64,000 nt of DNA from Opitutaceae bacterium EW11 (GTDB lineage Bacteria; Verrucomicrobiota; Verrucomicrobiia; Opitutales; Opitutaceae). Positions 1 through 64,000 of the stretch are shown here, piece by piece (the first letter of the stretch is position 1; each line of letters opens with the position of its first letter). The translations under genes were made by a program, and so were the position numbers. The notes below the pieces were generated by a model that saw nothing but the letters and a program-made list of their open reading frames with translations, did no database searches and was not told the origin of the DNA. The DNA is taken from contig QAYY01000001.1 in assembly GCA_003054665.1 (NCBI GenBank), positions 671,501 to 735,500 of the forward strand, read 5' to 3'.

Positions 1-549
1 GCCGCCCACTTTCTCGGGAGGCGCCACGTTCTGACGTTTGATTTCGAACGGACGCACAAACGATGCATTCAGCCCTCGTTCGCCGAGCTTTCGCGTGACT
101 GCCGCCTCGCGAAACTCACGGAGTATCCGGTCGATCTCGCCTGCCGCGAAGCTCGACTTCATCTCCCCCTCGTAGGTGTAGATTTTTACCGTCGCGATCG
201 AGTTGGCTGCCAGGTCCGCTTCGAAGCCAGGCGGGATCTCCACCGCCGCCCGAATGCGTTTGTCTGAAATCTGCTGCGCATAGTCGGAGGCGGCCGGCAC
301 GAGGCGAAGCTTGGGACTTCCGGCCAACGCCTTCTGCAAGGGTTCGGAGTTGCCGGGACCGATGATCATGACTGCAGGCGTCTCTTCGGCCGCCTTTTTC
401 ACGACCTTCAGGGAAACCGCGGTAAATGCGAACATGATGCCGGGAATAACAAGCGCCGGCACGAGAAGCATGGACAGCAGCGTACGACGATCCCTCAAGG
501 CGTCTCGCATCTCTTTCCCGTACACGGTCCGAATCTGGTTCCAGTTCAT
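1..549 (-). CDS. ABC-2 type exporter permease, NatB-like (partial)
   Basis: N-terminal 183 residues of an ABC-2 family membrane permease; the rest lies beyond base 1 of the window. The protein opens with a short cytoplasmic segment (MNWNQIRTVYGKEMRDALRD) and one hydrophobic helix at about residues 25-48. A large soluble, presumably extracytoplasmic domain follows, as in NatB/CcmB-like ABC-2 exporters. The ATG is 36 bp downstream of the stop of the ATPase gene at 586-1362 on the same strand, so the two very probably form one exporter. By analogy with Bacillus NatAB it may export Na+ or a small toxic compound; the substrate cannot be read from the sequence. Confidence 0.8.
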   Translation of the reverse strand, partial: MNWNQIRTVYGKEMRDALRDRRTLLSMLLVPALVIPGIMFAFTAVSLKVVKKAAEETPAVMIIGPGNSEPLQKALAGSPKLRLVPAASDYAQQISDKRIRAAVEIPPGFEADLAANSIATVKIYTYEGEMKSSFAAGEIDRILREFREAAVTRKLGERGLNASFVRPFEIKRQNVAPPEKVGG

Positions 550-585
550 GCGACGATGGCGTTGTGGCTGGGTGCGGCGGAGAAC

Positions 586-1362
586 TCAGCGGGTTGTGGC
601 AGGCGGGACGTCTTGCCGGGCCAGCGCACTCTCCCCGCCCACCGCGGCGACGAAGATCTCCTCCATGTCCCGCTGGCCGAAACGAGCGCGGAGCGCATCG
701 AGTGTACCCTCCGCCCGGATACGCCCGCCATGGACGATCCCGATCACGTCGCAGAGCTTCTCCACCTCGCTCATCACGTGCGTGGAGTAGATCACCGTCT
801 TTCCGCGTTCGCGGCAGTCGCGGATGAAACGCACAATCGTGCGGGCCGCGAGCACGTCGAGGCCGAGCGTGGGCTCGTCGAAGATCATCACCGCGGGGTC
901 GTGGATGAGGGTGCGAGCGATGGAGACTTTCTGCTTCATGCCCGTGGAAAACTTGTCCGTCCGACGGTCGATGAACTCCCCCATGTCCAGTTCCTCGGTC
1001 AGGCGCCGGGTGCGCACCGCGATCTCGGGATCGCCGAGGCCGTTCAGGCGCCCGAAATAGGTGATGGTTTCCCGCGCCGTCAGCCGTCCGTACAAGGCCG
1101 TGCTCGCCGCGAGAAATCCGACCTGCTTGCGCACCTCGTGCGCCTGGCGGACCACGTCGAAGCCGGCCACGGTTGCCGCACCGCTGGTGGGTTTGAGCAA
1201 CGTGGCAAGCAGGCGGAGGGTCGTGGTTTTCCCCGCGCCGTTCGCGCCGAGCAGCCCGTAGATCTGCCCGGGCTCGACACGAAAGCTCACTCCGTCGACG
1301 GCGCGCACTTCCACGCGTTTTTTGTCGCGGAAGACCTTGGTCAATCCTTCGGCTTCAATCAT
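586..1362 (-). CDS. ABC transporter ATP-binding protein, NatA-like
   Basis: Complete 258-residue ABC ATPase. Walker A GANGAGKT lies at residues 39-46, the ABC signature FSTGMKQ near 138-144, and Walker B VMIFDEP at about 158-164, followed by the D-loop region and a switch histidine in the STHVM stretch. Length and the absence of an extra domain fit the NatA/DrrA-type exporters, which pair with an ABC-2 permease. The partial permease gene follows directly downstream. A LytS-type kinase and LytTR regulator sit immediately upstream on the same strand. That is the gene neighbourhood known for natK-natR-natAB in Bacillus subtilis, so this exporter is probably under their control (inference). Confidence 0.9.
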
Positions 1363-1441
1363 GGGAGGCTGCGATGTGAGGGTGGACGTTCTGCGGCAGA
1401 AAAGACGGGCTCGGAGGAAAATCCGGCCGCCCGCAAAAGCG

Positions 1442-2158
1442 CTATAGGCTCATGCGTTCGCGAAACTCCTGAGCCTGGCGGCGGCTGAGTTCAACCTTGG
1501 CGCCGCCTTTCAAAGTCACGAGCAAGCCCGAACTGAACCAGGGTTCGATCCGGTCGATCCAGGACAGATTGATGATCTGCCGCCGATTGGCCCGGAAGAA
1601 ATACTTGGGGTCGAGGCGCTCCTCCATCGCGTTCAGGGAGCGAAAGAGCTGTGGCTGCGCGTCATCGAAGTGGATACGGGTGTAGTTGCCCTCGCTTTCG
1701 AGAAGGCGGATCGACTTCACCTGCACAAACCAGCACCGCTCGCCCTCGCGGACAAACACCTTGTCCTCCAGCGCGAGCCGGCCGGTCCGGGCCGACTCCT
1801 TGGCGATTCCGATGGCGCGCAGCTTCTCCACCGCCGCGGCCAGCCGCGCGGGGTCCACGGGTTTCATCAGGTAGTCGAGGGCGTTGAACTCGAACGCCCT
1901 CACCGCGAACTCGTCGTAAGCCGTGGTAAACACCACGAGCGGGACGGGCGGCTCCATCGACTCCAGGAGTTCGAAGCCCGACTCGCCCGGCATCTGGATA
2001 TCGAGAAAAATCACGTCGGGCTTGAGTTCGGCCACGCGTTCGCGCGCCTGAGCGGCGTTGGCGGCTTCTCCCACGACTGTCACGCCGGGGTGCGCGGAGA
2101 GCAGCCTCCGCAGTTCGGCGCGGGCCAGCCGTTCGTCGTCGATGATCAGGGCGTTCAT
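1442..2158 (-). CDS. LytTR-family response regulator
   Basis: A 238-residue response regulator. The N-terminal receiver domain (about 1-120) has the acidic pair IIDDE and the phosphoacceptor aspartate at about 53 in FLDIQMPG. The C-terminal LytTR DNA-binding domain (about 135-236) contains the typical strand SIRLLESEGNYTRIH and the FFRANRRQIINLSWI stretch. The start codon overlaps the stop of the upstream kinase gene as ATGA (2155-2158), implying translational coupling. The NatA/NatB exporter genes lie 79 bp downstream on the same strand and are the likely regulatory target. Family assignment is firm; the target is inferred. Confidence 0.95.
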   Translation of the reverse strand: MNALIIDDERLARAELRRLLSAHPGVTVVGEAANAAQARERVAELKPDVIFLDIQMPGESGFELLESMEPPVPLVVFTTAYDEFAVRAFEFNALDYLMKPVDPARLAAAVEKLRAIGIAKESARTGRLALEDKVFVREGERCWFVQVKSIRLLESEGNYTRIHFDDAQPQLFRSLNAMEERLDPKYFFRANRRQIINLSWIDRIEPWFSSGLLVTLKGGAKVELSRRQAQEFRERMSL

Positions 2159-3282
2159 GAATCCGTCCTCAACACCGGCAGCGGGATGATCGCCTCCGCG
2201 AGCACGGAGTCGGAACCTTCCATCCGCAGGTCGAGCGATCCTTTGTCGCCGGTCAGCAGCCGCAGGCGCGCCGCGGCGTTGGCCAATCCGAGCCCGGTCG
2301 ATTTCGATCGAATCGGCGCGGGCTCGACGTGCCCGGGATTCGTCACGCGCAGAACAAGTCGGTCACCGTCGATTCGTGCGCTGATCCCGATCTCCCCTCC
2401 CTCCGGGCGCGTGGAAATGCCGTACTTCACCGCGTTCTCGACCAGCGTCTGAAGGAGCATCGGGGGGACCGGCCACTGGCGGGCGTCGTCGGAGACATCG
2501 AGCCGCATGCGCAGTCGTTCCTCGTGGCGCACTTGTTCGAGCGAGAGATAGTCCGTCACGACCCGCAGCTCCTCCTCGAAGGGAACGGTCTCCAGCTGCG
2601 CCGATTGCAGGGAATAACGAAGCAGGTTGGCCAACTGGGTCACTGCCTGCCGGGCCCTCGACGGATCCTCGTCGATCAGCGCGCGAAGCGAGTTGAGCGC
2701 GTTGAAGATGAAGTGGGGGTTGAGCTGCGACTTGAGGGCGCGAAGCTCCGCGCCCTTCGCCATCGCACCCAGACGAAGCCGCTCAATCTCCAGGCGGTTG
2801 TAGCGGTTGAAGAGGTGGTAGAAAAAATAAACGCAGAGCCACCCCACCAGGAAGATGAAGGAGTTGATCCAGCCGAAGACGAAGACCGCGAGAAGACTGA
2901 CGTGCCGGATCGGCATCCAGCCGAGGACATACGGCTGCCACAGGCAGAGAATGCCCGACCACAACAAGCCCTGAACCGCCGCGAGCCCGAGGATCCGGGG
3001 CCCCAGCGCGCGCCACCCGAGATTCTTCCAGCCCCACCGCTGGATGAGGGGCCGCGCGAAATGAGTCAGAAGCAGCCCGAGAGTGATCTCCTGAATCACC
3101 GCCGGCAAAACGCGGTCACGGACTTCGGCCGGGGGCGGCAGCAGGCTGGAAAAGACAAGCTGAACCGCCAGCAAACCACCCCACGACGCAACCTGGAGGA
3201 TGACGTACAGGCGCTCCTTCGCCTTTTCCCGCCCGGGGGAATCGAACGGTGGGATGGAGAGCTCGGCGACCGAATCGGGCAT
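2155..3282 (-). CDS. LytS/YehU-type sensor histidine kinase
   Basis: A 375-residue membrane kinase. Four hydrophobic segments (about 27-49, 61-80, 96-118 and 127-157) precede a His_kinase domain with the phosphoacceptor His at about 190 in LNPHFIFNALNSL. An ATPase domain follows, with N-box LVENAVKYG and G-box STGLGLANA. The reading frame is open further upstream to 3360. I chose the ATG at 3282 because the extra N-terminus is arginine-rich and unlike the family, and because GAGG lies just upstream of this ATG. The gene is translationally coupled to the LytTR regulator. It is divergent from the ribokinase gene starting at 3476, so the 193 bp between them must hold promoters in both directions. 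Confidence 0.92.
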   Translation of the reverse strand: MPDSVAELSIPPFDSPGREKAKERLYVILQVASWGGLLAVQLVFSSLLPPPAEVRDRVLPAVIQEITLGLLLTHFARPLIQRWGWKNLGWRALGPRILGLAAVQGLLWSGILCLWQPYVLGWMPIRHVSLLAVFVFGWINSFIFLVGWLCVYFFYHLFNRYNRLEIERLRLGAMAKGAELRALKSQLNPHFIFNALNSLRALIDEDPSRARQAVTQLANLLRYSLQSAQLETVPFEEELRVVTDYLSLEQVRHEERLRMRLDVSDDARQWPVPPMLLQTLVENAVKYGISTRPEGGEIGISARIDGDRLVLRVTNPGHVEPAPIRSKSTGLGLANAAARLRLLTGDKGSLDLRMEGSDSVLAEAIIPLPVLRTDS

Positions 3283-3475
3283 ACCTCGGAAATAAACCGA
3301 GCCGTCTCGCACGCGGCAATCTTTGGACAAACGGGCTCGCCGCTGGACCGGCGGAAGCAATCACAACGCCGCCAGCCCGCCCCCCGGGCACTCCGCTTTG
3401 TTTTCGCGCCCGAGTCATCTGGATCCGCCAGCGGCTGGTTGCGTCCCACCGGATACACGACCAACGTTCGCAGCG

Positions 3476-4429
3476 ATGAAACCCCACGTCGTCGTCGTCG
3501 GCAGCTTCGTGCAGGATCTGACTTGGAAGTGCGACGCGTTCCCCCGGGCCGGAGAAACCGTAGTCGGAAAGTTCGTCACCGGCCCCGGCGGAAAAGGATC
3601 GAATCAGGCCGTCGCCTGCGGGCGGGCGGGGGTCAGCACGCTGTATGTCGGGGCGGTGGGCGACGACGCCTTCGCGCGCGACGCCGCGACCTTCTACCGC
3701 GTGGAGAAGATCGGCGCACGTTTCGCGGTGAAGCCGCGCGAGGCGACGGGCACGGCGGCGATCCTCGTCAACCGCGAGGGCCAGAACGAAATCATCGTCG
3801 CGCTCGGCGCCAACGCGGTCCTCGCGAGGAAGGATATCCCCGTCGAAGCCGTCCGCAGCGCCCGCGTGGTCGTCTGCCAATGCGAATCGAATCTCGCCAC
3901 CACCGGATACGTGCTGAAGACCGCACGCGCCGCCGGCGTGACCACGGTGCTCAATCCTGCGCCGATGCGGGCGGACTTTGATCCGCAGCTGCTGCGCCAC
4001 GTCGACATCCTGATTCCGAACGAGACTGAATTCGCTGCGCTGGTGAATCAGGTGCCCGCGTCGGGAGAGACCGAGTTCACAGCGGAGCGGCTCCACGAGC
4101 TATCATCGGAAGGCCTCCACGCACTCATCCGCAGCCTCGGGGTGGCTAACGTGATCGTCACCCTGGGCGGCAAGGGATGTTTCCTCTCCCTGCCGGACCG
4201 CTTCGAATCGATCCCCGCATACACCGGGATCAACGTGGTCGACACCACTGGAGCGGGCGACGCCTTTGTCGGCGGATTTGCCGCGGGTCTGGTGCAGTTC
4301 GAGGGGGATATCGCGGCGGCGGCTCGTTACGGCACCGCGGTCGCCGCGCTCTCGGTCACGAAGTTCGGGACCGCGCCCTCGATGCCGCGGAAGACGGAGA
4401 TCGCTCGCTTCCTGAAGCGGCGCGGTTGA
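3476..4429 (+). CDS. rbsK: Ribokinase-like PfkB carbohydrate kinase
   Basis: A 317-residue PfkB-family kinase, likely phosphorylating ribose or a related pentose with ATP in the cytoplasm. The N-terminal signature GPGGKGSNQAVA is at about residues 37-48. The C-terminal anion-hole motif DTTGAGDAFVGG is at about 256-267, with the catalytic base Asp in GAGD. The frame is open upstream to 3323, but the ATG at 3476 gives the normal family N-terminus (MKPHVVVVGSFVQDL). The gene converges on the ALDH/deoC operon, which handles deoxyribose 5-phosphate. A role in (deoxy)ribose salvage is therefore plausible, but ribose specificity is not proven by the motifs. Confidence 0.88.
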   Translation: MKPHVVVVGSFVQDLTWKCDAFPRAGETVVGKFVTGPGGKGSNQAVACGRAGVSTLYVGAVGDDAFARDAATFYRVEKIGARFAVKPREATGTAAILVNREGQNEIIVALGANAVLARKDIPVEAVRSARVVVCQCESNLATTGYVLKTARAAGVTTVLNPAPMRADFDPQLLRHVDILIPNETEFAALVNQVPASGETEFTAERLHELSSEGLHALIRSLGVANVIVTLGGKGCFLSLPDRFESIPAYTGINVVDTTGAGDAFVGGFAAGLVQFEGDIAAAARYGTAVAALSVTKFGTAPSMPRKTEIARFLKRRG

Positions 4430-4519
4430 CGTCCGGCACCGCCGTGAACGCCCGCGCGCCGCTTTTCCACGAAACGCACGGCGTCTGCGAAGCTCCCGCA
4501 CTCCGCCAATTCCGCCCGA

Positions 4520-5383
4520 TCAGGCGCCGATCGGGTGCCAGACGGTCTTCACCTCGAGAAAATCGCGGATCGCATAGACCGATTCGGTGGAAGCGGAATA
4601 CCAGTCAAAGCCCGCGTCCTCGGTCTGGATGTGGCAGCGTTTCACACTCTCGGCCGCACCGAGCTCGAGCTGTTTGCGCTCTTCGGGTGAGACGACCGCC
4701 GAAAGCCCGCGGAGGTGGGCATGCGTCGAAAACGTCGACAGCATCTCGGCCCGGAAGCCGGTGAGCAGGTTGACCACACCTCCGGGGAGATCGCTCGTGG
4801 CGAGCATCTCGCCGAGCACGACCGCCGGGTACGGCGAGACCTCCGATGCGAGCGCGACCACGGTGTTGCCGCTGACGATCACGGGCGCGATCAGCGAAAC
4901 CAGACCGAGCAGCGAGGGAGCCGCCGGCGCGATCGCGCCGACGATGCCCATCGGCTCCGTCACGCTGAAATTGAAGTACGGTGCGGCGACGGGATTCACG
5001 TTGCCGAGCACCTGCTCATATTTGTCGGCCCAGCCGGCGTAGTAGACGATGCGATCGATCGCCGCAGCGACCTCGCGGCGCACCTCGTCCGTCGCTCCTC
5101 CGAGGGCGATGGCTTCGGCCAGTTCCGCGGCGCGCGGCTCGATCATCTCGGCAAGGCGATAGAGGATTTGCGCGCGGTTGTATGGCGTGCGCCTCGCCCA
5201 CCCCGGGCCGGCCTTCGCCGCGGCCTCGACGGCGTTGCGGAGATCCTTGCGGGTGCATTGCGGCACGTGGGCGACGAAGCGCCCGTCGGCGGTCTTCAGC
5301 GGGAAGACTCGGCCGCTCTCGGAGCGGATGAACGCGCCCCCGACGTACACCTTGGGCGTTTTGTTGATCGGCAAGCGATTCAT
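4520..5383 (-). CDS. Truncated, non-catalytic aldehyde dehydrogenase domain (C-terminal half of a split ALDH16)
   Basis: A 287-residue ALDH-fold protein that covers only the NAD-binding part and stops before a catalytic cysteine segment. No GxxCC-type motif is present. The only ELGG-like stretch is LELGAAESVKR near residue 240, and the C-terminus (DWYSASTESVYAIRDFLEV) does not resemble a catalytic ALDH. In the ALDH16 family a normal ALDH domain is followed by exactly such a shortened, catalytically dead second domain. Here the two parts are separate genes in the same reading frame, divided by one TAA at 5396-5398 and four further codons before this ATG. Together they total about 790 residues, the size of ALDH16. 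The likely role is structural or dimerisation for the upstream ALDH. Only a weak GGA precedes the start. Confidence 0.85.
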   Translation of the reverse strand: MNRLPINKTPKVYVGGAFIRSESGRVFPLKTADGRFVAHVPQCTRKDLRNAVEAAAKAGPGWARRTPYNRAQILYRLAEMIEPRAAELAEAIALGGATDEVRREVAAAIDRIVYYAGWADKYEQVLGNVNPVAAPYFNFSVTEPMGIVGAIAPAAPSLLGLVSLIAPVIVSGNTVVALASEVSPYPAVVLGEMLATSDLPGGVVNLLTGFRAEMLSTFSTHAHLRGLSAVVSPEERKQLELGAAESVKRCHIQTEDAGFDWYSASTESVYAIRDFLEVKTVWHPIGA

Positions 5384-5395
5384 GGCGAAGTCCGG

Positions 5396-6901
5396 TTAGG
5401 AAAGATTCACGTAGTCGGCGAGCCCCTGCCGCCCGCCCTCGCGGCCGAACCCGCTCTCTTTGTATCCGCCGAAAGGTGACGTCGGGTCGAATTTGTTGAA
5501 CGTGTTCGCCCAGACGACGCCGGCCTTCAGCTCGCCCGCGAGCTTGAGGATGCGCGAGCCCTTCTCCGTCCACACGCCGGCGCTCAGCCCGTAGGCGGTG
5601 TTGTTCGCCTTTTCCACCGCCTCCTCGACCGTCCGAAACGTGAGCACGCTCAGCACCGGTCCGAAGATCTCCTCCCGGGCGATGCGGTGGCTCATCGACA
5701 CCTGGGTGAACAGGGTCGGGCGGAAATAGAAGCCCTTCGCCGGAAGCCGGCAGGGCGACTCGTAAAGCTCGGCTCCCTCCTTCACGCCGCTCGCGACCAG
5801 CTCCCGGATCTTTTCCAGCTGCGCCTTCGAGTTGATCGCGCCGACGTCGGTGTTTTTGTCCAGCGGGTCGCCCACGCGCAGCGACCGCAGCCGGAGCTTA
5901 AGCTTCGCCACAAGCGCGTCGGCGATCGTCTCCTGGACCAGCAGGCGGGAACCCGCGCAGCAGACGTGGCCCTGGTTGAAGAAGATGCCATTGACGACTC
6001 CCTCGACGGCCTGCTCGAGCGGAGCGTCGTCGAACACGACATTCGCCGCTTTTCCCCCGAGTTCGAGGGTCAGTTTCTTTCCCGAACCGGCGAGCTGGCG
6101 CTGGATGATCTTCCCGACCTCGGTCGAGCCGGTGAAGGCGACCTTGGCGGCGAGCGGGTGCGACACGACCGCGGCTCCGGTTTCACCCGCACCGGCGACA
6201 ATGTTGACCACGCCCGCGGGCAGTTCGGCTTCCTGAAGTATCTCGGCGAACTTCAGCGCAGTGAGCGGCGTCGTCTCGGCCGGTTTGAGCACGACGCAAT
6301 TTCCCGCGGCGAGCGCCGGCGCGATTTTCCACGCGAGCATGAGGAGCGGAAAATTCCACGGTATCACCTGGCCGACTACGCCCACGGGCGAGACCGATGC
6401 GCCGGGAAAAGCAAAGGCGAGCTTGTCCGCCCAGCCGGCGTGGTAGAAAAAATGCGCCGCCGCCATCGGCACGTCGAAATCCCGCGCCTCCTTGATGGGT
6501 TTTCCGCCGTTCAGCGTTTCCGCGACGGCGAATTCCCGGGCGCGATCCTGCAGAAGCCGGGCGATCCGGTAGAGATATTTGCCGCGCTCGCGGCCCGGGA
6601 GCTTGGACCATACGGACTCCTGCGCACGGCGTGCCGCCTGGAACGCGCGATCCACGTCCGCCGCGTCGGCCAGCGCCACGTCGGCGAGTTTCTTCTCGTT
6701 GCCGGGGTTGATCGTCTCGAACGTGCGGCCCGATTTCGCCGGAACGAAAGCGCCGTCGATGAAGAGATCGTACCGGGTCTTCAGTTTCGGATCGGCGGAC
6801 TCGGGAGCCGGATCGTACGGCCAGAGATCGCCGAAGATGAGTTCGGGCGCGGGCCGGCCCTGCCGGCGGGAGTTGCGGGAAACGCGGGGTGCAGTGGCCA
6901 T
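5396..6901 (-). CDS. Aldehyde dehydrogenase, catalytic (N-terminal half of a split ALDH16)
   Basis: A 501-residue NAD(P)+-dependent aldehyde dehydrogenase. The cofactor-binding and general-base region has IPWNFPLLM, FTGSTEVGK and ELGGK (Glu about 280). The catalytic cysteine is in GHVCCAG at about 312, and the C-terminal EIFGPVLSV and NTFNKFDPTSPFGGYKESG motifs are intact. The gene lies 3 bp after deoC. The expected substrate is the acetaldehyde released by DeoC, or the deoxyribose-derived aldehyde. The N-terminal extension (about 25 residues, basic) precedes IFGDLWPYDPAPES, a lead-in I associate with the ALDH16 group. The stop codon TAA is in frame with the downstream ALDH-like gene. Confidence 0.93.
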   Translation of the reverse strand: MATAPRVSRNSRRQGRPAPELIFGDLWPYDPAPESADPKLKTRYDLFIDGAFVPAKSGRTFETINPGNEKKLADVALADAADVDRAFQAARRAQESVWSKLPGRERGKYLYRIARLLQDRAREFAVAETLNGGKPIKEARDFDVPMAAAHFFYHAGWADKLAFAFPGASVSPVGVVGQVIPWNFPLLMLAWKIAPALAAGNCVVLKPAETTPLTALKFAEILQEAELPAGVVNIVAGAGETGAAVVSHPLAAKVAFTGSTEVGKIIQRQLAGSGKKLTLELGGKAANVVFDDAPLEQAVEGVVNGIFFNQGHVCCAGSRLLVQETIADALVAKLKLRLRSLRVGDPLDKNTDVGAINSKAQLEKIRELVASGVKEGAELYESPCRLPAKGFYFRPTLFTQVSMSHRIAREEIFGPVLSVLTFRTVEEAVEKANNTAYGLSAGVWTEKGSRILKLAGELKAGVVWANTFNKFDPTSPFGGYKESGFGREGGRQGLADYVNLS

Positions 6902-6904
6902 GGT

Positions 6905-7843
6905 TCAGTAGCTCTCGGCGGCTTCGCTGAAGTAGTAGGGCGGTTGGTAGGCGCCGCTCTTCTCCTTGGCGATCTGGCGGAGAAGGTCGTTGAGAAGGGA
7001 GCTCGCTCCGAAACGGTAGCGGGCGTTGGTCAACCAGGCGTCACCGAGCGTCTCCTTCACCGCGACCAGGAAGGTCAGCGCCTGCTTCGCCGAACGGATG
7101 CCACCCGCAGGTTTCATCCCGATCGCCCGGCCGGTCTCCAGATAGAAGTCGCGGATGGCTTCGATCATCACCTGGTTGTTCGCCAGCGTCGCGTTGAGGC
7201 CGGTCTTGCCCGTGCTCGTTTTGATGAAATCGCCGGTTCGCAAGACACGCAGGGCAAGGAAGGAGGCGGCCCGGATGTTGTCGTAGGTCTCAAGCTCGCT
7301 GACCTCGAGAATCACCTTCAGCGCGCACCGGCCACAGGCCTCCCGAACCGCCACGATCTCGTCTTGCACGGGGGCAAACTCGCCGGCGAGAAACGCCCCG
7401 CGATTGATCACCATGTCAATCTCGTCCGCCCCGTCGTCCACGGCGGCTTGGACTTCGCCCAGCCGCGTCTTGAGCGGCGCCTGGCCGGACGGGAAAGCCG
7501 TCGCCACCGAAGCCACTTTTACCGGAGCACGCTCGCCGAGAGCGCGTCGCGCGTGGCGGACCATCGAAGGATAAACACAAACCGCAGCCACGGGAGGAAC
7601 CGAAGCCTCGTCGTGCGGATGCAGCGCCTTGGCACAGAGCGACGCCACCTTTCCCGGGGTGTCTTTGCCTTCGAGTGTGGTCAGATCGACCATCGTCACC
7701 GCGCGGTTCAGGCCCCAGAGCTTGGCCGCTTTTTTCAGGCTGCGCGTGCCGTATTTGGCAACGCGTTCTTCCAGCCCCACGGCGTCCACACTGCCTATCT
7801 CGTCGAACAGGCGCCGGAAGGCACCCTGAGCTGCACTTGGCAT
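6905..7843 (-). CDS. deoC: Deoxyribose-phosphate aldolase
   Basis: A 312-residue class I aldolase that cleaves 2-deoxyribose 5-phosphate to acetaldehyde and glyceraldehyde 3-phosphate. Both signature lysines are visible: DFIKTSTGKTG, with the Schiff-base Lys, and MKPAGGIR. The strands EIDMVINRG and LKVILEVSEL fit the DeoC TIM barrel. The protein is longer than the 220-260 residue enzymes, as in the eukaryote-like DeoC branch. The frame opens at a GTG at 7957, but I use the ATG at 7843 (MPSAAQGAF), which removes an arginine-rich extension. It is the first gene of a three-gene operon with the two ALDH parts; the aldehyde product is their probable substrate. Confidence 0.94.
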   Translation of the reverse strand: MPSAAQGAFRRLFDEIGSVDAVGLEERVAKYGTRSLKKAAKLWGLNRAVTMVDLTTLEGKDTPGKVASLCAKALHPHDEASVPPVAAVCVYPSMVRHARRALGERAPVKVASVATAFPSGQAPLKTRLGEVQAAVDDGADEIDMVINRGAFLAGEFAPVQDEIVAVREACGRCALKVILEVSELETYDNIRAASFLALRVLRTGDFIKTSTGKTGLNATLANNQVMIEAIRDFYLETGRAIGMKPAGGIRSAKQALTFLVAVKETLGDAWLTNARYRFGASSLLNDLLRQIAKEKSGAYQPPYYFSEAAESY

Positions 7844-8046
7844 GCGGCTGACTATCGCCAGCCCCTCCGACGGAAACAACGCGAAACTCGGCGTCGGGGT
7901 GCGTCGGGACGGGATAGAGCGACTCCAAGCGCGCCCGATCGTGGCATCGCCCAGCACCCGCCCTTTCGCCGGCAGCGAGAGGTCCGCTTCGGCCGCTTTT
8001 TGCTCGCTCTCCCGGAGGGCGCGCGGCTTTCGTCGGAGCCGAAGCG

Positions 8047-8985
8047 ATGAAGCTCCCCCGCAAGATCGTCCTGACCGGTTGGATACTCGGGGCGCTCGTC
8101 GTCGGGATCGTCGCCTTCTGGTCGCTCGCGCGGCCCCACCGGCACGCGGCTGCAGCGAGCGCGATCATCGGCGTCAAGGAGCTGAGCGAAACGAGCGGCC
8201 TGGCGGTTTCGCGGCGCACCGAGGACGTGATCTGGGGCCACAACGACAGCAAGGGGGAGCCCGTGCTGTACGGCTTTGCGGCCGATGGTCAGCCGCGCGC
8301 TCGGCTCAGAGTCGTCGGCGCGAAGAACCTCGATTGGGAGGCGCTCGCGCCGTTTCAGTTCGAGGGCCGCTCGTGGATCGCGATCGGAGATATCGGGGAC
8401 AATTTTCAGGGACGCCGGTACGCGCAGATTTATGTGATCGAGGAGCCGGGCGCGGACCGGCTTTCAGCTTCGCAGGAGACTCCGGTGGAAATCGCGTGGT
8501 CGATCCGTTTCCGGTTCGAGGACGGAGCGCACGACTGCGAAGCGCTCGCGGCGGATCCGCGGCTGCACCAGTTTCTCCTCATCACGAAGTTCACGCGTTC
8601 GCACGGCGTGTACACCCTCCCGCTGCAGCCGATCGGGACCGGAGTGATGACGGCCAAACGGATCGCCACGCTGGCCGGCGTTCCGCGGCCGTCGGCCATC
8701 CATCGGATCTTCCCCTCGCCCACGGGCAGGTATCGCAACGAGCCGACGGACGCGTGCCTTTCCTCCGACGGACGAACGCTCGCCGTGCTCACCTACTCCG
8801 AGATCCTGCTCTATCGGCGCGGGGCCGGAGAGCGCTGGGAAACGGTGGTGACGCGCGAGCCCGAGCATTTCGCCGTCCACGGTCTGCCGCAGGCGGAAGC
8901 GATGGCGTTCACGCCCGACGATCGCTCGCTCTACGTGACGGGCGAGCAGAAGAGTCCGAAGCTGCTGCGCTTCGACGGTCCGTGA
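8047..8985 (+). CDS. Membrane-anchored beta-propeller-like protein of unknown function
   Basis: A 312-residue protein with an N-terminal hydrophobic anchor (about residues 7-27, KIVLTGWILGALVVGIVAF), so the bulk is probably extracytoplasmic. The body shows repeated blade-like segments: ETSGLAVSRR, GHNDSKGEPVLYGF, NLDWEALAPF, AIGDIGDNFQGR, HDCEALAADP, ACLSSDGRTLAVLTY and AMAFTPDDRSLYVTGE. The DWEAL, GDIGDN and CEAL acidic motifs recall metal-binding propellers of the phytase-like/esterase-like group. No catalytic signature is certain. It is divergent from deoC. Its stop lies 20 bp from the stop of the glutaredoxin gene on the other strand, with a small inverted repeat (GGACAG/CTGTCC, 8997-9015) between them. 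Confidence 0.75.
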   Translation: MKLPRKIVLTGWILGALVVGIVAFWSLARPHRHAAAASAIIGVKELSETSGLAVSRRTEDVIWGHNDSKGEPVLYGFAADGQPRARLRVVGAKNLDWEALAPFQFEGRSWIAIGDIGDNFQGRRYAQIYVIEEPGADRLSASQETPVEIAWSIRFRFEDGAHDCEALAADPRLHQFLLITKFTRSHGVYTLPLQPIGTGVMTAKRIATLAGVPRPSAIHRIFPSPTGRYRNEPTDACLSSDGRTLAVLTYSEILLYRRGAGERWETVVTREPEHFAVHGLPQAEAMAFTPDDRSLYVTGEQKSPKLLRFDGP

Positions 8986-9005
8986 GCCGGCGACACGGAC
9001 AGCCC

Positions 9006-9284
9006 TTAACTGTCCTCGAGCTTCACGTTCTGGCCGCGTAGGAAATCGGGCAGGTCCTCGACGCCGAAGTCGGCGAGAATCTTGCCGTTCCAGTCGAGCG
9101 TCGGCGCCTTGGTCTGTCCGGAAAGCTGGCGCATCTCCTCGAAGGCGCGAGGATCCGAAAGCACTTCCTTGAGGGTGTACTCCACCCCGTGCTCGTCGAG
9201 GTACTCCATCGCCTCCTCGCAGTACGGGCAGCCGGTTTTGATATAAAGCGTGGGATTCGGCATGGCTGTGGCGACTACGCTCAT
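9006..9284 (-). CDS. Glutaredoxin (CPYC type)
   Basis: A 92-residue thioredoxin-fold disulfide reductase. The dithiol active site CPYC is at about residues 19-22 (TGCPYCEEAMEYLDEHG). The cis-Pro segment TKAPTLDWNG and the GSH-site-like VEDLPDFL follow. Its start overlaps the stop of the upstream lipoprotein gene as ATGA (9281-9284), which favours this ATG. A second ATG seven codons in (9263, MPNPTLYIKTG) would give the standard glutaredoxin N-terminus and is a real alternative. Likely reduces mixed disulfides in the cytoplasm. Confidence 0.9.
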   Translation of the reverse strand: MSVVATAMPNPTLYIKTGCPYCEEAMEYLDEHGVEYTLKEVLSDPRAFEEMRQLSGQTKAPTLDWNGKILADFGVEDLPDFLRGQNVKLEDS

Positions 9285-9703
9285 AGGTTGATCGGGCGGT
9301 CCGAGAGCGTGAACCGGACCGTGCCGCCGGTGTTTGCCTGCACCGGACTGAAGGTGAATTCCAGCGCCGGAGTGGTCGGGGTCACCATCGCGGTGAAGCT
9401 CGTGCCCTGCATCTGACTCACCAAGTGGCGCGCCGCCTTCGGCCCGGAAAGCTCGTTCACGGACACACTCACGTCAACCGGCGAGACCACCTGATAGTAG
9501 ATCGGACGCCCGGTTTCGACCGTGACCTGCTGCGTGGCCTGGGTGCTGAGATTCTGCGGCCCGTAGTCGGAGCGGACGCTGGTGTTGCCGATCGGGACCT
9601 GGTATGTCACCGGGTACTGAATACGGGGCGTCGGGGGGACGTCCGACGCGCAGCCGCCGAGAAGGACCGCGGCCAGGGAAAAGAAACCCAACTTGGCTTT
9701 CAT
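9281..9703 (-). CDS. Small lipoprotein of unknown function
   Basis: A 140-residue secreted lipoprotein. The N-terminus (MKAKLGFFSLAAVLLGGCAS) has a basic start, a hydrophobic core and a lipobox LGGC, so lipidation at Cys19 is expected. The mature part is beta-rich (TYQVPIGN, TTPALEFTFSP, GGTVRFTLSDRPI) and resembles no domain I can name. The open frame extends upstream to 9766, but that part is arginine-rich and would bury the signal peptide, so I start at 9703. It is translationally coupled to the glutaredoxin gene by an ATGA overlap, although one product is exported and the other is cytoplasmic. Confidence 0.78.
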   Translation of the reverse strand: MKAKLGFFSLAAVLLGGCASDVPPTPRIQYPVTYQVPIGNTSVRSDYGPQNLSTQATQQVTVETGRPIYYQVVSPVDVSVSVNELSGPKAARHLVSQMQGTSFTAMVTPTTPALEFTFSPVQANTGGTVRFTLSDRPINL

Positions 9704-9784
9704 AGGCGTGGGGGCGCCGTGGCGCCGTTGCTTTCGACGGGGTAAAGAGAACCCGCGCCTCGTCACGCCGGGAGCCGAAAAGTT

Positions 9785-9800
9785 CCGGGTCCGAACCCGG
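9785..9800 (-). terminator. Hairpin after the UbiE-like gene
   Basis: Stem CCGGGT/ACCCGG with a 4-nt loop. Read on the minus strand it is followed by AACTTTTCGG. It lies directly after the stop of the methyltransferase gene (9804) and ahead of the lipoprotein gene, so it may end the upstream transcript. The U-tract is short. Confidence 0.45.
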
Positions 9801-9803
9801 GCG

Positions 9804-10529
9804 CTACTTTACCGCGACGTACTCGCTGAACAAGCCAAGCAGCGGTACCCGTGTGACCTCCCTGAAGCCCGCCGAGCGTAGCGCCGCGAGGACGGTTTCT
9901 GGCGGCACGCAGGCGTCCATCGTCTCCCAAAAATAAACCATCATCTTCTCAGCCTCGCGGCTGCGGGTGAACAACCGGGTGAAAAAGGGATAGATGCGGC
10001 GGAAATAGACGCGGAAAAGGAAGGAGCGAAAGCGGTCGGACGGCTTGGTGACCTCCATGATGAGGACTTTGCCGCCCGGCTTGAGGACGCGGTGAAACTC
10101 GCGAAACGCGACCTCGATGTCGCCGAAGTGCCGCAGGGCGTAGCCCAGGGTGAGAAAATCGAAGGCGTCGTTAGGCAGCGGCATCGACTCGCCGCCGCTC
10201 TTGATGAAGCGCGCCGCCACTTTCTTCCGGGCGACCTCAAGCATGCCGTCGCTCGGATCCACACAGGTGATGGTCTCCGCGCTTCCGAGGATTTTCGCCG
10301 CCGCCGCTGCGACAAGGCCCGTCCCGCAGGCGACGTCCAGCACCTGCATCCCCGGCTTCAAACCGTGCCGCCGCTGGGCCCACCCGCGGTAGAAGTCGCC
10401 GCTGCCGAAAAAGCCCCACTTCACGACGGGATCGTAGTGGCTGGCGCCGTGATCGAAGAGCTCTTTGACGAACTCGGGCTTTTCTTCTGGTCGACGGTAA
10501 TGCTGCTCGAGCAGCGGATGGGGCTTCAC
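9804..10529 (-). CDS. ubiE: UbiE/MenG-like SAM-dependent methyltransferase
   Basis: A 241-residue class I methyltransferase, probably the quinone-ring C-methylase (demethylmenaquinone/ubiquinone). SAM motif I is VLDVACGTGLVAAAA. The acidic loop TCVDPSDGML, the post-motif MPLPNDAFDFLTLGYALRHF and the motif HRVLKPGGKVLIMEVTKPS are typical of UbiE (usually about 230-250 aa). The open frame continues upstream to 11402 but becomes low-complexity and overlaps other genes. I therefore use the GTG at 10529, where the family-like N-terminus (PHPLLEQHYRRPEEKPEFV) begins. The exact start is uncertain because no strong ribosome site is seen. Confidence 0.85.
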   Translation of the reverse strand: MKPHPLLEQHYRRPEEKPEFVKELFDHGASHYDPVVKWGFFGSGDFYRGWAQRRHGLKPGMQVLDVACGTGLVAAAAAKILGSAETITCVDPSDGMLEVARKKVAARFIKSGGESMPLPNDAFDFLTLGYALRHFGDIEVAFREFHRVLKPGGKVLIMEVTKPSDRFRSFLFRVYFRRIYPFFTRLFTRSREAEKMMVYFWETMDACVPPETVLAALRSAGFREVTRVPLLGLFSEYVAVK

Positions 10530-10787
10530 CGGAAAACAACTACGAGACGAGCGTTGCGCAGGGCCACCAAATTCTAGGCCCACACAACGCCGCGACACGA
10601 GTTGCGGCCCACGGTCCCGCCGCCGGAACTCCCCCGAGCGGCGAAGGGAATCCCTTCGCTTCGCTCCGTGGAAGAAACTCCCGGGCGCCACCGGGCGGGG
10701 GTCCGATAGACGCGGCCCGCCGGTTCGGCGACACTTCCGGGAATGCCGCGCGCGGCGCGCGGCTGAGTTTACCCATCCAAACCCGGC

Positions 10788-11228
10788 ATGCTCGGAAAAT
10801 TCATCATCACGGCAGACCGCTATCGTCTGAGAATCTACCGCTACGCCAAGGCGCGCGGACAATTCACTCCCAGTATTCAGCCGGTGGATGCGCTGGACCT
10901 GCGTGAGGACGTCGAGACGCCGCGAGCGGACCCAGCGCCGCCGTCCGCTGTCGGCGCGGTCGCCGCCGCTGCCGCGCCGGGCGAGGAGATGCCGGAGCCG
11001 GGTGTCATGCTGGCGCGCCAAGCCACCGCCCAGTTCAGCGCGAAGATCGCCTCTTTTCTGGCCGAGCAGCCGGACGCCACGTGGGACTTCGCCGCTCCCG
11101 CGTCGATGCGCGACTCGGTGATCGAACTGCTGCCGGAGTCGGTCCGCAGCCGCCTGGGCCAAACCGTCGCGAAGGACCTTGTGCAGGCTCCCCCGGCGGA
11201 GCTGCGCGAGCATTTCGCCCTGAAATAG
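10788..11228 (+). CDS. Host-attachment-protein family (PF10116-like)
   Basis: A 146-residue soluble protein. The C-terminal half carries the pattern I associate with the 'protein required for attachment to host cells' family: QFSAKIASFL, WDFAAPASMRDSVIELLP, VRSRLGQTVAKDLVQAPPAELREHF. The N-terminal part (FIITADRYRLRIYRY) matches the family's opening beta strand about a residue used for self-reporting ('ADRxRARIY'). A Pro/Ala-rich linker (about 45-72) separates the halves. The family was named for Agrobacterium, but the domain is widespread and probably has another, nucleotide- or RNA-related role. No motif here points to actual host contact. It stands alone. Confidence 0.72.
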   Translation: MLGKFIITADRYRLRIYRYAKARGQFTPSIQPVDALDLREDVETPRADPAPPSAVGAVAAAAAPGEEMPEPGVMLARQATAQFSAKIASFLAEQPDATWDFAAPASMRDSVIELLPESVRSRLGQTVAKDLVQAPPAELREHFALK

Positions 11229-11422
11229 GCACCGCCCGCGGCATTGCAGATTGAGCGGCGCCGCCGGGTCGCGTTTGCAGGCTGCAAGAGAAGTCCGGCG
11301 GAGCGTCGATCGGGCACGCAGACGTTTCCCGTTCGAAGGCCGGGGCTTAGCCGCGTGCGAGAGCGATGGCACACATCCGGCAACCGACTTTGCCCAATCC
11401 AAACCCTTAACTCCCTCCGAAT

Positions 11423-11893
11423 ATGAGCATGGAAATGACCAACGAAAAAACGCTCGATGTCCTGCGGGACCTGATCGAGACCTGCAAAGATGGGCAAAAC
11501 GGTTTCCGCACCGCGGCCGAAGACGCCAAGGACCCGGAGCTCGCCCGCGTCCTCACGGAATTCTCCGCGCAGCGGACAACCTTCATCGGCGAACTCCAGG
11601 ATCGAGTCCGCAGCCTGGGCGGCGATCCCGACAAATCCGGCAGCGTCAGCGCCTCGCTGCATCGAGGCTGGATCGACCTCAAGACGGCGATGACGTCAAA
11701 CGAGCCGCACGCGGTCTTGGCGGAATGCGAACGCGGTGAAGACGCGGCCGTGAAAGCCTATCGCGAGGCCCTAAACGAGAATCTGGACGCGATCACGCGC
11801 GGCCTCGTCAGCCGGCAATACGCCGCGATCCAAGCCGCGCACGACCGCATCAAGCAGCTGCGCGACAGCATCGCTTACTCGAGCAAGAGCTGA
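11423..11893 (+). CDS. DUF2383 / PA2169-family four-helix-bundle protein
   Basis: A 156-residue, fully helical protein. It opens with TLDVLRDLIETCKDGQNGFRTAAEDAKDPELARVL, continues with FIGELQDRVRSLGGDP and SVSASLHRGWIDLKTAM, and ends with the helix AHDRIKQLRDS. This is the pattern of the ferritin-like DUF2383 (PA2169) proteins, about 145-160 residues, often seen among stress genes. Iron-binding residues are not obvious. The protein has no signal peptide and is probably cytoplasmic. The gene is followed by a strong intrinsic terminator. ATG at 11423 is used; a second Met two codons in is equally possible. Confidence 0.85.
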   Translation: MSMEMTNEKTLDVLRDLIETCKDGQNGFRTAAEDAKDPELARVLTEFSAQRTTFIGELQDRVRSLGGDPDKSGSVSASLHRGWIDLKTAMTSNEPHAVLAECERGEDAAVKAYREALNENLDAITRGLVSRQYAAIQAAHDRIKQLRDSIAYSSKS

Positions 11894-11909
11894 GCTTGTG
11901 CTTCCCCAG

Positions 11910-11938
11910 GGCCGCGCCGTCTTCCGGCGCGGCCTTTC
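11910..11938 (+). terminator. Strong intrinsic terminator after the DUF2383 gene
   Basis: Perfect 9-bp stem GGCCGCGCC (11910-11918) / GGCGCGGCC (11926-11934) with a 7-nt loop, followed by TTTCTC. It lies 17 bp after the stop codon of the DUF2383 gene. Confidence 0.85.
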
Positions 11939-12064
11939 TCGTGGTCACAGAATTCGACCGGCCGGTAAACAGCCGCGTCCGGTTGGGACTCGGAGATTCT
12001 CCGCCCCGGATTTTGCGGGTCCGGTCGGATGGCGAATGCGCCGCAGTTGCACTAGAATAAGGCC

Positions 12065-12403
12065 ATGAACCCAGAAGAAGACGTCCCAACGACCAACCGG
12101 AATTTTCTCCCTCGCCCGAGCCACGACGACATCGCCTTTCGGGCGCACAAACTCTGGTGCGAACGCGGCTGCCCTCCTGGCTCGGAAATGCAGGACTGGC
12201 TCGAAGCGGAGCGGCAACTCCTGATCGAACGCGGTTATCGGAAGCCGGACCATCCGCTCAAAGAGGACACCATCATTCCGCGCGGCACGATGTACGACGC
12301 CTTCGCGGAAGAAGCGCCTCTCGCGGTCAAAACAGAAGAGCGCCTCGAAGAGACCTCCGGCCGGGCCGAAAGCCGGAATAGTCCGACTTCGTTCGAACTG
12401 TAG
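12065..12403 (+). CDS. DUF2934 protein
   Basis: A 112-residue protein with an N-terminal DUF2934 motif: HDDIAFRAHKLWCERGCPPGSEMQDWLEAERQL (about residues 21-53; key residues are the LW, G-x-P and DWLEAE elements). The C-terminal half is acidic and low in order. Such short proteins occur in several copies in many genomes and have no proven function. A second member lies at 16613-16942. It is probably cytoplasmic and expressed alone; upstream lies the terminator of the DUF2383 gene. Confidence 0.82.
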   Translation: MNPEEDVPTTNRNFLPRPSHDDIAFRAHKLWCERGCPPGSEMQDWLEAERQLLIERGYRKPDHPLKEDTIIPRGTMYDAFAEEAPLAVKTEERLEETSGRAESRNSPTSFEL

Positions 12404-12697
12404 CAATCGGCCGGCGGCACCGTCGAGCCGGTGCCGAGACGAGCCGCGGCCGCACGCGAGCGCGGCGTGGTGCCGGAAATCGTGTTGTCTGCACGGCGGA
12501 TTGGGCAGCGGCTCGCGCCACTCGCGGAACGACTCTGCGGCGGTGCGGAAAAGAAGTCCGCTGCGGACTGGCGCATCCGTTTGCCTCGCACCGCCGGTGC
12601 ACCTCTCCCACCCGCCCGGGCGGGGAATCTCGGGACCAGATCCCGGACGTCCGCCCGATTTGCGGACCTGTCCGACCGCCGTTACGCTGTGGCCGTC

Positions 12698-13105
12698 ATG
12701 AAAACCGTACAGGTCGCAGAAATCATCTCGCAAGGCGGGCGCGCCGGCTCAGCGGAAGCGCCCGATGGCAGTTTCTCGGTCAAGTTCACGCCGCTCTCCG
12801 CCCATGACCCGCGCGGAGTCACGCCGGAACACCTGTTTGCAGCGGCTTATGCCGCCTGTTTTCACAGCGCCGTGCTCGCCCATGCCGAGCGGGCGCATTT
12901 CAAGCTGGTCGGATCGACGATCACGGGCCGCGTCTCGCTGAACGAGAACAACCGCGGCGAATATGAACTGGGTGTCGAACTCCGCGCCTCGATGCCGGGG
13001 CTGGCCCGAAAAGACGCCGAGCACCTGCTCCACGAAGCCCACACGACCTGCCCTTACTCCAAGGCAGTCCGCGGCAACGTGAACGTCACGCTCACCCTCG
13101 ATTAG
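12698..13105 (+). CDS. Ohr/OsmC-family organic hydroperoxide reductase
   Basis: A 135-residue thiol peroxidase that reduces organic hydroperoxides. Both redox cysteines are present: one in FAAAYAACFHSAV and one in HTTCPYSKAVRGN. The conserved Arg (GGRAG), which organises the active site, and the Glu in TPEHLF are also present. The ATG at 12698 gives the normal family N-terminus (MKTVQVAEIISQGGRAGS); the upstream open frame is arginine-rich and rejected. No OhrR regulator is adjacent. The gene converges on the GlsB/YeaQ gene. A near-perfect inverted repeat (AGTGGCC-G-GGCCACT, 13109-13123) lies right after the stop. Confidence 0.92.
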   Translation: MKTVQVAEIISQGGRAGSAEAPDGSFSVKFTPLSAHDPRGVTPEHLFAAAYAACFHSAVLAHAERAHFKLVGSTITGRVSLNENNRGEYELGVELRASMPGLARKDAEHLLHEAHTTCPYSKAVRGNVNVTLTLD

Positions 13106-13154
13106 CGAAGTGGCCGGGCCACTACGCCGACCGCAGGCGCAGCCCAACAAGCGC

Positions 13155-13406
13155 TCAGGCGCGCTGGCGGAAAAGCAGGCGGTAGAGAAGCAAGAGCAGC
13201 ACCGCGCCTCCGACCGCCGCGAGGAATCCCGCCGGCTCCTGCTCGTCGTACCAACCGAGCCGGGTGCCGAGGAAATGCGCGAGGACCGAACCCGCGATAC
13301 CGAGCAGAGCCGTGACAAGCACGCCTCCCGGATCGCGCCCCGGCAGGATCAGTTTGGCCACGAGGCCGACAAGTAGTCCGATCACGATCATTCCGACGAT
13401 GTACAT
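13155..13406 (-). CDS. GlsB/YeaQ/YmgE small membrane protein (transglycosylase-associated family)
   Basis: An 83-residue, three-helix membrane protein: MYIVGMIVIGLLVGLVAKLI, then the family motif LPGRDPGGVLVTALLGIAGSVLAHFLG, then GFLAAVGGAVLLLLLYRLLF. The start at 13406 is fixed by AAGGAGG at 13411-13417, one of the few strong ribosome sites in the window. The upstream open frame to 13481 is therefore not used. The family is stress-associated in many bacteria; a direct transglycosylase link is not established. Confidence 0.93.
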   Translation of the reverse strand: MYIVGMIVIGLLVGLVAKLILPGRDPGGVLVTALLGIAGSVLAHFLGTRLGWYDEQEPAGFLAAVGGAVLLLLLYRLLFRQRA

Positions 13407-13531
13407 GGTGCCTCCTTGGTTCGACGGCGCCTGACTCCGGGATCGTGCGGCGGTTGCATCCCCAGCGGAAATCGTCCGCAAAAAGCCGCGCCACCAATCG
13501 CGGGCGTCCTGCCTTCGCCGCGAGGGTCCTC

Positions 13532-13921
13532 TCAGTCGGCCGTTTTGGGCAACGGCGCGTCGAGTTCGACCGGCCCCGGGTGATTGCGCTTGTCCTTGCG
13601 GAGACCGTGGCGCCGTTCCAGGAGGTGGCTAAGTTTTTCCGCCGCCGCGTCGAACAGTTCGTACGGTTCCCTGCCGTCGACCGTGGCGATGAGATCCGGG
13701 CCGCCGATCTCCAACTGGCAGGTGACGACGTAATGATGCTCGGTGCCGATCGTCTGATCGCGGTGCAGCCGCACGTTGATGCGGATGATGCGGTCGTCCT
13801 TGGCCAGAAGCCGGCCAAATTTCTCCTGCATGGCACTCGTCATCGCATCCGTCAGCTCCACGTGGATGCCCTGGAGAATCACTTTCGCTTCGAGATCGTT
13901 GGATGGGTCTGTCGGTTTCAT
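13532..13921 (-). CDS. hpf: Ribosome hibernation promoting factor / RaiA family
   Basis: A 129-residue protein of the HPF/RaiA type, which binds the 30S subunit in stationary phase. Its beta-alpha-beta-beta-beta-alpha pattern is visible: VILQGIHVELTDAMTSAMQEKFGRL, INVRLHRDQ, HYVVTCQLEI, LIATVDGREPYELFDAAAEKLSHLLERRHG. It is the short form without the long dimerisation domain; the last 20 residues are a Pro-rich tail. The reading frame is open upstream to 14278, but the ATG at 13921 gives the family N-terminus. It probably precedes the GlsB/YeaQ gene on the same strand, with 125 bp between. Confidence 0.88.
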   Translation of the reverse strand: MKPTDPSNDLEAKVILQGIHVELTDAMTSAMQEKFGRLLAKDDRIIRINVRLHRDQTIGTEHHYVVTCQLEIGGPDLIATVDGREPYELFDAAAEKLSHLLERRHGLRKDKRNHPGPVELDAPLPKTAD

Positions 13922-14156
13922 GGAGCGCCCAGACCGTCGATTCCCAAGGTCGTTCGGCGAGAACGCGGCCGTCGGCCGGCCGGCATATCCTGGGATCCGA
14001 TACACCGGCCTGCGGGGCCGGCGCCCTTCCTCTGTAGTCGAATCGCGGCTACAGTCGCGTGGGAGCCGGAGCCGAGCCGCGGTTGGGGCGCCGCACCGAT
14101 GGTTCCAGCCGTGGGGCGCCGCTGCACCGGGCGCGAGGGACCGTGTCGAGCCGGGC

Positions 14157-14339
14157 ATGCACATACTCTTCGGAATCCTCGCCCTCCTTTTCGTCATTCT
14201 CGGCTTCGTCGGGTTCGTCGGCGGGCTCACGCTCGCCTTCTGGCCCCTGGCGGCGGTGTGCCTTGCCCTGGCGATCAAGTATTATCCCCGAAACCGCAAA
14301 GGCCCGAACGCGGGCCCGCCGCTCAATCGCGGCGCCTGA
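14157..14339 (+). CDS. Small two-helix membrane protein of unknown function
   Basis: A predicted 60-residue protein: two hydrophobic helices (about 3-23 and 26-42) and a basic, Pro/Asn-rich tail (YYPRNRKGPNAGP). The ATG is at 14157. The frame is open far upstream, but the preceding sequence is arginine-rich noise. No family is recognised. Support comes only from the coherent hydrophobic pattern with a positive tail. Confidence 0.5.
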   Translation: MHILFGILALLFVILGFVGFVGGLTLAFWPLAAVCLALAIKYYPRNRKGPNAGPPLNRGA

Positions 14340-14375
14340 TCGCGGCGGTCCGGCGTGCGGCGCGACCGGTGCGCC

Positions 14376-15023
14376 TCAGAGCCGCGAGATCTTGCGCAGG
14401 TCGGCCACGAACGCCTCAAACTCGGCCTCCGGGTCCCCGCTGCCGTGATGGCGCAGGAGGGACGAAGGGTGCACGGTGACCAGCGCGGTGGTTCCCCAGG
14501 CGCTCGCCATGCGTTTTCCCCGCGAAGCGGTCACGCGAACCGATTTGTCGATCACCTGCTGCGCAGCGGTGGCGCCCAGGCAAACGATCAACTCGGGCTC
14601 GATCGCCTCCACTTCGGCGGCAAGCCAGGGCCGGCACGCCGCCATTTCGCGGGCGTTCGGCTTGGCGTGAAGCCGGCGCTTCCCCTGCGAAGTCCACTTG
14701 AAGTGCTTCACCGCGTTGGTCACGTAGAGTTCCTCGCGCTGCAGCCCTGCCTCGGCCAAAGCGCGATCGAGCAGATGGCCCGCCGGGCCGACAAACGGTT
14801 TTCCTGCCCGATCCTCCTGGTCGCCCGGCTGCTCGCCGACGAGCATCACTCGGGCGTGGACCGGTCCTTCGCCAAAGACGGTGCAGGTCGCGTTGCGCCA
14901 GAGCGGGCAGGCCTGGCAGGACTTCGCCGCGTCGCGCAGCCGTTTCCACTCGCGACTGGCGGGCACGGGAGCTGCGGAAAAACCGAGTTCCAGCTCAACC
15001 TCTGCGGCCCTCGGTTTTTTCAT
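14376..15023 (-). CDS. UdgX-type uracil-DNA binding/glycosylase protein
   Basis: A 215-residue family-4-like uracil-DNA glycosylase of the UdgX branch. Motif A is GEQPGDQED (about 63-71). The UdgX-specific loop reads KRRLH (115-119), with the histidine that forms the suicidal covalent bond to the abasic sugar in characterised UdgX proteins. The C-terminal motif is VHPSSLLRH. Cysteines suited to a 4Fe-4S cluster are present (CQACP at 36-39, one in AACRPW, one in IVCLG). It should bind uracil in DNA very tightly rather than turn over. It is divergent from the topoisomerase IB gene. Confidence 0.9.
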   Translation of the reverse strand: MKKPRAAEVELELGFSAAPVPASREWKRLRDAAKSCQACPLWRNATCTVFGEGPVHARVMLVGEQPGDQEDRAGKPFVGPAGHLLDRALAEAGLQREELYVTNAVKHFKWTSQGKRRLHAKPNAREMAACRPWLAAEVEAIEPELIVCLGATAAQQVIDKSVRVTASRGKRMASAWGTTALVTVHPSSLLRHHGSGDPEAEFEAFVADLRKISRL

Positions 15024-15288
15024 CGGTCGCGCTGACCTCCCCGGGCGCCTTCAGATCCCTTGGAAACGCGACCGGCCGAAGCCGTGTTTTCGGCACTCCT
15101 GCGCTCCTGCGCCGGACCGGGCAGATTGCGAGTCACCGCCGCCCGAGCATGCGTTTTGCCATGGGCGCATCGAGGTCGTTCTCCAGCGCAGGCGCTCCGC
15201 GTTCCCTGGCGCAACGACTTACCGACGGCGCGCAGGATGGCACCCCAACTGCGAAGCAAGACTCCGCTCGCGCTGCTGCGCGCCGCCC

Positions 15289-16515
15289 ATGCGAAAACCA
15301 GCCGCCCCTCGTTCAGCTCCGCCCCCTCGCCCCGCCGGACCGACGCAGGCCGGCTCAAACGGAAGCAACGGCACACCGCCGCGTCCGCATCCCGAGGCGA
15401 TCGAAACCGCGAAGGCGGCCGGGCTGCGGTATGTCTCGGACACGCAGCCCGGCATCGTTCGCGAGCCGGCGGGGAAGGGCTTCCGCTACCGGGGGCCGGA
15501 CGGAAACATCGTCAAAGACCCGGCGACGCTCGGGCGGATCAAGCGGCTGGCGATCCCGCCGGCGTGGACGGAAGTCTGGATCTGTCCGTCGGCGAGCGGG
15601 CATATCCAGGCCACCGGACGCGACGCGCGGAAGAGAAAACAGTACCGCTACCACACCGATTGGCGCACCGTCCGCGACGAGAACAAGTACGAGCGGATGA
15701 TCGCGTTCGGGCAGGCCCTGCCGCGCATCCGCGCCCGGGTGGCGCGCGACCTCTCGGCACCTGGGCTCGGGAGGACCAAGGTCCTGGCCGCCGTGGCGCG
15801 TCTCCTCGAAACCACGCTGATCCGGATCGGCAACGAGGAATACGCGAAGGAGAACCACTCTTTCGGGCTGAGCACGATGCGCGACCGTCATGTATCCATC
15901 CGGCGCGATACACTCCATTTCGAGTTCCGCGGAAAGAGCGGCCGCCGCCACGAGATCGATCTCCAGGATCCGCGTCTCGCCGCGGTCGTGCGCGAAACGC
16001 AGGATCTGCCGGGACAGGATCTGTTTCAGTATCTCGACGCCGGCGGCGACGTGCAGAAAATAACCTCCGAGGACGTCAACGGCTATCTTCGCGAGATCGC
16101 CGGCTCGGAATTCTCCGCCAAGGATTTTCGCACCTGGGCCGGCACGGTGCTGGCCGCGATGGCGCTGTCCGGATTCGATGCGTTCGCCACGAAGGCGCAG
16201 GCAAAAAAGAACCTGGTCCGCGCCGTGGAACTCGTCGCGGAACGGCTCGGCAACACCCCGGCGGTCTGCCGCAAATGCTACATTCACCCCGTCGTGCTGC
16301 AGAGCTACCTCGACGGCGCGACGGTGCAGGTGCTGAAGGGCAAAGCGGCGGCGGCGCCGCGCGGACGGAAACATTCTCTGGCCCCGGACGAGCAGGCGGT
16401 GCTGGCATTCCTCCAGCGCCGACTCGAAGCGGCCGCCCGTGCGCCTTCCCTCCGAGAGCAGCTCGCCCGGTCGCTCGGGCGGCGCCGCAAATCAAAAGCA
16501 TCCACTCGTCGTTGA
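15289..16515 (+). CDS. Type IB DNA topoisomerase (bacterial, poxvirus-like)
   Basis: A 408-residue topoisomerase IB, which relaxes supercoils through a 3'-phosphotyrosyl intermediate. The N-terminal domain has RYRGPDGNIVKDPATLGRI and LAIPPAWTEVWICP. The catalytic domain has RRHEIDLQD and KDFRTWAGTV, and the active-site Tyr at about 331 in CRKCYIHPVV. The C-terminus is Arg/Lys-rich. The open frame extends to 14881, but the ATG at 15289 gives a short basic Pro-rich leader before the conserved domain; a later start is possible. Such enzymes occur in scattered bacterial genomes. The divergent neighbour, UdgX, is another DNA-repair-type protein. Confidence 0.93.
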   Translation: MRKPAAPRSAPPPRPAGPTQAGSNGSNGTPPRPHPEAIETAKAAGLRYVSDTQPGIVREPAGKGFRYRGPDGNIVKDPATLGRIKRLAIPPAWTEVWICPSASGHIQATGRDARKRKQYRYHTDWRTVRDENKYERMIAFGQALPRIRARVARDLSAPGLGRTKVLAAVARLLETTLIRIGNEEYAKENHSFGLSTMRDRHVSIRRDTLHFEFRGKSGRRHEIDLQDPRLAAVVRETQDLPGQDLFQYLDAGGDVQKITSEDVNGYLREIAGSEFSAKDFRTWAGTVLAAMALSGFDAFATKAQAKKNLVRAVELVAERLGNTPAVCRKCYIHPVVLQSYLDGATVQVLKGKAAAAPRGRKHSLAPDEQAVLAFLQRRLEAAARAPSLREQLARSLGRRRKSKASTRR

Positions 16516-16612
16516 ACCCGTCTCTGTAAAATCTACAGCGGCAAACCTACCTAACCTTGGGGAGCGAGCCGGATGGTAAAACGCCGCGAGGAAGCGTACG
16601 ATCTGGTCCGTC

Positions 16613-16942
16613 ATGAACAACGATCTGCGCAGTTCCCAATCCCCCGCCAAGCCCACTCACGAACAAATCGCGAGCCGGGCCGAAGTCCTCTGGAAGGCCA
16701 AAGGTTCGCCCGCTGGCCGCGACGAAGAGATCTGGCTCGAGGCAGAACGGCAGCTTTACGACGAAGCGCGCGAAATCGTCGGCGACCCGCATTCCTCGCC
16801 AGCTTCGTCTCTTTCCTCCGAAGAACCGGCCATGCCGTCCGCCCCGGCAAAAGTCTCCGTACAAAAGGCGAGCGCTTCGGAAAACATGACCACGCCGCCC
16901 GCGAAGGCCGGCATCACGCGCCGCCGCTCGTCCGGCCGCTGA
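16613..16942 (+). CDS. DUF2934 protein, second copy
   Basis: A 109-residue paralogue of the protein at 12065-12403. The DUF2934 core is HEQIASRAEVLWKAKGSPAGRDEEIWLEAERQLYDEA (about residues 17-52), sharing LW, G-x-P/A-G and WLEAERQL with its sister. The C-terminal half is Ser/Pro/Ala-rich and probably disordered, ending in a basic TRRRSSGR. The function is unknown. It follows the topoisomerase gene with a 97-bp gap and could be read from its own or the upstream promoter. Confidence 0.82.
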   Translation: MNNDLRSSQSPAKPTHEQIASRAEVLWKAKGSPAGRDEEIWLEAERQLYDEAREIVGDPHSSPASSLSSEEPAMPSAPAKVSVQKASASENMTTPPAKAGITRRRSSGR

Positions 16943-17111
16943 GTCGCCGACCCTGCACGAGCGAACGACAGGTTTTACGCGCCACCGGGAAATTCACCAT
17001 CGTTTCTCCCGCGTTTTCTCCCCTCTCCCGGGCGGTACTCCCGGAAGCGGGCGTAGCTTGTGCGAGGATACAGCGAAGGGCACATTCGTTGCACAAACTT
17101 TGTTGCAACCA

Positions 17112-17504
17112 ATGAAAACCAAAATCTTGGCGGCTCTGGCGGTGCTTGCGCTCGGTTTCGGCGCGAAAGGCTTCGGAGGGGAACCTCCCACGTGGACGGC
17201 TTGGTACGACTTCTGGGTCAGCGCGACAGGGCGCTACCCGCTGGAGTACTTCGTCGACGCGCATGACAACGACGGCGATCTGGTCCGGCTCTACGGCCAG
17301 GGCTGGGACGAATCGAATTTCATGTGGTGGACCTGCGACCAGTGGGGCGGCAACAACACCGACCAGTACATGCACGGCTGGGCGTGTTCGATCGACGGAT
17401 ACACAACGGTGCGGTATGCCTTCGAGGACAGCGAGGGCGCCACGTTCTGGGAAGGCGAAGCTCCCGAATGGAGCCACGAACCCGCGCAGTACATCCGGCA
17501 CTGA
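17112..17504 (+). CDS. Secreted hypothetical protein, Trp/Tyr-rich
   Basis: A 130-residue protein with a clear signal peptide (MKTKILAALAVLALGFGAKG, cleavage near 20-23). The mature part is acidic and unusually aromatic (WTAWYDFWVSATGRYP, FMWWTCDQWGG, HGWACSIDGYTT), with two cysteines that could pair (WWTC... and WACS...). No family is recognised. It is followed by a good intrinsic terminator, so it is probably a monocistronic exported protein. Confidence 0.72.
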   Translation: MKTKILAALAVLALGFGAKGFGGEPPTWTAWYDFWVSATGRYPLEYFVDAHDNDGDLVRLYGQGWDESNFMWWTCDQWGGNNTDQYMHGWACSIDGYTTVRYAFEDSEGATFWEGEAPEWSHEPAQYIRH

Positions 17505-17540
17505 CCGGGCTCGCCCGACACGATTTGTTTAGCCATGGAA

Positions 17541-17566
17541 AGCCGGCCGCGGGGCCGGCTTTTTCG
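17541..17566 (+). terminator. Intrinsic terminator between convergent genes
   Basis: 8-bp stem AGCCGGCC (17541-17548) / GGCCGGCT (17553-17560), 4-nt loop, followed by TTTTC. It ends the secreted-protein gene; the SMP-30 gene converges from the other side. Confidence 0.85.
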
Positions 17567-17599
17567 TTTTGCGGCGCGAGGCCGACGCGCTCGAAGCAG

Positions 17600-18490
17600 T
17601 CAGTGCCGGGACGAGGCCAGCGCAAAGGGAACGACGGGGAAACCCGGCGTTTCGACGCGCAGGGAAAAGATCGAACCGGCGAGCGGCTCCGCCTCGCGTT
17701 GCGCCAGGCTGAATCCCTCCCACGCCGTGGTGATGTAGAGCGTGCTCAGGTCGGCACCGCCGAACGTGCAGGACGTGACGTTCGAGACCGGCATCGGGAC
17801 CCGCTCGAGGATCCGCCCCTCCTCGCCCTGCACCCGCACGAGCGCGCCGCCACCGAAAAGTCCGACCCATAGATGCCCCTCGGCGTCGCAGGTCAGGCCG
17901 TCGGGCCAGCCGTCCTTTTCCTCAAACTCGATCAACACTCGCGGTTCAGCCACCGTGCCGCTCGCCGGGTCGAAACGGTAGCGCACGATCCGGCGCGTCG
18001 GCGTGTCGACGTGGAAAAACGCATCGCCCCGCCCCGTCCACCCGAGCCCGTTGGAAAGCGAGAGCCCCTCCAGCACCCGGCGCATCTCACCCGAGGGTTC
18101 GATGGAAAAAAGCGCCGTCTCTCCCCGCGCCCGATCGAGACTCATGGTGCCGGCCCAAAAACGCCCCAGGGGGTCGCACTTGCCGTCGTTGAACCGATGA
18201 CGCGGCAAGACGCCCGGGCAGCATCCGAGGAATCGTTCGATGCGCCCCGTGTCCCAGTCGAGCAGCACACAGTCGTGCTGGCGCGCGAGGAGCCATCGGC
18301 CATCGGTGCAAGGCACGGCGCAGCCGAGAAAACCACCGGTGGCGCGGGACGTGTTCAGCCCGGTCGCCACGTCGAGCCGGTTCAGCGTGCCAACGACGAT
18401 ATCGACCCACCACAGGGCTCCCTGATGCCAGACCGGACCCTCGGCGAGTTCGGCGCGGGCGGCGTAGACGAGGCGGGGCGACAACGACAT
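17600..18490 (-). CDS. SMP-30/gluconolactonase family sugar lactonase
   Basis: A 296-residue six-bladed propeller lactonase. The metal ligands of the family can be placed: Glu in AELAEGPVWH (about 17), Asn in SNGLGWT (about 147) and Asp in WPDGLTCDAEGHLWVG (about 200). The substrate-loop motif RFNDGKCDPLGRFWAGTM is typical of SMP-30. It probably hydrolyses an aldonolactone. It has no signal peptide and is probably cytoplasmic. The outer-membrane-type gene lies 141 bp upstream on the same strand, but a functional link is not evident. Confidence 0.92.
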   Translation of the reverse strand: MSLSPRLVYAARAELAEGPVWHQGALWWVDIVVGTLNRLDVATGLNTSRATGGFLGCAVPCTDGRWLLARQHDCVLLDWDTGRIERFLGCCPGVLPRHRFNDGKCDPLGRFWAGTMSLDRARGETALFSIEPSGEMRRVLEGLSLSNGLGWTGRGDAFFHVDTPTRRIVRYRFDPASGTVAEPRVLIEFEEKDGWPDGLTCDAEGHLWVGLFGGGALVRVQGEEGRILERVPMPVSNVTSCTFGGADLSTLYITTAWEGFSLAQREAEPLAGSIFSLRVETPGFPVVPFALASSRH

Positions 18491-18631
18491 GGCCCCACCC
18501 CAGGCATCCCCCGGGGAAACTCAAGGCGATTGGCACCAGGCATCGCCGAGGCGAAGCCCGGAACGCTGCACGGCCGACGTCGCCCGGCTCGGCGGCTCTC
18601 ATGCCCCGGGGCGACGATCCGCCCGGCCCGC

Positions 18632-19870
18632 TCAGAACGTCCAGGCGCCGCGCAACGCCACGATCGTGCGCTCGAAATCACGGCCGACGACGGGCTGCAG
18701 CTGGCTCCAGGCGTACTGCCAGGTCACGTCCGCACCGCACTTCAGCCGCGGCGAAACGGCCCAGTCGATTCCGGTGGAGAAGCCGCCGATCCAGTCGGTG
18801 CGCACCGCCGGGAAATACTTCGCCTGCTGGGCTCTTCCGCTGAGGCGCCACTGGACCGTCTTGCTGGCTCTCCAGGCGACGCCGCCTTCGGCGGTAAAAT
18901 CGTCGTACGCGGACTTGCCGGTTGTAGCGACCACGCGGTTACGGCTGACCTTCGCGGTCAATTGCCACGAGGCCGAAAGATCGTAGGTGGCGTCGGCATC
19001 GAACCACCAGGTCTGGCGGTTGCGATGAGTGAAGACGGCGGGGTTCACGTTGCCCGTGTATCGGCGCCAGTCCGGGCCGCCGACAAAGGATACCTTGAGA
19101 TTCGCGAACGGCTTTCCGGCCCATCCGAGCGACAGGCGTCGATAGCTGTTGCTGTAGTCGAACTCACAACCCGGCAGAGGAACGGTGCCCTGTTTCTGCG
19201 CGCCCAGCTGAGCGCCGAGCCAGAGCCAGCCCGGGCCCTGCTTGAAGCCGGATTCCGCCCAGACCGAACTGTCGCTGCGATCGACGAAAGGCACGTACCC
19301 GCTTCGCGCGATCGTCTTCATGTCGAAAATCGCGGTGCTGCCGGTCACGCGCCAGCCGCGCGTCTCCCCGAGATGCACCCACTGCGCGCGAACGCGCTCC
19401 TGCCATTGCGAACGCCGCTCGCGCCAGACCGGCAGCCCGAAGGCGTTGGTCGGCGCGGCCAAGCTGTAGGTGTCGCGCGAACCGTTGATCCGGACGACCG
19501 ACGCGTCGGCGGTCACGGCATCGGAGCCGCTTTCCCATTTGGTCGCGTATCCAAGTCGGTAGGACTCGAAGTTCTCCTCCGCGGCGTTTTCGAACCGCGT
19601 CGCTTCGGCGAGAAGCGAAAGCTTCGACGATTTCCATGCGGCGCCGAGGTCCGCGGCTTTCTTCACGTCGCCCACGAAGGTCAGACTTCCCGTGGCGAAA
19701 TACGAATCCTCATGCAGCGGCGCCGGCGCGAGGTCCGTGTACGCGAGCACGTTCGAGTCGTAACCGGCTTTCACGGCGACCGACGACTCGACCCAGTCTG
19801 CCGCGGAGGCGGTCAGGCCGAGGCCCAGTGACGAGAGGAGGACGACTGCGGGGCGCAAAACGCTGTTCAT
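18632..19870 (-). CDS. Putative outer-membrane beta-barrel protein
   Basis: A 412-residue exported protein. The signal peptide (VLRPAVVLLSSLGLGLTASAA, cleavage after about residue 24) is followed by many alternating, amphipathic strands rich in Trp/Tyr/Ser (VAVKAGYDSNVLAY, YSNSYRRLSLGWAGK, WQLTAKVSRNRVV). It ends in a terminal Phe (LRGAWTF), the usual C-terminal signal of outer-membrane barrels. The motif AGYDSNV resembles Gram-negative surface-porin starts. No specific substrate family is recognised. Confidence 0.78.
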   Translation of the reverse strand: MNSVLRPAVVLLSSLGLGLTASAADWVESSVAVKAGYDSNVLAYTDLAPAPLHEDSYFATGSLTFVGDVKKAADLGAAWKSSKLSLLAEATRFENAAEENFESYRLGYATKWESGSDAVTADASVVRINGSRDTYSLAAPTNAFGLPVWRERRSQWQERVRAQWVHLGETRGWRVTGSTAIFDMKTIARSGYVPFVDRSDSSVWAESGFKQGPGWLWLGAQLGAQKQGTVPLPGCEFDYSNSYRRLSLGWAGKPFANLKVSFVGGPDWRRYTGNVNPAVFTHRNRQTWWFDADATYDLSASWQLTAKVSRNRVVATTGKSAYDDFTAEGGVAWRASKTVQWRLSGRAQQAKYFPAVRTDWIGGFSTGIDWAVSPRLKCGADVTWQYAWSQLQPVVGRDFERTIVALRGAWTF

Positions 19871-20108
19871 TCGCCCCTACATCGTTCCACGAAGCGCGAA
19901 CTTACGCTTCCCCCGCAGAGATTTGCGTAAAAGTAGTCCGACTTTTCGAGTCGCTCCGGAAGGCTTCTACCGGGGCGAAGACCCCACAAAAGGTTGGCTG
20001 CCGTACAGCCCGATTGGCTGTTTGGCGCGTTCCACCCGGCACTTAGCGATCCCTGGCAGGGGAGCAGGTCTCCGCGACCGGCGCAGCTTTCGTCGGCCGA
20101 GCCACGCC

Positions 20109-22220
20109 CTATCGAGCCGCCGGGGCGGCGTTCGACGGCCGCAGAAAGCGATGATTGATCGGGCGACGCTGTTCGGCCGTGAGCGCAGGCAGATCCGGGA
20201 GCGCCGTCGCCTTCGTCTCGCCGAGCTGCTTTCGAGCGAGCGCCCGCAATTCATCCCAGCGCTCCCGCAGCTTCTCGCCGGTGAGCTGGTGGCGCCCGCG
20301 TTGGGCCGCCGGGGTCGCGTCGCCGGCTCGAAGCGCGGGCGCCGAAGCGAGCTGCCGCAAAAAGCTTTTCCATTCGGTGAGGAGGCGATCCAGGTCGCCG
20401 CGCCCCGCGAACTCCTGCTGTTCGAGGACATGCCGCGTGCGGGCGCCTTCGGAGACGGCCCGCACGACGTCGCTCGCGCCGAAGCCGTACTGCGGCGGCA
20501 CGCCCTCCGCCAGATAACCTTCGATGGTCAGCCGGTGGTAAGCGCGGTCGCAGGCGGTGGACAACCGCCCCAGCTTGCGGGGGTTGGTCCCGGCAAACCG
20601 ATCGCCGGCAAAAAGGTTCGCGCAATCGAACACCAGAGCGTCGAGCGGGTACCGGGCGTCCTCCAGCGCGGCCGAAACCGCCAGTCCTTCCGGTCCGAGA
20701 AAAAAGCTCACGATCTCCCCGCGCGGAGTGAGCCGCAGCTCGCGGTCGAGCACGCCGCAGCGCTGCCACTGCCATAGCAGCGTCGCCTGCGGGTCCAGGG
20801 AAAGGCACTCGGCCCGCCAGCGGCAGCCGCGGCAGCCGGGAAACGGATCGCGTTCGCGCCTGACCAGGCGTGCCCGACCGGTATCCGTCCGCTGGCGACA
20901 AGGAAAGGCCTCGGCATCGTGGGCGGCGGTTTTTTCGGCGCCAAGCACGAGCGGCGTTTCGGTGTAGAACCGATGGGCCATCGAGGCCGCCACGGTCGCC
21001 GCCTCGCCTCCGACACGCAGCTGACGGAGGATCAAAGCCCAGGGCAAGGGAGCCGAGCGTTTCAAACGAAGCGGCGCGGCGCGGTTCATGCGCGGCGCGC
21101 TCGTCGAGCAGAGCACGTAGCCGGTTTCGTCGAGACCGCGCCGGCCGGCCCGTCCGATCATCTGCAGCAGCTCGTGCGGCGGGATCTCTCGGTCGAGCTG
21201 GTCGAAGCGGTAACTGCCCGCGGTGACCATCACGGAACGGAGGGAAAAATTGATGCCGGCCGACAGGCCGAGCGTCGCGACGACGGCGCGGAGTTGTCCG
21301 GCTTTCGCGAGCGGCTCGATGATGCCGGCGCGCTGCGCATAACTCAGCCCGCTGTGATGGTAGGCCACGCGGTTCTTGATCAGTTTGGCCAGCGCCGGGC
21401 CGCAGATCAGTTCCTGTTCCGCCGTAAGCGTCAGCGGCGACGCCAGCGGCACCTCGCGCGCAAACTGCCTCGCCAGCCGTTCCGCGTCCTGCCGGTGCGG
21501 GGCGAACACCAGCACCGGGCCGAGCCCCTCGCGCAAGGCTCCCGCGACGCGGCGGGCCCAGAAGCCTTCGACGGATTTCGGCAGACCGTGGATAAGGTCG
21601 TCGACGTCGACTTCCTCGAGGGGAACCGGCCGCTGCTTCGTCTGGATGACTTCCACTTTCCGGCCGAGCCGAGTCAGCCAGGCGGCGACATCACCCGGGT
21701 TCGCCACCGCCCCGCTCAGGAGCAGCAACTGGATCGACGGATCCGCCGCCACGATCGCGCCTTCGTAGTGGTTGCCGCGATGCGCGTCGGCCAGCCACTG
21801 GTATTCGTCGATGACGAGGAGCGAGAATTTCGATTTCGGAATGTCGGCCGGCGCAGGTTCGCCCGACCCTGTTCCGCCCGGATCGAAGCCGATCCAGCTC
21901 TGAACGGCCTCCAGCGTCGCGACGACGATCGGCGCGTCCACATCGATCGTGACGTCGCCCGTGATGATGCCCACGCGCCAGCCGCGCGCTTTCCATTCCG
22001 CGAATTTGTCGTTGGCCAGAGCGCGAGTCGGGACGGTAAACAGAGCGCGCCGGGCGAAGTTCGTCTGTTCCGCCCACCGTTCGAAAACGTAGGTCTTTCC
22101 CGCGCCGGTCGGCGCGTCGACCACCACGTCGCGGCCCGCTTTCAGAGCCGCGATCGCCCCAGCCTGCCAGGCGTCGGGAAGGACGAGTTTCTGCAGGCCG
22201 CTAAGATCTTCCAGACGCAC
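20109..22220 (-). CDS. Ski2-like DEAD/DEAH helicase with a cysteine cluster
   Basis: A 703-residue superfamily 2 helicase. Motif I is APTGAGKT (about 36-43), Ia is VPTRALANDK, motif II is the unusual DEYQW, III is LSGAVAN, V is TLGLSAGINF and VI is QMIGRAGRRG. This is the arrangement of Ski2-like enzymes that unwind RNA or DNA 3'-5'. The C-terminal part carries four cysteines spaced C-x21-C-x2-C-x5-C (about residues 441-471). The C-x2-C-x5-C tail is the pattern of the Fe-S site in Cas4/AddB-type nucleases, but no nuclease motif was recognised. It lies 99 bp after the hybrid kinase on the same strand. Confidence 0.88.
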   Translation of the reverse strand: MRLEDLSGLQKLVLPDAWQAGAIAALKAGRDVVVDAPTGAGKTYVFERWAEQTNFARRALFTVPTRALANDKFAEWKARGWRVGIITGDVTIDVDAPIVVATLEAVQSWIGFDPGGTGSGEPAPADIPKSKFSLLVIDEYQWLADAHRGNHYEGAIVAADPSIQLLLLSGAVANPGDVAAWLTRLGRKVEVIQTKQRPVPLEEVDVDDLIHGLPKSVEGFWARRVAGALREGLGPVLVFAPHRQDAERLARQFAREVPLASPLTLTAEQELICGPALAKLIKNRVAYHHSGLSYAQRAGIIEPLAKAGQLRAVVATLGLSAGINFSLRSVMVTAGSYRFDQLDREIPPHELLQMIGRAGRRGLDETGYVLCSTSAPRMNRAAPLRLKRSAPLPWALILRQLRVGGEAATVAASMAHRFYTETPLVLGAEKTAAHDAEAFPCRQRTDTGRARLVRRERDPFPGCRGCRWRAECLSLDPQATLLWQWQRCGVLDRELRLTPRGEIVSFFLGPEGLAVSAALEDARYPLDALVFDCANLFAGDRFAGTNPRKLGRLSTACDRAYHRLTIEGYLAEGVPPQYGFGASDVVRAVSEGARTRHVLEQQEFAGRGDLDRLLTEWKSFLRQLASAPALRAGDATPAAQRGRHQLTGEKLRERWDELRALARKQLGETKATALPDLPALTAEQRRPINHRFLRPSNAAPAAR

Positions 22221-22319
22221 GAAACCAACGTAGATCCGACCTCTCGTCCGTCAACGACCGGAACCCGACCGGTGCAAAAACGCCGGGCTCTCGAAAGCCG
22301 GCGACGGACTTACGTCCGC

Positions 22320-25300
22320 TCAATTCGTCTTCAGCGTGCGGGCGAGCACGTCCTGCAGATCGTTCAGCCGAGTCGGCTTGCTGATGTAGTCGTCCATGCC
22401 TGCGGCGATGCAGCGCTCGCGGTCCCCAAGCATCGCGTTGGCCGTCATGGCGACGATCTTGAGCTTCTGATGTTTGGCGTTCTGCCGAATCCGGCGCGAC
22501 GCCTCGTAGCCGTCCATCTCCGGCATGTGGCAGTCCATCAGCACGAGATCGTAGTTCGAGCGTTCCAGGCACTCGAGCACGTCGATGCCGGTCCACGCCA
22601 CGTCGGCGCGGTAGCCGAGCTTCTGGAGCTGGAGCAGGGTGACGCGCTGATTCACCGCGTTGTCCTCCGCGACGAGGATGTGCGCCGGAGAAACGGGCAC
22701 AAACGGCGCGCGGCTGGCTCCGTTCATCCTGGGGGCCGGTGCTTCGGGCACGAGCTGCGTCTCGCGCCGGGCCGCAGCGGCTTCGAGCATCGCGGTCAGC
22801 AGCTCCGCCTGGCGGACGGGCTTCAGCATGGCGTGCACGATGCCGATCGCCTTCAGCTCCTGCCGGTCGAAAGTTTTGTCCCACGAGGTACAGAGCACGA
22901 GCGGCAGGTGCGAGAGTGCGAGCTCGGCGTGAATCGCCTTCGCGAGCATCACGCCGTCCATCCCCGGCATCTCGAAGTCGAGCACCGCGATGTCGAACGG
23001 CTTTCCGCCTTCGCCGGACTCGCGGAGGACCTTGAGCGCCGAAGGGCCGTCCGGCACCGGCACGGTGCTCATGTTCCAGGCGTTGAGATAGTGTTCGATG
23101 ATGCGCCGGTTGGTCTCGTTGTCGTCGACGACGAGCACGCGCATCCCGCCCAGCGTTTCCGCGGGTCCCAGCGGGGCCCGGCTCGGGCGGTCCGGCTGGC
23201 GGTCGAAGCTGGCGGTAAACCAGAAGGTCGAGCCGAGGCCCGGCCGGCTGCGCACGCCGATGTCGCCCTTCATGAGGTGGACAATCTGGCTGCTGATCGC
23301 GAGGCCCAGCCCCGTCCCGCCGAAGCGCCGCGTGGTGGACGAGTCGGCCTGAGAGAACGGCGTGAAAAGCTTCTCCTGCACCTCGGACGGAATGCCGATG
23401 CCGGTGTCGGTGATCTCGAAGCGCAGACCCACCGCGCTGTCGGTCTTGCGCTCGTGCGAGACGTGCAGGACCACCTCGCCCTTGTCCGTGAACTTGATCG
23501 CGTTTCCGAGGAGATTGAGCAGCACCTGGCGGAGGCGCCCCGGATCGCCGCGGAGAAAACACGGCAGGTCCGCCGGCACGAAGGCCGCGAGCTCCAGCCC
23601 CTTGCCCGCGGCGCGGGGTGCGAGGAGTTCGATCGTCTCGTCGATCGTCTCGCGCAGGTCGAAGTCGAGCGTCTCGAACGCGAGTTTCCCGGCCTCGATC
23701 TTCGAAAAGTCCAGGATGTCGTTGAGAACGGTGAGCAGGGCGTCGGCGCTGTTTCGGATCGTCTCGGCGAACTCGCGCTGGGTGCGGTTGAGCGGTGTAT
23801 CCAGGAGCAGGTTACTCATGCCGATCACGCCGTTCATCGGCGTCCGGATCTCGTGGCTCATGTTGGCGAGGAACGAGCTCTTCGCCCGGGTGTTGGCCTC
23901 GGCGGCGTCGCGCGCCCGCTTCAGCTCCTCCTCCACGTGTTTCCGCTCGGTGACGTCGCGGCCGACGGCGAGGATGAAGGCGGAGTCGCCGTGCTCGCCC
24001 GCCCGACGCGCGCTGATCTCGAGCCAGATGATCTGGCCGCCGCGGGTGCGGAAGCGCGCCTGCTGCGTGACGGTGGAGCCCTTCTGCCCCGGCGAGTCGA
24101 CGAACGAAAGGACGCTCTTGCGAGCCTCCGGCGCGAGCAGGTCGTGGATGTTCATCGCCAGAGCCGAATCGCGCGTGTATCCAAGAATCCGTTCGCCGGC
24201 CGGATTGAACGAGGTGAAGCCGCCCGTGTCGTCGAGCGTGAAAATGAAATCCGAGGCGTTCTCGACGATCTCGCGGTACCGGGCTTCGAGGTCCGCCTCC
24301 TTCTCGAGCTGGGAGCGGATCTGGCGGGTCTGTTCGAGGACGCGGCGGCGCAGCGCGGTCACCCACACCACTCCGCCGAACAGCGCGGCTCCGAACAGGG
24401 CCACCAGCCCGAAGAGGTGGTCCGCGGTCCACCACGAAGGTCTCCGCACCACAAATACATCCTCGGGGCTCCGCATCTGGAGATTGAATCCGGTGATCTT
24501 CCGGTACTCGTCGCTCTCGGTGCGGTACACGCCCACGACGGAAATGCGGCTTCCGACCGCGACTCCGGACAGCGGCTCGTCCGTGTCGGCATCGAGGCGC
24601 GCCTCGAAAACGGCGTCCCCGGCCTGGAGGATCAAGCTGCGCGTGCCGCGCCGAAAGGTGCTGTCGAGCACGGTGGCCGACACCCACACAAGCCGTCCGT
24701 CCATCTCGGCGTTCGACAGCTTGGGTCCGAGGGCAAGCGGTACGGGCGTAGGGGGCGCGCCAAGGCCGACCTTGCGGTAAACCGCCTCGCGCAAAACCGA
24801 GTGGCCGCCTTCGCGGCCGGGAAAACCGACGACCTCGATGCGGTCGCCGGGCTTCACCGCCAGACTCGAACGGCTGATCACCATCAGACCATCGTCGCCA
24901 TCCTGGATGAACAGGTGCCGGCCCACCGCCTGGTAAAGCACTACCCCCGAGATCAGGACGCGACGGTTCGACAATTGGAGAGGGCTGTACTCCCGGAGGC
25001 TCGCGATGGAGCGGGAAGGCACCGAGAAAAGATCCGCAGGTTTGGCCTCCTCTATCTCCACGTATTCTAGCGAGGGCACATCGAGTTCGACGCCGACCAG
25101 CTGGCGCCGTTCGTTCGCAACCGCGGAGCAGACACCGCGGACCCGGACGATCGCGCCCTCGAGCTTGGCTGGCTCGACCACCTCGGCCACCAGCGCCGAA
25201 AAATCGCCGGCCAACGTGGTCAGCTGCAGCCGCGTCCACGCGGCGTCGCGCACCACCTCGCGGACAACGCCGCCGAGTTCGATCCACTGCGCTTCCTCGA

Positions 25301-26672
25301 CGCCGGTCAGCGCCTGCTCGAGGGTCACGCGCCTGGGTTCGGGGAGATTCATGGTGCCGGTCTCGATCCAGGACGAGGCCAGAACCACGGGCGAAAAGCC
25401 GCCCACGCCGGAAATCCCCTTCAGTTTCACCGAGTCGCCGGTGTTGGGCGACCGCGCCGAGATATTGCGTTCCACGCGCACGCTGCCACTCGCATCGGCG
25501 AGAAAAAAATAGCTGGCGCTCGGCGACGACCAGAGGACGACGCCGGAAATCTCCAGAGGATAGCCGCGCGCCGCCTCGTCGGACCCGAGCTCGAGCACCT
25601 GCTCCGCGAGCCGAAGCTTCGGGAGCCCCCGCTCGGTGGGATGGGCCCGTTTCGGTCCGCCGGCCGCCGGCCGGCTGATCGCCTCGATGAGCAGTCGTTC
25701 GGTTCCCGAGCTCATCGGAAGCCCGATCGCCTCCACCGTGTCGCCGACTTTGTACGGCACCTGTTGCGGGGAACGAACTTCGATCTGTCCCGTTTCGTCC
25801 CGGAGCAAAAATCCCTCGCCCGAGGGTTTCGAGTGCACCGTCCCGACAAAGCGCACGGTTTTGTCCGCAGGCAATCCGGGCCACGCCTCCGCGGGAGTGG
25901 GCGCCAGCTTGAACCCAGGATCGTCGTCGATCCAGTGCACCAATTGGACGTCGGACGAACGATTCACCCAGATATCGACGGACGTGATCTGACCGGTGGG
26001 ATCCCGCTTGGAGACCAATAGCCCGGTGATACGAACCATGGCCTGCCGCAAGTCAGGAACCGCCTCGCGCTTTTCCAACCAGATCGTGACCTCCACCTGG
26101 CGTCCGTTGGCGATGGTCCGGAGGTGAAGATGCTCGGGGTCCATCTCCTTCTGCGAGTTGACGTAGGCGTCAAAGACCACCCGGTCGGTCTCGTGCTTCC
26201 TGATAATCTCCTCGTCCCGGAAACTCATCTTCACGGGAGGCTGCGGCGGAGCCTGGCCCAATATCTTTATCCGAAGGCGATCGGCATCCAACCCCTCGGC
26301 GGGGACATATCCGCCTTCGATCCGGACCAGCTGGCCGGTTCTGATCGGCAGCGGCTTGCGCGCGGTATCGATCCACGTTGTTACCCCACCCGAACGGATC
26401 CAGAGGAGGTACCAGGAAGGATCATAATAAACCACCTCCGCTTCGGCTTCGATCCGGTGCACCATGTCGTGCTCCTGCGGCGGGAGCGTCCAAACCTGAT
26501 GCAGGCTGGTGATGGGCGAAAGACCCGACGGCACGGATTCGTCGGCCGCCTGACTCCGCGGCGCGAAGCCAAGTACCAGGCTCGCCACGGCGAGAAACCC
26601 GCGTAGCTGCGCAGACGCCCGTCTGAATGGGCGGAAGAAAGGGGTCGTCAGCAGCATTATCGAAAAAGGCAC
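22320..26672 (-). CDS. Hybrid sensor histidine kinase with OB-like periplasmic repeats and two receivers
   Basis: A 1450-residue hybrid kinase. An N-terminal signal segment (about 20-43) is followed by a large periplasmic part (about 45-740). This part contains at least six units of a repeated pattern: 'V.I.G.V......F.L.D.....V......VK.GD.V...G', as in ISGVVLWSSPSASYFFLAD and ISGVVLYQAVGRHLFIQD. The pattern is suggestive of OB-fold domains. One transmembrane helix (about 750-775) leads to a PAS domain (about 797-915), HisKA (NMSHEIRTPMNG, His about 937), HATPase (NAIKFTDKG, GTGLGLAIS), REC1 (VVDDNETNRR, LDFEMPGMDG) and REC2 (VAEDNAVNQR, MDCHMPEMDG). The GTG start at 26672 is preceded by AGGAGGAG at good spacing. 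No cognate regulator is adjacent. Confidence 0.9.
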   Translation of the reverse strand: MPFSIMLLTTPFFRPFRRASAQLRGFLAVASLVLGFAPRSQAADESVPSGLSPITSLHQVWTLPPQEHDMVHRIEAEAEVVYYDPSWYLLWIRSGGVTTWIDTARKPLPIRTGQLVRIEGGYVPAEGLDADRLRIKILGQAPPQPPVKMSFRDEEIIRKHETDRVVFDAYVNSQKEMDPEHLHLRTIANGRQVEVTIWLEKREAVPDLRQAMVRITGLLVSKRDPTGQITSVDIWVNRSSDVQLVHWIDDDPGFKLAPTPAEAWPGLPADKTVRFVGTVHSKPSGEGFLLRDETGQIEVRSPQQVPYKVGDTVEAIGLPMSSGTERLLIEAISRPAAGGPKRAHPTERGLPKLRLAEQVLELGSDEAARGYPLEISGVVLWSSPSASYFFLADASGSVRVERNISARSPNTGDSVKLKGISGVGGFSPVVLASSWIETGTMNLPEPRRVTLEQALTGVEEAQWIELGGVVREVVRDAAWTRLQLTTLAGDFSALVAEVVEPAKLEGAIVRVRGVCSAVANERRQLVGVELDVPSLEYVEIEEAKPADLFSVPSRSIASLREYSPLQLSNRRVLISGVVLYQAVGRHLFIQDGDDGLMVISRSSLAVKPGDRIEVVGFPGREGGHSVLREAVYRKVGLGAPPTPVPLALGPKLSNAEMDGRLVWVSATVLDSTFRRGTRSLILQAGDAVFEARLDADTDEPLSGVAVGSRISVVGVYRTESDEYRKITGFNLQMRSPEDVFVVRRPSWWTADHLFGLVALFGAALFGGVVWVTALRRRVLEQTRQIRSQLEKEADLEARYREIVENASDFIFTLDDTGGFTSFNPAGERILGYTRDSALAMNIHDLLAPEARKSVLSFVDSPGQKGSTVTQQARFRTRGGQIIWLEISARRAGEHGDSAFILAVGRDVTERKHVEEELKRARDAAEANTRAKSSFLANMSHEIRTPMNGVIGMSNLLLDTPLNRTQREFAETIRNSADALLTVLNDILDFSKIEAGKLAFETLDFDLRETIDETIELLAPRAAGKGLELAAFVPADLPCFLRGDPGRLRQVLLNLLGNAIKFTDKGEVVLHVSHERKTDSAVGLRFEITDTGIGIPSEVQEKLFTPFSQADSSTTRRFGGTGLGLAISSQIVHLMKGDIGVRSRPGLGSTFWFTASFDRQPDRPSRAPLGPAETLGGMRVLVVDDNETNRRIIEHYLNAWNMSTVPVPDGPSALKVLRESGEGGKPFDIAVLDFEMPGMDGVMLAKAIHAELALSHLPLVLCTSWDKTFDRQELKAIGIVHAMLKPVRQAELLTAMLEAAAARRETQLVPEAPAPRMNGASRAPFVPVSPAHILVAEDNAVNQRVTLLQLQKLGYRADVAWTGIDVLECLERSNYDLVLMDCHMPEMDGYEASRRIRQNAKHQKLKIVAMTANAMLGDRERCIAAGMDDYISKPTRLNDLQDVLARTLKTN

Positions 26673-26685
26673 CGTGGCTCCTCCT
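26673..26685 (-). promoter_or_regulatory. Ribosome binding site deciding the GTG start of the hybrid kinase
   Basis: On the minus strand AGGAGGAG (26678-26685) stands 5 nt before the GTG at 26672. It would be about 20 nt from the first ATG (26657), so it supports the GTG. Confidence 0.7.
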
Positions 26686-27114
26686 ACATCGGCTGCTTTT
26701 CGGGGGTGCTTTAGCCACCGTCATGCGAAAAACCAGCGACCGACAATACTGAAACCGCGATCGATCAGGCACTTGAATAGGTACATTCGGGGGTAGCCAG
26801 GCCGAGCTGGCGGCCGAATCGTGCCGCCGAGCCGGCGCGTGCGCCAGACCTCCCCTGCGAGTTCACCGCCAGTGGTCTCAACCACCCCGTTCGGTACTCC
26901 CAGCGTGTATTCGCTTTCCGGGCACAGGCGCGGTTCTCGGCACCCGAACTCCAAACGCCAAGGAACCGGGCGTGGCGAACGGGGAGCGACGGCTCCGGCC
27001 CGGAAGCTTGGCATAGGGCGTGCGCTTGGGAGAGACCGCGCGAAGTTCCCGGCAGCCTCTGGCACCCAGGACTTGTGCAACCTCGCGGCGCCTGCCTCAC
27101 TGGACCACCCCATC
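26686..27114. other. 429-bp intergenic region between divergent genes, no gene seen
   Basis: This region separates the hybrid-kinase gene (leftward) from the ACP gene (rightward). Frames through it are open only as arginine/proline-rich noise. It must contain promoters for both directions, but I see no convincing -35/-10 pair, palindrome or repeat. Confidence 0.5.
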
Positions 27115-27492
27115 ATGTCGACACCGCCCGCCTCAGCCCAGCATCGCCGGGCACACGATCCCCTAGGAAAGTTCCCGGACTCGGTCCGAGCCGCCCACCA
27201 GAGGTACTTGGATCGGGGCTGCGTGGAGTCGGTCGACGTCGTCGTGATGGCAGTGGTCCGCGACCACGTTCCGAAAACGATCGTGCTTCCTTCCGAGGCG
27301 CCTCTGCCGGACTCCGCCCGACTGGTCGCCGATCTCGGCTTCGACTCGCTGGCGATCGGCGAAACCGTGTTTTTCCTGGAGGACTTGTTCAAGGTACGGA
27401 TCACCAACGCGGAAATCCTGAAGGTCCGCACCGTCGGCGAACTCCGATCCTTCGTCCGACAAAAGCTCGGCGCTCCGCGGGCCCAAGCCTAG
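27115..27492 (+). CDS. Acyl carrier protein
   Basis: A 125-residue protein whose C-terminal 80 residues form an acyl carrier domain. The phosphopantetheine serine is in LGFDSLAIGETVFFLEDLF (about Ser 77), followed by a recognition helix and VRTVGELRSFV. The domain is preceded by a 40-residue N-terminal extension (HRRAHDPLGKFPDSVRAAHQRYLDR) not found in house-keeping AcpP. The next gene, 9 bp downstream, is a ketosynthase. This looks like a dedicated two-gene chain-extension unit rather than the general fatty-acid set, whose other genes are absent. The ATG at 27115 is chosen by family length, and an internal start is possible. Confidence 0.85.
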   Translation: MSTPPASAQHRRAHDPLGKFPDSVRAAHQRYLDRGCVESVDVVVMAVVRDHVPKTIVLPSEAPLPDSARLVADLGFDSLAIGETVFFLEDLFKVRITNAEILKVRTVGELRSFVRQKLGAPRAQA

Positions 27493-27501
27493 CCTGCCTG
27501 C

Positions 27502-28773
27502 ATGGCTCGCACGTCTCGCTCCGCCGTCGTCACAGGACTGGGGTTCATCACCAGCATCGGCACGGGCCGGGATGAGGTCGTCAGCCGGCTCCGCTCCGGC
27601 CGCGGAGGCGTGGTGCCGTACGATTTTTGCGGGAATCCCAATCTGGCGGTGAAAGTGGCCGCGCCGGTCCCTGGCTTCGTCCTGGATTCCCCGAGTTGGC
27701 GGGATTGGCAATGGCCGGTCGCCTACGATCTCCCCCGCGAGACGATCCGCGGGATGGCGCCTCACGGGGTGTATGCGTTCTGCGCCATCGAGCAGGCTCT
27801 GGCCGACGCCGGACTCCAGGCGGCGGATATCGGAACGCCGGATACGGGGCTGTTCTGCGCATCGGCGGGATCGGCCATGATGCTTCATCACCACGTGGCC
27901 GAGCTTCGCGAGTCCGGCTTCGAACGCGGACACCCGATGGGCGTGGTGTCCTCGATTGCAGGCACGCTGAATTTCAACCTCGCCGCGCATTACCACATCA
28001 CGGGCGCAGTCGCGGGTTTCGTTTCCGCCTGCACCGCCTCCAGCCACGCGCTCGGCTACGCCCTCGACGAGATCCGGCTCGGTCGTCAGCAGCGGGTGAT
28101 TGTGGTCGGCGCCGAGGATCTCAACGCCGAGACCGATCTGCCTTTCGCCGCCATGCGGGCGCTGTCCACGAATCCGGATCCTGCCACCGCGTCGCGGCCT
28201 TTCGACATGCAGCGCGACGGCTTCGTCCCCACCGGCGGAGCGGTCGCATTGGTTCTGGAGGCGCCCGAAGTCGCCCAATCCCGCAGAGCGCGCGTCCGGG
28301 CGGAGATCGTGGGCTGGGGACAATCGGCCGACGGCTACAGCGTGGCCATGTCGCACCCCGAGGGCGCCGGCCTGCAGCGGGCCATGCAACGCGCACTCGG
28401 CGACGCCGGCGTCGATCCCGCTTCTCTCGATTACGTCAATGCGCACGCCACATCGACGCCAGCGGGCGACCGTTCGGAGGCTCTCGCGCTCCGAGCTGTC
28501 CTCGGCTCCGCCTCTCGCACGCTCATCAGCAGCACCAAGGGTCTCACCGGGCACGGCCTTTCGATGGCGGGCGCGATGGAAGCCGCCTTCTGCATGCTCG
28601 CGCTGGAGGAAGGTTTTGTCCCCGGGAACGCGCATCTCATCGATCCCGATCCGGCCTGCGAAGGACTCCGTCTCCCCCGCGAAGCGACGGCATGCCCGTC
28701 CGAATACGTGATGAACAACAGCAGCGGCTTTGGCGGCAGCAACGTCTGCCACATCTTCCGTCGCTGGCGGTGA
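27502..28773 (+). CDS. Beta-ketoacyl-ACP synthase (FabB/FabF type)
   Basis: A 423-residue condensing enzyme. The active-site Cys is in VSACTASSHALGYA (about 174), the first His is in NAHATSTPAGD (about 315), and the Lys/His pair is in STKGLTGHGLSMAGA (about 345-359). The C-terminal NNSSGFGGSN completes the KAS I/II signature. The catalytic triad is intact, so it is an active synthase and not a chain-length factor. It is paired with the ACP gene 9 bp upstream. Without a reductase or dehydratase nearby, the product class cannot be assigned. The gene ends at an unusual repeat region. Confidence 0.92.
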   Translation: MARTSRSAVVTGLGFITSIGTGRDEVVSRLRSGRGGVVPYDFCGNPNLAVKVAAPVPGFVLDSPSWRDWQWPVAYDLPRETIRGMAPHGVYAFCAIEQALADAGLQAADIGTPDTGLFCASAGSAMMLHHHVAELRESGFERGHPMGVVSSIAGTLNFNLAAHYHITGAVAGFVSACTASSHALGYALDEIRLGRQQRVIVVGAEDLNAETDLPFAAMRALSTNPDPATASRPFDMQRDGFVPTGGAVALVLEAPEVAQSRRARVRAEIVGWGQSADGYSVAMSHPEGAGLQRAMQRALGDAGVDPASLDYVNAHATSTPAGDRSEALALRAVLGSASRTLISSTKGLTGHGLSMAGAMEAAFCMLALEEGFVPGNAHLIDPDPACEGLRLPREATACPSEYVMNNSSGFGGSNVCHIFRRWR

Positions 28774-28783
28774 GCGGAGGACA

Positions 28784-28990
28784 GAAGGCAGATGGCAGAC
28801 GTCGGAGATCAGAAATCTGACGTCGGATGTCAGAGTACGGAGAACGGATAGTCTTGGCCACGGATCGCGGCCTGGCGTCTGGTATCGCCGACTTCCGCCG
28901 TCTGCCTTCCGACCTCTATTTCTGTCATCCGGCTTCCGTCCTCTGTCCTCTGTCATCCGATCCCAGACCTCTGGCTTCTGATCTCGGGCC
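28784..28990. repeat. Degenerate inverted repeat of GA/CT-rich units
   Basis: Purine-rich units of the form 'GGCAGAnGxCxGA' on the left are mirrored by pyrimidine-rich units on the right. The best pair is 28784-28805 against the reverse complement of 28888-28909: 22 bp, 19 identical. The right part continues as short CTCTGTC/CTTCCG-type units past the stop of the PPOX gene and into its coding sequence. It lies between two convergent genes. Confidence 0.7.
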
Positions 28991-29584
28991 TCTGGCTTCC
29001 GCCAGCTGCCGCTCGAGTTCGGCGATGCGGGCGCGGAGGGGCGCGGCATACTCCTCCACTTCGGCGACGGTGTAGCGTGGCGTGATGAACTTCGGGCAGT
29101 TCCAGTCGTAACTCACCACGTCGATCAGGACGAGCCGCTCGGCCTTGCCTTTCCACTCAACGGAAGTGAGCCGGTCGGCAAGGTCCGGGTCGTCGCGTGC
29201 GTCGAGCGAACGCGCGCGGCCGAGAATCTTCAGCCGCTCGCGGCGCACATAGTCCATGAGGAAGAGCGACACTCGGTTGTCGGTCGCCAGATTACCCGTC
29301 GAGAGCATCTGACGGTTGCCACGCACATCCGCGAAACCGAGCCGCTTGGGATCGAGCACGCACAGGAATCCCATCGGACCTCCGCGGTGCTGCACATACG
29401 GCCAGCCCGATGCCGAACTGGTTGCCAGATAGAAACTGTCCCGGCGGGCAATGAAGTCCACCTCCTCGGGCGTGAGAGCGTCCTCGGCAGGATCGGCAGC
29501 CACCGGCTGCGCGGCGCCGTAATAATGCCGCTGCGCCTCCAGAACCGCGGGAGATGTGAGATGAGCGAGGTAGTTTCTGGCCAT
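28925..29584 (-). CDS. Pyridoxamine 5'-phosphate oxidase-family flavoprotein
   Basis: A 219-residue PPOX-fold protein. LTPEEVDFIARRDSFYLATSSASGWPYVQHRGGPMGFLCVLDPKRLGFADVRGNRQM matches the FMN-binding split-barrel start; later strands include NRVSLFLMDYVRRERLKILGRA. It probably reduces or oxidises a small molecule with FMN. The last roughly 25 residues (EARGPRSEARGLGSDDRGQR...) are encoded by the adjacent degenerate repeat and are unlikely to belong to the fold. It is downstream of the DsrE gene (92-bp gap), and both are likely controlled by the divergent TetR regulator. Confidence 0.87.
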   Translation of the reverse strand: MARNYLAHLTSPAVLEAQRHYYGAAQPVAADPAEDALTPEEVDFIARRDSFYLATSSASGWPYVQHRGGPMGFLCVLDPKRLGFADVRGNRQMLSTGNLATDNRVSLFLMDYVRRERLKILGRARSLDARDDPDLADRLTSVEWKGKAERLVLIDVVSYDWNCPKFITPRYTVAEVEEYAAPLRARIAELERQLAEARGPRSEARGLGSDDRGQRTEAG

Positions 29585-29676
29585 GGCGAAAAGGGATCCG
29601 AGGTTGAAGGGAACGAAGCCGCGACGGCGGAGCGGCACCCCCAGGCGCCGGTGCCGCGCGGAGGCAGCTTGCGGGC

Positions 29677-30051
29677 TCAGAAGACTACGAGCTTCCAGTC
29701 GTCCGCCAGGTAGGGACGCAGACCCAGCACGCCCTCCGTGCCCGCGAGCGGCGTATCCGCGATCAGCGGCACTCCGGCCGCCACGGCGCTCTCGGCGGCG
29801 CCGAAGTTCTTCGCGCAGGTTCGCGACGCGCCGCGCACGGTGTCGCGCACCGAGTTGTACAGCGCGCTCGCCCGGTGATCGAGGCGGCTCAGCCGCTCGG
29901 GCCAACGGGTGCCTGCGCCCTTGAAGATAAGCGCGACTTCGTCTCCGCCTTCCTTGCATTCGTGAGCGAGGACCAGGGCGTTGATGGCGCGGCCTTCCGC
30001 CTCGTCCCCGCCCGACTGGGGATCCGAAATTACGATGATAGCGACCTTCAT
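29677..30051 (-). CDS. DsrE-family protein
   Basis: A 124-residue DsrE/DsrF-like protein. A Rossmann-like start (MKVAIIVISDPQSGGDEAEGRAINALVLAHECKEGGDEVALIFKGAG) is followed by a cysteine in RTCAKNFGAA and the C-terminal strand DDWKLVVF. Members take part in sulfur transfer or are linked to small-molecule oxidoreductases. Here it is the first gene of a pair with the PPOX-like flavoprotein, under two palindromic operators shared with a divergent TetR gene. That suggests a response to a reactive small molecule (inference). Confidence 0.82.
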   Translation of the reverse strand: MKVAIIVISDPQSGGDEAEGRAINALVLAHECKEGGDEVALIFKGAGTRWPERLSRLDHRASALYNSVRDTVRGASRTCAKNFGAAESAVAAGVPLIADTPLAGTEGVLGLRPYLADDWKLVVF

Positions 30052-30103
30052 GATGATGGGAGTTGTTGTGTGTTGAGCGCGGCTTCGTGCCGCAGCCCCA
30101 CAC

Positions 30104-30119
30104 TAGACAGGTCTGTCTA
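30104..30119. promoter_or_regulatory. TetR operator palindrome 1
   Basis: TAGACAG-GT-CTGTCTA, with perfect 7-bp arms. It lies 53-68 bp upstream of the DsrE start and shares its half-site (TAGACAG) with the second palindrome 35 bp away. Confidence 0.8.
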
Positions 30120-30138
30120 CCATCTCGCAAGCCCAATC

Positions 30139-30154
30139 TAGACAGATCTGTCTA
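30139..30154. promoter_or_regulatory. TetR operator palindrome 2
   Basis: TAGACAGATCTGTCTA, a perfect 16-bp palindrome 41-56 bp upstream of the TetR start. With palindrome 1 it occupies the promoter region shared by the divergent genes. The half-site resembles the TAGAC...GTCTA pattern known for NemR-type TetR regulators. Confidence 0.82.
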
Positions 30155-30194
30155 TCCGCTTGAAGCGGAGCCTCCTTTCGCCGAAGATTTCTCC

Positions 30195-30776
30195 ATGACC
30201 GACGCCGCCGCCACCAAGCCGAGTTCACCGAAGCGCGACCAGCTCCTCGATACCGCTTGGCGCCTGTTCTACCGCGACGGATACCACGCGGTCGGCATCG
30301 ACACGATTCTCGCCGAAGCCGGGGTCGCGAAGATGACCCTCTACAACCATTTCGCCTCGAAGGACGAATTGATCGCGGCGGTGCTGGAGAAGCGGCACCA
30401 GGAGTTCGTCGGCGCGCTCAACGCCGCCCTCGAGAAGTCCGGGAAAACCGGGGCCAAACGCCTTCTCGCCGTTTTCGACTGGCTGGAGGAGTGGATGACG
30501 AGCCCCGGTTTCAACGGCTGCACGTTCATCCGCGCCGTGGCCGAATACCCGCGGGCAGAGGAACGGCCCCACGTCGTGGCCGCGGAGCACAAGCAGTGGG
30601 TCATCGACTACCTCGCCGAGTTGGCGCGCGCCGCGTCGCTGAAGGATCCGGCGTCGCTGGGCCGGCAGCTGGCCCTCGTGATGGAGGGCGCGATCGTCAC
30701 CGCCCACACCTTCGGCGCGAAACGTGTCGGCCGACTGGCTCGCGAATCCGCCCAACGATTGATCGGCGCCTCCTGA
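30195..30776 (+). CDS. TetR-family transcriptional regulator
   Basis: A 193-residue repressor. The N-terminal helix-turn-helix domain has LLDTAWRLFYRDGYHAVGID and ILAEAGVAKMTLYNHFASKDELI (about 15-60). The C-terminal ligand domain includes the family piece FNGCTFIRAVAEYP. It is divergent from the DsrE/PPOX genes, with two 16-bp palindromes in the 143-bp gap. The obvious model is autorepression plus repression of that pair. The ligand is unknown. Confidence 0.93.
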   Translation: MTDAAATKPSSPKRDQLLDTAWRLFYRDGYHAVGIDTILAEAGVAKMTLYNHFASKDELIAAVLEKRHQEFVGALNAALEKSGKTGAKRLLAVFDWLEEWMTSPGFNGCTFIRAVAEYPRAEERPHVVAAEHKQWVIDYLAELARAASLKDPASLGRQLALVMEGAIVTAHTFGAKRVGRLARESAQRLIGAS

Positions 30777-30978
30777 AGCTCTTTTCCGAGGAAACGCGAC
30801 GCGGACCGCATGCCCGCCGGGAAACCCCTCGGCCTGTGACGGGCGACGCCATCGAGGCGCGCTCCGATGGACGGCAAGGAGCGATCCGCATACCGTCGAC
30901 GGCAAACTCGCCAGGAACTGACATTCGCATCGGTTGCTCCAACGCCCCGCGCGTTCAGCGCTTCAACCCCACCCATCC

Positions 30979-31092
30979 ATGCTGATCCTTCCTCTGGCTG
31001 CCATCGGCTATTCCATTCTTTATCTCCTCCTCGGCGGAGGCTTCTTCGGAGCGGTGATCATTTTCATCGTCGCGAAACTCTTCCGGAAATAG
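30979..31092 (+). CDS. 37-residue membrane mini-protein
   Basis: A very short frame (ATG 30979, TAG 31090-31092) coding for one long hydrophobic helix with glycine kink (LGGGFFGAVIIFIVAKLF) and a basic end (RK). The amino acid pattern is exactly that of a single-pass membrane peptide. It stands alone between the TetR and POT genes, with no recognised homologue and no strong ribosome site. Translation is a hypothesis. Confidence 0.5.
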   Translation: MLILPLAAIGYSILYLLLGGGFFGAVIIFIVAKLFRK

Positions 31093-31230
31093 CCCGGCGC
31101 GCCGTCCGCGCGCGTCCTCCGGGCGACGAGCCGGCCTGCTTTTTGAGGGGTTCGCCGTAATCTCGGTGACGCTACGTCAACCAGCCAGTTTTCCCCTCGC
31201 CCAGGGCACGAAGAGTGCTTTGCTTCCGGA

Positions 31231-33132
31231 ATGAGCGAATCCAGCCCCGCCCGACTCGACGAGTCGGAGGCCAAAACGCCGCCGGTCAGAGACAATCGTT
31301 TCCCTCCCGGCGTGCCTTACATCGTAGGGAACGAAGCCGCGGAGCGGTTCAGTTTCTACGGGATGCGGCAGATACTGTACATCTACGTCGCCGCGCTGTT
31401 TTCCGGCTTCGTCGCCGACGGACAGATCTCTCCCGAAGCCAAGGTCCACGCCACGCAGGTCACGCATCTGTTTAATGCGGGAGTTTATCTTTTTCCGCTG
31501 ATCGGAGCGATTCTCGCCGACCGGCTGCTCGGAAAATACGCGGTGATCTTCTGGGTGTCGCTGGTGTACGTGGCCGGTCAGACGGCGCTCGCCTTCGGCG
31601 GCCATGCCGCCGCACTCGGCAACCTCGATTTCGCGAAGATGGCGCTCTACGGCGGCCTGCTGCTGATCGCGATCGGCTCGGGCGGAATCAAACCCTGCGT
31701 CTCCGCCAACGTCGGCGACCAGTTCACCTCGAAAAACGCGCACCTCGTACCGCGGATTTTCCAGATTTTCTACTTCACGGTGAACTTCGGCTCGTTCTTC
31801 GCCAGCGTGCTCACGCCGTGGCTCTACAAGCAGTTCAGCGCCGCGGTCGCGTTTGCCGTTCCCGGCGCGTTGATGCTGCTCGCCGCACTGGTGTTCTGGA
31901 TGGGCCGCAACCGGTTCATCCGCGTGCCGCCGAAACCCGGCGGCGCACTCGGGCGCCTCGATTTCTTCGCGTCGTCGCTGATGACGGCGCCGCTCCTCAT
32001 CGGCATCTACGTCGCGATGGAGGAATCCGAACCCGTGGTCAACGCGGCCACCCAGAGCGGGCTGCAGGCCCTGATCCCCGCGCTCGGCCACGTCGTTTCC
32101 GACTACTGGCTCGCGGGCGTGGCGGCCGTCGTGCTGTTCGCGCTCGGCGTCGTCATCGCGCAAATCCGCCAGCGCCGCGAGGCCGACAGCGGTTTTCTCG
32201 CCGTGCTCATCCACAGCTTCGTTCACCGCAAGGAACGCCGGCCGGGCGAGGATTTCTGGGCTCCGGCCCGCAGGCGTTTTGGGGAGGAAGCCGCGGAGGG
32301 TCCGCCGGCGGTGCTGCGCATCATCGTGGTTTTCTCCATGGTCAGCGTGTTCTGGGCGCTTTTCGACCAGCACTCGTCCACCTGGGTGGAGCAGGCCAAG
32401 GCGATGAACCGAACGCTCCACATGCCGACATGGGCCTGGGACTACTGGGCGTTTCCCGCCATCCTCCTCGCGTCCGTCTTCGCCGCGTTCTGGCTGTTCT
32501 TCTGGGTCTCCAATCGCCGGATACCGCGCGCCGTGATTCTCGGACTTTCCGGTCTGATCGTCGCGTGGGGCATCGTCTGCGTCGCCCTGCAGTTCACCCG
32601 CGGCGGCACCACCACCCTGGAACTGCTGCCCGCCCAGATCGCCGCGCTCAATCCGCTGCTCGTGATGTTCATCATCCCGGCGCTGAACTTCGGCGTCTAC
32701 GAACCCCTCGAGCGCCGGGGCCGCCCCTTGAAGCCGCTTGTCCGCATGACGATCGGCATGGCCACCGCCGGCCTCGCCTTCGTCGCCGTCGCCATCATCC
32801 AGGCGAAGATCGAAGCTTCCGCCCCCGGCTCGGTGCATGTGCTCTGGCAGCTGATCCCGTACACGATCATCACGACCGCCGAGGTGCTCATTTCGGTCAC
32901 CGGCCTGGAGTTCGCCTACACGCAGGCGCCCCGCGCGATGAAATCCACGATCATGGGTTTCTGGCTTCTCTGCGTCACCTTCGGCAACGTGCTGGTGGCG
33001 TTCCTCGCGCCGCTGCAGACGCTCTCGCTCGCGACGTTCTTCTGGACCTTCGCCGGCCTGATGGCCGCCGCCACCGTGCTCTTCGCGATCCTCGCGTCGA
33101 TGTACAAAGGCAAAAGCTACCTGCAGGCCTGA
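31231..33132 (+). CDS. POT/PTR2-family proton-dependent oligopeptide transporter
   Basis: A 633-residue inner-membrane symporter with at least 12 hydrophobic helices. The POT signature near the first helix is EAAERFSFYGMRQIL (the E-x-x-E-R-F-x-Y/F-Y-G element, shortened to AAERFSFYG). The second signature, FQIFYFTVNFGSF, matches the FYxxINxG motif. GGIKPCVSANVGDQF is the typical loop before it. Expected substrates are di- and tripeptides. The protein is longer than E. coli DtpA (500 aa) because of an extended hydrophilic insert around residues 330-365. It converges on the AsnC-type gene. Confidence 0.92.
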   Translation: MSESSPARLDESEAKTPPVRDNRFPPGVPYIVGNEAAERFSFYGMRQILYIYVAALFSGFVADGQISPEAKVHATQVTHLFNAGVYLFPLIGAILADRLLGKYAVIFWVSLVYVAGQTALAFGGHAAALGNLDFAKMALYGGLLLIAIGSGGIKPCVSANVGDQFTSKNAHLVPRIFQIFYFTVNFGSFFASVLTPWLYKQFSAAVAFAVPGALMLLAALVFWMGRNRFIRVPPKPGGALGRLDFFASSLMTAPLLIGIYVAMEESEPVVNAATQSGLQALIPALGHVVSDYWLAGVAAVVLFALGVVIAQIRQRREADSGFLAVLIHSFVHRKERRPGEDFWAPARRRFGEEAAEGPPAVLRIIVVFSMVSVFWALFDQHSSTWVEQAKAMNRTLHMPTWAWDYWAFPAILLASVFAAFWLFFWVSNRRIPRAVILGLSGLIVAWGIVCVALQFTRGGTTTLELLPAQIAALNPLLVMFIIPALNFGVYEPLERRGRPLKPLVRMTIGMATAGLAFVAVAIIQAKIEASAPGSVHVLWQLIPYTIITTAEVLISVTGLEFAYTQAPRAMKSTIMGFWLLCVTFGNVLVAFLAPLQTLSLATFFWTFAGLMAAATVLFAILASMYKGKSYLQA

Positions 33133-33209
33133 GCGGGAGCACCACGGACGGACATGGATGGCGAATGCCGTGTCCGTCGCGAACTTCCAACTACGCGTTT
33201 CTCCGCCGC

Positions 33210-33482
33210 CTAATCCAGATCGAACATCGCCTCGAGGTCGCGCTTCGAGTACGTCTTGAAGGCGAACATCGTTTCGCTGTCGGTGATGCCCTCCACCTTC
33301 AGCAGGTGCGAAGTGACGATGCACTCGAGTTTGTCGTTGTCGGTGGTCCGGATGATCGCGACGAGATCGTAGCTACCGCTGACGGAATACACCTCCGTCA
33401 CGTCGGGGGTGCTGAGCAGCTGGTCGGCGACTTCGTTGACCTTCTTGCGTTCGACCTTGAGCAGGACAATGGCGGTGACCAT
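33210..33482 (-). CDS. Stand-alone AsnC/Lrp ligand-binding (RAM) domain
   Basis: A 90-residue protein comprising only the effector-binding domain of Lrp/AsnC regulators: MVTAIVLLKVERKKVNEVADQLLSTPDVTEVYSVSGSYDLVAIIRTTDNDKLE. The DNA-binding half is missing. Such stand-alone RAM domains occur in many genomes and can modulate full-length Lrp proteins or act on metabolism. The ATG at 33482 gives the exact domain start, so the upstream open frame to 33608 is rejected. The 186 bp between it and the divergent esterase gene hold the promoter(s). Confidence 0.92.
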   Translation of the reverse strand: MVTAIVLLKVERKKVNEVADQLLSTPDVTEVYSVSGSYDLVAIIRTTDNDKLECIVTSHLLKVEGITDSETMFAFKTYSKRDLEAMFDLD

Positions 33483-33668
33483 GGCGGGATTTTTCCGGAA
33501 GCTAACGCTCTTCGGCGGGCGCGTCCATCCGGGCGTTGCGGTTTCGAGCCGCCATGTCGGCGGCAGGCGCCGGCGCCCCGCTGCCATTCCCCGGAAGCGC
33601 CCGGGCATTCAAACGTATGGGACCAGAAAAGGCTCCCGCCGCGGAAGGAATCAGCGTATTCATGAACC

Positions 33669-34778
33669 ATGCTTTTTACACCCGCTCTGCGCCGCTGCGC
33701 GCTCGCCTGCCTCATGCTCCCCTCCTCTCTTTTCGCCCAGATTCCTGATTTTGCCTCGCCGGAAGTTTCCGCCGGCCAAGTAACGCTTCGGTATTTCGCC
33801 CCGAAAGCCCAGGCCGTCTCGACCGTCGGCTTCCGACGCAAGGATCCGATACCGATGACCAAAGGCGCGGACGGCGTGTGGTCCGTCACGCTGACCGGAC
33901 TCACGCCCGACATCTATTCCTACACCTACAACGTCGACGGCGCGACCGCGCTCGATCCGCGCAACCGCGGCGTGAAGGAATGGATCGTGTCGGACAACAC
34001 GGTCGACGTCCCCGGCGATAAACCGTCCGACTGGGCGGTCCAGGCCGTGCCGCACGGCGTCGTGCATCGCCACACGTACGCGTCCGCCGTCGGCGCTCGC
34101 GAACTATCGTTCCAGGTCTACACGCCGCCGGGCTACGACCCGCTCGCGAAAACCACGTACCCGGTCGTCGTGCTCTGCCACGGCTACGGCGACGCCGAGA
34201 CCGCCTGGGTCCTCAACGGCCGGGCCAACACGATTGCCGACAATCTCATCGCCCGCGGGGCGATGAAGAAGGCCGTCATCGTCATGCCGTACGGCCACCC
34301 GGTGCCGCTCCCGGAAGCGCGGCGGGACGGGTATTGGCGAAAGAACGACACGGCGATGGAAGAGGCCGTGCTCAAAGAGGTGCTGCCTCTGGTCGAACGG
34401 AGCTATCGCATCAGCCGGGACGCGAAACAGCGCGCCATCGTCGGCCTCTCCATGGGCGGCGGGCACGCTCTCAAGATCGGTCTCGGCCATCCCGAGCTGT
34501 TCCGCTGGGTCGGCGCATTCAGTTCGGCCGCGCCCGAGGAGGATCGCGAAACGCTGTTCGCCTCGGTCCTGAAGTCGGCCAAGGCGAAAAAGCCCGCCAC
34601 CCCATTCCTCTGGATCGCGATCGGACGCGACGATTTTCTCCTTCAGCGCAACGAGGCGTTCACCGCCTGGCTGAAACAGAACAACATCCCGTTCGGATGG
34701 AAGCTGAGCGACGGCGGCCACGAGTGGACCGTCTGGCGCGAGTATCTCGGCGATTTCCTGCCGCAGCTGTTCCGCTGA
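33669..34778 (+). CDS. Secreted CE1-like esterase with CBM48-like N-terminus
   Basis: A 369-residue exported esterase. Signal peptide LRRCALACLMLPSSLFAQ (cleavage near 23). A beta-sandwich unit (about 30-115: VTLRYFAPKAQAV, GVWSVTLTGLTPDIYSYTYNVDG) resembles the CBM48-type domain of bacterial feruloyl/acetyl-xylan esterases. The alpha/beta-hydrolase part has VVVLCHGYGD, the nucleophile in IVGLSMGGGHAL (Ser about 262), and the C-terminal His in DGGHEW. Its function is probably the removal of ester groups from plant polysaccharides. Its stop is 13 bp from that of the converging RarD gene. Confidence 0.9.
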   Translation: MLFTPALRRCALACLMLPSSLFAQIPDFASPEVSAGQVTLRYFAPKAQAVSTVGFRRKDPIPMTKGADGVWSVTLTGLTPDIYSYTYNVDGATALDPRNRGVKEWIVSDNTVDVPGDKPSDWAVQAVPHGVVHRHTYASAVGARELSFQVYTPPGYDPLAKTTYPVVVLCHGYGDAETAWVLNGRANTIADNLIARGAMKKAVIVMPYGHPVPLPEARRDGYWRKNDTAMEEAVLKEVLPLVERSYRISRDAKQRAIVGLSMGGGHALKIGLGHPELFRWVGAFSSAAPEEDRETLFASVLKSAKAKKPATPFLWIAIGRDDFLLQRNEAFTAWLKQNNIPFGWKLSDGGHEWTVWREYLGDFLPQLFR

Positions 34779-34791
34779 CCGGCCGTCGATC

Positions 34792-35727
34792 TCAAGCCCG
34801 GCTCGGCTGCGCCACAGGCGGCGCGGCCGAACGGCGGGAGTTGGCCGACCAAAGGGCATCGGCCGAATACGTCGCCAACCCCGCCCAAATCACTCCAAAC
34901 GCCGCGGCGCGGACGGGATCGAGCGGTTCGGCATAGACCAGCCAGCCGAGGAGAAACTGGCAGGTCGGCGTGAGATACTGCAGGAAGCCCAGCGTGGTGA
35001 AACGAAGACCGCGGGCTCCCCGCGCAAACAGGAGCAGGGGCACCGCCGTGACCACGCCCGTGCTGAGGAGCCAGGCCGTCATGCCCGGTCCCACCCGGCC
35101 GAGCGCCCCGGTGCCGTCGTGCCACCGCAGGAGGAGGAATCCAATCGCCACCGGCGCGAGCAATAGCGTCTCCGCGCCGAGCCCGAGCAGCGGCCCGAGC
35201 GGGGACCGCTTCCGCATCAGGCCGTACAGGCCGAAGGTGATGGCGAGAGCGAGCGCGATCCACGGCGGACGCCCCACATGCCAGACGAGCAACCCCACGC
35301 CCGCCGTCGCCAGGGCGATCGCCGCCAACTGCGCCGGACGAAGCCGCTCGTGAAGCAGGAAGCGGCCGAGCAGAACATTGAGCAACGGCACGAGGAAATA
35401 CCCGAGGCTGCACTCGATCACGTGGCCGGCGTTCACGCCCCAGACATAAACAAGCCAGTTCGCGGTCAGGAGCGCACCGCTCGTCAGATTCGCGCCCGAG
35501 GTTTTCGGAGAACGCAACGCGCGCAGCATCTCGCCCCACCGCCCCTGCACCGCCAGCACCACCGAAAGAAACGCCAGCGCCCAAACCATGCGGTGCGCGA
35601 TGAGCTCGGTCGCGTCGATCCCGCGCAGCTGCTTCCAGTAGAGGGGAAACAGCCCCCAGATAAGGTAGCCGCCGGTCGCCGAGAGCAGGCTCGGCAAACT
35701 GTGAGGCGTGGGATCGCGGTGCGGCAT
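34792..35727 (-). CDS. rarD: EamA-family transporter RarD
   Basis: A 311-residue inner-membrane protein with about ten hydrophobic helices. It opens with the RarD-specific GGYLIWGLFPLYWKQLRGIDATELIAHRMVWAL, continues with LTANWLVYVWGVNAGHVIECSLGYFLVPLLNVLLG and ends in FLQYLTPTCQFLLGWLVYAEPL. This run of motifs is diagnostic for RarD, named from chloramphenicol sensitivity; its true substrate is not known. Its start is 246 bp from the divergent metY gene. Confidence 0.92.
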   Translation of the reverse strand: MPHRDPTPHSLPSLLSATGGYLIWGLFPLYWKQLRGIDATELIAHRMVWALAFLSVVLAVQGRWGEMLRALRSPKTSGANLTSGALLTANWLVYVWGVNAGHVIECSLGYFLVPLLNVLLGRFLLHERLRPAQLAAIALATAGVGLLVWHVGRPPWIALALAITFGLYGLMRKRSPLGPLLGLGAETLLLAPVAIGFLLLRWHDGTGALGRVGPGMTAWLLSTGVVTAVPLLLFARGARGLRFTTLGFLQYLTPTCQFLLGWLVYAEPLDPVRAAAFGVIWAGLATYSADALWSANSRRSAAPPVAQPSRA

Positions 35728-35973
35728 GCCGCGAAATTAGGTCCACGCTCTTGAGCGTCAATTGGCGCGCCTACCCGCCGGCGACATCCGTCGGTGCACC
35801 TCCGCACGTTTGGCGCCAGCACACGGCTCCCGTCCCCGCGTGCCGAATACTCGGCGACCTTCCCTGCGGCGCCGTCCGGAGGCTGCCGTGTGGCGCCGCG
35901 CGGCACCCGGTCTGCAAAGCCAGAGCGCCGCCGCACTTGCCAATTCTCCGCCGGCTCGCACGGTCGCTCTGCC

Positions 35974-37272
35974 ATGAAATCTCTCGGACTTGGAACCAAA
36001 GCCCTGCACGCCGGCCAGCAGCCCGACCCCACCACAGGCTCCCGCGCGGTCCCCATTTACCAAACCACGAGCTACGTCTTCCGCGACACGGAGCATGCGG
36101 CCAACCTTTTTGCCCTGAAGGAACTCGGAAACATCTACACCCGGATCATGAATCCGACGCAGGATGTGTTCGAGCAGCGCATCGCGGCGATGGAGGGCGG
36201 CAGCGGCGCGCTCGCCCACGCCTCAGGGCAGGCGGCGATCACCAACGCGATTCTGAACATCGCCGGTGCCGGGGACCACCTCGTCTCGGTCTCCCAGCTG
36301 TACGGTGGCACGTATAACCTTTTCCACTACACCCTGCCGAAGCTCGGCATCGAAGTCTCGTTCGTGGATGCCGACGATCCCTCCTCGTTCCGCCGCGCCC
36401 TCCGGCCGAACACGAAGGCGTTTTACGGCGAAGGACTGGGCAATCCGGCCCTGAACATCTTTCCCTTCGAGGAAGTGGCGAAGATCGCGAAGGAAGCCGG
36501 CGTGCCGCTGATCATCGACAACACCTGCCTCTCTCCCATCCTGAACCGCCCGATCGAATGGGGGGCCAACATCGTCATCCACTCCGCGACGAAATACATC
36601 GGCGGCCACGGCACCTCGGTCGCCGGCATCGTGGTCGACGGCGGCAATTTCGATTGGGGCTCCGGCCGATTCCCCGGCTTCACCCAGCCCGACGCCTCGT
36701 ATCACGGCCTGGTCCACTGGGACGCCTTCAAGAGTTTCCCGCCCGCCGGCGGCGCGAACGTCGCGTATATTTTCAAGATGCGCCTCCAGCTCCTCCGCGA
36801 CATGGGCGCGTGCATCTCGCCGTTCAACGCCTTCCTCCTCCTGCAGGGCGTCGAGACGCTCCACCTGCGCATGCCGCGCATCTGCGAGAACGCGATGAAG
36901 ACCGCGGAATTCCTCGCCTCCCACAGCAAGATCGCGTGGGTCAATTACCCCGGCTTGAAGACGAGCAAGAATCACGCGCTGGCCAAGAAATACCTGCAGG
37001 GCGGCTTCGGCGGTCTGCTGGGTTTCGGTGTGAAGGGTGGATTCGAAGCCGGCCGGAAGTTCATCGAGTCGGTCAAGCTGTTCTCCCATCTGGCGAACAT
37101 CGGCGACGCGAAGTCTCTCGCCATCCATCCTGCGAGCACGACGCACAGCCAGCTCAGCGCCGACGAGCAGGTCTCGTCCGGCGTTTCTCCGGACTACATC
37201 CGTCTCTCGCTCGGCACCGAGGATTTCGCCGACTTGCAGGCCGACCTCGAGCAGGCGCTGGCCAAAGTCTGA
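35974..37272 (+). CDS. metY: O-acetylhomoserine sulfhydrylase (MetY)
   Basis: A 432-residue PLP enzyme that makes homocysteine from O-acetyl- (or O-succinyl-) homoserine and sulfide. The N-terminus is [29 protein letters not shown]. The PLP lysine is in [13 protein letters not shown] (about 205), and the C-terminal [22 protein letters not shown] is standard. Length matches the MetY subfamily (about 430) rather than MetB (about 390). The frame opens upstream at 35794, but the ATG at 35974 is the family start. I could not find a SAM riboswitch in the 246-bp leader. A strong terminator follows. Confidence 0.95.
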
Positions 37273-37290
37273 TCGCCTCTCGTTTCTTCC

Positions 37291-37323
37291 CCGCCGACGC
37301 CGTCCGCGTCGGCGGTTTTTTTT
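37291..37323 (+). terminator. Strong intrinsic terminator after metY
   Basis: Perfect 10-bp stem CCGCCGACGC (37291-37300) / GCGTCGGCGG (37306-37315), 5-nt loop, followed by eight or nine T residues. Confidence 0.95.
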
Positions 37324-37503
37324 CAAAAAGCGCGACTGGGGCGGTGCAGGTAAAGAGAACCGGATTCCCGTCGGTCCCGCCGGACACCGGTATCCTCAAT
37401 CCGCCTCCGCCCGACTGGCAGCCGGTAGCCGAGGTCTGACGGAACGAACCCGATGCACGCCTCTGCGATTGCCGGCGGCGGCGGAGCGGTTTCGCTCATT
37501 CGC

Positions 37504-38334
37504 ATGATCACCCTCGGCGTTCGCGCACACGATTTCGGGAAGCTGCCGATCGAACAGATGGCGGAGACCGTGGCGGCCCACGGTTTCTCCAGCATCCAGC
37601 TGGCTCTGGCCAAAGCGCTCGACGGCATCTGCACCGACACGGGCAGCTACAGCCCGGGACTCGCGCGCCGGGTCCGCCACGCCTTTGCCAGCCGCGGCGT
37701 GAGCATCGCGGTGCTCGGCTGCTACATCAATCCCATCGATCCCGATCCGACGAGCCGTCGCCAGCAGATGGAGCGGTTCAAGGAGCATCTCCGCTTCGCC
37801 CGGGATTTCGGCTGCAGCGTGGTGGCCACGGAAACCGGCTCGCGCAACGCGGACTGGTCGTTCCACCCCGACAACACCACCGACGCCACGCTCTCGGAGC
37901 TCACTTCCCAGATCGGCGAACTTGTGGCCGTGGCCGAAAAAGCGGGCGTATTCGTCTGCATTGAGGGAGTGACCCGGCACGTCGTCTCCACCCCCGCCCG
38001 GATGAAGCGCGTGCTCGACGCCGTCCGCTCTCCGAATCTCCAGGTGCTCTTCGATCCGGTGAACCTGCTCGACGCGAAGAACCACGCCACGCAGGTGGCC
38101 ATCATGGACGAGGCCTTTTCGCTTTTCGGCGACCGTATCCAGATCATCCATGCGAAAGATTTCGCCGTCGACGGCGGCGCACTGAAGCCCGCCCTTCTTG
38201 GTGAGGGCTCGCTGCGCCTCGATGTCCTGCTCAAGCATCTCAAACGGAAATCGTACATCGACGTCCTACTCGAGGAAACGGCCCCCGCCACGGTGGACCG
38301 CTGTGTTCAGAATCTGAAACGCGCCCTCGGCTAA
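37504..38334 (+). CDS. Sugar phosphate isomerase/epimerase (TIM barrel, AP-endonuclease-2 family)
   Basis: A 276-residue xylose-isomerase-like barrel. Its strands and metal ligands are consistent with the family: ITLGVRAHDFG, FSSIQLALAKAL, VVATETGSRN (Glu), VFVCIEGVTRHV (Glu), LQVLFDPVNLL (Asp), IQIIHAKDFAV (His/Asp) and IDVLLEET (Glu). Substrate not assignable. The frame also has an ATG at 37453 that adds 17 small residues. I prefer 37504 because the conserved domain starts right there. A second member of this fold is at 41524-42312. Confidence 0.85.
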   Translation: MITLGVRAHDFGKLPIEQMAETVAAHGFSSIQLALAKALDGICTDTGSYSPGLARRVRHAFASRGVSIAVLGCYINPIDPDPTSRRQQMERFKEHLRFARDFGCSVVATETGSRNADWSFHPDNTTDATLSELTSQIGELVAVAEKAGVFVCIEGVTRHVVSTPARMKRVLDAVRSPNLQVLFDPVNLLDAKNHATQVAIMDEAFSLFGDRIQIIHAKDFAVDGGALKPALLGEGSLRLDVLLKHLKRKSYIDVLLEETAPATVDRCVQNLKRALG

Positions 38335-38394
38335 GCCCGCGGCGAGGACGGCACTTCTTTCAGCGCAAAACCCGGCCGGAAATCCCGTCCTCGG

Positions 38395-38430
38395 AAAAAA
38401 AGACGAGCGCCTGCCGAGGCAGGCGCTCGT
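38395..38430 (-). terminator. Strong intrinsic terminator for the small membrane protein gene
   Basis: Perfect 13-bp stem ACGAGCGCCTGCC (38403-38415) / GGCAGGCGCTCGT (38418-38430). Read on the minus strand it is followed by a run of T residues (38395-38401). It lies just after the stop of the gene at 38455-38754. Confidence 0.9.
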
Positions 38431-38454
38431 GGTGCAACGTGCAGATGCGCTTGC

Positions 38455-38754
38455 TTAAGCCGCCGCGCGAGCCGGCTCGGGCAAGGCAATCGGTGTGGAG
38501 GCGCGCTCCGGAACGGCCGCAGCAGCTTCCGCCGCAGCGGTGCGGGCCAGCGACAGTTGCGTGAGGCTCTCTCGCACGAGCCACCCGCCGCCGATCAGAC
38601 CCACCACCAGTCCCATAAAGTGAAGCCACACCGCGCTCGGCGTGAGGTCCGCAAGGATCGCCGGACCGCGCGCCACCAAGGACGGCGTCAGAGCCGGAAG
38701 GGCGTTCATCACAGAGCCAAGCGCAAGAAACCCGAGAGCGTTGAATGAGTTCAT
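38455..38754 (-). CDS. Small membrane protein of unknown function
   Basis: A 99-residue protein with two hydrophobic stretches (about 5-22 and 43-60, FMGLVVGLIGGGWLVRES) and an Ala/Pro-rich tail with regular Ala spacing (AAAEAAAAVPERASTPIALPEPARAAA). No family is recognised. The start at 38754 (MNSFNALGF) is favoured over 38808 because the extra residues are polar and unlike a membrane start. It ends in a very good terminator, which supports real expression. Confidence 0.72.
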   Translation of the reverse strand: MNSFNALGFLALGSVMNALPALTPSLVARGPAILADLTPSAVWLHFMGLVVGLIGGGWLVRESLTQLSLARTAAAEAAAAVPERASTPIALPEPARAAA

Positions 38755-39074
38755 AGGCGAAAGGGAACTGCCTTCCCTTAAGCGATGGCTGTGCCAACCG
38801 CCTCCCACCCCCGCAAGGTGCTTGTTACCAATGTTTTTACAGCCTCATATAATTTCCCGAAGCGGTCGAATCATGCAAACGGCATGACGCCACCTACACC
38901 CGGCATGCACCCTGCATGCTTTTGCCGGCCGGTGAACGGGATACAAAGCCCCGCAAATAGCCGGCTGGTTCGCTGTGGTGGGGATTGCAGCCGACTAGCA
39001 GACAGGCGTTAGGCAATGCCCTGACACAGAGACTTGAAACATTGACACTGACTCAGTGTGTCGCCGGGCGCTGG

Positions 39075-39788
39075 TCAGACATCGCCGAGCTGAGGCCGCA
39101 GCACGATCTCCTCCACGACGGTTCGACGGCTGAGCCGGTAGATATCGAAAAAACTCCGAGCCACATCGTCCGCCGGCATGATTCGCTTCGGATCCACGCC
39201 GCTCCCCTGCCACGACGGCGACCACGTGGCGCCGGGGTGCACCACGGTTACGCGCACGCCTTTTTCGCGGAGTTCCTCGCGCATGACCTTGCTCAGTCCG
39301 GTGACGGCGAACTTGGCCGCGCAGTAGCCTGCCCCGTTGGGATACGCGTCGAGGCCGGCGATCGAACTCATGTTGAACACGTCGCCACGCCCTCGTTTCA
39401 CCATGCCCGGCACGAAGGCGCGCGAAACGAGAAAGACGCTGCGCGCGTTCACCGAAAGGAGCGCATCGAACTCCTGCACGCTCTGCTCGAGGAACGGAGC
39501 GCTGCGGAAAAGCCCGGCGTTGTTGATCAGCACGTCGGCCTCGCCGAAACGCGAGCGCACCGCCTCGGCCATTTGCGCGACGGAGGTTTCGTCCGACACG
39601 TCGCAGGGAAAAATCTCCGCAGCTCCGGCGCCCAGCCGGCGGCACCGTGCGGCGACTTTCTCGAGGCTCTTTTCCGTTCGCGCCACCAAAGCCAGGCGGC
39701 AACCGCGGAGTTCGGACGCGAACACCGCCGCAATCGCGGCGCCGATGCCCTGCGAGGCTCCTGTGATGACGATGACGGGGCCGGCCAT
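39075..39788 (-). CDS. Short-chain dehydrogenase (probable pterin/sepiapterin reductase)
   Basis: A 237-residue SDR. The NADP-binding motif TGASQGIG is at about 11-18, NNAG (INNAGLF) near 90, the catalytic Ser in VFNMSSIAG, and Tyr/Lys in GYCAAKFA (about 155-159). The start codon overlaps the stop of folE2 as TGATG (39786-39790), so it is translationally coupled to a GTP cyclohydrolase. With the PTPS-like gene further upstream, this is the set needed for tetrahydropterin synthesis. The SDR is therefore probably a sepiapterin- or dihydromonapterin-type reductase rather than a fatty-acid enzyme. Fold certain, substrate inferred. Confidence 0.85.
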   Translation of the reverse strand: MAGPVIVITGASQGIGAAIAAVFASELRGCRLALVARTEKSLEKVAARCRRLGAGAAEIFPCDVSDETSVAQMAEAVRSRFGEADVLINNAGLFRSAPFLEQSVQEFDALLSVNARSVFLVSRAFVPGMVKRGRGDVFNMSSIAGLDAYPNGAGYCAAKFAVTGLSKVMREELREKGVRVTVVHPGATWSPSWQGSGVDPKRIMPADDVARSFFDIYRLSRRTVVEEIVLRPQLGDV

Positions 39789-40819
39789 CAGCAGACCAGG
39801 GAGCGGAAATCGGTGAAGTCCGCGGCGAGACCGCCCGGCACGCCCTTGCAGATCACCGAAACGGCGTCGTGCGAGTGCAGCGACTCGAAATGCGCGCAAG
39901 CGGCCTGGAAGTCGCGGATGCGATCGTCGGCGTCGAGCTGCTGGTAGACGAGCCGCGCCGCGTCCTCGACGAACTTGATGTACGCGCCGTTGAGTTCGGC
40001 GAACGCCTGCTCGTCCTCGCGCTTCACCATCACCTGCGTCTCCGTCTTCAGAGCGGCGAGGCAGCGGTCGTGAAGGTCCTCGACGGCGAGCTTTTTCGCC
40101 GGCGCGATCTCCGCGCGGACACGGACCTTGGATCGCTGATTGTGCGGGACGGCGTACGCGCCGCGCTTGTCGCGGGCGTGCTCCGCAAGCTCGGCCGAGC
40201 AGGGGCAGGCGGACGAATAGACAAAATCGAAGTCGATGTACTTCCGAAACGTGCCCGAGCGGTCGATCACGCCCTCGTACGCCACCTGGTAATACTGGAA
40301 ACCTTCGAGGCCGCTGCGGAGGCTCTTCTGCAGGATCGGATACGAAAAACTCACCCGAAGCCGCGCCTCCAGCGAGCCGACGCTCCGCTGGTACCGCAGG
40401 AGGATCTTTTTCAGAAGCTCCGGCGTGAAAACCTCGTCTCGGTGATCGTAGAACGACCGGACGATCCGGCTCATGTTGATGCCCTTCAGGTTGGCATCGA
40501 GGGAAACGGTCCCGAGGACGCTGGCCTCGAGCACGACGGGCTTCCCCCCGCGAACGCCGAGTTTGAGCGGTAACCTAAAGTTCGATACGCCCACCTGCTG
40601 CACCGGGACCTTTGCGCCATGGATCGCATCCTCGGCCTCCATCAAGTCGGGCAGCGACTCGCGGTAGGCGGGCGTGGCGACGAACTCGGCGTCGTAGCGG
40701 CGCTTGATCTTGGGAGCGGCGCCGCCGGGGCCGTTGTGCAGGTACATGGACTTGGCTGCCCGACGCGTCGAGGCGCGCGACGATGCAGCGGTGCCTCCGG
40801 AGGAGGAGATGGATTTCAT
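39788..40819 (-). CDS. folE2: GTP cyclohydrolase IB (FolE2)
   Basis: A 343-residue GTP cyclohydrolase of the FolE2/COG1469 type, which converts GTP to 7,8-dihydroneopterin triphosphate. Diagnostic pieces are [35 protein letters not shown] and the metal cysteine segment [16 protein letters not shown]; the C-terminus is [15 protein letters not shown]. The N-terminal 25 residues are Ser/Ala-rich and variable. The gene is in the middle of a minus-strand cluster, downstream of a 6-pyruvoyl-tetrahydropterin synthase homologue and translationally coupled to an SDR. Confidence 0.95.
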
Positions 40820-40901
40820 GGCTCGTTTTTTTAGATGCTCGGCCAGGCGGTGGGTTACGATAACTCCGTAGGCGCTGCCCCACGCCGGTGGGGCGAGGCG
40901 C

Positions 40902-41378
40902 TTAGCTGGCCGTTGGTCCTAGATGCTCGGCGTAGTTTCTTTCTGTTTCGTAGAGCCGCACGCTGTGCAGCGTTCCGGCGGTGAGCCGGGGCTCAATTTC
41001 CTTCCAAAAGGCAATCACCAGGTTCTCGGTGGACGGCAGAATGCCCTTCAGAAAATCGACCTCTTCGTTGAGGTTGCGGTGGTCGCACTTGGAAACCACC
41101 GCCTCGTGCACGATCCGCTTCAATTCGCTCAGATCGATCACGTAGCCGGTCGCGGGATCCGGCCGGCCTTTCACGGTGACCTCCAACACGTAGTTGTGCC
41201 CGTGCCAATGCGGGTTGTTGCAGACCCCGAACTGTTCGCGGTTCCAGGCGTCGTCGTAGTCCGGGTTGTGCAACCGGTGAGCCGCGTTGAAGTGCGCACG
41301 GCGGGTCACGTACACGAGGCCCTCCAGCGATCGGTTGGATCGCGGCTGGGCTTCGGCAGGACGGCTCTCTGTGCGCAT
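40902..41378 (-). CDS. 6-pyruvoyl-tetrahydropterin synthase / QueD family
   Basis: A 158-residue PTPS-fold enzyme. The zinc histidines are in AHFNAAHRL and [11 protein letters not shown]; the catalytic Cys is in [12 protein letters not shown] (about 50), and the Asp/His pair in SKCDHRNLN. The presence of Cys-x-N-N is typical of PTPS-like enzymes acting on dihydroneopterin triphosphate. QueD-type function in queuosine synthesis is also possible. The location next to folE2 and an SDR favours a BH4-like or monapterin pathway. The start at 41378 leaves a 20-residue polar lead. Confidence 0.9.
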
Positions 41379-41523
41379 GGAGGACGCGAACAGAAGATGA
41401 CTTGCCCCTGCGGGTCAACGCGCTGCGCCAGATTCCCGCCGCCGGGTGGGCGAAGCCCCGGGCTCCAGTGACTTCCAAAACCACGCTCCGCAGGACACGG
41501 AGCGGCCGGGCGAGCGACGTGCC

Positions 41524-42312
41524 CTAGGCCGGCGCCGCTGCGGTATCCCAGTATTCGCGGAGGCGGTCGCGGCTGTAGGCGAGGAAGTGCCGGTCTTTCG
41601 AAAACACCTCCAGCGTGATCGTGCCGTCGTAGCCGCTCTCGCGCAGAACCCGGACGTGATGCGGCACGTCCATGTTTCCCATGCCGAGCGCAAGGTGAAG
41701 ATCCGCATGGCCTCCGCGGTTGTCGTGCAGATGCACGTGAGCGAGCCGGTCGGAAAACGTGTGGATCAATTCTCCCGCGGTGTTGTGTTCGACCGACAGA
41801 TTGGAGTGGCCGATGTCGAGGTGCAGCCCGGCTTCCGGCACCCGCCGGAAAATGGGCTCGAGTTGCGCGACCGAATTAAAACGGCCGGGAACGTTTTCGA
41901 GCATCACGCGGACGCCGACGGTTTTTCCGAACTCGGCGATCGCGGCGAGCGAATCCATGTTTCGCCGCAGAATCGTGGCGTCGTCGGTGAACGGCGCGTA
42001 GCCGTCCGGATGCAGGTTCATCCACTTGGCTCCGAGCGCGGCGAATAATTCCGCGGCGCGCTTCAACTCGTCGAGCGCGGCGCACCGCAGGCTTTCAAAC
42101 GAGGACGCGAGCGGGAGGTAAAACGCCGTGTGGCCGATCACGCCGAGGCCGTGGTCGTGCAGACGCCGGCGCAGATCGTTCGCGTCGACTCTCCAGGTCG
42201 CCGCTTCGGGCGGCTCCAGAGTCAGATCGATAAAGTCGAGCTTCAGCTCCGCCATCCACGCGATCTCGGAGGCGACCGGCTCGGACGGGTTGTTCATGGC
42301 TCCGATTTGCAT
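41524..42312 (-). CDS. Sugar phosphate isomerase/epimerase (TIM barrel)
   Basis: A 262-residue xylose-isomerase-like barrel. Ordered strands: MQIGAMNNP, LDFIDLTLEPPEA, LGVIGHTAFYLP, AKWMNLHPDG, VRVMLENVPG (Glu), AGLHLDIGHSNL (Asp/His), LAHVHLHDNRGG (His/Asp) and GTITLEVF (Glu). These give the standard metal set. The start at 42312 has AGG 7-9 nt upstream. It lies 14 bp after the nucleotidyltransferase-like gene and is probably cotranscribed with it; the functional link is unclear. The 145-bp gap to the PTPS gene keeps it outside the pterin cluster. Confidence 0.87.
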   Translation of the reverse strand: MQIGAMNNPSEPVASEIAWMAELKLDFIDLTLEPPEAATWRVDANDLRRRLHDHGLGVIGHTAFYLPLASSFESLRCAALDELKRAAELFAALGAKWMNLHPDGYAPFTDDATILRRNMDSLAAIAEFGKTVGVRVMLENVPGRFNSVAQLEPIFRRVPEAGLHLDIGHSNLSVEHNTAGELIHTFSDRLAHVHLHDNRGGHADLHLALGMGNMDVPHHVRVLRESGYDGTITLEVFSKDRHFLAYSRDRLREYWDTAAAPA

Positions 42313-42326
42313 GGAGGTACCTGGGT

Positions 42327-43115
42327 TCAGAGTTCGAGCGGGCGGTCGGAAGGCTGGTGGGGAGCAAACCACGGTCGGCTGTCGAACAGGCGCGTGCGGC
42401 GTTCTTCCATTGCGGCGAGATCGTCCGCCTGGATCGGGGGCAGGGCGAATCGCTCCCGCAGCGAGATCGGGACGTCGTTCGCGCGCCCAGGGCACATCCA
42501 GTTGAAGATCGCGAGCGCCGCGTGCAGCAGCGGGAGATCGCGCCCCATCCGCTCGACGAGCCACGGCCAGTCGACCTCCGTCGAAGCCGCCGCGAGCACG
42601 TTGAGCACGTCCACCCAATCGCATCGATTGCGCTGCAGGACGTAGAGCTTCACGTGGATGAGGTCCTCGGGCCCCACCGCGGCAAACGCGCACCCCCGCA
42701 GTTGAAACGACCGGCTGCGGGCGAACCAGGCGTTGTCGATATAAACGCGGTGATTCGGCAGCTGCCAAATCACGTCGAAGATCACTCCCCCTTTGAACCC
42801 GCGGAAGATCCACGCCCGGTCGTAATTTTCGCGCTCGAAGTAATCTTCGAAACCCGCGTCGCGCAGGGCCGCGATCGCCCTGTCATGGTCGGCCGGATGC
42901 ACAAAGACGTCGATGTCCTTGGTGTTCCGCCAGTGGCCCGTGTAGGTCGCCAAAGCCATCGCACCGCCGAGAAGAAAACGGACGCCGGCCCGGGAGATCG
43001 CGTCGGTACCCTCCAGAAAGACCGCCCACTGATCCTCCGGGATCAGTTCGCCCCAGGGGGCGGACACGGGCACATCCTCCTGCGGTGGTGGCGGCGACGG
43101 TTTCGGTTCGTCCAT
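42327..43115 (-). CDS. Nucleotidyltransferase-fold protein of unknown function
   Basis: A 262-residue protein. The N-terminal half has the minimal nucleotidyltransferase pattern: FLLGGAMALATYTGHWRNTKDIDVFVHPADHDRAIAALRDAGFE (GG loop and D-x-D at about 70-72). A central KLYVLQRNRCDWVDVLNVLAA helix and FNWMCPGRANDVPISLRERFA follow. It resembles the sequence class of kanamycin-nucleotidyltransferase-like or toxin-antitoxin-type NTases, but no partner antitoxin (HEPN or AbiEi) is seen nearby. The first 25 residues are Pro-rich. No function is claimed. Confidence 0.75.
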   Translation of the reverse strand: MDEPKPSPPPPQEDVPVSAPWGELIPEDQWAVFLEGTDAISRAGVRFLLGGAMALATYTGHWRNTKDIDVFVHPADHDRAIAALRDAGFEDYFERENYDRAWIFRGFKGGVIFDVIWQLPNHRVYIDNAWFARSRSFQLRGCAFAAVGPEDLIHVKLYVLQRNRCDWVDVLNVLAAASTEVDWPWLVERMGRDLPLLHAALAIFNWMCPGRANDVPISLRERFALPPIQADDLAAMEERRTRLFDSRPWFAPHQPSDRPLEL

Positions 43116-43233
43116 GGCTGGGCGGCGCTAGACCGAGGGGGCTTGGGGTCGTTCCTGCGGCCGGCAAACGACCGGAGATGCACGGATGCCGAGTACGGGA
43201 AGAGTCTCCAAGGCCGGGCCGGCTTTCGCCGAC

Positions 43234-43263
43234 AAAAAAGCCGCGCCCAAAAAAAGGAGCGGC
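43234..43263 (-). terminator. Terminator for the Ig-repeat protein gene
   Basis: Stem GCCGC (43240-43244) / GCGGC (43259-43263) with a U-rich loop. Read on the minus strand it is followed by TTTTTT. It lies 27 bp beyond the stop of the gene at 43290. Confidence 0.6.
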
Positions 43264-43289
43264 CGTTGAATTCCACTCGAGGGAGAACC

Positions 43290-45980
43290 TCAGTTCACGT
43301 TCGCGGTGTTCACCGCGATGGGGTAACCGCCGAACGGAAGCTGGCCGGCGAATTCGTAGTCGGCCTTTCCGTCCGCGCCCGGACCGTAAACCTTGCCGTC
43401 GCGGCTCGTCATCGTCCCCACGCGGAAGCTGAGGAGCTTCCGCCCGGCGTAGTCGGCGACGCTCACGATGTATCCACGGCCCGCGACGCTGACGGCGACG
43501 GGATCGCCCATGCGACGGTCTCGGATCCGGCGATACACGGTTCCCTGTCCGTCGTACGTCACCACGGCGTCGATCTCGCGATCGCCGCGGCACGCGACGT
43601 AGAACTGGTTGTTCAGCACGTCGGGCGACGCCGGCGTTCCGTTGCGGACCGGCAGGAGCGGAAGCGGATAGTCGATGTGGCGCGCGAAGGCCATGCTGAC
43701 CGGGTTGCGCCCCACCTTGAGGCTGCCGATCTCCGTGAGCGCGCCGTTCTTCTCGTAGCTGAAACGCGCCATGAGCGAGGACGTATCGATGATGTGGATC
43801 GTGCCGTCCTCGCGAGCCACATAGGCCTTGTGGCGGTCGGGCGACCAGCGATCCAGCATGAGGCCCGCGAGCACCGCCGTCGGTTTCGGGAGGTCCTTCT
43901 GCCACACCACGCGCGGCTTCATGCTCGGATTCTCGGCAAACGTGAGCGGCCACTGTCCGGCGCCCGAACCGCGGGTCGAGAGCGTCTTCCGGAAGTTCTG
44001 CCCGGAGGAGAGCCAGCTCTCGCGGACGTAGTTGAAGAGCGGAGTCAGATCGACGATCACCGCGCGGTTGTCCTGCTTCGACGCAACGATGGCGTAGCCC
44101 TTGTTGGCTACGACGCGGGTCCACTGCATGTCGCCGGAGTAGATGCCGGCGCGCACGGAATCGTTGGCCAGATCGATCTGGCTGAGCACGAGGTTCGCGG
44201 TCTGCGACGGTCCGGACCACCAGCCGTTGCTGGCGGCGGCGACGGACGAGGGCGCGGCCATCGGGAGATCGAGGTAGCCGAGAAGCTTCATGTCGGACCA
44301 GCTGCCCTGGTTGGGCAGCGCCATGTACGGCCAGGTGTGGAACGGCAGCCATTTCGCCTCGAGGGCGACGACCGCGAGCTGGCCCTTCAGCGCCTGGGTG
44401 TCCCAGATCGTGACCAGGGCGAACTCATTCCCCGTCGTGAGTGCGATCGAGGTCGGAACCTTGTTCGGGGGGAACAGCAGGCCGGGATACGGGCGCTCCC
44501 ACCACTCGCGGCTGGTCTGGGTGCCGGCGACGCCGAGCAGGCCGTCGCGGTAGAGAACGAGCGCCTCGTTGGAAAGCATGCCGTAGTTGCGCACCATCGC
44601 CACGGGGTTCTTCGGTGCGAAGCCGAGCATCGCCTTGTAGTTCGATTCCTTGGTCTGCGCATCCGGATGGGGGATACCCGTCCAGTCGAGCCGCGGGCTG
44701 AGCGCGAAAACGTGGTTGTAGTAGGCAAACGTCTGCACGCGATCCAGACCGGGGTCGTTGGCGATGTCGTCCGGCACGTACGCCACCTGGCCGGTCTCGC
44801 TCCAGTAATCGCTATCCGGATAACAACCTCCCGGGGGGCCGAGTTCGAACGGGTTGATCTTGTTCACGTACGAGGTCGAGCACTGGCGCGAGGTCGGCTG
44901 GAAGTTCGTCGGACGGTCGTCGGTCGCGTTCGGGTTGAGCTGCTCGAAAGTGGGTCCGAGGAGCTGGCTGACGCTGTCGTGCGTCCAGACGGCGAGTTGG
45001 TTCACGTAGGCCGTTTGGTTGACGCTTCCGTCGGCGTTGAAAATCGAGCCGGGCGCGGATACGACCGGCGGAGGCGTCGTGCTCGGCGGAGGAGTCGAGG
45101 GCGTGCTCGGGGTCGAGGGAGTCGTGCTCGCCGCGGTTACCTTCACGTGAACGAGGTTCGACACGATCCAGTCTCCTCCGCGCGAATCGATCGCCGTCGT
45201 CCGCAGCGTGTAGGTGCCGGTCTGGTCGAACGTGTAGGTGGTCGATTTCACCGACTTGGATGTCGAGCCCACGAGGCCGCCGAGCCAGGGCTCGACTTTC
45301 AGCCACCCCTGCCAGCTCCAGGCGCCCGAGGGATTCTGGATTTCGAGCCAGTGCTCCTTGAGGTCGCCGTTCGCATCCGTCGCAGTGCCGGTGACGTTGA
45401 GCTTCGTGCCGCTGACAACCGTCACGTCAGCCGCTCCTCCGCCCACAGTCAGGGCGGTCACCGGTGCAACGGGAGCGCTCGACGGCGCCGGGGCGGACGG
45501 TGTCGGAGTGGGCGTCGGTGTCGGGGCCGGCGCGGGAGCCGAGCCGCTCCCGCTCGAAGCCGCGGAGACGGTCACGTGGATCACGTTGGAGATGCTCCAG
45601 TCGCTGCTCTGCGCGTCGATGGCGGTGGAGCGAATCGCGTAGGTTCCGGCGGTGTTGAACGTGAAGGTCGTGGCCTTCGTCGACGAAGAGCCGTTCCCCG
45701 ACAACGAGCCGAGCCAGGGCTCCACGTTCAGCCAGCCCTGCCAGCTCCACTTGCCGGAGGGATTCTGAATCTCCAGCCAGTGCTCCTTCATATCGCCGTC
45801 CGGATCGCTGGCCGTGGCCGAGATCTTCAACGAACTCCCCGACGCGACTTGAACGTCGGAGGTGCCGCTCCCCACCGTGAGCTTCACGGAGGGCGGCGTT
45901 CCCCAGCCGGCGAAAACCGCCGCCGGGGCGAAAAACGTCAGGCTGAGGATCAGGAGTGGGGGGATCTTTTTCAGTAGCAT
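43290..45980 (-). CDS. Large secreted protein with two Ig-like repeats and a propeller-like C-terminal region
   Basis: An 896-residue exported protein. Signal peptide MLLKKIPPLLILSLTFFAPA (cleavage about 22). Two tandem domains (about 25-140 and 165-275) share the core HWLEIQNPSG.WSWQGWL.VEPWLG, each followed by a strand pair with 'T.TF....TYA.R.TAID' ending in SNV.HV.V. They are joined by PT-rich linkers (PAPAPTPTPTPTPSAPAP and STPSTPSTPPPS). The C-terminal roughly 600 residues contain repeated strands that suggest a propeller (VVANKGYAIVASKQDNRAVIVD, HKAYVAREDGTIHIIDTSS, QFYVACRGDREIDAVVTYDG). A cell-surface or extracellular role is likely. The upstream frame to 46205 lacks a signal and is rejected. 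Confidence 0.83.
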   Translation of the reverse strand: MLLKKIPPLLILSLTFFAPAAVFAGWGTPPSVKLTVGSGTSDVQVASGSSLKISATASDPDGDMKEHWLEIQNPSGKWSWQGWLNVEPWLGSLSGNGSSSTKATTFTFNTAGTYAIRSTAIDAQSSDWSISNVIHVTVSAASSGSGSAPAPAPTPTPTPTPSAPAPSSAPVAPVTALTVGGGAADVTVVSGTKLNVTGTATDANGDLKEHWLEIQNPSGAWSWQGWLKVEPWLGGLVGSTSKSVKSTTYTFDQTGTYTLRTTAIDSRGGDWIVSNLVHVKVTAASTTPSTPSTPSTPPPSTTPPPVVSAPGSIFNADGSVNQTAYVNQLAVWTHDSVSQLLGPTFEQLNPNATDDRPTNFQPTSRQCSTSYVNKINPFELGPPGGCYPDSDYWSETGQVAYVPDDIANDPGLDRVQTFAYYNHVFALSPRLDWTGIPHPDAQTKESNYKAMLGFAPKNPVAMVRNYGMLSNEALVLYRDGLLGVAGTQTSREWWERPYPGLLFPPNKVPTSIALTTGNEFALVTIWDTQALKGQLAVVALEAKWLPFHTWPYMALPNQGSWSDMKLLGYLDLPMAAPSSVAAASNGWWSGPSQTANLVLSQIDLANDSVRAGIYSGDMQWTRVVANKGYAIVASKQDNRAVIVDLTPLFNYVRESWLSSGQNFRKTLSTRGSGAGQWPLTFAENPSMKPRVVWQKDLPKPTAVLAGLMLDRWSPDRHKAYVAREDGTIHIIDTSSLMARFSYEKNGALTEIGSLKVGRNPVSMAFARHIDYPLPLLPVRNGTPASPDVLNNQFYVACRGDREIDAVVTYDGQGTVYRRIRDRRMGDPVAVSVAGRGYIVSVADYAGRKLLSFRVGTMTSRDGKVYGPGADGKADYEFAGQLPFGGYPIAVNTANVN

Positions 45981-46005
45981 AAAAAACGGGGAGGAATTTC
46001 CCCGC

Positions 46006-46301
46006 ATGATCGACACCGGCGCCGTTTTGATCCCAAGCATCGGGAAAATTCTTAGGAATTTCGTGTAAAAGCCCGGCAATAAAGCGGCCGTATCGTATTT
46101 TCGACTACAGCCGTCCGTTCTTGCTGCAGGATCTTTGCGCGAATCGCCCGCCGGTTGGTATCCCATTATAGGATACGCACGCCGCCCCATGGCCGCATCG
46201 AGCATCCTCCGTGGTGTCGCACGATTCGGCCGCCCCCTCGCGGGGCACGTCGGGGCTTCTCAGTGCCTGAGTTTTCTCGGGACCGGGAAACGAAACCGGC
46301 C
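46006..46301. other. Intergenic region, no gene seen
   Basis: About 300 bp between the Ig-repeat gene start and the terminator of the hydrolase gene (both minus). Apart from the GTATCC/GGATAC palindrome with a TATAAT core, nothing definite is seen. Frames through it are arginine-rich extensions of neighbours. Confidence 0.45.
46158..46176 (-). promoter_or_regulatory. Palindrome overlapping a possible -10 element
   Basis: GTATCC-CATTATA-GGATAC with perfect 6-bp arms. Read on the minus strand its centre contains TATAAT. It lies about 180 bp upstream of the Ig-repeat gene. No good -35 is present, so an activator-type site is possible. Confidence 0.3.
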
Positions 46302-46330
46302 AAAAAAAGGCGCGGCCCAAACGCCGCGCC
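46302..46330 (-). terminator. Terminator for the hydrolase/5'-nucleotidase-like gene
   Basis: 8-bp stem GGCGCGGC (46309-46316) / GCCGCGCC (46323-46330). Read on the minus strand it is followed by seven T residues (46302-46308). It lies just after the stop at 46356. Confidence 0.9.
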
Positions 46331-46355
46331 TCGCCTTTCCGTTCGGCAGAGACCG

Positions 46356-48728
46356 CTATTCGTTTTCGAGGAGAAACCGTTCCACCGCTTCTCCCACATC
46401 CGCGTCGAGCAGGCGGTGCCGCGCGGGCGCTTGATGCCCCACTCGGGCCAGCGAACCGATCGTGTCCACCGGCATCGCCACGCGATACGTGCGGTCCGGG
46501 TTCACCGTTTCCGCGACATAGGCGGGCGAAACGGCCAGCAGCGGGTCCGCGGCCATGGCTGCCATCAGCGACTTCAACTCCGCCCCCGAAAGCTCCAGCT
46601 CGCCGATCGGCGTGAAATAATAGAGCGATCGCACGTCCTCGAGCCGCGTCTCCCCCGCAACCACCGCCGGCGTTGTCGCGTCCGCGGAGCGCTCGAAAAA
46701 CCCGAAGTCGGCCGCACAAACACGGCGCACCGCCTTGGCCAGCGCTTCGGTCAGAGCACCCTGCGTGGCCAGGCTCGGCGGCAGCAGCGGCGAGGCGTCG
46801 TGACGGCCGCTCCAGTTCCAGCGGCTGTCGAAAGCCCGCGTCGCGACGAGCGTCGGCGTCGCCGTCTCGCCAACGATGAGATCGCCCGAACACGGGGAGC
46901 CCGACATCGAGACGCCCGACGTGATCAGGGTGGGAAACGCATCCGCGCGGTATGCCGATGCGTCGTCCGACGCCACCCAGAATACAAGACGATCGGGCGC
47001 CAGCGGATTGAAGTGGACGAGCCCGGAGATCCGATGCGCCGAGGCGAACCGGACGCCGTCGCTGCAGGTGATCGCGCCGTCGGCGAAGCTCACCGGCAAA
47101 CGCGCCGCCATGCGGGCCACCACGCGGTTCTGAGCCGCAGTGCCGATGAGAACGAGATGGCAGCGGGCGATGTCGGCGTCGGTCACGTCGACGTCGGCTT
47201 TTCTGTTCAGCTGCCCATAGAGATTCTGGCTGTGCGGAACGCCGTCGGGTCCGAGATCGCCGCCGTCGGGCATCCAGCGGGGATTCGGGCTCTTGCTCGC
47301 CGCCTCGGCCGCGGCGCACATCGCCGCGCGCTCCGCGTCGGAACCGCCGGTGCCGTACACGATGAGCAGCGGTTCGCCCGCGTAGAGCAGCGCCGCGCCG
47401 CCAGGGGTGTGCAGGCGCATGGGAAGCGCCTCCGTCTTCGTCTCGAAGGACCAGCCGGTTTCGGACCGCCGAAGGATGACACTCTCGGGCAGAGGCGCCG
47501 GCAGCACGAGCGGCACCGCGCCGCCGACGGACACGGACAGCGGTTGCCGCACGTCGAAGGGAGACTCGGAGAGCCGGAGCCGAAGCGCGGAGAGATTGGT
47601 GAGCTCAGCGAGGAGCAAGTTGTCCGGAGCCGCCGTCAGGATGAACCGCGCCGGTTTCGCCGCAGGGCCCCACTCCGCCACCTCGGCCCACCAGCTTCGC
47701 ACCGCCGCTCCATCGAGGGCAGTGTAGTCGATCCGTCGCACCTCGCGCGACGCCGGTCTGACCTGCTTGTCCTCCCACACGGAACCCCGCGCGTTGCCTT
47801 CCTTGTAGTTCCAGACCGCGTGCCCGTACCCCGTGGTTTCGTCGAGGATCGCCACGCCGCCCATCTCGCGCAACCGGGCGAGAGGTCCGCGGGAGAAGAG
47901 CACGGACACGGTCCAATCGTCGGCGCTGTGCGTCGCGTAGATGGGAAACGTGAGCAGGTTTCCGAACGGGATGAAACTGCCGAAGCCGCACGTCGGCCGT
48001 CCCGAGGCCCACCGGTGCGGATACCGGGAACCGAGCCGGAACGTCGCACCGCCGCCCATGCTGCCGCCGTTGAGGCGTATCCGGTCCGGATCGATGGCCC
48101 AGTGTGCCTGCACGTAATCGATCGCCTGCAGCACGTCGGCTTCCGAAAGCGCACGATAGCCTCCGCCGCGGCCGCGTCCGAGAACCGCGATGTCGAACGT
48201 CCCCAGGCGAGAGGTCATGCCGACGGAGTGTTCGAGATGGTTGCCGCTGTATCCGTGCATGTAGACGGACAGCGCCGCGGGCCGCTTCGGATCGTAGTCG
48301 GAGGGAATCGCGATTCTGAACGGTTGTCCGGAGTCGTCCGCGGGCGACTCGTAGGCCCATTCCTGCACGCCGCGGAGATTCTCCAGCGTCTTCGGATCAG
48401 CCGCGATGCGCTCGGCCCACTCGCGGAGCCGATGCACTTTCACTCCGGCCGCCTCGCTCGTGGAGCCGCTGCGAGAGATCGCCGTTTCGGCCTCGTAGCG
48501 CAGGAATCTCAGCCACCCGCGGTAGGCGGCGAGATCGTTTCGCGCGAGCAGGGCTTCGACCCGGGTCTTGGTCGAAGCGAGCAATGGCGAGACGTCTTCC
48601 AACGGTACAGCGGCGGTCGTGGCGGGAGGCGGAGCCGAAGAGGCGGATTCCGCACGCACGCCCGAAGCGAGGACGAGGAACGCCGCGACGATTGATCTGC
48701 ACAGAAGTGGACGCAGAGATTCGTTCAT
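46356..48728 (-). CDS. Secreted alpha/beta hydrolase with C-terminal 5'-nucleotidase-C-like domain
   Basis: A 790-residue exported protein. Signal peptide LCRSIVAAFLVLASGVRAE (cleavage near 27). After a helical spacer comes an esterase domain (about 130-330): LSVYMHGYSGNHLEH (oxyanion region), nucleophile in RLNGGSMGGGATF (Ser about 224), PIYATHSADDWTV (Asp) and GHAVWNY (His). A middle part (about 340-560) has repeated strands including LLIVYGTGGSDAER. The last roughly 170 residues read like a 5'-nucleotidase C-terminal domain: ADFGFFERSADAT, GETRLEDVRSLYYFTPIG, ELELSGAELKSLMAAMA, VNPDRTYRVAMPVD. The usual 5'-nucleotidase metal domain is absent. The real substrate is unknown. Confidence 0.83.
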   Translation of the reverse strand: MNESLRPLLCRSIVAAFLVLASGVRAESASSAPPPATTAAVPLEDVSPLLASTKTRVEALLARNDLAAYRGWLRFLRYEAETAISRSGSTSEAAGVKVHRLREWAERIAADPKTLENLRGVQEWAYESPADDSGQPFRIAIPSDYDPKRPAALSVYMHGYSGNHLEHSVGMTSRLGTFDIAVLGRGRGGGYRALSEADVLQAIDYVQAHWAIDPDRIRLNGGSMGGGATFRLGSRYPHRWASGRPTCGFGSFIPFGNLLTFPIYATHSADDWTVSVLFSRGPLARLREMGGVAILDETTGYGHAVWNYKEGNARGSVWEDKQVRPASREVRRIDYTALDGAAVRSWWAEVAEWGPAAKPARFILTAAPDNLLLAELTNLSALRLRLSESPFDVRQPLSVSVGGAVPLVLPAPLPESVILRRSETGWSFETKTEALPMRLHTPGGAALLYAGEPLLIVYGTGGSDAERAAMCAAAEAASKSPNPRWMPDGGDLGPDGVPHSQNLYGQLNRKADVDVTDADIARCHLVLIGTAAQNRVVARMAARLPVSFADGAITCSDGVRFASAHRISGLVHFNPLAPDRLVFWVASDDASAYRADAFPTLITSGVSMSGSPCSGDLIVGETATPTLVATRAFDSRWNWSGRHDASPLLPPSLATQGALTEALAKAVRRVCAADFGFFERSADATTPAVVAGETRLEDVRSLYYFTPIGELELSGAELKSLMAAMAADPLLAVSPAYVAETVNPDRTYRVAMPVDTIGSLARVGHQAPARHRLLDADVGEAVERFLLENE

Positions 48729-48878
48729 GGGGAAAACAGCCCGCCGCGAAAGGGTCCCCGGGGCAGGCCCAGTTCACGCCACGTCAGCCGTTCGCTCGCC
48801 ACAAGGCAATAGGCCAGGGATTCTATCGTGTGACCGAACTTCCGGCGCGGAACGCGCCGGAGCGCGGCAAGGCGGCCC

Positions 48879-49568
48879 TCAGCCGACCGACCCGTGGTAG
48901 ATCGTGTTTCCCAGCCCGATCGTGAACACGAGATTCCCGTAGAGGGCATGCTCGAAGGACGCCAGTCGCAGCGATCCGGTCCGACCGTACGTTTGGGCAA
49001 ACATTGCTCCGCCGAAAAGCGTGAGGACCAGCGCGTATTCGTTGCGGAAGATCACGTGCATCCAGGCGAAGAGCAGCGCGCTCGCGATCCCAAGCCGCGC
49101 CCGGGTGCGAAACAACGTCGAGAACCGCCGGAAGAAATAGCGCCGGTAGAGAAACCCCTGCGGGTACGCCGAAAGAAGCGGATAGAGCACGACGATCGCC
49201 AGCCAGAGCAGCGGCTTCTCTCGCGGCCATTGAAAGAGCCGTTCCGGCATCCAGAGGATCATCGCCAGGGCGAGAACTCCGGCGCACGCGACAAACCGAA
49301 TCACGATATGCCTCATCGCCCGCCGCCGATCGGGAGCGCCGGGCTGCGGATCGACGTCCTTCCAGACCGCCCCCGGATCGCGCCGCAGCACCCAGACGGC
49401 CAGCGCCGCGATCGCCCAGAGCGAGGGCATCCACCAGACCGGCGCGACAAAAAACCCGACCGCGAGAGGCAGGGCCACGAAGCCGAAAACCAATTCGACC
49501 CAGCGTGCCCGGCTCGGCGCCGCCAGAGCGCCGTCGATGCGGGAAACGAGGGATTCCGGAACGGCCAT
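48879..49568 (-). CDS. CPBP-like membrane protein with degenerate active site
   Basis: A 229-residue, six- or seven-helix membrane protein of the CAAX-protease/bacteriocin-processing (CPBP) type. Recognisable parts: YPLLSAYPQGFLYRRYFFRR (motif 1 region), IASALLFAWMHVIFRNEYAL (His) and FEHALYGNLVFTIGLG (Glu/His motif 3-4). In active relatives the first motif contains a Glu (PQE-x-x-x-R or EExxxR); here the position reads PQGFLYR. Catalytic competence is therefore doubtful. Start at 49568 (MAVPESLVSR) is chosen; an open frame continues upstream without membrane character. Confidence 0.75.
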   Translation of the reverse strand: MAVPESLVSRIDGALAAPSRARWVELVFGFVALPLAVGFFVAPVWWMPSLWAIAALAVWVLRRDPGAVWKDVDPQPGAPDRRRAMRHIVIRFVACAGVLALAMILWMPERLFQWPREKPLLWLAIVVLYPLLSAYPQGFLYRRYFFRRFSTLFRTRARLGIASALLFAWMHVIFRNEYALVLTLFGGAMFAQTYGRTGSLRLASFEHALYGNLVFTIGLGNTIYHGSVG

Positions 49569-49885
49569 GAAGACTGAGACCGCGATCGGCTGGCCGGGAT
49601 TCTGCCGAGTTTCCGGAAAAACGCACGGGATTAACCCCGATCTCGGGAGGAAGCACGGCGGCGTCCGCACCGGGGAAGTTTCCTTCTCGCTCCCGGTACG
49701 CGGCCGAGACGGTCCGATGACGACTGCGCCGCGGCCGAGCGAGTATCGGATACGCCGATACATCCTGGCGCGAATTCTTCGCTCTCCCCTCCCCGACCAT
49801 GGGGGATTTCCCCAAATTCGGTCCAAGACGGCGGTTTCCCGATGCCCGGGGTTGATGCACGCCCGCACGCTTGCAAGGTGCGGGT
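49569..49885. other. 317-bp intergenic region between divergent genes
   Basis: This region separates the CPBP-like gene (leftward) from the sucrose-cassette glycosyltransferase gene (rightward). No gene, palindrome or terminator was recognised. The promoter of the cassette should be here. Confidence 0.45.
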
Positions 49886-51229
49886 ATGCCGACCGAAACG
49901 CTCGCACCCACGGATCTTCCCCGCATCGCCATGGTGTCCACCCATGGCTACGTCGCAGCCAATCCGCCTCTGGGGGCGGCGGACACGGGCGGACAGGTCG
50001 TGTACGTCCTCGAGCTCTCGAAGAAACTCGCGCAGCTCGGTTACGAGGTCGACATCTGGACGCGGCGGTTCGAGGACCAGCCGGAGATCGAACCCGTCAC
50101 CGACCGCGTGCGTATCCTGCGCATGCCTTGCGGCGGTCGGGCGTTCATCGCCAAGGAGTACCTCCACGAACACCTGATGGAATGGTCGGAAAACGCGCTC
50201 CGCTTCATCCGGCGGCACGGCCTGAAATACCAGTTCTTCAACAGCCACTATTGGGACGCCGGCTACGCCACGCAGCATCTGGCGGACGTGCTCGACGCTC
50301 CCCACGTGCACACGCCCCACTCGCTCGGGATCTGGAAAAAGCAGCTGATGGAGCGGGATTTCCCGGAAGATGCGGCGAACTTCGAGAAGAAGTACAACTT
50401 CGCGGCCCGCATCCGTGAAGAGACCGTGCTTTATCAGAGCGCGGATGCCGTGGTCGCCACGACCCCTCCACAGCTCGACATGCTCACGGCCGACTACGGC
50501 GTCCCCGCAGCCAAGGCGCACATGATCCCGCCCGGCTACGACGACAACCGCTATTATCCGGTGAGCGCCGCCTCCCGCGCCGTCGTCCGCCAGCGCCTGG
50601 GTTTCGAGGGCAAAGTGGTCCTGGCCCTGGGGCGGCTGGCCCGGAACAAGGGCTACGATCTGCTCGTGCAGTCCTTCGCGCTCGTCGCGGCGCGGCTGCC
50701 GGAAGCGCGCCTGCACCTCGCCGTCGGGGGCGAGTCGGACCTCAGCCCGCGGGAGAAGGAGGTTCTCGACGAGCTCCACCGGCTGGTCGACGAACTGAAC
50801 CTGCGCGACCGCGTTCGTTTCGCCGCGTTCATTCCGGAGGACTTGATGGCGGATCACTACCGTGCCGCGGACATCTTCGTGCTCAGCAGCCGCTACGAGC
50901 CGTTTGGCATGACCGCGATCGAGGCGATGGCGTGCGGACTGCCGACCGTCGTGACCACCCATGGCGGACTTTTCCGCGCGATCACCTTCGGGCGGCATGC
51001 GTTGTATGCCGATCCGTTCGACCGCGAGGACCTGGGCATGATGATCGTGAAACCGCTCCGTCACCCGCGTCTCTGGGGCCGGCTCTCGCGCATGGGAGCC
51101 CACAAGGCCCGCAGCCTCTTCACCTGGACCGGCATCGCCCAGCAGCTGATCGCGCTCGTCGAGGAGCGCGCGATCGCGCAGGCGTTCACCGACGACGAGT
51201 GGGACGAGCCCTGGCACGACGGCGATTGA
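49886..51229 (+). CDS. GT4 glycosyltransferase, sucrose-phosphate synthase-like
   Basis: A 447-residue GT4 enzyme. The donor/acceptor loop STHGYVAANPPLGAADTGGQVVYVLELSKKLAQLG and FNSHYWDAGYATQHLADVLDAPHVHTPHSLG are typical of sucrose- or mannosylfructose-phosphate synthases. The C-terminal nucleotide-sugar site has ALGRLARNKGYDLLVQSF and the E-x7-E motif SRYEPFGMTAIEAMACGLP. The expected reaction is NDP-hexose plus fructose 6-phosphate giving disaccharide phosphate. UDP-glucose versus GDP-mannose cannot be told from sequence. It is the first gene of a cassette with a phosphatase-invertase fusion and a fructokinase. Confidence 0.9.
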   Translation: MPTETLAPTDLPRIAMVSTHGYVAANPPLGAADTGGQVVYVLELSKKLAQLGYEVDIWTRRFEDQPEIEPVTDRVRILRMPCGGRAFIAKEYLHEHLMEWSENALRFIRRHGLKYQFFNSHYWDAGYATQHLADVLDAPHVHTPHSLGIWKKQLMERDFPEDAANFEKKYNFAARIREETVLYQSADAVVATTPPQLDMLTADYGVPAAKAHMIPPGYDDNRYYPVSAASRAVVRQRLGFEGKVVLALGRLARNKGYDLLVQSFALVAARLPEARLHLAVGGESDLSPREKEVLDELHRLVDELNLRDRVRFAAFIPEDLMADHYRAADIFVLSSRYEPFGMTAIEAMACGLPTVVTTHGGLFRAITFGRHALYADPFDREDLGMMIVKPLRHPRLWGRLSRMGAHKARSLFTWTGIAQQLIALVEERAIAQAFTDDEWDEPWHDGD

Positions 51230-51293
51230 GGACCGGCATCGCCGCATTGCAGCCGGCGAACTCTTGCGTTCGGTTAAGGTCGTCTTTTCGCCC

Positions 51294-53408
51294 ATGCCCA
51301 CTCCAGCGACAGCCCATCGGCAGCCCCGCGTCCGTCTTTTCAGCAGCGACCTCGACGGTACGCTGCTGGGCAACCTCGAGGGTTCGCGCCGGTTCAAGGA
51401 GGCCTGGGAGAAACTGCCCGCCGACACGCGCCCGACCCTGATCTACAACAGCGGCCGGCTCGTGGACGACATGACGCAATTCGTCCAACGCGAGGAGCTG
51501 CCCAAGCCGGAATTCTATATCGGCGGCGTGGGAACCCAGATCTTCGATACACACGCCGGCGTCTTCCTGGAGGAGTTCAACGCGCATATCGGCGAAGGCT
51601 GGGTCCGCGACACCGTTGACTCCGTCACCGCGCGCACGCCGGGCATCCGGCCCCAGCCGCCGGAATTCCAACACCGCTTCAAATCCAGCTGGTTTCTCGA
51701 CAACGCCACGATCGCGCAGCTGCAGGACCTCGAGGCGCGGCTCGCGGCCGCCGGCTTGGAGGTGAACGTCGTGTATTCGAGCCAGCGCGACCTCGACGTC
51801 GTGCCCAAACGCGCCACGAAAGGAGGCGCGCTCACCTGGCTCTGCGAACGCCTCGGCGTGCCGCTCGCCGAAGTGCTCGTCGCCGGAGACACGGGCAACG
51901 ACAGCAGCATGCTCCGCCTCCCCGGCATCCGCGGCATCGTGGTCGACAACGCGCAGCCCGAGCTGCTCGAGGCCACGGTCGACATCCCGCTCTACACCGC
52001 CCGCGTCGTCCTGGCCGACGGCGTGCTCGACGGCTTGCGGCACTACGGCGTGCTGACGACCCTCCCGTCCGCGCACGAGACCATCATTCCCCGCCGCCAG
52101 ATGGCGCCGTCGTTCCGGCTCCTCTTCACCGGCACGAAGCTCGGCACGCTCAACGACGACGACAAGCGCCTGATTTCGACCGGCTACCAGCATGCCCTGG
52201 TCACGCTGAGAAAAAACATCACGCCGATCGGCTTCTCGGCCTGCTCCCTCGACGACAACCCCGTCACCGGAACCGACGTGAACTACAGGTCGGTCTGGGC
52301 GCGCGACGGCTCGATCTCCGTGATTTACACGCTCGACCTCGAGGCCGACGACATCCGCGAAGCGCAGAAACGCACGCTGGAGACGTTGCTCAGCGCCGCC
52401 TCCCCCACCGGTCAGATCCCCGCGAACGTGCGGATCGCCGACGGCCACGCCGACTACGGAGGCGTGGGAAACATCTGCTCCATCGACAGCGGCCTCTGGG
52501 TGATCATCGCGGTGTTCAACTACGTCGCGCGCACCGGCGATCTCGAGTTCCTGCAGAAACACGCGGCGCGCCTCCAGGTTGCGATGAACTGGCTGAGCGC
52601 GCACGACAGCAATTCGGACGGCCTGCTGGAAATCCCGGAGGCCGGCGACTGGACCGACCTCTTCGGCCGCAGCTACAATGTCCTGTACGACGAGGTGCTT
52701 TGGTACCGCGCCAACGTGTGTTTCGGCCGGCTCCTCGAGTACCTCGGCGATTTCGATCACGCCACCGAGTACCTCCGCTGGTCGCAGCACGTGCGTAGTC
52801 GGATTCTGGATGCGTTTTGGCCGACGACGAAGGCGCCGAATTCCCCGGTGAACGTGAACCGTTTCGCCGACCGGCAGTTCAGCCTCGGCGACTCCCAATA
52901 CCTTTTGGCGGAGATCACGCCCTTTTCGTTCAACTGGCGGTGCGACGTCTACGGCAACATTCTCGCGTTCCTGATGAACCTGCTCGACGTGGATCGCGCC
53001 CGGATCGCTTTCCGGTTCATGTGGGGCGTCGGCGTGAACAACCCCTGGCCCGTTTCGAACCTGTACCCGGTGGTGCAGTCGGGCGACCCCGATTGGCGTC
53101 CCTATTACACCGTCAACCTCCTCAACCTCCCGAACCACTACCACAACGGCGGCATCTGGCCGTTCATCGGCGGACTCTGGGTGCGCTTCATCCACCGCCT
53201 TGGATTCCACGAGGTCGCGCTGAGGGAGCTCGTCCAGCTTGCGAAGCTCAACCGCCTTGGCCGGCAGAACGAATGGGAATTCAACGAGTGGGCGCACGGC
53301 ACCACCGGCCGCCCGATGGGAAAAGCCTACCAAGCATGGTCCGCCGCCACGTTCATCAAAGCGTGCCACGAGGTGGAGGCCGACCCCAAGCGACTCCGCA
53401 CGGACTGA
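51294..53408 (+). CDS. Sucrose-phosphate phosphatase fused to a GH100-like neutral invertase
   Basis: A 704-residue two-domain protein. Residues about 10-250 are a HAD-IIB phosphatase: FSSDLDGTLLGN (nucleophile and acid Asp), IYNSGRLVDDM, VPKRATKGGAL (Lys) and VAGDTGNDSSML. Residues about 270-700 form an (alpha/alpha)6-barrel glycosidase: NYRSVWARDGSIS (acid Asp), EIPEAGDWTDLFGR, NLPNHYHNGGIWPFIGG, and QNEWEFNEWAHGTTGRPMGKAYQAWSAA with the candidate base Glu. The glycosidase part is closest, by motif, to neutral/alkaline invertases (GH100) and relatives. One protein would thus both release sucrose from its phosphate and hydrolyse it. A TTG at 51264 is possible, but the ATG at 51294 is preferred. 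Confidence 0.87.
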   Translation: MPTPATAHRQPRVRLFSSDLDGTLLGNLEGSRRFKEAWEKLPADTRPTLIYNSGRLVDDMTQFVQREELPKPEFYIGGVGTQIFDTHAGVFLEEFNAHIGEGWVRDTVDSVTARTPGIRPQPPEFQHRFKSSWFLDNATIAQLQDLEARLAAAGLEVNVVYSSQRDLDVVPKRATKGGALTWLCERLGVPLAEVLVAGDTGNDSSMLRLPGIRGIVVDNAQPELLEATVDIPLYTARVVLADGVLDGLRHYGVLTTLPSAHETIIPRRQMAPSFRLLFTGTKLGTLNDDDKRLISTGYQHALVTLRKNITPIGFSACSLDDNPVTGTDVNYRSVWARDGSISVIYTLDLEADDIREAQKRTLETLLSAASPTGQIPANVRIADGHADYGGVGNICSIDSGLWVIIAVFNYVARTGDLEFLQKHAARLQVAMNWLSAHDSNSDGLLEIPEAGDWTDLFGRSYNVLYDEVLWYRANVCFGRLLEYLGDFDHATEYLRWSQHVRSRILDAFWPTTKAPNSPVNVNRFADRQFSLGDSQYLLAEITPFSFNWRCDVYGNILAFLMNLLDVDRARIAFRFMWGVGVNNPWPVSNLYPVVQSGDPDWRPYYTVNLLNLPNHYHNGGIWPFIGGLWVRFIHRLGFHEVALRELVQLAKLNRLGRQNEWEFNEWAHGTTGRPMGKAYQAWSAATFIKACHEVEADPKRLRTD

Positions 53409-53594
53409 CGCCGCGGCCTCGTTCACCAGGCTACTCCGGCGCTCGTCTGGCCAAGCGACCGGGGCGGATCCGCCCGACGCGTCGTCGAAAGATTCCGAAA
53501 AACCGGGCGCTCCGTGTGCAACCCTGCGCGGGTGGGTTTACTTTTGCAGTGCGTCCGAATGCGACCCCTGCGCCGCCGACGGCCACACGCCCGC

Positions 53595-54485
53595 ATGCCC
53601 TCTACTCCCCCCAGCATCGTCTGTTTCGGCGAGATCCTCTGGGACATCCTTCCCCGGGGCCGCTTTCCTGGCGGAGCACCGTTCAACGTCGGCTTTCACC
53701 TGCACGCCCAGGGAGCGGACGTGCTGCTCGCGTCGGCGGTGGGATGCGACGAGTTCGGGAATGAGCTTCTCTCGCGGCTGCGGTCCGCGGGGATTCCGAC
53801 CGCCGGCATCACGCGCCACGCCGATCTCCCGACCGGCACGGTGCACGCCAAGGTCGCCCCGGAGGGCGACGCCCAATACCAGATCGTCGAGAACGTCGCC
53901 TGGGACCGTATCGAACTCAACCCCGCGGTCCTCGCTGCCGCGGCGAAAGCGCGTGCGATCATCTTCGGGTCGCTCGCCCAGCGTTCGACCTACAACCGCA
54001 ATTCCCTCGACGAGCTCCTCGAGGTGGCCGATCCGGAGGCCTGGCGCGTATTCGACATCAACCTACGCTCCCCGCACGACGACCTCGCGCTGGCGGGCCT
54101 GCTCGCCAGCCGGGCCACGCTCCTGAAGCTCAATTCCGCGGAGGCCGCGCGGCTCGCCACGGGGGCCGACGAGAGGCCCGGCCGGGAAGAACAGGATGCC
54201 CGGCGGCTGCAGTCGGAGACCGGCTGCCGCCTGGTCTGCGTCACCGCCGGCGCCCGCGGGGCAGGCATCCTGGCCGACGGAAAGTGGTATTGGGAAACAG
54301 GCCGCGCCGTAGCCGTCGCCGACACGGTCGGTGCGGGAGACGCCTTTCTCGCCACCCTGCTGCTCCGACTGTTGGAGGCGCCGAAGGGCGTGCAGCCGGC
54401 GTTGACCGCCGCCTGCCGCATGGGCGAGTGGGTCGCGACCCAGCCCGGAGCCACGCCGGCTTACGGCCCGTCGACGCCGCGGTAA
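53595..54485 (+). CDS. Fructokinase (PfkB family)
   Basis: A 296-residue PfkB kinase. IVCFGEILWDILPRGRFPGGAPFNVGFHLHAQG is the fructokinase-type N-terminus (G-G-A-P-x-N-V), and VADTVGAGDAFLATLLL contains the catalytic Asp. The expected reaction is ATP-dependent phosphorylation of fructose to fructose 6-phosphate. As the third gene after the SPS-like and SPP-invertase genes it would return the fructose half to the pool. The ATG at 53595 (MPSTPPSIVCFGEIL) is the family start; the upstream open frame is cysteine/arginine noise. The 186-bp gap before it may contain a promoter. Confidence 0.92.
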   Translation: MPSTPPSIVCFGEILWDILPRGRFPGGAPFNVGFHLHAQGADVLLASAVGCDEFGNELLSRLRSAGIPTAGITRHADLPTGTVHAKVAPEGDAQYQIVENVAWDRIELNPAVLAAAAKARAIIFGSLAQRSTYNRNSLDELLEVADPEAWRVFDINLRSPHDDLALAGLLASRATLLKLNSAEAARLATGADERPGREEQDARRLQSETGCRLVCVTAGARGAGILADGKWYWETGRAVAVADTVGAGDAFLATLLLRLLEAPKGVQPALTAACRMGEWVATQPGATPAYGPSTPR

Positions 54486-54655
54486 CCGTTTTTCGCATAC
54501 AGCGGAATCGAATGGCGCAGGGACGTGTCGCGCCACCCGCATGCGGCAGTTTTCCCTCGAGCCCGCACGCTTGCGGGTGGGTCGGCGCGTCCCTGCGACG
54601 ACACCGTCTCTCCGCCCGCACGTGACATCGGTACCGAAGCACCGGCGCCGGACGT

Positions 54656-56839
54656 TCAGCCTGCGGACTTCTCGAGGTGTTTCTTCAACCGCAGGACTTC
54701 GACGCCGGCGAGCAGGACGATTCCGATGCCGTGCGTGTCGTTCAGGTTCCAGAGCAGCTCCTTCTTGTAGTACTCCGGCGTGAACGAGAATTCCGAACCG
54801 CGGCAAACGCCATGCACGTTCCCATCGCGATCGATGGACGTCTTGTTCAAAGCCTCCCAGGCGCGGAACACCGCGTCGATGTAAGGCTCGTTGTTCGCGA
54901 ACCAGCCGTTCTGCACGCCGCGAGCAAACGCGTAGGTGAACATCGAAGTGCAGGAGGTTTCCGGATACGAATCGGGATGGTTCAGCACCTGATGCCACAT
55001 GCCGTTGGCGTCCTGCAGCGCAAGGTAACCTTCGCAGAGGTCGCGGAACATCGCGAGCAGCTCCGGCTTCAGCGCATGGTTCGCGGGAAGCACGGCGAGG
55101 AGTTCGGAAAGCGAGAAGATGACCCAGCCGTTGCCGCGCCCCCAGGGGATGCCGGTGGCCATGTCTCGTTTGAAGTCGTAGACGTGCGACATCACCTTCC
55201 ACTCGGGAATGAAGAGCCGCTTCTTGAAACCGAGGAACTGGCGGGCGGCGTCGTCGATGTACTTCTGTTCGCCGCTCAGCTGGTAATACCGGCAGAGGAA
55301 CGGCACGCTCATGTACAGATCGTCGGCCCAGAGCGTGTCCTCGTGGAACTCGTGCATCAGGTGCTTGCGGAAGAACGTGCCGTCCGGCAGCCGCACCTGC
55401 TTGTTCGCGATGTAGTCCGCGATGTAGTCGGAAATGACCCGATAGCCGTGGATCTCGGCGTGGCGCGCGACCTCCAGCACCACGGAGCCGAAGGAGCCGC
55501 AGTCGTCGAGACTGTCGATGCTCGAGAGCAGGTGGTGCACCGCGGTGGCGCCGCCGTACTGCTCGCGGTCCCAGAGCGCGTATTCAAACGTGTCGCAGCA
55601 GTACTGGATGTGCCCCTGGATATAGTCCTTCACCTCCGACGAGCCGATCGCGGCCGCGCTGTGAAGCAGGCCGTAAAGCGTGACGCCGAGCGGGTAGTTC
55701 CAGCGGCCATACAACGGATTCTCGTTGTACGGGCGCAGCCACGCGTCGGGGAGATCGACCCGCCAGTACGTCTTGCCTCCGCCGAGGGCGGGAAAAACGC
55801 GGTTCAGATCCCGGAAATCACGGAGATTCCGCGAATCCTGGGCGAACGGCCCGATGTAGATCCAGGGCTCGGTCGTGCCGACGGTGTTCGACGGGCTGCG
55901 CAGACCGACGTCCGTGCCCGTGTCGACGATGCTGAGCGTGAAGCCCCAGTCCTTCGCATCGTTGCAGCCGCTCTTGACCATCACGTCGTGGTCGCCGAAC
56001 GGCACCTCGATCTTGGCATTCACCGCGCCGGATTTAGACGCCTCGTAGACCACCGTGTCGTTGACCAGGAGTTGGACCGAACCGCGATGTTCGCCCTTCA
56101 AAGTGTACGCATGTTTGCCCGGGCGCAGGAACAGACCTTTCGTCCAAGCCACGGCATAACCGCCCGGAACGAGACCGAAAATGCGGTTGAGCTGGCCGAC
56201 GCGCCGCTTCTCCGCCGACCAGGTCAGCTCCGGAAGCCACTCGAGGCCCGTATCCGCTTCCGTCATCCCGGGGCCCGGCAGGCTATCCAGCTCGGCCGAG
56301 AGGGGGCGTGTGAAGATCCAGCCTTCCTGGCCCTCCCGCTCCTTGGTCGGCATGATGAAATAGTACGGAAGCTTTCCGAGCCAGGTGCCGAAACGTCCGC
56401 CGAAGCCCGCCTTCGTCTTCTTCGAACGGACAATGAAATGATTCCAGCCGGCCTTCACCTTGATCGTCAGCCGCGTCCGCTGGTCGGCATAACGCTCGGT
56501 GAAGATGTTCGAACGGAAAACGACTTCCCGATTGCAGTAGATCACCATCGGGCTGAAGCAGCTGACGTCGAACATCAGCTCCGCATCGCGATCGGTCCAA
56601 TACTTCGCCCAGGCGTAGACGTACTGCTCGGCTTGGGCGTCCGGGAAGAAGCGATTGAAGTCCGCGTCGTACCGATAGTCCTTGCCGCGCAGAATGCCGC
56701 GCCTGCTGTAGGCCCGGAAGGTCGGCGGGTGCGCTGGATTGCAGCCTACGTAACGGCGCACGACGCCTTCCAGCGTCGCTTCAATGTGCATGCCGGCTTG
56801 GCCAAACATGCTGTTTCGGCTGTCGAAATAGAAACCCAT
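54656..56839 (-). CDS. GH105/GH88-like unsaturated glycuronyl hydrolase
   Basis: A 727-residue enzyme. The C-terminal half (about 380-725) is an (alpha/alpha)6 barrel of the GH105/GH88 type: the catalytic Asp is in TLWADDLYMSVPFL, and PWGRGNGWVIFSLSELL, YPETSCTSMFTYAFARGVQNGW and the closing NDTHGIGIVLLAGVEV are characteristic. The N-terminal half (about 1-350) is a beta-rich region resembling PA14/jelly-roll domains (WNHFIVRSKKTKAGFGG, VQLLVNDTVVYEASKSG). No signal peptide was found. The enzyme would remove unsaturated uronic acid from pectin or glycosaminoglycan-type oligosaccharides made by lyases. Start at 56839 (MGFYFDSRNSMFG); 56950 would add a basic lead. Confidence 0.86.
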   Translation of the reverse strand: MGFYFDSRNSMFGQAGMHIEATLEGVVRRYVGCNPAHPPTFRAYSRRGILRGKDYRYDADFNRFFPDAQAEQYVYAWAKYWTDRDAELMFDVSCFSPMVIYCNREVVFRSNIFTERYADQRTRLTIKVKAGWNHFIVRSKKTKAGFGGRFGTWLGKLPYYFIMPTKEREGQEGWIFTRPLSAELDSLPGPGMTEADTGLEWLPELTWSAEKRRVGQLNRIFGLVPGGYAVAWTKGLFLRPGKHAYTLKGEHRGSVQLLVNDTVVYEASKSGAVNAKIEVPFGDHDVMVKSGCNDAKDWGFTLSIVDTGTDVGLRSPSNTVGTTEPWIYIGPFAQDSRNLRDFRDLNRVFPALGGGKTYWRVDLPDAWLRPYNENPLYGRWNYPLGVTLYGLLHSAAAIGSSEVKDYIQGHIQYCCDTFEYALWDREQYGGATAVHHLLSSIDSLDDCGSFGSVVLEVARHAEIHGYRVISDYIADYIANKQVRLPDGTFFRKHLMHEFHEDTLWADDLYMSVPFLCRYYQLSGEQKYIDDAARQFLGFKKRLFIPEWKVMSHVYDFKRDMATGIPWGRGNGWVIFSLSELLAVLPANHALKPELLAMFRDLCEGYLALQDANGMWHQVLNHPDSYPETSCTSMFTYAFARGVQNGWFANNEPYIDAVFRAWEALNKTSIDRDGNVHGVCRGSEFSFTPEYYKKELLWNLNDTHGIGIVLLAGVEVLRLKKHLEKSAG

Positions 56840-57163
56840 TGGGGGAAAGAATTGGAAACCGATTCCGAGCCCGAGGCCCGGACGAACTAAACACCCGGAG
56901 CCCAGGACTCGCAGCAGACGCGCCTTCGAGGGGTGCTTGTCACGGGACAACAGCAGGCGCGCCGCACTGACGATTTGGATTTGAGGGGTCGCCAGTCACG
57001 GATCGGCGGGCATGGGTGACAACGCAGCTGACGTCTGACTGTAAGAAGATCCGCGTCCCGGATGCGAACGGGGTGTTCCCAGCGACAAACTCGCGCAGGC
57101 TCGCTCCGCGAAAAAACGCGGAAGCTCGTTTTCCGCCGCCAGAATCCACGCCGGGCGTTTCGT
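56840..57163. other. 324-bp intergenic region, no gene seen
   Basis: Between the GH5 gene stop and the GH105-like start, both minus. Frames are noisy. A promoter for the GH105-like gene is expected, but no convincing element was found. Confidence 0.45.
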
Positions 57164-58276
57164 TCAATTCTGCAGCAGCAGCTCCAGCATGCGGCGGTCC
57201 AGCTTATGGCCGTGAAACTTCTCGTACTTCACATCGTGGCGCTGGCTGTCCACCACGCCGAAGCCGCCGCGCAGATTCCACATCGCCCAGCCCCAGCCGA
57301 CTTCCTTCCACACCGCGAGCATGTCGGCCATCCAGGCGAGCGTCACGTCGTGGGGCGTGGCGGTGAAGCAGCCCCACTCGCCCACGTGCACGGGCACGCC
57401 TTTCGCCAGGAGCGGCTGCCACTTCGCCGTCAATTCTTGCCGCAGCTTTTCGCGATTCCACGTCACGCCCTTGCTGTCGACCATCGGCCACGTGGGCTTC
57501 TCGAACGACTCGAATTCGTTCTTCGGCACCCACGTCGCGGTGTAGTGGCTGATCATTTTCGGCAGGTAGCCGCGCGTGCTCTGCACGACACCCTCGTCGA
57601 CAAGTCCGAGGACGGGGGTCTGCCCGATGTCGGCGCCGTCGGCGACGATCAACCGGCCCGGGCTCTCCTCCCGAATCGCCGCGATCAGCGTCTTGGCGAT
57701 TTCGACGTAGCGCGATTGATCGGGCATGAACGGAGGCTCGTTCATGAGATCGAAGCTGAGCCGGTCCGCCGGCACGTCCTTGTAGCGGCGCGCAAAATAC
57801 CGCCAGTGAAACACCGCGGCATCCAGCGCCCGCTCCATCGAATCGCGCGGGCTGTCGAAAAGCAGGTACGGCTCTAGTTCGCGGCCGTTCACGCAATAGC
57901 CGGGGATGCGATGGAAATTCAGGTTGATGTGAACTCCGTACTGCCGGCCCCACTCGATCGCGCGATCGATCGGCGCCAGCGCGCGTTCGTCGATCGTTTT
58001 CCAATCCTTCCGGTCGGACCACGCCCAATACGAAAGCGGGAGCCGGGCGAAACTCATCTTCCACTCCGACATCCACTGGAAGTCGGATTCCCGGAAAGAC
58101 TGGCCGCGTTTGCCACCGGTCAGCTCGGTCAGGTTGAACCCCCGCCAGCGCGGGATTCTCGGCTGCGCCACCTCCGTTTTCCCGGGCACCGGGCCGGCCT
58201 GGCCGCGCAGTGAGGAGCCGATAACGAGGCCCGCCGCGGCGGAAGCGGTGGCACCGAGGAACGTGCGTCGATTCAT
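57164..58276 (-). CDS. Secreted GH5-family glycoside hydrolase (Tat signal)
   Basis: A 370-residue exported glycosidase. The twin-arginine signal is MNRRTFLGATASAAAGLVIG (RR-T-F-L), with cleavage near residue 27. The TIM-barrel shows the GH5 acid/base Glu in DLMNEPPFMP (about 210) and the nucleophile Glu in HVGEWGCFT (about 320), plus FRESDFQWMSEWKMSFARLPLSYWAW and HINLNFHRIPGYC. Cellulase/mannanase-type activity is expected. It is followed after 324 bp by a GH105-like gene on the same strand. The upstream frame lacks a signal, so the ATG at 58276 is preferred. Confidence 0.93.
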   Translation of the reverse strand: MNRRTFLGATASAAAGLVIGSSLRGQAGPVPGKTEVAQPRIPRWRGFNLTELTGGKRGQSFRESDFQWMSEWKMSFARLPLSYWAWSDRKDWKTIDERALAPIDRAIEWGRQYGVHINLNFHRIPGYCVNGRELEPYLLFDSPRDSMERALDAAVFHWRYFARRYKDVPADRLSFDLMNEPPFMPDQSRYVEIAKTLIAAIREESPGRLIVADGADIGQTPVLGLVDEGVVQSTRGYLPKMISHYTATWVPKNEFESFEKPTWPMVDSKGVTWNREKLRQELTAKWQPLLAKGVPVHVGEWGCFTATPHDVTLAWMADMLAVWKEVGWGWAMWNLRGGFGVVDSQRHDVKYEKFHGHKLDRRMLELLLQN

Positions 58277-58431
58277 GGGGAAAAGAAGGGGCGAAAGGGA
58301 GGAGTCCGCAAATCGAACCAGGCGATGGGAACCCGGCAAAGCGGCGCTCCATGCATTCGTTAGGATGATGCGAATGCGCCGGCACGGTCTTCGCCGCCCG
58401 ACCTGTGCCCGTCGCTCGCGGGTCCGCCCGC

Positions 58432-58752
58432 CTACAGCACCGACGCGGCCCAGGACGGAAGCGGAAAACGCCGGCCGCGAACGTAGTCCAGGAGCAAGCT
58501 CTCCACCCACCGCCGGGAACAGCGGCACTGTTCGACTTCGATGAAGCGCTTGGCTCCTTCGGCGTGCACGGCGTAACGCTCGACGTCGATCGTCACCGGC
58601 GAAGTCTCGCCGTCGAGAAGCGCCACGATTCGCACCCGCCGGTTCCTCGAATCGATCGAGAGGTCCTCCACCTTGCCGTAGCGGGCGATCAGGTTATTGA
58701 CGTAGGTTTTCGCGGCCCGGCTGCTGACGAGATCTTTGGCGGCGTGAAACAT
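58432..58752 (-). CDS. Small soluble protein of unknown function
   Basis: A 106-residue protein. The N-terminal part is helix-then-strand (AAKDLVSSRAAKTYVNNLIARYGKVEDLSIDSRNRRVRIVALLDGETSPVTIDVERYAV), the middle has RFIEVEQCRCSRRWVESLLLDY, and a basic tail follows. It has the look of a real, conserved domain (alternating strand/helix pattern), but I cannot name it. It is divergent from the UbiB gene. Confidence 0.68.
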   Translation of the reverse strand: MFHAAKDLVSSRAAKTYVNNLIARYGKVEDLSIDSRNRRVRIVALLDGETSPVTIDVERYAVHAEGAKRFIEVEQCRCSRRWVESLLLDYVRGRRFPLPSWAASVL

Positions 58753-58914
58753 GCGACTCGCGCATCATGGATGGCGGCCCGGGAAAGTCCAATCGCCCGG
58801 CGCGTAATCGGCCATCGGGCAATTCCCCACCCCGCGAGCATCGCCCCGCCCCAGAACCGCGCCACGGCGCCCCTGTCCCTCCCGGCTTACGGCCGGCGCC
58901 CGGCCGTCGAAGCC

Positions 58915-60597
58915 ATGATCAAGCTCTCCTCCAGCCACCTGAAGCGGTATCAGCAAATTGGATCTCTGCTTTGGAAATACGGCCGCTCAGATCTCGCGCG
59001 GCAGCTGAATTCGGATCCCGGTTTCGGCCAGCCCGAGCCCCAACCGAAATCCGGAACGGCCACGCCCGAGCAGCTGGCCGACGACCTCGAGGCCATGGGA
59101 CCCACCTACGTGAAACTCGGGCAGGTGCTGGCCGGGCGCCCCGATCTGCTGCCCCAACCGTACCTCGACGCCCTGGCGCGGCTGCACGATCGGGTGAAGC
59201 CTTTCCCGTACTCCGAGGTCGAGGAGATCGTGCACGTGGAGCTCGGTGTTCGGATCTCCAAGGCGTTCTCCCGCTTCGATCCCGAGCCCCTGGCGGCCGC
59301 CTCGCTCGGCCAGGCGCACACCGCGGCGCTGCGGGACGGGAGGGAAGTCGTCGTGAAGGTGCAGCGCCCCGGGATCCGCCAGATCATCGCGGAGGACTTC
59401 GAGGTGCTCGGCCAGATCGCGACGTTTCTCGACGAGCACACGGAGTTCGGCCGCCGATACCGCTTCGGCATCGTGCTCGACGAATTTCGCCAGACGATCC
59501 AGCAGGAACTCAACTACGAACGCGAGGCGCAGAACCTGATCACGGTCGCCCAGAACCTGGCGGAATTCCCTCTCCTGAAACTGCCGTCGCCGGTCCTCGA
59601 CTACACCGGCAGCAACGTGCTCACGATGGAGCGGATCAACGGCCACAAGATCACCGAGCTCTCGCCCATCGCGCGGCTGGAGTTCAAGGGTGGACCGCTC
59701 GCGGAGGAGCTCCTCCGCGCCTACCTCAAGCAGGTGCTCGTCGACGGCGTCTTCCACGCCGATCCGCACCCGGGAAACATCTTCGTCACCGACGAGGGCC
59801 GCATCGGCCTGCTCGACCTCGGGATGGTCGGGCACACGGCGCCGGGGATGCAGGAGAACCTGCTCAAGCTGCTCCTGGCCGTGAGCGAAGGACGGGCCGA
59901 GGAGGCGGCCGACGTCGTCATCCAGATCAGCCGGAAAGCGGAGGGCTTCGATCCGGTGGAGTTCCGCCGGCGTATCAGCCAGCTGGTGACGGTCAATCAG
60001 GACAAGGGGCTCCAGCAGATGCAGGTTGGCCAGGCGCTGCTCAACCTCGGCCGCGACGCGCGCAACAACGGCGTGGCGGTGCCGAGCGAGCTCACGCTTC
60101 TGGGCAAAACGCTTCTCCAGCTCGACGAGATCGGGCGCATCCTCGATCCGGACTTCGACCCCAACGCGTCCGTGCGCCGCAATGTGGGCGAGCTCATGTC
60201 AAAGCGTCTCCGGAAGAACCTCACCCAGGGAAGCCTCTTCAGCTCGGTCATGGAGCTGAAGGATTTCATGACCCATCTGCCCTCGCGGCTGAACCGGATC
60301 ATGGATGCCGTCGGCAACTCCGACCTGGAGGTGAAAGTCAAAGCGGTGGACGCCACCACGCTCCTCGACGGCATGCAAAAAATCGCCAACCGCATCACCG
60401 CCGGCGTCGTCCTCGCGGCCCTGATCGTCGGCGCCTCCCTGCTCATGCGGGTCGACACGCGTTTCCAGCTTTTCGGTTACCCCGGCCTGGCGATCCTCTG
60501 CTTCCTCGCCGCCGCTGCCGGCGGATTCTGGCTCGTGATCAGCATCTTCATCCAGGATGCGAAGAGCCGCAAACACGCGAGCCGTGCTCACCCGTAG
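58915..60597 (+). CDS. ubiB: UbiB/ABC1/ADCK protein-kinase-like protein
   Basis: A 560-residue member of the atypical kinase family required for quinone synthesis. The KxGQ motif is in GPTYVKLGQVLAGRPDLLP (about 64-80). The Ala-rich loop is AAASLGQAHTA, the ATP Lys is in VVKVQRPG, the HxDxxxxN-like motif is in GVFHADPHPGNIFV (about 283-295), and the DFG-like GLLDLGMVG follows. Two C-terminal transmembrane helices (VVLAALIVGASLLM and LAILCFLAAAAGGFWLVISIFI) anchor it. The UbiE-like gene at 9804 is on the same window but far away. Start chosen at 58915; the upstream frame is noise. Confidence 0.95.
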   Translation: MIKLSSSHLKRYQQIGSLLWKYGRSDLARQLNSDPGFGQPEPQPKSGTATPEQLADDLEAMGPTYVKLGQVLAGRPDLLPQPYLDALARLHDRVKPFPYSEVEEIVHVELGVRISKAFSRFDPEPLAAASLGQAHTAALRDGREVVVKVQRPGIRQIIAEDFEVLGQIATFLDEHTEFGRRYRFGIVLDEFRQTIQQELNYEREAQNLITVAQNLAEFPLLKLPSPVLDYTGSNVLTMERINGHKITELSPIARLEFKGGPLAEELLRAYLKQVLVDGVFHADPHPGNIFVTDEGRIGLLDLGMVGHTAPGMQENLLKLLLAVSEGRAEEAADVVIQISRKAEGFDPVEFRRRISQLVTVNQDKGLQQMQVGQALLNLGRDARNNGVAVPSELTLLGKTLLQLDEIGRILDPDFDPNASVRRNVGELMSKRLRKNLTQGSLFSSVMELKDFMTHLPSRLNRIMDAVGNSDLEVKVKAVDATTLLDGMQKIANRITAGVVLAALIVGASLLMRVDTRFQLFGYPGLAILCFLAAAAGGFWLVISIFIQDAKSRKHASRAHP

Positions 60598-60663
60598 CGG
60601 GCCGCGAAGAGACCGGCGCGGAGAAGCTGGAATCTCGACATTTGAAGTTCAGGGGAGGTGCGG

Positions 60664-60698
60664 GTAGTTGGTAGTTGGTAGTTGGTAGTTGGTAGTTG
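60664..60698 (+). repeat. Tandem heptamer repeat, five copies
   Basis: GTAGTTG repeated five times without mismatch (60664-60698), followed by GTGACACCCC. It lies in the 270-bp gap between the UbiB and WalJ-like genes. The same gap also holds a GGAAGTTGGAAGCTGG-like stretch on the minus strand (around 60777-60800). Confidence 0.9.
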
Positions 60699-60867
60699 GT
60701 GACACCCCAGTGCCCCTTACCTCGAGTTCTTCGCTTGACGATCAACAAACCTCGAAACGGCGCGAAGCCGACCGAACCAGCTTCCAACTTCCAAATTCCC
60801 CGCGGCCCGCCAGGGCCGCGGAAACGTGCTTGCAGCGCGGTCCGCCGGGTTCATTCATCGCCTCGTT

Positions 60868-61668
60868 ATGGCGATGCGATTCTGCATTCTCGGCAGCGGC
60901 AGCGCAGGGAACTGCGCCCTGCTCGAGACGGAGAATGCGCGCGTGCTGGTCGACGCCGGGTTTTCCGCCCGAAAACTCGGCCAGCTCCTCGCCGCCGTGG
61001 GATGCGCGCTCGAGAAAATCGACGCGATTTTTGTCACGCACGAACACGGCGACCACTCGTCCGGCATCAAGGGCCTTGCGAAACTCCCCGCCATCCAGGT
61101 TTTCGCCAACGCCTCCACCGCCCGCGCGATTCAGGCGGGGCTCGAATTCCGCCCGGCGTGGCAGATTTTCCAGACCGGTTCCCGTTTCCGCTTCCGCGAC
61201 TTGGAGGTGCATGCGTTCGCCGTGCCGCACGATGCCCAGGAGCCGGTGGGTTTCCGGTTCGTGCACGGTTTCGAGGACGATCTTTTTGCGCCGGCTCGGT
61301 CGATCAGCTGGATCACCGACCTGGGGCACGCGACCGATCACGTCCGCCAGCACGTGCATTTGAGCGACGTGGTCGTGGTGGAATCGAATCACTGCTCCGA
61401 GCTCCTGAAAGCGGATACAAAACGCCCCTGGCCGGTGAAACAGCGGATCTGCGGCCGCCACGGCCACCTCTCCAACCAGAGCGCCCGCGAACTGCTCCAG
61501 TCGGCCGCGTCGGAACGCTGGCAACACGTCTATCTCACGCACCTCAGCCGGGACTGTAACAGCCTGGAAGCGGTTCAGCGGACCTTCGCCGACGCCTCGC
61601 CCTGGTTGCGGTGCCCGTTGTCGATCGTGGCACCGGGCGGCGGCACGCCTTTCTTCCAGCTGCAGTAG
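60868..61668 (+). CDS. MBL-fold hydrolase, WalJ/YycJ type
   Basis: A 266-residue metallo-beta-lactamase-fold protein. FCILGSGSAGNCALLETENARVLVDAGFSARKL is the WalJ/YycJ-type start. The metal motif is THEHGDHSSG (His59-x-His-x-Asp-His), later ligands are in VPHDAQEPVGF and TDLGHA, and the final His is in YLTHLSRDCNS. It probably hydrolyses a nucleotide or nucleic-acid phosphodiester in the cytoplasm. The ATG at 60868 gives the conserved start. It is followed by a hairpin and pyruvate kinase. Confidence 0.92.
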   Translation: MAMRFCILGSGSAGNCALLETENARVLVDAGFSARKLGQLLAAVGCALEKIDAIFVTHEHGDHSSGIKGLAKLPAIQVFANASTARAIQAGLEFRPAWQIFQTGSRFRFRDLEVHAFAVPHDAQEPVGFRFVHGFEDDLFAPARSISWITDLGHATDHVRQHVHLSDVVVVESNHCSELLKADTKRPWPVKQRICGRHGHLSNQSARELLQSAASERWQHVYLTHLSRDCNSLEAVQRTFADASPWLRCPLSIVAPGGGTPFFQLQ

Positions 61669-61687
61669 CCCGTTCTTCCCGAACGGG
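61669..61687 (+). terminator. Hairpin after the WalJ-like gene
   Basis: Stem CCCGTTC (61669-61675) / GAACGGG (61681-61687) with a 5-nt loop, directly after the stop codon and followed only by TTAGCG. Weak terminator candidate. A second hairpin (GGCCTG 61718-61723 / CAGGCC 61731-61736) lies just before the pyruvate kinase start. Confidence 0.4.
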
Positions 61688-61747
61688 TTAGCGATACCAG
61701 TTGCGGACCTGATAAACGGCCTGTTTCTTGCAGGCCTCTATTGTCCC

Positions 61748-63184
61748 ATGAGAAAGCCCGCCGACACGATGCGCCGCACCAAGATTGTCTTCACCCTCGG
61801 TCCAGCGACCGAGAGCGAAGAGATGCTGGAGAAGCTCATCCGAGCAGGCGCAGACGTGGCCCGCCTCAACATGGCGCACGCCAATCATGAGTGGACGCGC
61901 AAGGTGATCCGCCGAATCCGCGAAGTCGCCACCCGCGTCGGCCGCGAGGTCGCGATCATGATGGACATCAAGGGACCGGAAATCCGGACCGGCGACGTCA
62001 CCACTCCGATCGAGCTGAAGCCCGGCGAGATTTTCGACTTCACGGTGAAGCCGCATGTCGAGCGCGGCAACGCCGAGGAGATCCGTTCGGTCGACGTGAA
62101 CTACCGGGATTTGGTCAACGACATCAAAGTCGGGGACACCGTACTGGTGGACAACGGTCTGATCCGCCTCGAAGTCCTGGAGAAAGAGGCCGCCCACATC
62201 CGCTGCCGCGTGCTCATCCCGGGCCAGCTGACCTCCCGGCGCCACATCAATCTCCCGGGCGTCAAAGTGAACCTGCCGTCGTTCACCGAGAAGGATCGCG
62301 GCGACACCCTCGTGGGCATTGCCGAAGGCATCGACTTCGTCGCGCTCTCCTTTGTTCGCGAGGCGGCGGACATCGAACTGCTCCGCGATTTCCTTCGGAC
62401 CAACAAGTCCACCGCCCAGATCATCGCCAAGATCGAGGACCAGCTCGCGATCGAGAACCTCGAGGACATCGTCGAGAGTTGCGACGCGCTGATGGTCGCC
62501 CGCGGCGATCTCGGCATCGAGTGCCCGTTCGAGGCGCTGCCCATCATTCAGCGCCAAGCCGTCCGCGCCTGCCTGTCGCACGGCAAGCCGGTGATCATCG
62601 CGACGCACATGCTCGAATCGATGATCACGTCGCCGATGCCGACCCGCGCGGAAATCACCGACGTGGCCAATGCGGTCTACGAACTCGCCGATTGCGTGAT
62701 GCTATCCGGCGAAACCACCGTCGGGCGCTATCCGCTCGAGTGCGTGCACATCCTCGACAAGATCGCCCGCCGCATCGAAATCGAGGCGGCCGACGAGATG
62801 CCGGGGCCTGCGACCTTCATGCAGGAAAAGATGAAGGTGCTGCGCGCCGCCGTCGTGATGGCCAACGAGCTTCCCGGCGCGCACATCGTCACCTTCACCC
62901 GCCAGGGCTTCATGGCGCGGGGTTTGTCCGCCCTCCGTCCGATCCGCGCGCCGATTCTCGCTTTCGCGCCGACGGTCGAGACGCTGCGACACCTGAAACT
63001 CCTGCGCTCGGTGGAAGGTTACCTGCTGCCGTTCGACCAGAATCCGGACGAAACCATCCGGCACGCGATCGAGGTGCTCACGCAGACCGGCCGCGTGAAG
63101 CCTGGCGACAAGCTGATCGTCGTGACGGACATCCTCTCCCAGGATCGACTCGTCGACAGCGTCCAGCTCCGCACCGTGCGGTAA
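61748..63184 (+). CDS. pyk: Pyruvate kinase
   Basis: A 478-residue glycolytic enzyme (phosphoenolpyruvate + ADP to pyruvate + ATP). MMDIKGPEIRTG, QIIAKIEDQLAIENLEDIV (catalytic Lys), DALMVARGDLGIECPFE, THMLESM and CVMLSGETTVGRYPLE are all in place. The C-terminal domain (about 350-478) is complete. Two positions of the usual monovalent-cation site differ: RLNMAHA replaces RLNFSHG (Ser to Ala), and MDIKGPE replaces LDTKGPE (Thr to Ile). Cation dependence may therefore be altered. Start at 61748 (MRKPADTMRRTKIVFTLGP); a Met eight codons in is possible. A hairpin follows the stop. Confidence 0.95.
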   Translation: MRKPADTMRRTKIVFTLGPATESEEMLEKLIRAGADVARLNMAHANHEWTRKVIRRIREVATRVGREVAIMMDIKGPEIRTGDVTTPIELKPGEIFDFTVKPHVERGNAEEIRSVDVNYRDLVNDIKVGDTVLVDNGLIRLEVLEKEAAHIRCRVLIPGQLTSRRHINLPGVKVNLPSFTEKDRGDTLVGIAEGIDFVALSFVREAADIELLRDFLRTNKSTAQIIAKIEDQLAIENLEDIVESCDALMVARGDLGIECPFEALPIIQRQAVRACLSHGKPVIIATHMLESMITSPMPTRAEITDVANAVYELADCVMLSGETTVGRYPLECVHILDKIARRIEIEAADEMPGPATFMQEKMKVLRAAVVMANELPGAHIVTFTRQGFMARGLSALRPIRAPILAFAPTVETLRHLKLLRSVEGYLLPFDQNPDETIRHAIEVLTQTGRVKPGDKLIVVTDILSQDRLVDSVQLRTVR

Positions 63185-63203
63185 GCATCCCGCGGATACG
63201 AGC

Positions 63204-63232
63204 GGACGGGCGCCGACTCCTCGCGCCCGTCC
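63204..63232 (+). terminator. Hairpin after pyruvate kinase
   Basis: 10-bp perfect stem GGACGGGCGC (63204-63213) / GCGCCCGTCC (63223-63232), 9-nt loop, 20 bp after the stop. The following CGATTCTC is U-poor, so termination may be partial. Confidence 0.55.
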
Positions 63233-63418
63233 CGATTCTCCCACGGCGGGCGCGGTTCAACCCGCGTCTCGGCATTCGATTCGGGTGCCGGCGATATACC
63301 TGTCGCCGTCACCGTCGGGTGCGCCCGACCCCGTCATGCGTTGCGGCGCGATGCCGCAACCGTCGAAGTCCGACTTCGCCAGCCGTCGCCTACGCCGTCC
63401 GGCGGCCCGTCTGCGTTC

Positions 63419-63433
63419 TTGACTACTTGGTAG
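63419..63433 (+). promoter_or_regulatory. Possible promoter/operator of the TetR gene
   Basis: TTGACT (63419-63424), a good -35 hexamer, overlaps an inverted repeat CTAC-TTG-GTAG (63423-63433) about 20 bp before the ATG at 63454. Overlap of a -35 with a small palindrome fits an autorepressed TetR gene, but no -10 is evident. Confidence 0.35.
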
Positions 63434-63453
63434 GTTTGTGCTCCCTTTCCGGC

Positions 63454-64000
63454 ATGCCTCGCCACTGCGATTCTCGCGAACGCCTGCTGAAGGCCGCATC
63501 CGACCTGATGTGGCGCGGCAGCTATAACGCGACCAGCGTGGACCAGATTTGCGAGGCCTGTGGGATCAAGAAGGGTTCGTTCTACCATCACTTTACTTCG
63601 AAGGAAGAGCTTACCCTGGAAGCTCTTGAGCAGAAATGGGCCGGCTTCAAGGCCATGCTCGACACGACGTTTTCTCCACTACATCCCCCGCTGGAGCGCT
63701 TCCAACGCTTCCTTGCGGCTGATCGCGAGTTCCAGCAGTCGACCTGCAAGGACTGCGGCTTCGTCTGCGGCTGCCCGATGTTTTCGCTTGGATCGGAGAT
63801 CGGCACCCTGGAGCCGGCAATCCGGGAGAAGGTTTCCGAGATTCTCGGTCGGCTGGAGAAATACTTCGAATCCGCTATCCGAGAAGCACATGCATTGGGC
63901 CAGATCGAGGCGCCCGACGCGGCGAGTCTCGCCTGGCAAGTCCTCACCTTGTACGAGGGCGCCGTCACGCTGGCGCGTATCCGAAACGACTTCCAGCCGA
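63454..64000 (+). CDS. TetR-family transcriptional regulator (3' end outside the window)
   Basis: At least 182 residues, open to the window end. The helix-turn-helix domain is RERLLKAASDLMWRGSYNATSVDQICEACGIKKGSFYHHFTSKEELTLEAL (about 8-58). A cysteine-rich stretch (STCKDCGFVCGCPMFSLG, about 90-107, four Cys) lies where related regulators have a GCLLGN-type segment. The Cys cluster might sense thiol-reactive or electrophilic ligands (inference). The target is presumably beyond base 64000 or the gene itself. Confidence 0.9.
   Translation, partial: MPRHCDSRERLLKAASDLMWRGSYNATSVDQICEACGIKKGSFYHHFTSKEELTLEALEQKWAGFKAMLDTTFSPLHPPLERFQRFLAADREFQQSTCKDCGFVCGCPMFSLGSEIGTLEPAIREKVSEILGRLEKYFESAIREAHALGQIEAPDAASLAWQVLTLYEGAVTLARIRNDFQP

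Follow-up and report, generated by a model that had tools for sequence, protein, structure and literature searches.

A single polypeptide encoded between a glycosyltransferase gene and a sugar kinase gene joins a HAD-IIB disaccharide-phosphate phosphatase to a GH100-like (alpha/alpha)6 glycosidase, and this fusion is confirmed as a real, conserved protein. Together, the three genes may constitute a cytoplasmic mannosylfructose cycle, a reading that we hold in even balance and in which the mannose assignment comes from resemblance to a presumed MfpsA sequence. The following features were identified in the window, i.e., the whole 64,000-nucleotide stretch of DNA that was analyzed.

49886..51229, + strand: GT4 glycosyltransferase, 447 aa; putative hexosyl-fructose-6-phosphate synthase whose subfamily has SPS, MshA and presumably MfpsA as relatives
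51294..53408, + strand: fusion protein, 704 aa from ATG; HAD-IIB disaccharide-phosphate phosphatase plus GH100-like (alpha/alpha)6 glycosidase
51333..52049, + strand: HAD-IIB phosphatase domain, fusion residues 14–252 (Pfam S6PP, 1s2o fold match, alignment)
52161..53384, + strand: GH100-like hydrolase domain, fusion residues ~290–697 (Pfam, fold match, conserved Asp/Glu)
53595..54485, + strand: PfkB-family sugar kinase, probably a fructokinase, 296 aa (Pfam PfkB, 114.7 bits)

The GT4, fusion and kinase frames are all open and run in the same direction, in agreement with the initial annotation, which had placed three genes at 49886–54485. That annotation had also assigned the phosphatase and the glycosidase to one 704-aa protein; both Pfam domains indeed lie in a single frame, and the AlphaFold model agrees. 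An alternative start, TTG at 51264, would yield a protein of 714 aa. Scanning the cluster for promoters and terminators gave nothing clearly above shuffled sequence (one promoter-like site versus 0.4 and three terminator-like sites versus 3.2).

Conservation of the fusion and its neighbors

We assembled 50 loci related to the fusion from a search of genome contigs. The complete fusion is present in one frame at 36 of these loci and a fused frame of any kind at 40, with six phyla represented as judged by record names. The window protein can be aligned from end to end with the 36 full fusions, and this 37-row alignment also served to assess residue conservation. The number of complete and partial fused frames, together with the full-length alignment, argues that the fusion reflects neither chance nor a local frame error. 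Among the ten loci without a fused frame, four (L041–L044) carry separate, adjacent phosphatase, GT4 and hydrolase genes, two are cut by a contig end (L039 and L048), and one has broken frames (L052). At two distant relatives (L050 and L051), neither a GT4 nor a phosphatase partner was found at the locus, and at L047 the hydrolase has neither partner beside it within the 6 kb examined, the contig ending inside the hydrolase gene. Our search of the titles and abstract starts of openly licensed papers found no paper on a phosphatase-glycosidase fusion.

A GT4 homologue accompanies the fusion at 37 of the 40 fused loci, lying upstream in 27 and downstream in 10, with the side differing between clades, and is present at all four split loci; none was found in the stretch examined at the three other fused loci (L008, L029 and L037). 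The proposal that a phosphatase and a glycosidase are joined beside a GT4 is upheld by the conserved fusion and by the four loci where the same three parts are separate neighbors. A fructokinase homologue was found at 15 of the 50 loci and not at the other 35, some of which are incomplete. MscS-type channels occur in the vicinity of 7 loci, flanking the cluster on one side or the other, and were not found at 43, again including incomplete loci; Pfam detected the channel domain in all four of the MscS-type neighbors submitted to it. These channels suggest that the disaccharide is an osmolyte, a role that had been proposed earlier for this cluster and that fits their placement.

The phosphatase and hydrolase domains

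Pfam S6PP matches residues 14–252 of the fusion with 217 bits (gathering score 20.3), and residues 12–255 of the AlphaFold model (pLDDT 84.1 and pTM 0.88 for the fusion) match Synechocystis SPP 1s2o with a Z score of 28.9. Asp19 and Asp21 of the DxDGT motif, Lys176 and Asp203 do not vary in any of the 37 rows, and Asp199 is kept in at least 90%; these five are presumably the HAD motif residues. The domain scores 141 bits on the plant/cyanobacterial SPP model TIGR01485, below the cut-off of 183.65, whereas the solved SPP 1s2o segment passes as a control with 389.4. A further model, TIGR02471 (cut-off 209.75), is uninformative, since both the phosphatase domain (132.8) and the 1s2o control (163.4) fall below it. 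By score, then, the N-terminal half is a phosphatase of the disaccharide-phosphate type and not a canonical plant/cyanobacterial SPP.

Pfam Glyco_hydro_100 covers residues 310–692 with 66.4 bits (cut-off 23.6), compared to 606.8 for an InvA segment and 624.8 for an Acidithiobacillus GH100 protein used as controls. The nearest structures to model residues 296–697 are the GH100 alkaline/neutral invertases InvA, InvB and CINV1 (Z up to 34.8, ∼20% identity), while many other (alpha/alpha)6 enzyme families give Z scores of ∼28–33, including 30.4 for an amylo-alpha-1,6-glucosidase. Asp455, which lies inside a low-confidence stretch of the model (residues 448–459, pLDDT <50), and Glu665 align with the InvA catalytic residues Asp188 and Glu414 (PMC6995568) and are invariant in all 37 rows. 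Compared to the GH100 invertases, the window domain lacks a small insert that precedes the final helix, and unlike them it carries DW.D and EWEFNEW motifs that are common to Deinococcus and Bacillus proteins. The C-terminal domain is, on the strength of these comparisons, GH100-like and not a canonical invertase, and the earlier designation of the domain as an invertase does not survive the gap between 66 bits and the scores of the two controls.

Several other assignments were considered. The hydrolase domain passes the gathering score of GDE_C (41.2 bits against 21), to be compared with 437 for the debranching enzyme of the same genome, but a debranching-enzyme reading is disfavored because GH100 both scores higher and provides the nearest fold. 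The initial annotation would have been refuted by a domain that clusters with glycogen-debranching enzymes and shows no beta-fructosidase-type activity; the scores and fold matches do not turn against it, although both gathering scores are passed. Glucosylglycerate hydrolase (NF047898) was rejected at 20.6 bits versus a cut-off of 550, and a phosphorylase is disfavored because the InvA catalytic Asp and Glu are aligned and invariant, the Glu being the expected hydrolase base. At the position of a third GH100 residue, numbered Arg430 in InvB, the window protein and all four fused or split relatives compared have a three-residue gap; the Acidithiobacillus GH100 control has Asn at the aligned position, so that the Arg is not strictly kept there either and its lack does not by itself tell for or against GH100 membership.

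In a phylogenetic tree, the fused hydrolase domains form one clade (support 95/92), and its sister group consists of the four split domains. The two GH100 rows lie on a branch of length 7.3 in an unresolved fork, which calls for caution about long branches, and the genome's own debranching enzyme leaves this fork on another long branch. The tree omits six of nine GH63-like loci, of which L080 is a 324-residue piece and the other five (L077, L078, L081, L082 and L084) had been represented by a wrong or short frame. A second alignment comprises 22 hydrolase domains, namely those of the window, 17 fused loci and 4 split loci.

The glycosyltransferase and the kinase

The GT4 shares 34% sequence identity with T. 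elongatus SPS (TeSPS) over 381 aligned residues, and 32.6% in a second comparison. TeSPS residues Gln51, His158, Arg178, Arg249, Glu331 and Glu339 are kept, while Lys takes the place of Arg105 and Asn that of Arg253, the TeSPS chain numbering being taken as shifted by 3 on the basis of Ala48 and Gln51; a test of TeSPS His158 and Glu331 together with the phosphate-binding basic residues showed His145, Glu338, Arg175 and Arg250 to be kept. Loss of His158 or Glu331 is reported to abolish TeSPS activity, and the same report treats the His and the acidic residue as general to glycosyltransferases, so that their presence is not specific to SPS (PMC7264703).

The GT4 is 32.1% identical to an Acidithiobacillus protein that scores as an SPS and is thus no closer to it or to TeSPS than these two are to each other (31.3%). 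Since an assayed SPS and one recognized by score are equally distant from it (∼32% identity each), the sequence leaves the donor unsettled, and these comparisons place the GT4 outside both SPS branches that were tested. On the SPS model TIGR02472 (cut-off 576), the Acidithiobacillus protein scores 654.9, the GT4 214.6, and GT4s of related loci 204.2 (L002), 210.5 (L035) and 172.4 (L055). The assayed TeSPS reaches 144.9, which indicates that SPS activity occurs in branches missed by this model, and it is nearer to MshA, scoring 286.2 on the MshA model compared to 206.4 for the GT4. The failed cut-off is therefore no argument against sucrose, because TeSPS falls short by more than the GT4 does.

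The GT4 shares 66.0% identity with a sequence presumed to be that of A. fabrum MfpsA, a resemblance that serves as a lead. The same presumed MfpsA is 74.7% identical to the GT4 of a related locus (L003), 30.8% to the Acidithiobacillus protein and 31.8% to TeSPS. This comparison leaves out L009, whose GT4 is divided between two frames in the assembled sequence, but includes the L021 fragment. The plasmid records matched in a search for MfpsA (n = 700) all fall below 60% identity, the top-ranked at 46.6%.

The third gene product finds its best solved relative in 2qhp, named “Fructokinase” (144.5 bits), and is 32% identical to the kinase beside the GH100 and SPS-scoring genes on the Acidithiobacillus plasmid. 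It scores below the cut-off in all 18 NCBIfam families listed. We consider this PfkB-family kinase probably a fructokinase, judging from its sequence relatives.

A proposed disaccharide cycle

Mannosylfructose, also called mannosucrose, is beta-D-fructofuranosyl alpha-D-mannopyranoside. In Agrobacterium, it is made by MfpsA, a GT4 acting on fructose 6-phosphate, and MfppB, a HAD phosphatase. The window cluster likewise encodes a GT4 and a HAD phosphatase, with the difference that its phosphatase is fused to a hydrolase, and we know of no hydrolase in the Agrobacterium pathway. In A. tumefaciens, mannosucrose is reported to be a solute induced by salt (PMC2918589). Synechococcus and Methylomicrobium clusters, described as SPS–SPP–fructokinase–amylosucrase, follow the same logic in that a fructose disaccharide is made, dephosphorylated and re-used and a fructokinase gene is included; breakdown there falls to a different enzyme, amylosucrase, and the available part of that report does not mention a phosphatase-hydrolase fusion (PMC6949346). 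On Acidithiobacillus plasmid NZ_CP118751.1, MFS, PfkB, hydrolase, synthase and HAD genes are adjacent, as in a sucrose cluster; curated scores mark its GH100 and SPS as putatively canonical, and the fusion is absent.

In the cycle that we propose, the GT4 would transfer a hexose, probably the mannose of GDP-mannose, onto fructose 6-phosphate. Given its domain identity and intact HAD residues, the N-terminal half of the fusion would strip the phosphate, and the C-terminal half, given its fold and conserved Asp and Glu, would split the disaccharide into free hexose and fructose. GH100 hydrolysis proceeds with inversion, as it probably does in the C-terminal half. The PfkB kinase would then convert fructose back to fructose 6-phosphate. 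A cell so equipped could accumulate a compatible solute during stress and break it down once the stress is over, the final synthetic and the initial degradative step being tied to a 1:1 ratio because they share a chain. The two opposed steps would have to be regulated against each other, because a phosphatase and a hydrolase acting simultaneously would be futile, and this requirement weighs against the proposed cycle. Slightly more tentatively than the cycle itself, we suggest that the fusion is a mannosylfructose-6-phosphate phosphatase and mannosylfructose hydrolase, the hydrolase representing a family of its own beside GH100, such that one polypeptide completes and destroys a compatible solute, as a unit found in at least six bacterial phyla.

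We favor mannosylfructose over sucrose, which is a real contender with a somewhat lower probability: the GT4 would make sucrose 6-phosphate from NDP-glucose, the HAD domain would release sucrose, and the GH100-like domain would act as a neutral-invertase-type alpha-glucosidase. The nearest solved relatives (TeSPS, SPP 1s2o, InvA/InvB/CINV1 and a fructokinase) all carry sucrose or fructose names, which counts against mannosylfructose, and the retention of the activity-essential TeSPS residues, the still lower score of TeSPS on the SPS model and the equivalent set of functions on the Acidithiobacillus plasmid also suit sucrose. A related GT4 and HAD pair lies beside a GH32-like protein on a Paracoccus plasmid, an arrangement that suits any beta-fructofuranoside, sucrose included. 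The proposed cycle is further weakened by the many loci at which fructokinase and MscS homologues were not found, and by the hydrolases at L047, L050 and L051 that have neither partner. The sucrose cycle of the initial annotation nonetheless stands only as to its parts. Its choice of sugar is opposed by a phosphatase below the SPP cut-off, a hydrolase far from the GH100 controls and with other motifs, and a GT4 outside both tested SPS branches that resembles the presumed MfpsA. Mannosylfructose, offered there as a fallback, emerges as the somewhat better reading, with mannose named by the presumed MfpsA sequence.

Two further explanations appear improbable. The disaccharide could serve to build a larger oligosaccharide or glycan, or could itself be a signal, the C-terminal domain being a transglycosylase or a hydrolase of the larger product and the fusion a relay in biosynthesis instead of a cycle of synthesis and breakdown; (alpha/alpha)6 enzymes are catalytically diverse, as the many families with comparable Z scores illustrate, and a phosphatase placed ahead of a glycosidase would suit passing the product straight on, but the invariance of Glu665 points to hydrolysis, and no further glycan gene was noticed among the annotated minority of recurring neighbor clusters. 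Even less probable is a purely catabolic unit, in which the fusion would dephosphorylate and hydrolyze an imported disaccharide phosphate while the GT4 served another pathway. The recurring fructokinase and the three fused loci where no GT4 was found would fit such a unit, but the GT4 keeps company with the great majority of fusions, on either side depending on clade, and with every split locus.

To our knowledge, compatible-solute turnover is less understood than synthesis. If the mannosylfructose reading is right, the C-terminal domain becomes a candidate mannosylfructose-degrading hydrolase, the fusion a natural example of two opposed reactions coupled 1:1 by sharing a polypeptide, and mannosylfructose a solute that may extend beyond Agrobacterium and rhizobia. 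The labels SPS, SPP and GH100 in Verrucomicrobiota, Chloroflexota and Bacteroidota may then cover a different sugar.

Three genes and the fold of the fused protein

The cluster comprises three open frames of the window that all run in the same direction:

49886-51229, co-directional with the other two: GT4 glycosyltransferase, 447 aa
51294-53408, co-directional with GT4 and kinase: fusion protein, 704 aa
53595-54485, co-directional with GT4 and fusion: PfkB kinase, 296 aa

In the 704-aa protein, Pfam assigns residues 14-252 to S6PP and residues 310-692 to Glyco_hydro_100, and a search of solved structures matched its first half to Synechocystis SPP and its second half to the Anabaena and Arabidopsis neutral invertases. 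An AlphaFold model of the fusion, built from 37 sequences (pLDDT 84.1, pTM 0.88), matched Synechocystis SPP (1s2o; Z 28.9 over 239 residues, 3.0 Å), 6ttj (Z 34.8; 369 residues, 3.5 Å) and 5goq (Z 34.6; 374 residues, 3.5 Å), with other (alpha/alpha)6 enzymes ranking next at Z ~28-33. Confidence is low at residues 1-8, 391-394, 448-459, 512-548 and 606-610, which leaves some of the active-site region, including D455, uncertain in the model. The shared direction of the frames, the two Pfam domains in one frame and the fold matches confirm the three-gene cluster with a fused phosphatase and hydrolase described in the initial annotation. On the opposite strand beside the cluster (window 54656-58528, -), GH88-family and GH5-family proteins point to polysaccharide degradation.

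Conservation and gene neighborhood

The genome scan with the fusion yielded 50 relatives, 36 of which carry both domains complete within one frame; some fused frame is present in 40, the four beyond the complete 36 being truncated at contig ends or disrupted. The names on their records include Opitutaceae and further Verrucomicrobiota, Armatimonadota, Chloroflexota, a Spirochaete, Saprospiraceae, Polaribacter and KSB1. Many of these records are MAGs and so may be mislabeled, while Verrucomicrobium sp. BvORR034 and BvORR106, Polaribacter sp. IC066 and Saprospirales GYS_P2D bear no MAG label. A search of 387 Verrucomicrobiota genomes detected the hydrolase domain in 29, and in 26 of these the open frame measures 691 aa or more. 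Pfam GH100 itself matched 13 of 145 genomes searched, and all 15 matches lie within open frames of 691-922 aa. In the hydrolase-domain tree, the 18 fused rows group into a single clade (95/92), with the 4 split rows as its sister (86/93); this topology is compatible with a single fusion that then spread.

At four split loci (L041-L044), phosphatase, GT4 and hydrolase are separate neighboring genes, in that order in L042 and L044; in L041 and L043 the first two share a strand and the hydrolase is on the opposite one. A GT4 homologue accompanies the fusion in 37 of the 40 loci with a fused frame; it lies upstream of the fused gene in 27 and downstream of it in 10, and the records of these 10 are named Chloroflexota, Bacteroidota or KSB1. 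A fructokinase homologue was detected in 15 of the 50 loci. MscS-type channel genes lie near the cluster in 7/50 loci, either downstream of the kinase (L008, ~2 kb further; L010, L011, L013, L027) or immediately upstream of GT4 (L015, L018), and Pfam confirmed the channel domain in all four genes examined (L008, L010, L015, L018). Counting against a fixed unit, L047 has a hydrolase without partners as far as its stretch reaches, and the distant relatives L050 and L051 (34% and 32% identity) have neither a phosphatase nor a GT4 partner.

Two further GT4 copies lie at these positions of G000:C27:

14415-15743 (+): second GT4, with 67% identity to the window GT4
15781-16494: standalone S6PP phosphatase beside the second GT4, 49% identical to the fused phosphatase (the GT4 and phosphatase pair is L053 9395-11504)
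394637-395956 (-): third GT4, same subfamily, 68% identical to the window GT4 (L087 5638-6957)

The second GT4 and its phosphatase are flanked by a sodium-solute symporter-like gene (read by eye) and a GH43 gene, and no hydrolase domain of the fusion type was found at this locus; around the third GT4, the surrounding 12 kb gave no clear phosphatase or hydrolase match. Among 57 genomes searched, this one alone has three GT4 copies at E <= 1e-60.

Identity of the enzymes

The window GT4 scored 214.6 on the SPS equivalog model (NCBIfam TIGR02472, cut-off 576) and 206.4 on MshA; its relatives at L002, L035 and L055 scored 204.2, 210.5 and 172.4 on the former and 223.0, 220.7 and 213.7 on the latter, and an Acidithiobacillus plasmid protein reached 654.9 on the SPS model. 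Because the assayed T. elongatus enzyme TeSPS (PDB 6kih) scored only 144.9 there (286.2 on MshA), the model fails to separate SPS from other activities, and PGAP-style naming can overlook single-domain SPS from cyanobacteria. Judged by pairwise identity (window GT4-TeSPS, 32.6%; window GT4-Acidithiobacillus protein, 32.1%; TeSPS-Acidithiobacillus protein, 31.3%), the window GT4 is one among three branches of about equal distance. Loss of a His and a Glu abolished TeSPS activity, as described in PMC7264703, and alignment mapping places both of these residues in the window GT4.

With 141 bits, the fused phosphatase falls short of the 183.65 cut-off of the plant/cyanobacterial SPP model, on which the solved Synechocystis SPP scored 389.4. 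D455 and E665 of the hydrolase, invariant in 37/37 alignment rows, align with Asp188 and Glu414 of the invertase InvA, the latter pair taken from PMC6995568. The GH100 Pfam score of this domain was 66.4 bits versus 606.8 for an InvA segment and 624.8 for an Acidithiobacillus GH100, and the domain lacks a short insert found in both of these GH100 rows. Its motifs DW.D and EWEFNEW are common to Deinococcus and Bacillus proteins (34-36% identity). Motifs of this type, not invertase motifs, occur in Deinococcus plasmid proteins annotated as GH100 family (L056, L057), which sit among sugar-transport or sugar-kinase genes, and in L050 (Bacillus). The closest solved relative of the PfkB kinase is a fructokinase.

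The disaccharide

The proposal that synthesis and hydrolysis are joined in one make-and-break cycle is well supported as anatomy; its chemistry is putative. We rank mannosylfructose first as the disaccharide, at about even chances, and sucrose second, as a plausible but less probable product. A sequence provisionally assigned to A. fabrum MfpsA shares 66.0% identity with the window GT4 and 74.7% with the L003 GT4; as it fits the latter better, it is unlikely to derive from the window protein itself. This presumed MfpsA shares ~46-51% identity with the GT4s of Chloroflexota, Bacteroidota, KSB1 and Paracoccus, and 30.8% and 31.8% with the SPS-scoring Acidithiobacillus protein and TeSPS; since its name is provisional, the resemblance serves only as a lead. 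In A. tumefaciens, mannosucrose is known as a salt-dependent solute (PMC2918589). In Paracoccus, a GT4/HAD pair adjoins a GH32-like protein, an arrangement that suits mannosylfructose or sucrose because both are beta-fructofuranosides.

Gene clusters that combine SPS and SPP with fructokinase and amylosucrase are already known (PMC6949346). On plasmid p1 of Paracoccus sp. TOH (L055 2668-6260), a GH32-like protein annotated as hypothetical, a possible alternative enzyme for degrading a similar disaccharide, accompanies an S6PP phosphatase and a GT4 that shares 46.6% identity with that of the window. Two small Acidithiobacillus plasmids, NZ_CP118751.1 (L059, 10.8 kb) and NZ_CP118752.1, carry a GH100 and an SPS-scoring gene; next to these the former also has MFS and PfkB frames and a pair of short HAD frames, a set that looks like a whole sucrose cycle.
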